This document shows positions 1 through 10,033 of a DNA stretch of 10,033 bases, in pieces. The DNA is from an uncultured Lachnospiraceae bacterium (GTDB lineage: Bacteria > Bacillota_A > Clostridia > Lachnospirales > Lachnospiraceae): positions 1 through 10,033 of the forward strand of contig CACXDR010000103.1 in NCBI GenBank assembly GCA_902766415.1, in the 5' to 3' direction. The translations under genes were made by a program, and so were the position numbers. The notes below the pieces were generated by a model, which searched no databases, was not told the DNA's origin, and saw only the letters and a program-made list of their open reading frames with translations. The stretch's first letter is position 1. Each line of letters opens with the position of its first letter.

Positions 1-25
1 AGCCATGGGGACTGTCCCCATGGCT
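1..25. repeat. Perfect 25-base palindrome, REP-like or terminator stem
   Basis: Bases 1-12 pair perfectly with bases 14-25 around a single central T (core GGGGAC-T-GTCCCC). It lies 50 bases beyond the stop of the RpiB-like gene on the minus strand, so it could be that gene's terminator stem. The sequence that would hold a U-tract lies outside the window. GGGGAC/GTCCCC palindromes also occur as dispersed REP-type repeats in Firmicutes. A smaller inverted repeat, GTTGA-TTAT-TCAAC, lies at 35-48. Confidence 0.55.
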
Positions 26-75
26 CAACACCGCGTTGATTATTCAACATTTATCCGGTTTCTGCGCAGTTTCTC

Positions 76-717
76 TTATTCTCCGAGCAGCTTTCTTACG
101 CAGTCCTTCACCTCTCCGTCCTTCGCGTCACGGAAGAAGTACTCCTTGAAGTGCTCCCCGGCGAACGCGCCAAGGACCAGCTCGCGGTCAATGCTCTCAA
201 GGATGTCCGGCAGCGGACGGTACGCGACCGCCTTTACCTCGTCCAGGATCTTCTTGTTCCGCTTCTCCGGGACCGCGCGCTCCTTCGGATAGCCGCCGCC
301 CGGCTCCTCAACGAAGAGCTTTTCAAAGATGTACTCAAGGTTCAGGTCGCCGCCCCAGCCGAAGCCGAGCGCGAACGGCAGCGAGATCGCGTTGCCGTCG
401 TTGATCTGCGCGAAGGTGTAGGCGTCAAGCGGGGTCTCGATATGTCCGCAGAGCACGCCCGGGAACGCGTTCAGCGCAAGCATGGCGCCCTCGCCGGTGC
501 CGCAGCCCGTCACGACGAAATCCGCCGCGCCGGAGTTCAGGAGGGTCGCCGCAAGGATGCCGTTCTGGACGTAGGTGAGCTGCGCCGCGTCATCCGCCGC
601 GTACATACCATAGTTCACGACCTCAAAGCCCTTCTGGTCTGCGATCTTCTTAAGTGCGTTGAAAATGATGCCGTTCTTCGCTGCCTGCGAATTCTCATTG
701 ATCAGTGCGATCCTCAT
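76..717 (-). CDS. RpiB/LacA/LacB-family isomerase, probably DhuI-like
   Basis: A 213-residue sugar-phosphate isomerase family protein. The family signature TGCGTGEG is at residues 70-77, with Cys72 at the position of the catalytic Cys of RpiB. The N-terminus MRIALINENSQAAKN and the C-terminal extension beyond the roughly 150-residue RpiB core resemble, as I remember them, the Firmicutes subgroup that includes DhuI. DhuI isomerises 4-deoxy-5-hexosulose-uronate, the product of unsaturated glucuronyl hydrolases, and replaces KduI. The neighbouring uxaC agrees with a uronate role; substrate is inferred. The start at 717 was chosen because GGAGG lies 5 bases upstream and the conserved sequence begins there; an upstream in-frame Met at 747 has no such support. 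Alternatives are ribose-5-phosphate or galactose-6-phosphate isomerase, less likely given length and context. Confidence 0.87.
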   Translation of the reverse strand: MRIALINENSQAAKNGIIFNALKKIADQKGFEVVNYGMYAADDAAQLTYVQNGILAATLLNSGAADFVVTGCGTGEGAMLALNAFPGVLCGHIETPLDAYTFAQINDGNAISLPFALGFGWGGDLNLEYIFEKLFVEEPGGGYPKERAVPEKRNKKILDEVKAVAYRPLPDILESIDRELVLGAFAGEHFKEYFFRDAKDGEVKDCVRKLLGE

Positions 718-857
718 ATGATCCTCCTTTTTCGTGTACGCGGACATGCCCGCGCCTTCTGTGCCTTTCCATGCTCCCGGTCAGGAGCCCGGCTTTCCGG
801 GCCTTCCCTTCTGCCGGTCAGGACCAGGTCCCTGCGGTCAGTTTCGTTCCTTCTGTC
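718..857 (-). other. Hairpin-rich spacer between uxaC and the isomerase gene
   Basis: This 140-base intergenic stretch has no convincing ORF. It holds a clear stem at 787-802 (GCCCGG-CTTT-CCGGGC), a GGACC-A-GGTCC palindrome at about 822-832, and two copies of TCCTGACCGG on the minus strand that allow alternative stems. No U-tract follows any of them, so uxaC and the isomerase gene are probably cotranscribed. The stems may affect mRNA processing or stability; that is inference. Confidence 0.4.
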
Positions 858-2291
858 TCAGATCCCGAAATAGCGCTTCGCGTTGTAGAAGCAGATGCCC
901 TCGACGATCTTCTTCAGCGCGTCTCTGTCGTCCGGATACTCCCCGTTCTCGACCCACTTGCCGATCTGGTTGCAGACGATCCTGCGGAAATAATCGTGCC
1001 TCGTGTAGGAGAGGAAGGAGCGGGAGTCGGTCAGCATGCCGATGAAGTTCCCGACAAGGCTCAGGTCCGCGAGAGACTTGAGATGCTCCTCCATGCCGCG
1101 CTTCGTGTCGTTGAACCACCACGCCGCGCCGTGCTGGATCTTGCCCGGCAGCTCGTCGGACTGGAAGCAGCCGATCAGCGTGTCGATCTGGGCATTGTCC
1201 GCCGGGTTCAGGGAGAAGAGGATGGTCTTCGGAAGCTCGTTCGTCTTGTCAAGATAAGACATGAACGCCGCAAGGTCGCCGCCGCAGGTGGTCTGGCCGA
1301 TCATATCGAAGCCGGTGTCCGGTCCCTCGATGCGGAACATCCGCTCATTGTTGTTTCTTAAGCAGGAGTAATGGATCTCCATCGCGATGTCGAGGCGGTG
1401 ATAGTTCTTAGCGAGGCCGATGAGGATCATGGTCTGGTACTTCTCCGCCTCCTCGATGGTCAGCGTCTCGCCTGCCATAGCCTTGCGGAATGCCGCGTTG
1501 CACTCCTCCACCGGCGCCGGGCGGAACATGACGTAGTCGATGCCGTGGTCGCTGGCTCTGCAGCCGTGCTTCTTGAAGAATTCGAGGCGCTCGGTCAGGG
1601 CGTCCATGACCTCCTCAGCGCTGTCGAGGCTCTGCTTCCCGACGCTTGCCGCGAGCTTCGCGATATACTCCCGGAAGCCCTCCTTCGTGATGTTGATGGC
1701 CTTGTCAGGACGGAAGGACGGGCAGACCATGAACTTCACCGTGGGATCCGCAGCGATCTTCTCATGCCACTCGAGGGTATCGACCGGATCGTCCGTCGTG
1801 CCGACGTAAGCGACGTTCGACTGCTCGATGAGGCCCCGGACGGTAAGCTTCGGGTCATTCTGGAGCATATCGTTGCACTTGTCCCAGATCTCCTTCGCGT
1901 TCTTCGTGGAAAGCGGCTCGGTCACGCCGAAATACTTGTGAAGCTCCAGGTTGCACCAGTGGTACATCGGGTTGCCGATCGCCATCTCAAGCGCCTCGGC
2001 GAACTTGTAGAACTTCGTGAATCCGTCCGCGTCCCCGGTGATCTCATTCTCCGGCACACCGTTGCTGCGCATGACGCGCCACTTGTAGTGATCGCCGAAA
2101 TAGCTTCCGTCCGCGTTCCTTCCGCCAAGCCAAACCTCGGCGATGTTGTTGAACCTGCGGTTCTCGCAGATCTCCTGCGGCGGGATGTGGCAGTGGTAGT
2201 CGATGAGCGGGAGATTCTCCGCGTACTCATGATACAGCTGCCGCGCGGTCTCATTTTCAAGTACGAATTCACGATCCATAAACGGTTTCAT
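858..2291 (-). CDS. uxaC: Uronate (glucuronate) isomerase
   Basis: A 477-residue protein, close to the roughly 470 residues of E. coli UxaC. It belongs to the amidohydrolase-like uronate isomerase family, which converts D-glucuronate to D-fructuronate (and D-galacturonate to D-tagaturonate) in the cytoplasm. The metal-binding motif is seen as D31-Y-H33-C-H35 in LPLIDYHCHIPP, followed by the family-typical IAEVWLGG region. The start at 2291 (MKPFMDREF) matches the usual family N-terminus and has GGAG 8 bases upstream. The frame stays open to 2534, but those 81 codons are low-complexity leader sequence overlapping a probable promoter. No uxaA, uxaB or kdg genes are visible; the isomerase gene downstream suggests a small uronate-use operon. 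Confidence 0.96.
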   Translation of the reverse strand: MKPFMDREFVLENETARQLYHEYAENLPLIDYHCHIPPQEICENRRFNNIAEVWLGGRNADGSYFGDHYKWRVMRSNGVPENEITGDADGFTKFYKFAEALEMAIGNPMYHWCNLELHKYFGVTEPLSTKNAKEIWDKCNDMLQNDPKLTVRGLIEQSNVAYVGTTDDPVDTLEWHEKIAADPTVKFMVCPSFRPDKAINITKEGFREYIAKLAASVGKQSLDSAEEVMDALTERLEFFKKHGCRASDHGIDYVMFRPAPVEECNAAFRKAMAGETLTIEEAEKYQTMILIGLAKNYHRLDIAMEIHYSCLRNNNERMFRIEGPDTGFDMIGQTTCGGDLAAFMSYLDKTNELPKTILFSLNPADNAQIDTLIGCFQSDELPGKIQHGAAWWFNDTKRGMEEHLKSLADLSLVGNFIGMLTDSRSFLSYTRHDYFRRIVCNQIGKWVENGEYPDDRDALKKIVEGICFYNAKRYFGI

Positions 2292-2305
2292 AATCTCTTC
2301 TCCGG

Positions 2306-2335
2306 CAGGCCGTTCCGAGCCTGTCTTCCTCCTTT
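2306..2335 (-). promoter_or_regulatory. uxaC leader: unused Shine-Dalgarno plus hairpin
   Basis: On the minus strand a full AAAGGAGG lies at 2335-2328 with no start codon at usable spacing. It is followed by a stem CAGGC/GCCTG (2323-2319 with 2310-2306) and then the weaker GGAG actually placed before the uxaC start. It could be a ribosome standby site or a relic of a lost gene start. This is inference from spacing only. Confidence 0.3.
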
Positions 2336-2410
2336 CACTAAGGACGATGCTCCTGCAGCCCGGGATGCTCCGGGGCCGCGTTCGCCAGGGACACAGCACT
2401 TCTGGAATAT

Positions 2411-2439
2411 ATTTTAACATCACCCCGGGACCTGTGGAA
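2411..2439 (-). promoter_or_regulatory. Candidate uxaC promoter
   Basis: On the minus strand TAAAAT (2416-2411) matches the -10 consensus at 5 of 6 positions. The hexamer 17 bases upstream, TTCCAC (2439-2434), is a poor -35, so an activator might be needed. It is the only AT-rich patch between the upstream terminator and uxaC. Two GATTCC copies (GATTCC-GGC-GATTCC) lie just upstream. Confidence 0.35.
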
Positions 2440-2538
2440 TCGCCGGAATCAGACAATATAAGGACAATTCCGTCATCGCAGGCTCCCCGGCAGCGGATGC
2501 GGCGGCGTCCATCCCGGCGCTCGCTTTTCGCCATGACG

Positions 2539-2564
2539 AAAGGGACGGCTTCCGCCGTCCCTTT
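2539..2564 (-). terminator. Stem-loop after the XRE gene
   Basis: A perfect 11-bp stem (AAAGGGACGGC, loop TTCC, then the complement) begins 22 bases beyond the stop of the XRE gene at 2587. The U-tract on the minus strand is only three bases, so efficiency is uncertain. On the plus strand it is followed by a T-rich run, but no plus-strand gene needs it. Confidence 0.6.
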
Positions 2565-2586
2565 GATCTTTTATACATCTTTACAT

Positions 2587-2994
2587 CTAGTCTGTGCCCT
2601 GTCCTCCCGCACTGTGGTCCGGGCTGCACTTCAGCGGCGCAAACTCCTTCTTCATGAGGACCTCGTTGATCCCCATGACATCCTGCCCCTCCAGGACGCC
2701 CGTGAGGATCACCTTGTCGCGCGGACGGTCGTCGTCAAGCTGGATAAATTCGTTCAGCTTCAGCGCGTACTGCAGCTCTTCAAGATTCATCTCCATGGCA
2801 ATGCCCAGCGCCAGGATATAATCCCGCTCCGCTGTTTTTTTCACGCCCCTGAGCAGCTTGTAGGTATAGTCCTGGTCAATGCCGGCTCTCTGCGCGATAT
2901 CCTTCCGCTTAAGGTGCTTTTCTGCAATCATCTGATCCGCGAAATGGACAAATGAATTATCCGTTCCGAAACGCCTGCCGCGAACACTCCCCAT
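2587..2994 (-). CDS. XRE-family helix-turn-helix regulator
   Basis: A 135-residue protein with an N-terminal lambda-repressor-type HTH (about residues 15-75; recognition region KRKDIAQRAGIDQDYTYKLL at 29-48). A second conserved stretch follows (YILALGIAMEMNLEELQYALKL, then RPRDKVILTGVL and INEVLMKKEFAPL). I recognise this layout from a Firmicutes family in which HTH proteins often sit next to Ser/Thr kinases; no kinase is in this window. The start at 2994 was chosen because GGAGG lies 6 bases upstream; Met codons at 3000 and 3027 are less well placed. It has its own AT-rich promoter region with inverted repeats, suggesting autoregulation, and a stem-loop terminator. Targets are unknown. Confidence 0.85.
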   Translation of the reverse strand: MGSVRGRRFGTDNSFVHFADQMIAEKHLKRKDIAQRAGIDQDYTYKLLRGVKKTAERDYILALGIAMEMNLEELQYALKLNEFIQLDDDRPRDKVILTGVLEGQDVMGINEVLMKKEFAPLKCSPDHSAGGQGTD

Positions 2995-3048
2995 GATCAT
3001 CCTCCGCTTTCTACTCTCCTGTATCATAATATGGAAATGAACACCTTT

Positions 3049-3087
3049 TTGGACCTGCGCGGTCCAATTTGTGGATTTTTACAAATT
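3049..3087. promoter_or_regulatory. Two overlapping inverted repeats upstream of the XRE gene
   Basis: The first is TTGGACC-TGCGC-GGTCCAA (3049-3067), a 19-base dyad with perfect 7-bp arms. The second is AATTTGT-N8-ACAAATT (3066-3072 with 3081-3087), which starts on the last two bases of the first. They lie 55-95 bases before the XRE start. Such dyads fit dimeric repressor operators; they could also be leader-mRNA hairpins if transcription begins near 3093. Confidence 0.5.
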
Positions 3088-3099
3088 TTCAACATGGCT

Positions 3100-3137
3100 A
3101 TTATATATGGTTTCTAATGAATCACATAAAATTCATT
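3100..3137 (-). promoter_or_regulatory. Candidate XRE-gene promoter with an overlapping dyad
   Basis: On the minus strand a consensus TATAAT lies at 3105-3100. No good -35 stands 16-18 bases upstream. Instead that position is covered by the inverted repeat AATGAAT-N8-ATTCATT (3116-3122 with 3131-3137), a plausible regulator site. The surroundings (about 3020-3220) are far more AT-rich than the rest of the window. Confidence 0.45.
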
Positions 3138-3267
3138 TGCGTTTTGAAAATATTTTTGTTATTTTCTTAAACCTTCCCTCTTCTTCTGTTCCTATTAAAC
3201 CACAAATAATGGGCTAAACCCCACCCCGCCGCATCGAACGTTTGATTGTGTTTCTGTGGTCTCTTCT

Positions 3268-3318
3268 AAAAACCGCTCATCCCGATCCGGATCCGGCCGG
3301 TTCGGATCAGGATGACCG
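3268..3318 (-). terminator. Long GC-rich hairpin with a U-tract, second of a tandem pair
   Basis: Bases 3277-3315 form an almost complete palindrome centred on 3296, with one mismatch (3283/3309) and two G-T pairs. The stem can extend to 3274/3318 across one more mismatch. On the minus strand it is followed almost at once by five U residues (3272-3268). It lies beyond the U-tract terminator of the HD gene, making a double barrier before the XRE promoter region. Confidence 0.55.
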
Positions 3319-3334
3319 CAGGACTTTTCCCAAC

Positions 3335-3358
3335 AAAAAAGAGCCTGTAAAGGCTCTT
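3335..3358 (-). terminator. Intrinsic terminator of the HD-domain gene
   Basis: The stem AAGAGCCT-GTAA-AGGCTCTT (3339-3358) is followed on the minus strand by a run of six U residues (3340-3335, partly in the stem) and more U/G sequence. It begins 35 bases after the HD gene stop. This is one of the clearest rho-independent terminators here. Confidence 0.85.
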
Positions 3359-3393
3359 CTTCGTTCCTTCAGGCTCCCTGTTCCCTGGGATCC

Positions 3394-3882
3394 TTATCTC
3401 AGCAGCACATATTCCATCAGCCGTCTGCCGCTGTCTGTTTTCGCGACCTTGTCCATGAAGCCGGCCACATTTTCCCTGCCGTACCCGTTCTCGGACGCGT
3501 TTGCTATATAGTCCGCCTCGATCAGGATCTGGTAGTCGATGCCGTCGATCCCGCGGAGGGTATGGTGATGCCCGACAAGGTACGCGACCCGTTCGATCTC
3601 GTCCTCGCGCATGCCGCTGCCGGAAAGAAATTCCCGGACCAGAGGGACGCCCTCTTCCTCCTGGTATCTGCCCATCGTGCTGCCGTACTTTTCACGGCAG
3701 AGCGGACAGGCGATGTCGTGGGTGATGGCCGCCGCCTCAAGAATGAACTGTGTGTCACGGTCAAGCCCTTCCAGCTCCCCGATCGTTTTCGCGTAGGTCC
3801 AGACCCGGATCAGGTGGTCGATATCGTGGATATTGCCGTTGGAATACGCGATCATTTTTTCAAGAAGCTCTGATATTGTCAT
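3394..3882 (-). CDS. HD-domain phosphohydrolase
   Basis: A 162-residue single-domain HD protein. The expected metal ligands are visible in order: His23 (IDHLIRVW), His55-Asp56 (AITHDIA), the histidine run GHHHT at 104-108, and Asp124 (IEADYIANA). The family consists of metal-dependent phosphohydrolases acting mostly on nucleotides or phosphate esters; the substrate cannot be told. The stretch CPLCREKYGS with QEEEGVPLVREFL is typical, as I recall it, of a Firmicutes subgroup of uncharacterised HD proteins. The start at 3882 has AGAGGG 9 bases upstream. Longer in-frame starts (Met at 3906, GTG at 3930) are possible but add a non-conserved basic tail. The gene sits 151 bases beyond the cyclase gene. 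Confidence 0.88.
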   Translation of the reverse strand: MTISELLEKMIAYSNGNIHDIDHLIRVWTYAKTIGELEGLDRDTQFILEAAAITHDIACPLCREKYGSTMGRYQEEEGVPLVREFLSGSGMREDEIERVAYLVGHHHTLRGIDGIDYQILIEADYIANASENGYGRENVAGFMDKVAKTDSGRRLMEYVLLR

Positions 3883-3992
3883 GACGTTCGTCCCTCTCCG
3901 CAGCATTCGGTCTGTTCCTTTTTCAAACACTATACTCCAGTATTAAACAACATAACCGGCCGCAGGCATCACCCCTGATGTGATCTTCTGCC

Positions 3993-4025
3993 GGACCGCC
4001 CCGCTGAACAGACAGCGGACGGTCC
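3993..4025 (-). terminator. Strong hairpin after the cyclase gene, no U-tract
   Basis: GGACCG and CCGCTG pair with CAGCGG and CGGTCC around a six-base loop, giving 12 pairs and a small internal loop, 8 bases beyond the cyclase stop. No U-run follows on the minus strand, so it may stabilise the 3' end or terminate weakly, with some read-through into the HD gene. Confidence 0.45.
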
Positions 4026-4033
4026 CGGCCTGT

Positions 4034-4711
4034 TTACGCAAGTTCCACCCACATCGTGACCGGCGCGCTGTCTGCCTCCTCCATAAACAGCGGGACCGCA
4101 GCCGCGGAAACGATCCGGTCTGCCTCCAGCCCCTCAAAGCTGACATCCTCGATGATGGGCACGGCCTGGTTCTGATGAAAGACGCCCAGCATGATCTGAT
4201 GCGCTTTCCCGCCCTCCTCCGGCATCTGCGGCGACGCAAGGGAAATGAAATCCAGCGCGATGGCCTTGAGATCCTCCCTGAAATGATCCATCAGAAACTC
4301 CGCCGCAGAGCAGCTCACATACGGTCCCCTTCTGGAATAGCATTCCGGATCCTCCGCTCTCTTCTTGGCGAATCCCGTGCGCAGCATAAGAAGATCCGAT
4401 TTCCGGATCTGATCCGTATATGGTTCCAGATCCTCTTTCGTGATCGCCTCCCCCGCCTCTTTATGCACGTCGATCAGGAGCGGACGCTCGAAGAAAAACC
4501 GGTCAAACGGTTCCTCGGTCAGCCTCTTCCCGGAATCATTATAGTGCCTGGCCCCGTCCATATGGGAACCGAAATGATTGAACAGCGTGATCATATACTG
4601 GTTGCACCTGTCGCCTTTACTGATCGACGTAAAAGGTGAAACGGTTATTTTGGGATTTCCCGGCCATCCGGCGGCTGATGCGGTCAGTTCGTACGAGATC
4701 CTTTTTTTCAT
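4034..4711 (-). CDS. Cyclase-family metal-dependent hydrolase (KynB-like fold)
   Basis: A 225-residue protein of the cyclase/arylformamidase family (PF04199). The signature HxGTHxDxPxH appears in variant form as H46-F-G-S-H50-M-D52-G-A-R-H56, so all metal-ligand positions are kept while the Thr is Ser and the Pro is Ala. A later stretch, KAHQIMLGVFHQNQAVPIIE, fits the region that completes the site. Members include kynurenine formamidase and various amidases and lactonases; there are no kynurenine-pathway genes here, so the substrate is open. The start at 4711 has a GAGGGG about 10 bases upstream. The gap to the EF-hand gene is 108 bases, without a clear promoter or terminator. Confidence 0.85.
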   Translation of the reverse strand: MKKRISYELTASAAGWPGNPKITVSPFTSISKGDRCNQYMITLFNHFGSHMDGARHYNDSGKRLTEEPFDRFFFERPLLIDVHKEAGEAITKEDLEPYTDQIRKSDLLMLRTGFAKKRAEDPECYSRRGPYVSCSAAEFLMDHFREDLKAIALDFISLASPQMPEEGGKAHQIMLGVFHQNQAVPIIEDVSFEGLEADRIVSAAAVPLFMEEADSAPVTMWVELA

Positions 4712-4819
4712 GTCTGGAATTCCCCTCTGTCAGAGTAATAGCGGACATTCGCGATCCGCTTCGCTCCTTGCGGTTCAAACAATTACTTTTATATCTGTAA
4801 ATTCTTCCGGTGCCCGGTC

Positions 4820-5059
4820 TCAGGCATTTTCCAGAACCAGCTTGAGGACAACCCCTAAAATCGCCAGGCCGCCTACGAGCATATTGAACAGCTCGGTTTC
4901 TTTTGACAATTCATCCTTATCCGTCTTCCGCCGCGGTATTCTTCCGGAGGTTCTCTCCGTTTTTTCCTCCTCCATCAGAAATTCATGGAGCAGATAATGG
5001 TCCTCAAAATTCTCTTTCCCGTCGCCGTTATAATCAAAAGCTCCGCCGTTTTTCTTCAT
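4820..5059 (-). CDS. Small EF-hand-like protein with C-terminal membrane helix
   Basis: A 79-residue protein in two parts. Near the N-terminus D9-Y-N11-G-D13-G-K-E-N-F-E-D20 resembles a calcium-binding EF-hand loop (D-x-D/N-x-D-G, acidic residue at position 12). A charged linker follows (about 29-56), then one hydrophobic helix at 58-76 ending at the C-terminus, suggesting a tail-anchored topology. The ATG at 5059 overlaps the stop of the Cys-rich gene (ATGA), and GGAGGG lies 9 bases upstream inside that gene, so the pair is translationally coupled. I do not recognise a named family; dockerin-like or EF-hand mini-proteins are the nearest idea. Ion binding is inferred from spacing only. Confidence 0.78.
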   Translation of the reverse strand: MKKNGGAFDYNGDGKENFEDHYLLHEFLMEEEKTERTSGRIPRRKTDKDELSKETELFNMLVGGLAILGVVLKLVLENA

Positions 5060-5391
5060 GCTGTTATTCCCTCCGGTACCGCTGTCTGCGAACGGCACTC
5101 CAGGACAAATACCCGGAGTCCGTCAAGCGTCATTGTTTTTACTTCCCTGTAGCAGTCATCCTTCGTCCATGCCGGATTCCGGCCTGCCAGATACTTTCTT
5201 GCTTTCTTCTCAAGTCTTTTTCGTTCACACTGCAGCCAGTAAGAATGCTCCAGCTTCTGGAGATAGGGGCATGCCTTCTCCACACATGAATGCTCTTTTA
5301 CCGCTGCCGCGCTAAGGTAACCTTTATGAATGGCATTATGACAAATGCCGCAGGGACTCGAACTCATTCTGCGAAAACTGATCTGTTTCAT
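5056..5391 (-). CDS. Cys-rich protein of unknown function, putative zinc-binding
   Basis: A 111-residue protein, unrecognised by name. Its N-terminal half has a metal-site-like pattern: C14-G-I-C17-H18, His22, His34-S-C36 and C41-P-Y. The middle is strongly basic and helical (ERKRLEKKARKYLAGRN), and the C-terminal part looks like a small mixed strand/helix segment. No signal peptide or membrane helix is visible. Two starts are possible: 5391 with AGGAGG at 9 bases, used here, or 5397, for which the same site is only 3 bases away. Its stop overlaps the start of the EF-hand gene, suggesting the two small proteins work together. Confidence 0.72.
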   Translation of the reverse strand: MKQISFRRMSSSPCGICHNAIHKGYLSAAAVKEHSCVEKACPYLQKLEHSYWLQCERKRLEKKARKYLAGRNPAWTKDDCYREVKTMTLDGLRVFVLECRSQTAVPEGITA

Positions 5392-5481
5392 GGACATGTT
5401 CCTCCTCTCCGGATATCGTTCTACGATCATTCTACGGAAAGGAATGCCCTGAAATCTTCTCCGCCGGGCCGAATATATGTT

Positions 5482-5506
5482 CCTTCCTCAGGTCTTCCTG
5501 AGAAGG
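5482..5506. other. Hairpin across the methyltransferase stop codon
   Basis: CCTT and CTCAGG pair with CCTGAG and AAGG around a TCTT loop, with one bulged C. The stop codon (5488-5490) is inside the stem. No U-tract follows on the minus strand, so read-through into the Cys-rich gene 96 bases on is likely. Confidence 0.4.
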
Positions 5507-6072
5507 GCATTCAGCCACTTTTCATTCTCCCTGCCCGGGCGCGCGTCGCCGGTGATCCACTGCTCTTCGACCTCCAGTCCCGGGAATGCGCGGAGCAGTG
5601 CCCCGAAGCTTTCCTCTGTCATGTCCGTGAAGTACCTGCCGTTCCGTTCTCCTTCAAAGGTCCCGTACTTAAAGGACACATACAGGATCCCCCCATGCTT
5701 CAGGGCGCGTTCCATCCTGCGGAATATCTCCGGCAGCTCCGATGACGGCGCGTGCAGGATCGAGGCGCATGCCCAGATGCCGTCGTAGATCCCGGTCTCG
5801 TCAAGCTCTGTAAAAAGCAGTCTCCGGACCTGGAGCCCGGTATACTGAGACGCCTCCCTGCAGATCTCCTCCGAGCCGTCGGCCGCCGTTACCGTAAAGC
5901 CTTCGGAAAGGAAGTATTTCGCGTCACGTCCGGACCCGCAGCCAAAGTCCAGGATGTGACCACCGGCCCTCATCCGGCCGAGGAATCTGTCCTGGATCGA
6001 TGCCATATTTACAGACTGCGTCTGTGAGACAAACTGCCGCGCGTTGTCATTGTAATAATCTAACGTACTCAT
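5488..6072 (-). CDS. Class I SAM-dependent methyltransferase
   Basis: A 194-residue Rossmann-fold methyltransferase. Motif I is I40-L-D-F-G-C-G-S-G48 and the acidic residue after strand 2 is Asp65 (VTAADGSEE). GIWACASILHAP follows as the family's motif IV/post region, with LKHGGILYVSFKYG and a WLNALLRK end. The N-terminus TLDYYNDNARQFVSQT is typical of a widespread small stand-alone methyltransferase group with unknown substrates. The start at 6072 has GGGAG 6 bases upstream; the in-frame Met at 6120 has no ribosome site and overlaps a -10-like box. It is the first clear gene after the DUF2828 terminator and may lead the set with the Cys-rich and EF-hand genes. Confidence 0.92.
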   Translation of the reverse strand: MSTLDYYNDNARQFVSQTQSVNMASIQDRFLGRMRAGGHILDFGCGSGRDAKYFLSEGFTVTAADGSEEICREASQYTGLQVRRLLFTELDETGIYDGIWACASILHAPSSELPEIFRRMERALKHGGILYVSFKYGTFEGERNGRYFTDMTEESFGALLRAFPGLEVEEQWITGDARPGRENEKWLNALLRKT

Positions 6073-6111
6073 TCTGATCTCCCGGATCCGTGCCTGCCGG
6101 CTGTCGATACT

Positions 6112-6117
6112 ATTATA
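6112..6117 (-). promoter_or_regulatory. Candidate -10 box for the methyltransferase gene
   Basis: A consensus TATAAT lies on the minus strand 40 bases before the methyltransferase start, and a second TATAAT lies a few bases upstream of it. Neither has a convincing -35. The position, just after a terminator and before the first gene of the next set, supports promoter activity. Confidence 0.4.
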
Positions 6118-6125
6118 CATAAGGA

Positions 6126-6233
6126 TTATAATACGAAATCCTCTTCAGGGCAGGTCCAATAATGTGCACCCTCTTTTACTGTTTGTCCGGTTACGGGGAA
6201 CATTTCATAGAGGTCAGGCTCTTTTTCCGTCAT
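6126..6233 (-). pseudogene. Short ORF or gene remnant between terminator and methyltransferase
   Basis: A 35-codon frame (MTEKEPDLYEMFPVTGQTVK and on to CPEEDFVL) has protein-like composition. It lacks a ribosome site, and its frame stays open upstream through the terminator hairpin at 6274-6308, where it cannot be coding in the normal way. It may be the 3' remnant of a lost gene, or chance. I do not recognise it. Confidence 0.25.
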
Positions 6234-6273
6234 CCGAAAGCACTCGGACAGGCTCCCGGTGTCCACACAAAGC

Positions 6274-6308
6274 AGAAAGCCCCAACCATAAAACGGTTGA
6301 GGCTTTCT
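6274..6308 (-). terminator. Terminator of the DUF2828 gene
   Basis: A 14-bp stem with one mismatch (AGAAAGCC-CCAACC region, seven-base loop, complement ending GGCTTTCT) begins 19 bases after the DUF2828 stop. On the minus strand the 3' side is U-rich (CTTTCTGCTTTG). The stem is symmetrical enough to work in both directions. Confidence 0.72.
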
Positions 6309-6327
6309 TAGCTCCGGCTGCCTTTCT

Positions 6328-7794
6328 TCACGCCACCCGGACCGCATCGTACCTTTCGGAGTTGATGATCCGTTCCATGGCTTCCACGGGGGTCATGCCG
6401 GCGCACTGCATGACCTGGCGGAACACTGCGGCGGACTGGCCGCCCGCGAGCTGCACGCCTGCGCGGCTTCCGTCCGCGTGGAAGACGTCATGGCGGGAGG
6501 CCACGTTCCAGAAGATGACGTTCGGGATCCGGTAGCCGCAGGAACGGAATTCCCGGGCCATCCGGCCGTAGAAGGTCCAGTCCTCGTCGCCGCACCAGTC
6601 GATCTCCATGTCGGAGATGACAATGATCGACTTCGGCAGCTCTTCGGGGGACACATGGTTCCTGACCGCGATCTCCAGCACGTTCCGGAAGGCGGCATGG
6701 AGGTTCGTGTTGTTCCCCCAGTCGTCCATGTTGATGCCGGCAAGCTTCTGCGCGAGGGTCTCCCCCGTCAGCCTGTGGACGCGGGAGGTCCCGGAGAATG
6801 ACATGAACAGGTCATGGTACGGGCCGATGTTCCTCTCCGCGAAGTACACGGCCAGTCCCAGGGCGGTGGCCAGGGGCCGTCCGCGCATGGAGCCGGAGGT
6901 GTCCGCGATCACAATGGCTCCGGTCCCGGGCTCCACGTAGTCGGGGAGCTGGCGCCACTGGGCTTCAAGAGCATCGTCCTCTGTGAATGCCGGCCGGAAG
7001 TCCATGTTCATGACCTTTTCCACGATGTCGTACGGGTACAGGGTCCCGGAGTGGATGGTCTCCTCCCCGGCCGCTGCCCTCCGGACAAAGTCGCTGTAGC
7101 GTTCCGCGTCATGCCTGAGGAAGGCGTTCCGGTAGATCATCATGGCCCGCGACGGGACGGCGGAGTACCGGATCCTGTCCCACTGTCCCGCAGACATGAG
7201 TGCCTCCACCACCCCGATCTGCTTCCGCATGGCCCGCACCAGGCGCTTGAACTCGTATACAGAGTAGCCGAGCCTCCGCGCCGTCAGGATGCCGAGCCTC
7301 CGGGTAGCTTCCGAGGAAGCATCAGCAGTCTTGATCCACTTTGCCAGAAGGGAGACGGCATTCCCCTCCGCGAGGTTTCTGCGGTCCTCCTCGAACTGCC
7401 GCTTCATGGCAGCCCACATTTCATGCTCCATGGGCGTGCCGATGAGGCAGTACAGGTCATCGTAGCGCCCGTACACGCCGATGAGGTCCAGATTCAGGCG
7501 CAGCGCTTCGGGATGGCGCTCCGCCATGTACTTAAGGATCGCGCGGAAGGTCCGGCGCTCTCCCAGACCGCCGCGCACATCACGCGCGTAGAACACGGTC
7601 TTCGCCGCGAACAGCGGGTCCGCCTTCCATGCCTCAGAGAAAAGACGCAGGATCCGCGCTTCCTCCGCCCCGCGAAGGGCGCCGGCCGTGCTGAAGAAAT
7701 CGAGCCGCGCGTCGCCCGTGGTGTTCAGCGCCACAGCTCCGTTTTCAGTTCTTGTAAATGCGGCATTCTTCGCTGCCGCCTCGGCGAAATTCAT
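6328..7794 (-). CDS. DUF2828-type vWA protein with Ro60-like architecture
   Basis: A 488-residue protein. Residues 17-34 (ENGAVALNTTGDARLDFF), 67-83 (VFYARDVRGGLGERRTF), Y108-GRYDDL and 213-229 (VPSRAMMIYRNAFLRHD) are signatures I associate with DUF2828 (PF11443): a helical, probably HEAT-like N-terminal region. A von Willebrand A domain follows from about 292, with a complete MIDAS: D298-T-S300-G-S302, Thr363 (NNTN) and Asp395 (ISDMEID). Ro60/Rsr proteins have the same order, a helical ring then vWA, and bind Y RNAs; this protein lacks recognisable TROVE motifs, so similarity is architectural. The start at 7794 has AGGAGG at 7 bases. A tRNA-like RNA structure lies just upstream, and a U-tract terminator follows. 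It is probably a soluble RNA- or protein-binding factor. Confidence 0.82.
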   Translation of the reverse strand: MNFAEAAAKNAAFTRTENGAVALNTTGDARLDFFSTAGALRGAEEARILRLFSEAWKADPLFAAKTVFYARDVRGGLGERRTFRAILKYMAERHPEALRLNLDLIGVYGRYDDLYCLIGTPMEHEMWAAMKRQFEEDRRNLAEGNAVSLLAKWIKTADASSEATRRLGILTARRLGYSVYEFKRLVRAMRKQIGVVEALMSAGQWDRIRYSAVPSRAMMIYRNAFLRHDAERYSDFVRRAAAGEETIHSGTLYPYDIVEKVMNMDFRPAFTEDDALEAQWRQLPDYVEPGTGAIVIADTSGSMRGRPLATALGLAVYFAERNIGPYHDLFMSFSGTSRVHRLTGETLAQKLAGINMDDWGNNTNLHAAFRNVLEIAVRNHVSPEELPKSIIVISDMEIDWCGDEDWTFYGRMAREFRSCGYRIPNVIFWNVASRHDVFHADGSRAGVQLAGGQSAAVFRQVMQCAGMTPVEAMERIINSERYDAVRVA

Positions 7795-7826
7795 AGTCTT
7801 TCCTCCTTTCTACCTGTCTTTTGTTC

Positions 7827-7926
7827 ATGACCCTTTTGTCCTGCGGATTCGAACCGCCTTCAGATACTGCCGCATCTGTCCTGCCAGAAAAGAATGATCT
7901 GCTGTCAGGGTCACAGTTTTCAGGAC
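7827..7926 (-). ncRNA. tRNA-like structured RNA upstream of the DUF2828 gene
   Basis: On the minus strand, in order: a 5' closing arm (GTGACCC, 7914-7908); a D-arm-like hairpin (TGACAG/CTGGCA with one mismatch, 7907-7882); an anticodon-arm-like hairpin with a 5-bp stem CAGAT/ATCTG and 8-base loop (7878-7861); a T-arm-like hairpin GCGG-TTCGAAT-CCGC (7857-7843); and a 3' closing arm GGGTCAT (7833-7827). An alternative closure pairs GTCCT (7926-7922) with AGGAC (7842-7838) directly against the T-arm, as in true tRNA. There is no GG in the D loop, no CCA and no standard acceptor stem, so it is not a working tRNA. Bacterial Y RNAs (YrlA) are tRNA mimics next to Rsr genes; that parallel is inference. 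It may be a free RNA or part of the mRNA leader. Confidence 0.6.
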
Positions 7927-7980
7927 GCGTTTTTTTCACATTTTTACTATGTCGGATGAAGTGCTGCTGTCAGCGTCCCT
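7922..7980 (-). other. Second stem module and possible promoter before the tRNA-like RNA
   Basis: On the minus strand GGGACGC (7979-7973) pairs with GCGTCCT (7928-7922), enclosing a small GCTG/CAGC hairpin and an ACAT/ATGT hairpin. The 14-mer at 7977-7964 repeats at 7912-7899 with one change. The same stretch contains CTGACA (7973-7968), 5 of 6 to a -35, with weak -10 choices at 7951-7946 (16-base gap) or 7949-7944 (18-base gap). It could thus be a promoter for the RNA, a structured leader, or both. Confidence 0.35.
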
Positions 7981-7994
7981 GAAGATGATCGGTC

Positions 7995-8240
7995 TCAGGC
8001 GCACATGTCCTTGCGGACACGTACGACGATGATCTCGTCCATGGTGACGTCCAGCATGACTGCCAGGATCACCAGGTTGTCGATCGTGGGCAGCGCGGTC
8101 CCGTGGATCCACTTGTAGATCGCCTGAGGGGTCGCGAAGCCGAATACCTTCTGCATGTCCCTTACGGACAGCCCTGCCTGCTGCCTCAGCCTGTCGATGT
8201 TGCGACCGGTCGCGGCAGTGTCAATGAAGGGAAACTCCAT
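7995..8240 (-). CDS. Small XRE-family helix-turn-helix regulator
   Basis: An 81-residue protein that is almost entirely an HTH domain (ATGRNIDRLRQQAGLSVRDM at 10-29, then the recognition helix region FATPQAIYKWIHG at 35-47). LPTIDNLVILAVMLDVTMDEIIV follows. The pattern MEFP-ID--ATG-NI--LR---GLSVRD is common in Lachnospiraceae and other Clostridia as a stand-alone small regulator; its targets are generally unknown to me. The start at 8240 has GGAGG 9 bases upstream; the in-frame Met at 8288 gives only a low-complexity basic extension. The gene lies between two structured RNA regions, and no terminator separates it from the tRNA-like RNA and DUF2828 gene, so cotranscription is likely. It may control this locus. 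Confidence 0.87.
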   Translation of the reverse strand: MEFPFIDTAATGRNIDRLRQQAGLSVRDMQKVFGFATPQAIYKWIHGTALPTIDNLVILAVMLDVTMDEIIVVRVRKDMCA

Positions 8241-8254
8241 GGTTTTATTCCTCC

Positions 8255-8281
8255 TTTTTCTGCTGCGTTTTTTCTGCTGTG
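8255..8281. repeat. Two tandem 13-mers before the XRE start
   Basis: TTTTTCTGCTGCG (8255-8267) and TTTTTCTGCTGTG (8269-8281) differ at one base. On the minus strand they form the A-rich leader just before the XRE ribosome site. A TTGACA (-35 consensus) lies at 8288-8283, but no -10 stands at usable distance from it. Confidence 0.5.
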
Positions 8282-8291
8282 CTGTCAATAG

Positions 8292-8331
8292 AAAGAAAAA
8301 TGCCGCCTTGTCCGGCGGACAGGCGGCATTT
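8292..8331 (-). terminator. Strong intrinsic terminator upstream of the XRE gene
   Basis: AAATGCCGCC and TTGTCC pair with GGACA and GGCGGCATTT around a GGC loop, giving 15 pairs with one bulged T. On the minus strand a U-rich run (UUUUUCUUUC) follows at once. It would end the transcript from the promoter at 8594-8622 before the XRE gene, or act as an attenuator for it. Confidence 0.87.
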
Positions 8332-8587
8332 CGGTCGTTTACCTGAGGTCAGTATGCTTTTCCGGTACGCGCGCCACGCGCGGCCGGATGCACAGACCCG
8401 CCTTGTCCGGTTTCTGGAAGGCACGGGAAATCAAGCTGTCCCCGGTTCGAGCCGAATGACAGAGCTTCCCTCTTAGCATCACTTGGGCAGTATGAATTTT
8501 TGAACTTGCGTGAATACATCTTAAACATGGTTCATGCCGCGCTTCGTGCGCTTTCCTTTCCGGACCGTGGGTCCTTTTTTTCTTGCA
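8292..8587 (-). ncRNA. Putative structured non-coding RNA or long leader, about 290 bases
   Basis: The region has a good promoter at one end, a strong terminator at the other and no convincing coding frame. It is rich in stems: GGACC-CAC-GGTCC near the 5' end (8574-8562), GCGC-ACGAA-GCGC (8551-8539), a long interrupted hairpin at 8425-8470 (GGG, AAGC, TGTC and CGG steps), and a CGCGCG-CCA-CGCGCG stem inside CCGG repeats (8361-8388). I do not recognise it as RNase P RNA, tmRNA, 6S, SRP RNA or a T-box. It could be a free small RNA or an attenuator-type leader of the XRE/DUF2828 set. The reading is by eye, so individual stems are uncertain. Confidence 0.5.
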
Positions 8588-8593
8588 GAAAAT

Positions 8594-8622
8594 AATATAA
8601 CACTGAATGACCGGATTGTCAT
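8594..8622 (-). promoter_or_regulatory. Promoter of the putative non-coding RNA
   Basis: On the minus strand ATGACA (8622-8617, 5 of 6 to the -35 consensus) and TATATT (8599-8594, 5 of 6 to the -10) are separated by 17 bases. This is the best-matched sigma-70-type promoter in the window. Transcription would start near 8587. Confidence 0.7.
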
Positions 8623-8625
8623 TCA
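8604..8625. promoter_or_regulatory. 22-base operator-like palindrome on the RNA promoter
   Basis: TGAATGAC-CGGATT-GTCATTCA has perfect 8-bp arms and a 6-base spacer. It covers the -35 box and most of the promoter spacer, so a bound dimer would block polymerase. The neighbouring XRE protein is an obvious candidate binder, but nothing in the sequence proves it. Confidence 0.55.
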
Positions 8626-8684
8626 ACTGATGGTATAAATTCCGCGGAGCGTGGAGTGTTTGCCCACAGGGGCGAAGAGCTTTT

Positions 8685-8713
8685 CCGCCGGGGTAAAGAG
8701 CATTTACCGGCGG
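8685..8713. other. Hairpin across the nitroreductase stop codon
   Basis: CCGCC and GGTAAA pair with TTTACC and GGCGG around a GAGCA loop, with a two-base bulge. The stop codon (8704-8706) lies in the stem. No U-tract follows on the minus strand, so it is a weak terminator at best, or an mRNA 3'-end stabiliser. Confidence 0.45.
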
Positions 8714-9219
8714 ACCTTCGTCCAGTCGGCGTCCTCCGGCGTAAGGGGTCTCAGCTCCTCTGCCGGGACTCCAAGCGCAAGCAGGCCGACCGTCCGCATA
8801 TTCCCGGGGACAGAAAGGATCTCCCGCGCGTTCTCCTCCGCGTCCTTCCCGGATGCGTCGGTGCGGAGATGCAGCTGCACCCAGCAGCAGCCGATCCCCT
8901 CCTCCACCGCCTTCAGCATCATGTACGTCATCGCGATCGAGCAGTCCTCGACCCAGGTATCCGCCCTGCCGCTGTCGCCGAACACCGCGACCGCGGCGCT
9001 GCAGCCGGCAACCATGGAGGCGCCGGAGCTCTTTGCCACGGACAGCTTTTTCAGGGTCTCCGGATCCCGGACCACGTAGAATTCGCAGGGCTTCAGGTTC
9101 CGGCTGGTCGGTGCCAGGAGCCCCGCCTCGAGGATCCTGTCCAGGGTTTCCGCGGGGATGTCATCCCCCGTATACCTGCGGACGCTCCGTCTTTTAAGCA
9201 TGATCTCCCTTAATTCCAT
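8704..9219 (-). CDS. Nitroreductase-family flavoprotein
   Basis: A 171-residue protein of the FMN-dependent nitroreductase superfamily. Visible signatures are the N-terminal KRRSVRRYTGDDIP (9-22), which contributes to the FMN phosphate site, then LEAGLLAPTSRNLKPCEFYVV, and the central WVEDCSIAMTYMMLKAVEEGIGCCWV. It ends with LLALGVPAEE, the usual closing strand region. Members use NAD(P)H to reduce nitro-compounds, quinones or flavins; the natural substrate is not deducible. At about 170 residues it is of the short class common in anaerobes. The ATG at 9219 is 3 bases after the HAD gene stop, and its GGAGG ribosome site lies in the last HAD codons, so translation is probably coupled. Confidence 0.93.
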   Translation of the reverse strand: MELREIMLKRRSVRRYTGDDIPAETLDRILEAGLLAPTSRNLKPCEFYVVRDPETLKKLSVAKSSGASMVAGCSAAVAVFGDSGRADTWVEDCSIAMTYMMLKAVEEGIGCCWVQLHLRTDASGKDAEENAREILSVPGNMRTVGLLALGVPAEELRPLTPEDADWTKVRR

Positions 9220-9222
9220 CGC

Positions 9223-9837
9223 TTACTCCTCCTTAAACGTGACGCCGTTCTCCTTAAGCTCCCGGACCAACGCTTCGCTGTCTGTATACACGATCCCGCT
9301 GAAGCCAAGCTTCCGGGCCGCGTCGACATTTTCCGCCGTGTCGTCAATAAAAACGCACTCCTCCGCCCGGAGACCGTACGTTTTGAGGAAGCTCAGGTAC
9401 ATTTCCGGGTCGGGCTTGGTCCGGCCTACCCGGAAGGAGACCACGCCGCCGTCCATATAAGGCATGAACGCAAGGGACTCCGCGCACTCGTCGTAGGCCT
9501 TTTTCGAATAGTTGGAGAGGTAGTACACGCCGTAGCCCGCCTCCTTCAGCGCCTTCACGAGAGGGATGGCATACGCGCGGATGGTGAGCATACCTTCCAC
9601 GCTTGAGAACGCCTTGAAAAGCGCGTCCTCGATCTCCGGGTCCACGCTTGCGAAGCCCCTGAGCGTCTCCTCCTCGGTAAGCTCGCCCCGCTCGAACCTC
9701 CCCCAGTAAGGGGTCATGACGGACGCTTTCAGGATGCGCCGGATCATGGTGCCGTCGAAGCCCTTTGCCCCGAGAAATTCCTTCACGTTGAAGTCCGCGA
9801 GGACGCCGCCGATGTCAAATACGATGTTCCTGATCAT
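9223..9837 (-). CDS. HAD-superfamily hydrolase, YihX-like
   Basis: A 204-residue HAD subfamily IA phosphatase. Motif I is F7-D8-I-G-G-V, with Asp8 as nucleophile; the usual second Asp is replaced, as in E. coli YihX (FDLGNV), so this is not a defect. Motif II is L107-S108-N-Y-S, motif III Lys141 (GRTKPDPEMY) and motif IV F-I-D165-D166. A helical cap domain lies between about residues 16 and 85. YihX dephosphorylates glucose-1-phosphate; here the substrate is unknown, probably a small phosphorylated sugar or metabolite. The start at 9837 has AAGGAAG about 6 bases upstream. It is 75 bases after the partial gene, with a GC-rich stem (CCGCGC/GCGCGG) but no U-tract between, and is coupled to the nitroreductase gene. 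Confidence 0.93.
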   Translation of the reverse strand: MIRNIVFDIGGVLADFNVKEFLGAKGFDGTMIRRILKASVMTPYWGRFERGELTEEETLRGFASVDPEIEDALFKAFSSVEGMLTIRAYAIPLVKALKEAGYGVYYLSNYSKKAYDECAESLAFMPYMDGGVVSFRVGRTKPDPEMYLSFLKTYGLRAEECVFIDDTAENVDAARKLGFSGIVYTDSEALVRELKENGVTFKEE

Positions 9838-9912
9838 ACTGCTTCCTTTCTTATTCCTGTGCGGGACGATATTCCGCTTCCGCTGCTTCCTGCCCCGCGC
9901 GGGCGGCGCGGC

Positions 9913-10033
9913 TCAGCGCTTCTTAACGCGCAGGGTCCTGAGGTATGCCTTCTGCTCCGGAGTGATCCGGAGGCTTTCCACAGCCTTCTGTATCGCCTTG
10001 TTATGGGTCCACGGGTCCAGCCGCCGCTCCTCA
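9913..10033 (-). CDS. 3' end of an unidentified gene (partial)
   Basis: The last 39 codons of a minus-strand gene that continues beyond the window. The visible C-terminus reads LDPWTHNKAIQKAVESLRIT, then PEQKAYLRTLRVKKR and a TGA stop. It is hydrophilic and helical in look with a basic end, with no motif I can assign. Codon usage is GC-rich like the neighbours. The frame runs open to the window edge. It is probably cotranscribed with the HAD and nitroreductase genes. Confidence 0.65.
   Translation of the reverse strand, partial: EERRLDPWTHNKAIQKAVESLRITPEQKAYLRTLRVKKR

What the first reader, a model, noticed from the sequence alone, without database searches (positions are those of the whole stretch)
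7827..7926. tRNA-like RNA next to a Ro60-like DUF2828 protein
Seen: within 100 bases before the DUF2828 ribosome site, the minus strand can form a closing stem enclosing three hairpins in tRNA order, ending in a GCGG-TTCGAAT-CCGC T-arm. Known: bacterial Rsr (Ro60 orthologue) genes are flanked by Y RNAs, and the YrlA class mimics tRNA. Inference: DUF2828 proteins may use a tRNA-like partner RNA in the same way, as a parallel system to TROVE/Y RNA. A D loop without GG, the missing CCA and the split acceptor stem argue against a real tRNA.
Basis: partly seen in the sequence, partly recalled or inferred. Interest (0 to 1): 0.87.

Follow-up and report, generated by a model that had tools for sequence, protein, structure and literature searches.

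The report
Tandem Y-like RNAs beside DUF2828 gene
Next to a bacterial gene whose protein is predicted to fold like the Ro60 RNA-binding ring lie two small structured RNAs of a family of tRNA-imitating RNAs that also occurs beside the same kind of gene in other gut bacteria and in phages, which points to an untested Ro-type RNA-protein machine.

Summary
The finding is real and larger than reported. The span 7827-7926(-) is not one tRNA-like RNA. It cuts across two tandem elements: A, 7979-7921(-), and B, 7914-7826(-).

Relatives show three topologies: single-arm mini-RNAs (as here), YrlA-like permuted tRNAs, and tRNA bodies with the Ro stem as a hairpin in place of the anticodon arm (86 sequences, covarying). 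Rfam reads the last as tRNA where tested; I found no description of it. Best reading: Y-type partner RNAs of a Ro-like protein. Transcription, binding and function are untested.

The parts
7921..7979 (-). Element A (class GGGA...TCCTG): 7-bp end stem 7979-7973 with 7928-7922, N2 (TG), ACAGCAG 7970-7964, short payload with a weak hairpin, A-rich stretch, 3' strand, then G
   Evidence: Model R3, built from 40 other elements: E 1.5e-8, only hit in the window up to E 1; stem found by rule
7826..7914 (-). Element B (class GTGA...TCATG): 7-bp end stem 7914-7908 with 7833-7827, N2 (TG), ACAGCAG 7905-7899, hairpin 7878-7861, T-arm 7857-7843, 3' strand, then G
   Evidence: Model R2, built from 24 other elements: E 5.5e-11, only hit in the window up to E 1; fold of the unit
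7843..7857 (-). T-arm-like hairpin GCGG-TTCGAAT-CCGC inside element B
   Evidence: Sequence; 46 of 207 linear elements have a T-arm-like payload, 50 mononucleotide shuffles mean 1.3, max 5
6328..7794 (-). DUF2828/DUF7788 gene, 488 aa: Ro60-like ring plus vWA domain with the MIDAS-type string DTSGS (298-302)
   Evidence: PF11443 E 7.5e-41, PF25043 E 1.3e-33; phrog_850 RNA-binding protein E 4.2e-119; AlphaFold model pLDDT 84.8 matches Ro/TROVE structures

Best explanation
The window encodes two small noncoding RNAs of Y-RNA type that are the dedicated partners of the adjacent DUF2828 protein, a Ro60-like ring. Shown by sequence comparison: each RNA has a 7-bp stem made by its own ends, with N2-ACAGCAA (or AG) after the 5' strand and often an A-rich stretch before the 3' strand; this module is conserved in shape while the stem letters change; it is tied to DUF2828. 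Inferred: the module is the docking site for the ring, and the variable part inside it is an exchangeable payload that often copies pieces of tRNA. In relatives the payload is an anticodon-type arm, a T-arm, both, neither, a permuted tRNA (YrlA layout), or the whole RNA is a tRNA body whose anticodon arm is replaced by the docking stem as a hairpin. Inferred function, less certain: the docked tRNA-like part brings the ring to enzymes that handle tRNA or broken tRNA (RtcB ligase, nucleases, modification enzymes), or occupies such enzymes as a decoy, as has been proposed for YrlA.
Against: No transcript, binding or phenotype was tested. Sequence profiles of DUF2828 do not find Ro60, so kinship rests on a predicted fold. 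Rfam YrlA does not reach its cut-off in any of the 23 sources searched (best 44.9 of 69 bits) and does not match the window. 21 of 88 loci lack a linear element with stem 6 or better in 600 nt (several of these hold chimeras or variant cores). 2 of 30 in the second sample lack one: L175 has none near the start, L177 only a rule match in coding sequence that I did not count. The rule also matches by chance, for instance 3 forward and 1 reverse inside the 30 genes and once each in TROVE loci L199 and L202. A chimera of 101 bits sits in genome G168, where no DUF2828 was found. Vibrio phage ValKK3 (L122) has no clear element. Model R3 reaches only 17 of 38 fresh DUF2828 loci at E 0.1. Within one element class the outer stem hardly varies (class B 6 of 7 pairs never vary, class A 4 of 7), and for class A two of five covariation measures do not exceed shuffles; the stem evidence comes from comparison across classes. 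Rows for the alignments were chosen by their pairing, which inflates the paired percentage.
Confidence: 0.78

Rival explanations
1. The structures are a cis-acting leader of the DUF2828 mRNA, through which the protein or another factor controls its own expression.
For: In the window the elements lie directly before the ribosome site on the same strand; 115 of 131 linear elements counted in L001-L110 lie within 700 nt upstream on the gene's strand.
Against: Elements also lie downstream of the gene: 6 elements in 4 loci of L001-L110 (the rule has some chance matches), the three clear ones in mycobacteriophage LeBron and the three clear ones in a Staphylococcus phage. In phages they come in arrays among tRNA genes, and many have whole tRNA bodies. 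The only promoter-like site in the scan lies inside element A. The two roles do not exclude each other.
Confidence: 0.12
2. The tRNA-like payloads are decoys for anticodon nucleases or other tRNA-cutting defences, and DUF2828 only stabilises or presents them.
For: 55 of 207 linear elements carry a 5-bp arm with a 7-nt anticodon-type loop, 50 shuffles mean 2.2 and max 7; the commonest triplet is TTT, 12 of 55. The protein family is frequent in phages that carry tRNAs. Hughes et al. 2020 (PMC7790460, passages read) propose that the YrlA tRNA-like domain competes with an anticodon nuclease.
Against: The chimeras mostly lack an anticodon arm, and the window's own elements have no canonical anticodon loop (sequence). 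They persist beside ordinary metabolic genes, as in this window. No nuclease was tested.
Confidence: 0.3
3. Decayed tRNA genes or mobile repeats that happen to sit near the gene.
For: Clear tRNA-like sequence in many copies; some loci are in tRNA arrays.
Against: Stems covary; copies in one locus have unlike stems; the association holds protein-blind.
Confidence: 0.03

Closest known systems
YrlA, bacterial Y RNA of Rsr/Ro60 (Rfam RF02553)
   Same: Ends pair into a stem next to a Ro-type gene; phage relatives carry T-arm, loop-closed acceptor and D-arm in YrlA order; sub-threshold Rfam matches of E 8.7e-7 to 0.05 in the EFDG1 and LeBron loci.
   Different: The module N2-ACAGCAA beside a 7-bp stem is not in the YrlA consensus printed; the window's RNAs lack D-arm and acceptor and do not match RF02553. 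In 6 TROVE loci there was no array of the elements (single rule matches in L199 and L202) and model R3 found nothing.
Ro60 / Rsr (TROVE plus vWA)
   Different: Pfam TROVE (PF05731) is not among the window protein's families at E 0.001; 10-16% identity in these alignments; no sequence-profile link to any Ro60 chain.
rsr-yrlBA-rtcBA RNA repair operon (Salmonella; PMC7790460, passages)
   Same: Ro-like gene, tRNA-like RNAs and RtcB together in some relatives.
   Different: No rtcB in this window (tblastn with the P100 protein); the regulator RtcR was not looked for.
Phage 'Ro-like RNA binding protein' (mycobacteriophage cluster L annotation; phrog_850)
   Same: Relatives of the window protein by tblastn; the window protein matches phrog_850.
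   Different: Annotated as protein only; in the LeBron record no feature covers the three elements. Of the ten phage records fetched one has no annotation at all, so absence of annotation was judged on nine.

Membership tests
Bacterial Y RNA (YrlA) | 5' and 3' ends pair to form the Ro-binding stem | tested here: met
   Pairing of the ends of A and B; binding itself not tested
Bacterial Y RNA (YrlA) | Encoded beside a Ro60-type gene | tested here: met
   Beside DUF2828 with Ro60-like predicted fold; not a Pfam TROVE gene
Bacterial Y RNA (YrlA) | tRNA-like module with T-arm, closed acceptor and D-arm | tested here: not met
   Window elements have one T-arm and simple hairpins only; the module is seen in phage relatives L119, L121, L125
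Bacterial Y RNA (YrlA) | Match to Rfam RF02553 at its gathering score (69 bits) | tested here: not met
   No match in the window up to E 10; best relative 44.9 bits
Bacterial Y RNA (YrlA) | Binds the Ro protein | not testable with these tools
   Needs biochemistry
Ro60/Rsr protein | TROVE ring followed by vWA domain | tested here: met
   First 10 structure rows are Ro/TROVE chains, 381-404 residues aligned; predicted model only
Ro60/Rsr protein | Pfam TROVE domain by sequence | tested here: not met
   Only PF11443, PF25043 and VWA_2 at E up to 0.001
Transfer RNA | Cloverleaf recognised as tRNA | tested here: not met
   ARAGORN 0 genes in the window; Rfam tRNA no match up to E 10
RNA repair operon | rtcB next to the Ro-type gene | tested here: not met
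   tblastn of the P100 RtcB against the window: only a 46-residue match at E 0.38; rtcB present in 11 of 88 relatives' loci within the flanks held

The most novel reading that the evidence does not exclude
DUF2828 proteins are the hub of a modular RNA toolkit: one docking stem (7 bp plus ACAGCAA) carries interchangeable tRNA parts, and evolution has moved the RNA's ends from the docking stem (Y RNA style) to the acceptor stem (tRNA style), so that the same ring is carried either by mini Y RNAs or by tRNA bodies that lack an ordinary anticodon arm. The tRNA-ended chimeras would be matured by tRNA-processing enzymes, and the system would guard or rebuild tRNA under nuclease attack, in phages and in gut bacteria.
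Probability: 0.35. Interest if true: 0.92.

Novelty: new variant of a known kind. Interest (0 to 1): 0.76.

Why it matters
DUF2828 is a domain of unknown function in thousands of predicted proteins (6,318 relatives at E 1e-20 or better among 8,000 scored) and, by the paper listing, also named in plant studies. Giving it the Ro60 fold and a partner RNA with a clear docking signature makes its function testable. The two circular permutations of one RNA (ends at the docking stem or ends at the acceptor) are a natural experiment on what a Ro-type ring recognises. If the payloads act on tRNA damage, this would be a phage and bacterial tRNA-protection system that present annotation misses: in the loci tested, Rfam gives the chimeras the plain name tRNA or nothing, and gives nothing for the window's elements.

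Tried and rejected
True tRNA: rejected for the window. A conserved 5-bp anticodon stem in the chimeras: weak, 10 of 56 rows at 4.5 of 5 or better, shuffles mean 0.8, max 4; so the anticodon arm is mostly replaced. CAGC of the core pairing with an upstream GCUG in single folds of L003 and L005: not general by eye in alignment A3, not counted, left open. Model R1 alone does not separate chimeras from ordinary tRNAs at E 1e-4 (299 of 299 genomes match); I used 50 bits after seeing the list, since 73-nt hits reach 47.8 in the listed rows. R1 on the window gives one weak match at 7838-7956 (15.4 bits, E 0.019), which I take as a part match across the two elements. The Rfam matches elsewhere in the window are below their families' cut-offs. 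VIA-align rows below the Ro chains are, by their titles, mostly vWA-domain proteins. Promoter and terminator scan: one weak promoter-like site inside element A, not informative. Papers of the original YrlA work (Chen 2014 RNA; Sim and Wolin 2018; Sim 2020; Wang 2018) are not held; what I say of them beyond the passages cited is recalled, including that Chen 2014 reports Y RNAs near Ro60 in more than 250 bacterial and phage species. So I cannot exclude that some phage forms described here were in that set. Searches whose listings showed no description of DUF2828-linked RNAs or tRNA-ended Y RNAs.

Full report
What was claimed. A tRNA-like RNA of about 100 nt at 7827-7926(-), just before a DUF2828 gene that resembles Ro60, by analogy with Y RNAs beside rsr.

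What is in the window. The gene at 6328-7794(-) is DUF2828/DUF7788 (PF11443 E 7.5e-41, PF25043 E 1.3e-33) and matches phrog_850 'RNA-binding protein'. Before it lie two tandem elements on the same strand. Element A, 7979-7921: GGGACGC-TG-ACAGCAG-payload-GCGTCCT-G. Element B, 7914-7826: GTGACCC-TG-ACAGCAG-payload-GGGTCAT-G, with a hairpin at 7878-7861 and the T-arm at 7857-7843. The ends of each element pair over 7 bp. ARAGORN and Rfam see nothing at this place.

How the family was found. A protein search gave 6,318 relatives at E 1e-20 or better among 8,000 scored. An alignment of 12 of them fetched 58 bacterial loci, 48 of 58 labelled Lachnospiraceae, and 52 viral contig loci. Reading their upstream DNA showed the module by eye; one search tested it on 88 non-redundant loci out of 105 with at least 100 nt upstream, the window included. 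ACAGCAA: 159 in 51.9 kb upstream, 2 on the reverse strand, 19 in 183.7 kb farther upstream, 62 in 209.5 kb downstream. At 181 ACAGCA sites the seven bases two positions upstream find a complement of score 6.5 or more downstream in 110 cases; at random positions 4.8%. A linear element with stem score 6 or more is in 67 of 88 loci (random positions reach that score in 18%). Several of the other 21 hold the hairpin form described below or a variant core; the rest were not resolved.

Independent tests. (1) Named phages: ten loci (L119-L128) out of 674 phage records with a DUF2828 relative (of 50,697). Clear elements in 9 of 10; ValKK3 is unclear. (2) Protein-led bacterial sample: 30 of 299 genomes of one family have PF11443; 28 of these 30 loci have an element, all but L175 and L177 (L162 and L163 repeat loci seen before, so 26 of 28 are fresh). 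Around the gene start the rule matches 56 times on the gene's strand and 2 times on the other; inside the genes 3 and 1. Many of their stems differ from the window's (for example AAGACGC/GCGTCTT, CAGACGC/GCGTCTG). (3) RNA-led: three exact patterns over the viral contig collection hit 35 distinct records; PF11443 is in 7 of 8 and 22 of 27 of them. The six without it are records of 5.4 to 55 kb and may be fragments. Some of the 35 had been met. (4) Gap control in 38 loci not used for the rule: of 99 ACAGCAA sites 14, 40, 63, 17, 12, 9, 5, 1 and 5 pair at gaps 0 to 8; gaps 0, 1 and 3 share most of the stem with gap 2. (5) Models R2 and R3, trained without the window, hit B (52.6 bits, E 5.5e-11) and A (35.7 bits, E 1.5e-8) and nothing else in it up to E 1. 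R3 over 44 other loci gave 27 matches at E 0.1 or better, in 17 of 38 DUF2828 loci and in none of six TROVE loci.

Anatomy. 207 distinct linear elements (stem 6.5 or more, followed by G, both required by the rule) have 74 different 5' strands; each stem position shows at least four pair types. The last 3' base of the stem is U in 183 of 207 (G-U 135, A-U 48). CAGC is fixed by the search rule; within the rule A precedes it in 187 of 207. Payloads: T-arm-like in 46 of 207 (shuffles mean 1.3, max 5), anticodon-arm-like in 55 of 207 after leaving out T-loop types (shuffles mean 2.2, max 7), triplet TTT commonest with 12. Many payloads are neither. In all 43 loci with more than one element at least two different stems occur, so the letters of the stem are not what is conserved. 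Inside one class they vary little.

Three topologies with one circular order (5' strand, N2, ACAGCAA, payload, A-rich, 3' strand). I: ends at the docking stem, payload one or two arms or none; the window has two of these. II: ends at the docking stem, payload T-arm, loop-closed acceptor, D-arm, that is the YrlA layout; LeBron L119 4486-4607, EFDG1 L125 2395-2516 and about 2581-2699, Felix O1-type L121 5389-5514. Rfam YrlA scores 39.8 bits in L119 and 44.9 and 34.2 bits on the two of L125, below its cut-off of 69 but with E 2.5e-5, 8.7e-7 and 0.0011 (alignment); L121 has no YrlA match in that list. III: ends at the acceptor. A 7-bp acceptor, D-arm and T-arm of ordinary tRNA type, and where the anticodon arm would be, the docking stem as a hairpin with a short loop, then N2-ACAGCAA. 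86 distinct sequences in 55 loci, out of 91 candidates with hairpin and T-arm; some are near-copies. On 56 of the 86, chosen by me for spread, 22 of 23 pairs change on both sides, covariation score 0.836 against 0.215 in shuffles (0 of 500 reach it) and at most 0.158 when slid. Rows were chosen by pairing, so the 97.6% paired cells are inflated; the two-sided changes are not so easily explained. In six loci with 14 of these sequences Rfam's tRNA model passes its cut-off on 10 (for example L003 2679-2791, 49.0 bits); in 12 loci with 19 of them ARAGORN calls one, L069 2714-2809, as tRNA-SeC. Forms II and III are circular permutations of each other.

Link of form III to the gene. Model R1 matches ordinary tRNAs in all 299 genomes at E 1e-4. 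Hits of 50 bits or more lie in 12 genomes; 11 of the 12 are among the 30 with PF11443, the best hit of each within 1 kb of the PF11443 match; the twelfth, G168, has the best score (101 bits) and no DUF2828. At least two of the twelve genomes (G010, G297) hold loci used in training.

Neighbourhood. rtcB near DUF2828 by tblastn: 6 of 58 and 5 of 30 bacterial loci within the flanks held, 0 of 52 viral loci of the first set, and Listeria phage P100 (Pfam confirms three of these). The window has none. tRNA genes lie close by in several phage loci. In TROVE loci of the same phylum (6 of 299 genomes) there were three sub-threshold YrlA matches, single chance-like rule matches in two loci, no array and no R3 match; six is a small comparison.

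Mechanism. Shown: conserved, covarying RNAs tied to a protein with a predicted Ro fold. Inferred: the 7-bp stem with ACAGCAA docks on the ring, as the end stem of YrlA does on Rsr (PMC8394870, passages: the basal stem tethers Rsr, the tRNA-like domain binds PNPase). Less certain: payloads attract or occupy tRNA enzymes. Hughes et al. [quoted passage not shown]

What is known already. Ro60 with YrlA, its tRNA mimicry and the repair operon are established. Phage Ro-like proteins are annotated as such (PMC12714340, passages; jumbo phages with TROVE, PMC7824862, passages; PMC7765460, passages). The library holds four papers with the word DUF2828, all on plants by title (listing). I found no description of the ACAGCAA module, of single-arm elements or of tRNA-ended chimeras (searches; listings and passages only), but the key YrlA paper (Chen 2014) could not be read.

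Verdict. New variant of a known kind; the tRNA-ended form is the most unusual part.

Noticed in passing
L204 about 4091-4206 (genome G168, contig C13 42090-42205): A tRNA-ended chimera with the best model score (101 bits) in a genome where no DUF2828 was found: either the gene was lost, lies in an assembly gap, or the RNA works with another protein.
   Followed up: partly
L001 4526-5734; also L025, L026, L028, L029, L042, L170, L173, L177, L178, L179: rtcB-like gene near DUF2828 in 11 of 88 bacterial loci by tblastn; absent in the window.
   Followed up: partly
L003 1-5843: A contig binned as Lachnospiraceae carries 18 tRNA genes around its DUF2828 locus and looks like a tRNA-rich phage rather than host chromosome.
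   Followed up: no
L120 1426-1977: Listeria phage P100 has a ROOL RNA match just below Rfam's cut-off (86 of 99.1 bits) about 1 kb before its DUF2828 gene.
   Followed up: no
L122 2928-3053: Vibrio phage ValKK3 has ACAGCAA directly before its DUF2828 start but no clear paired partner; its RNAs may lie elsewhere or differ.
   Followed up: no
L186 1291-1425: A rule match with an unusually long, GC-rich payload (about 110 nt) that is not obviously tRNA-like.
   Followed up: no
window 7995-8288: An HTH (Cro/C1-type) gene on the same strand ends 15 bases before element A; whether it is part of the unit was not tested.
   Followed up: no
window 1-28: Inverted repeat at the very start of the window; the Rfam HIV_FS2 match there (E about 3) is chance-level.
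   Followed up: no
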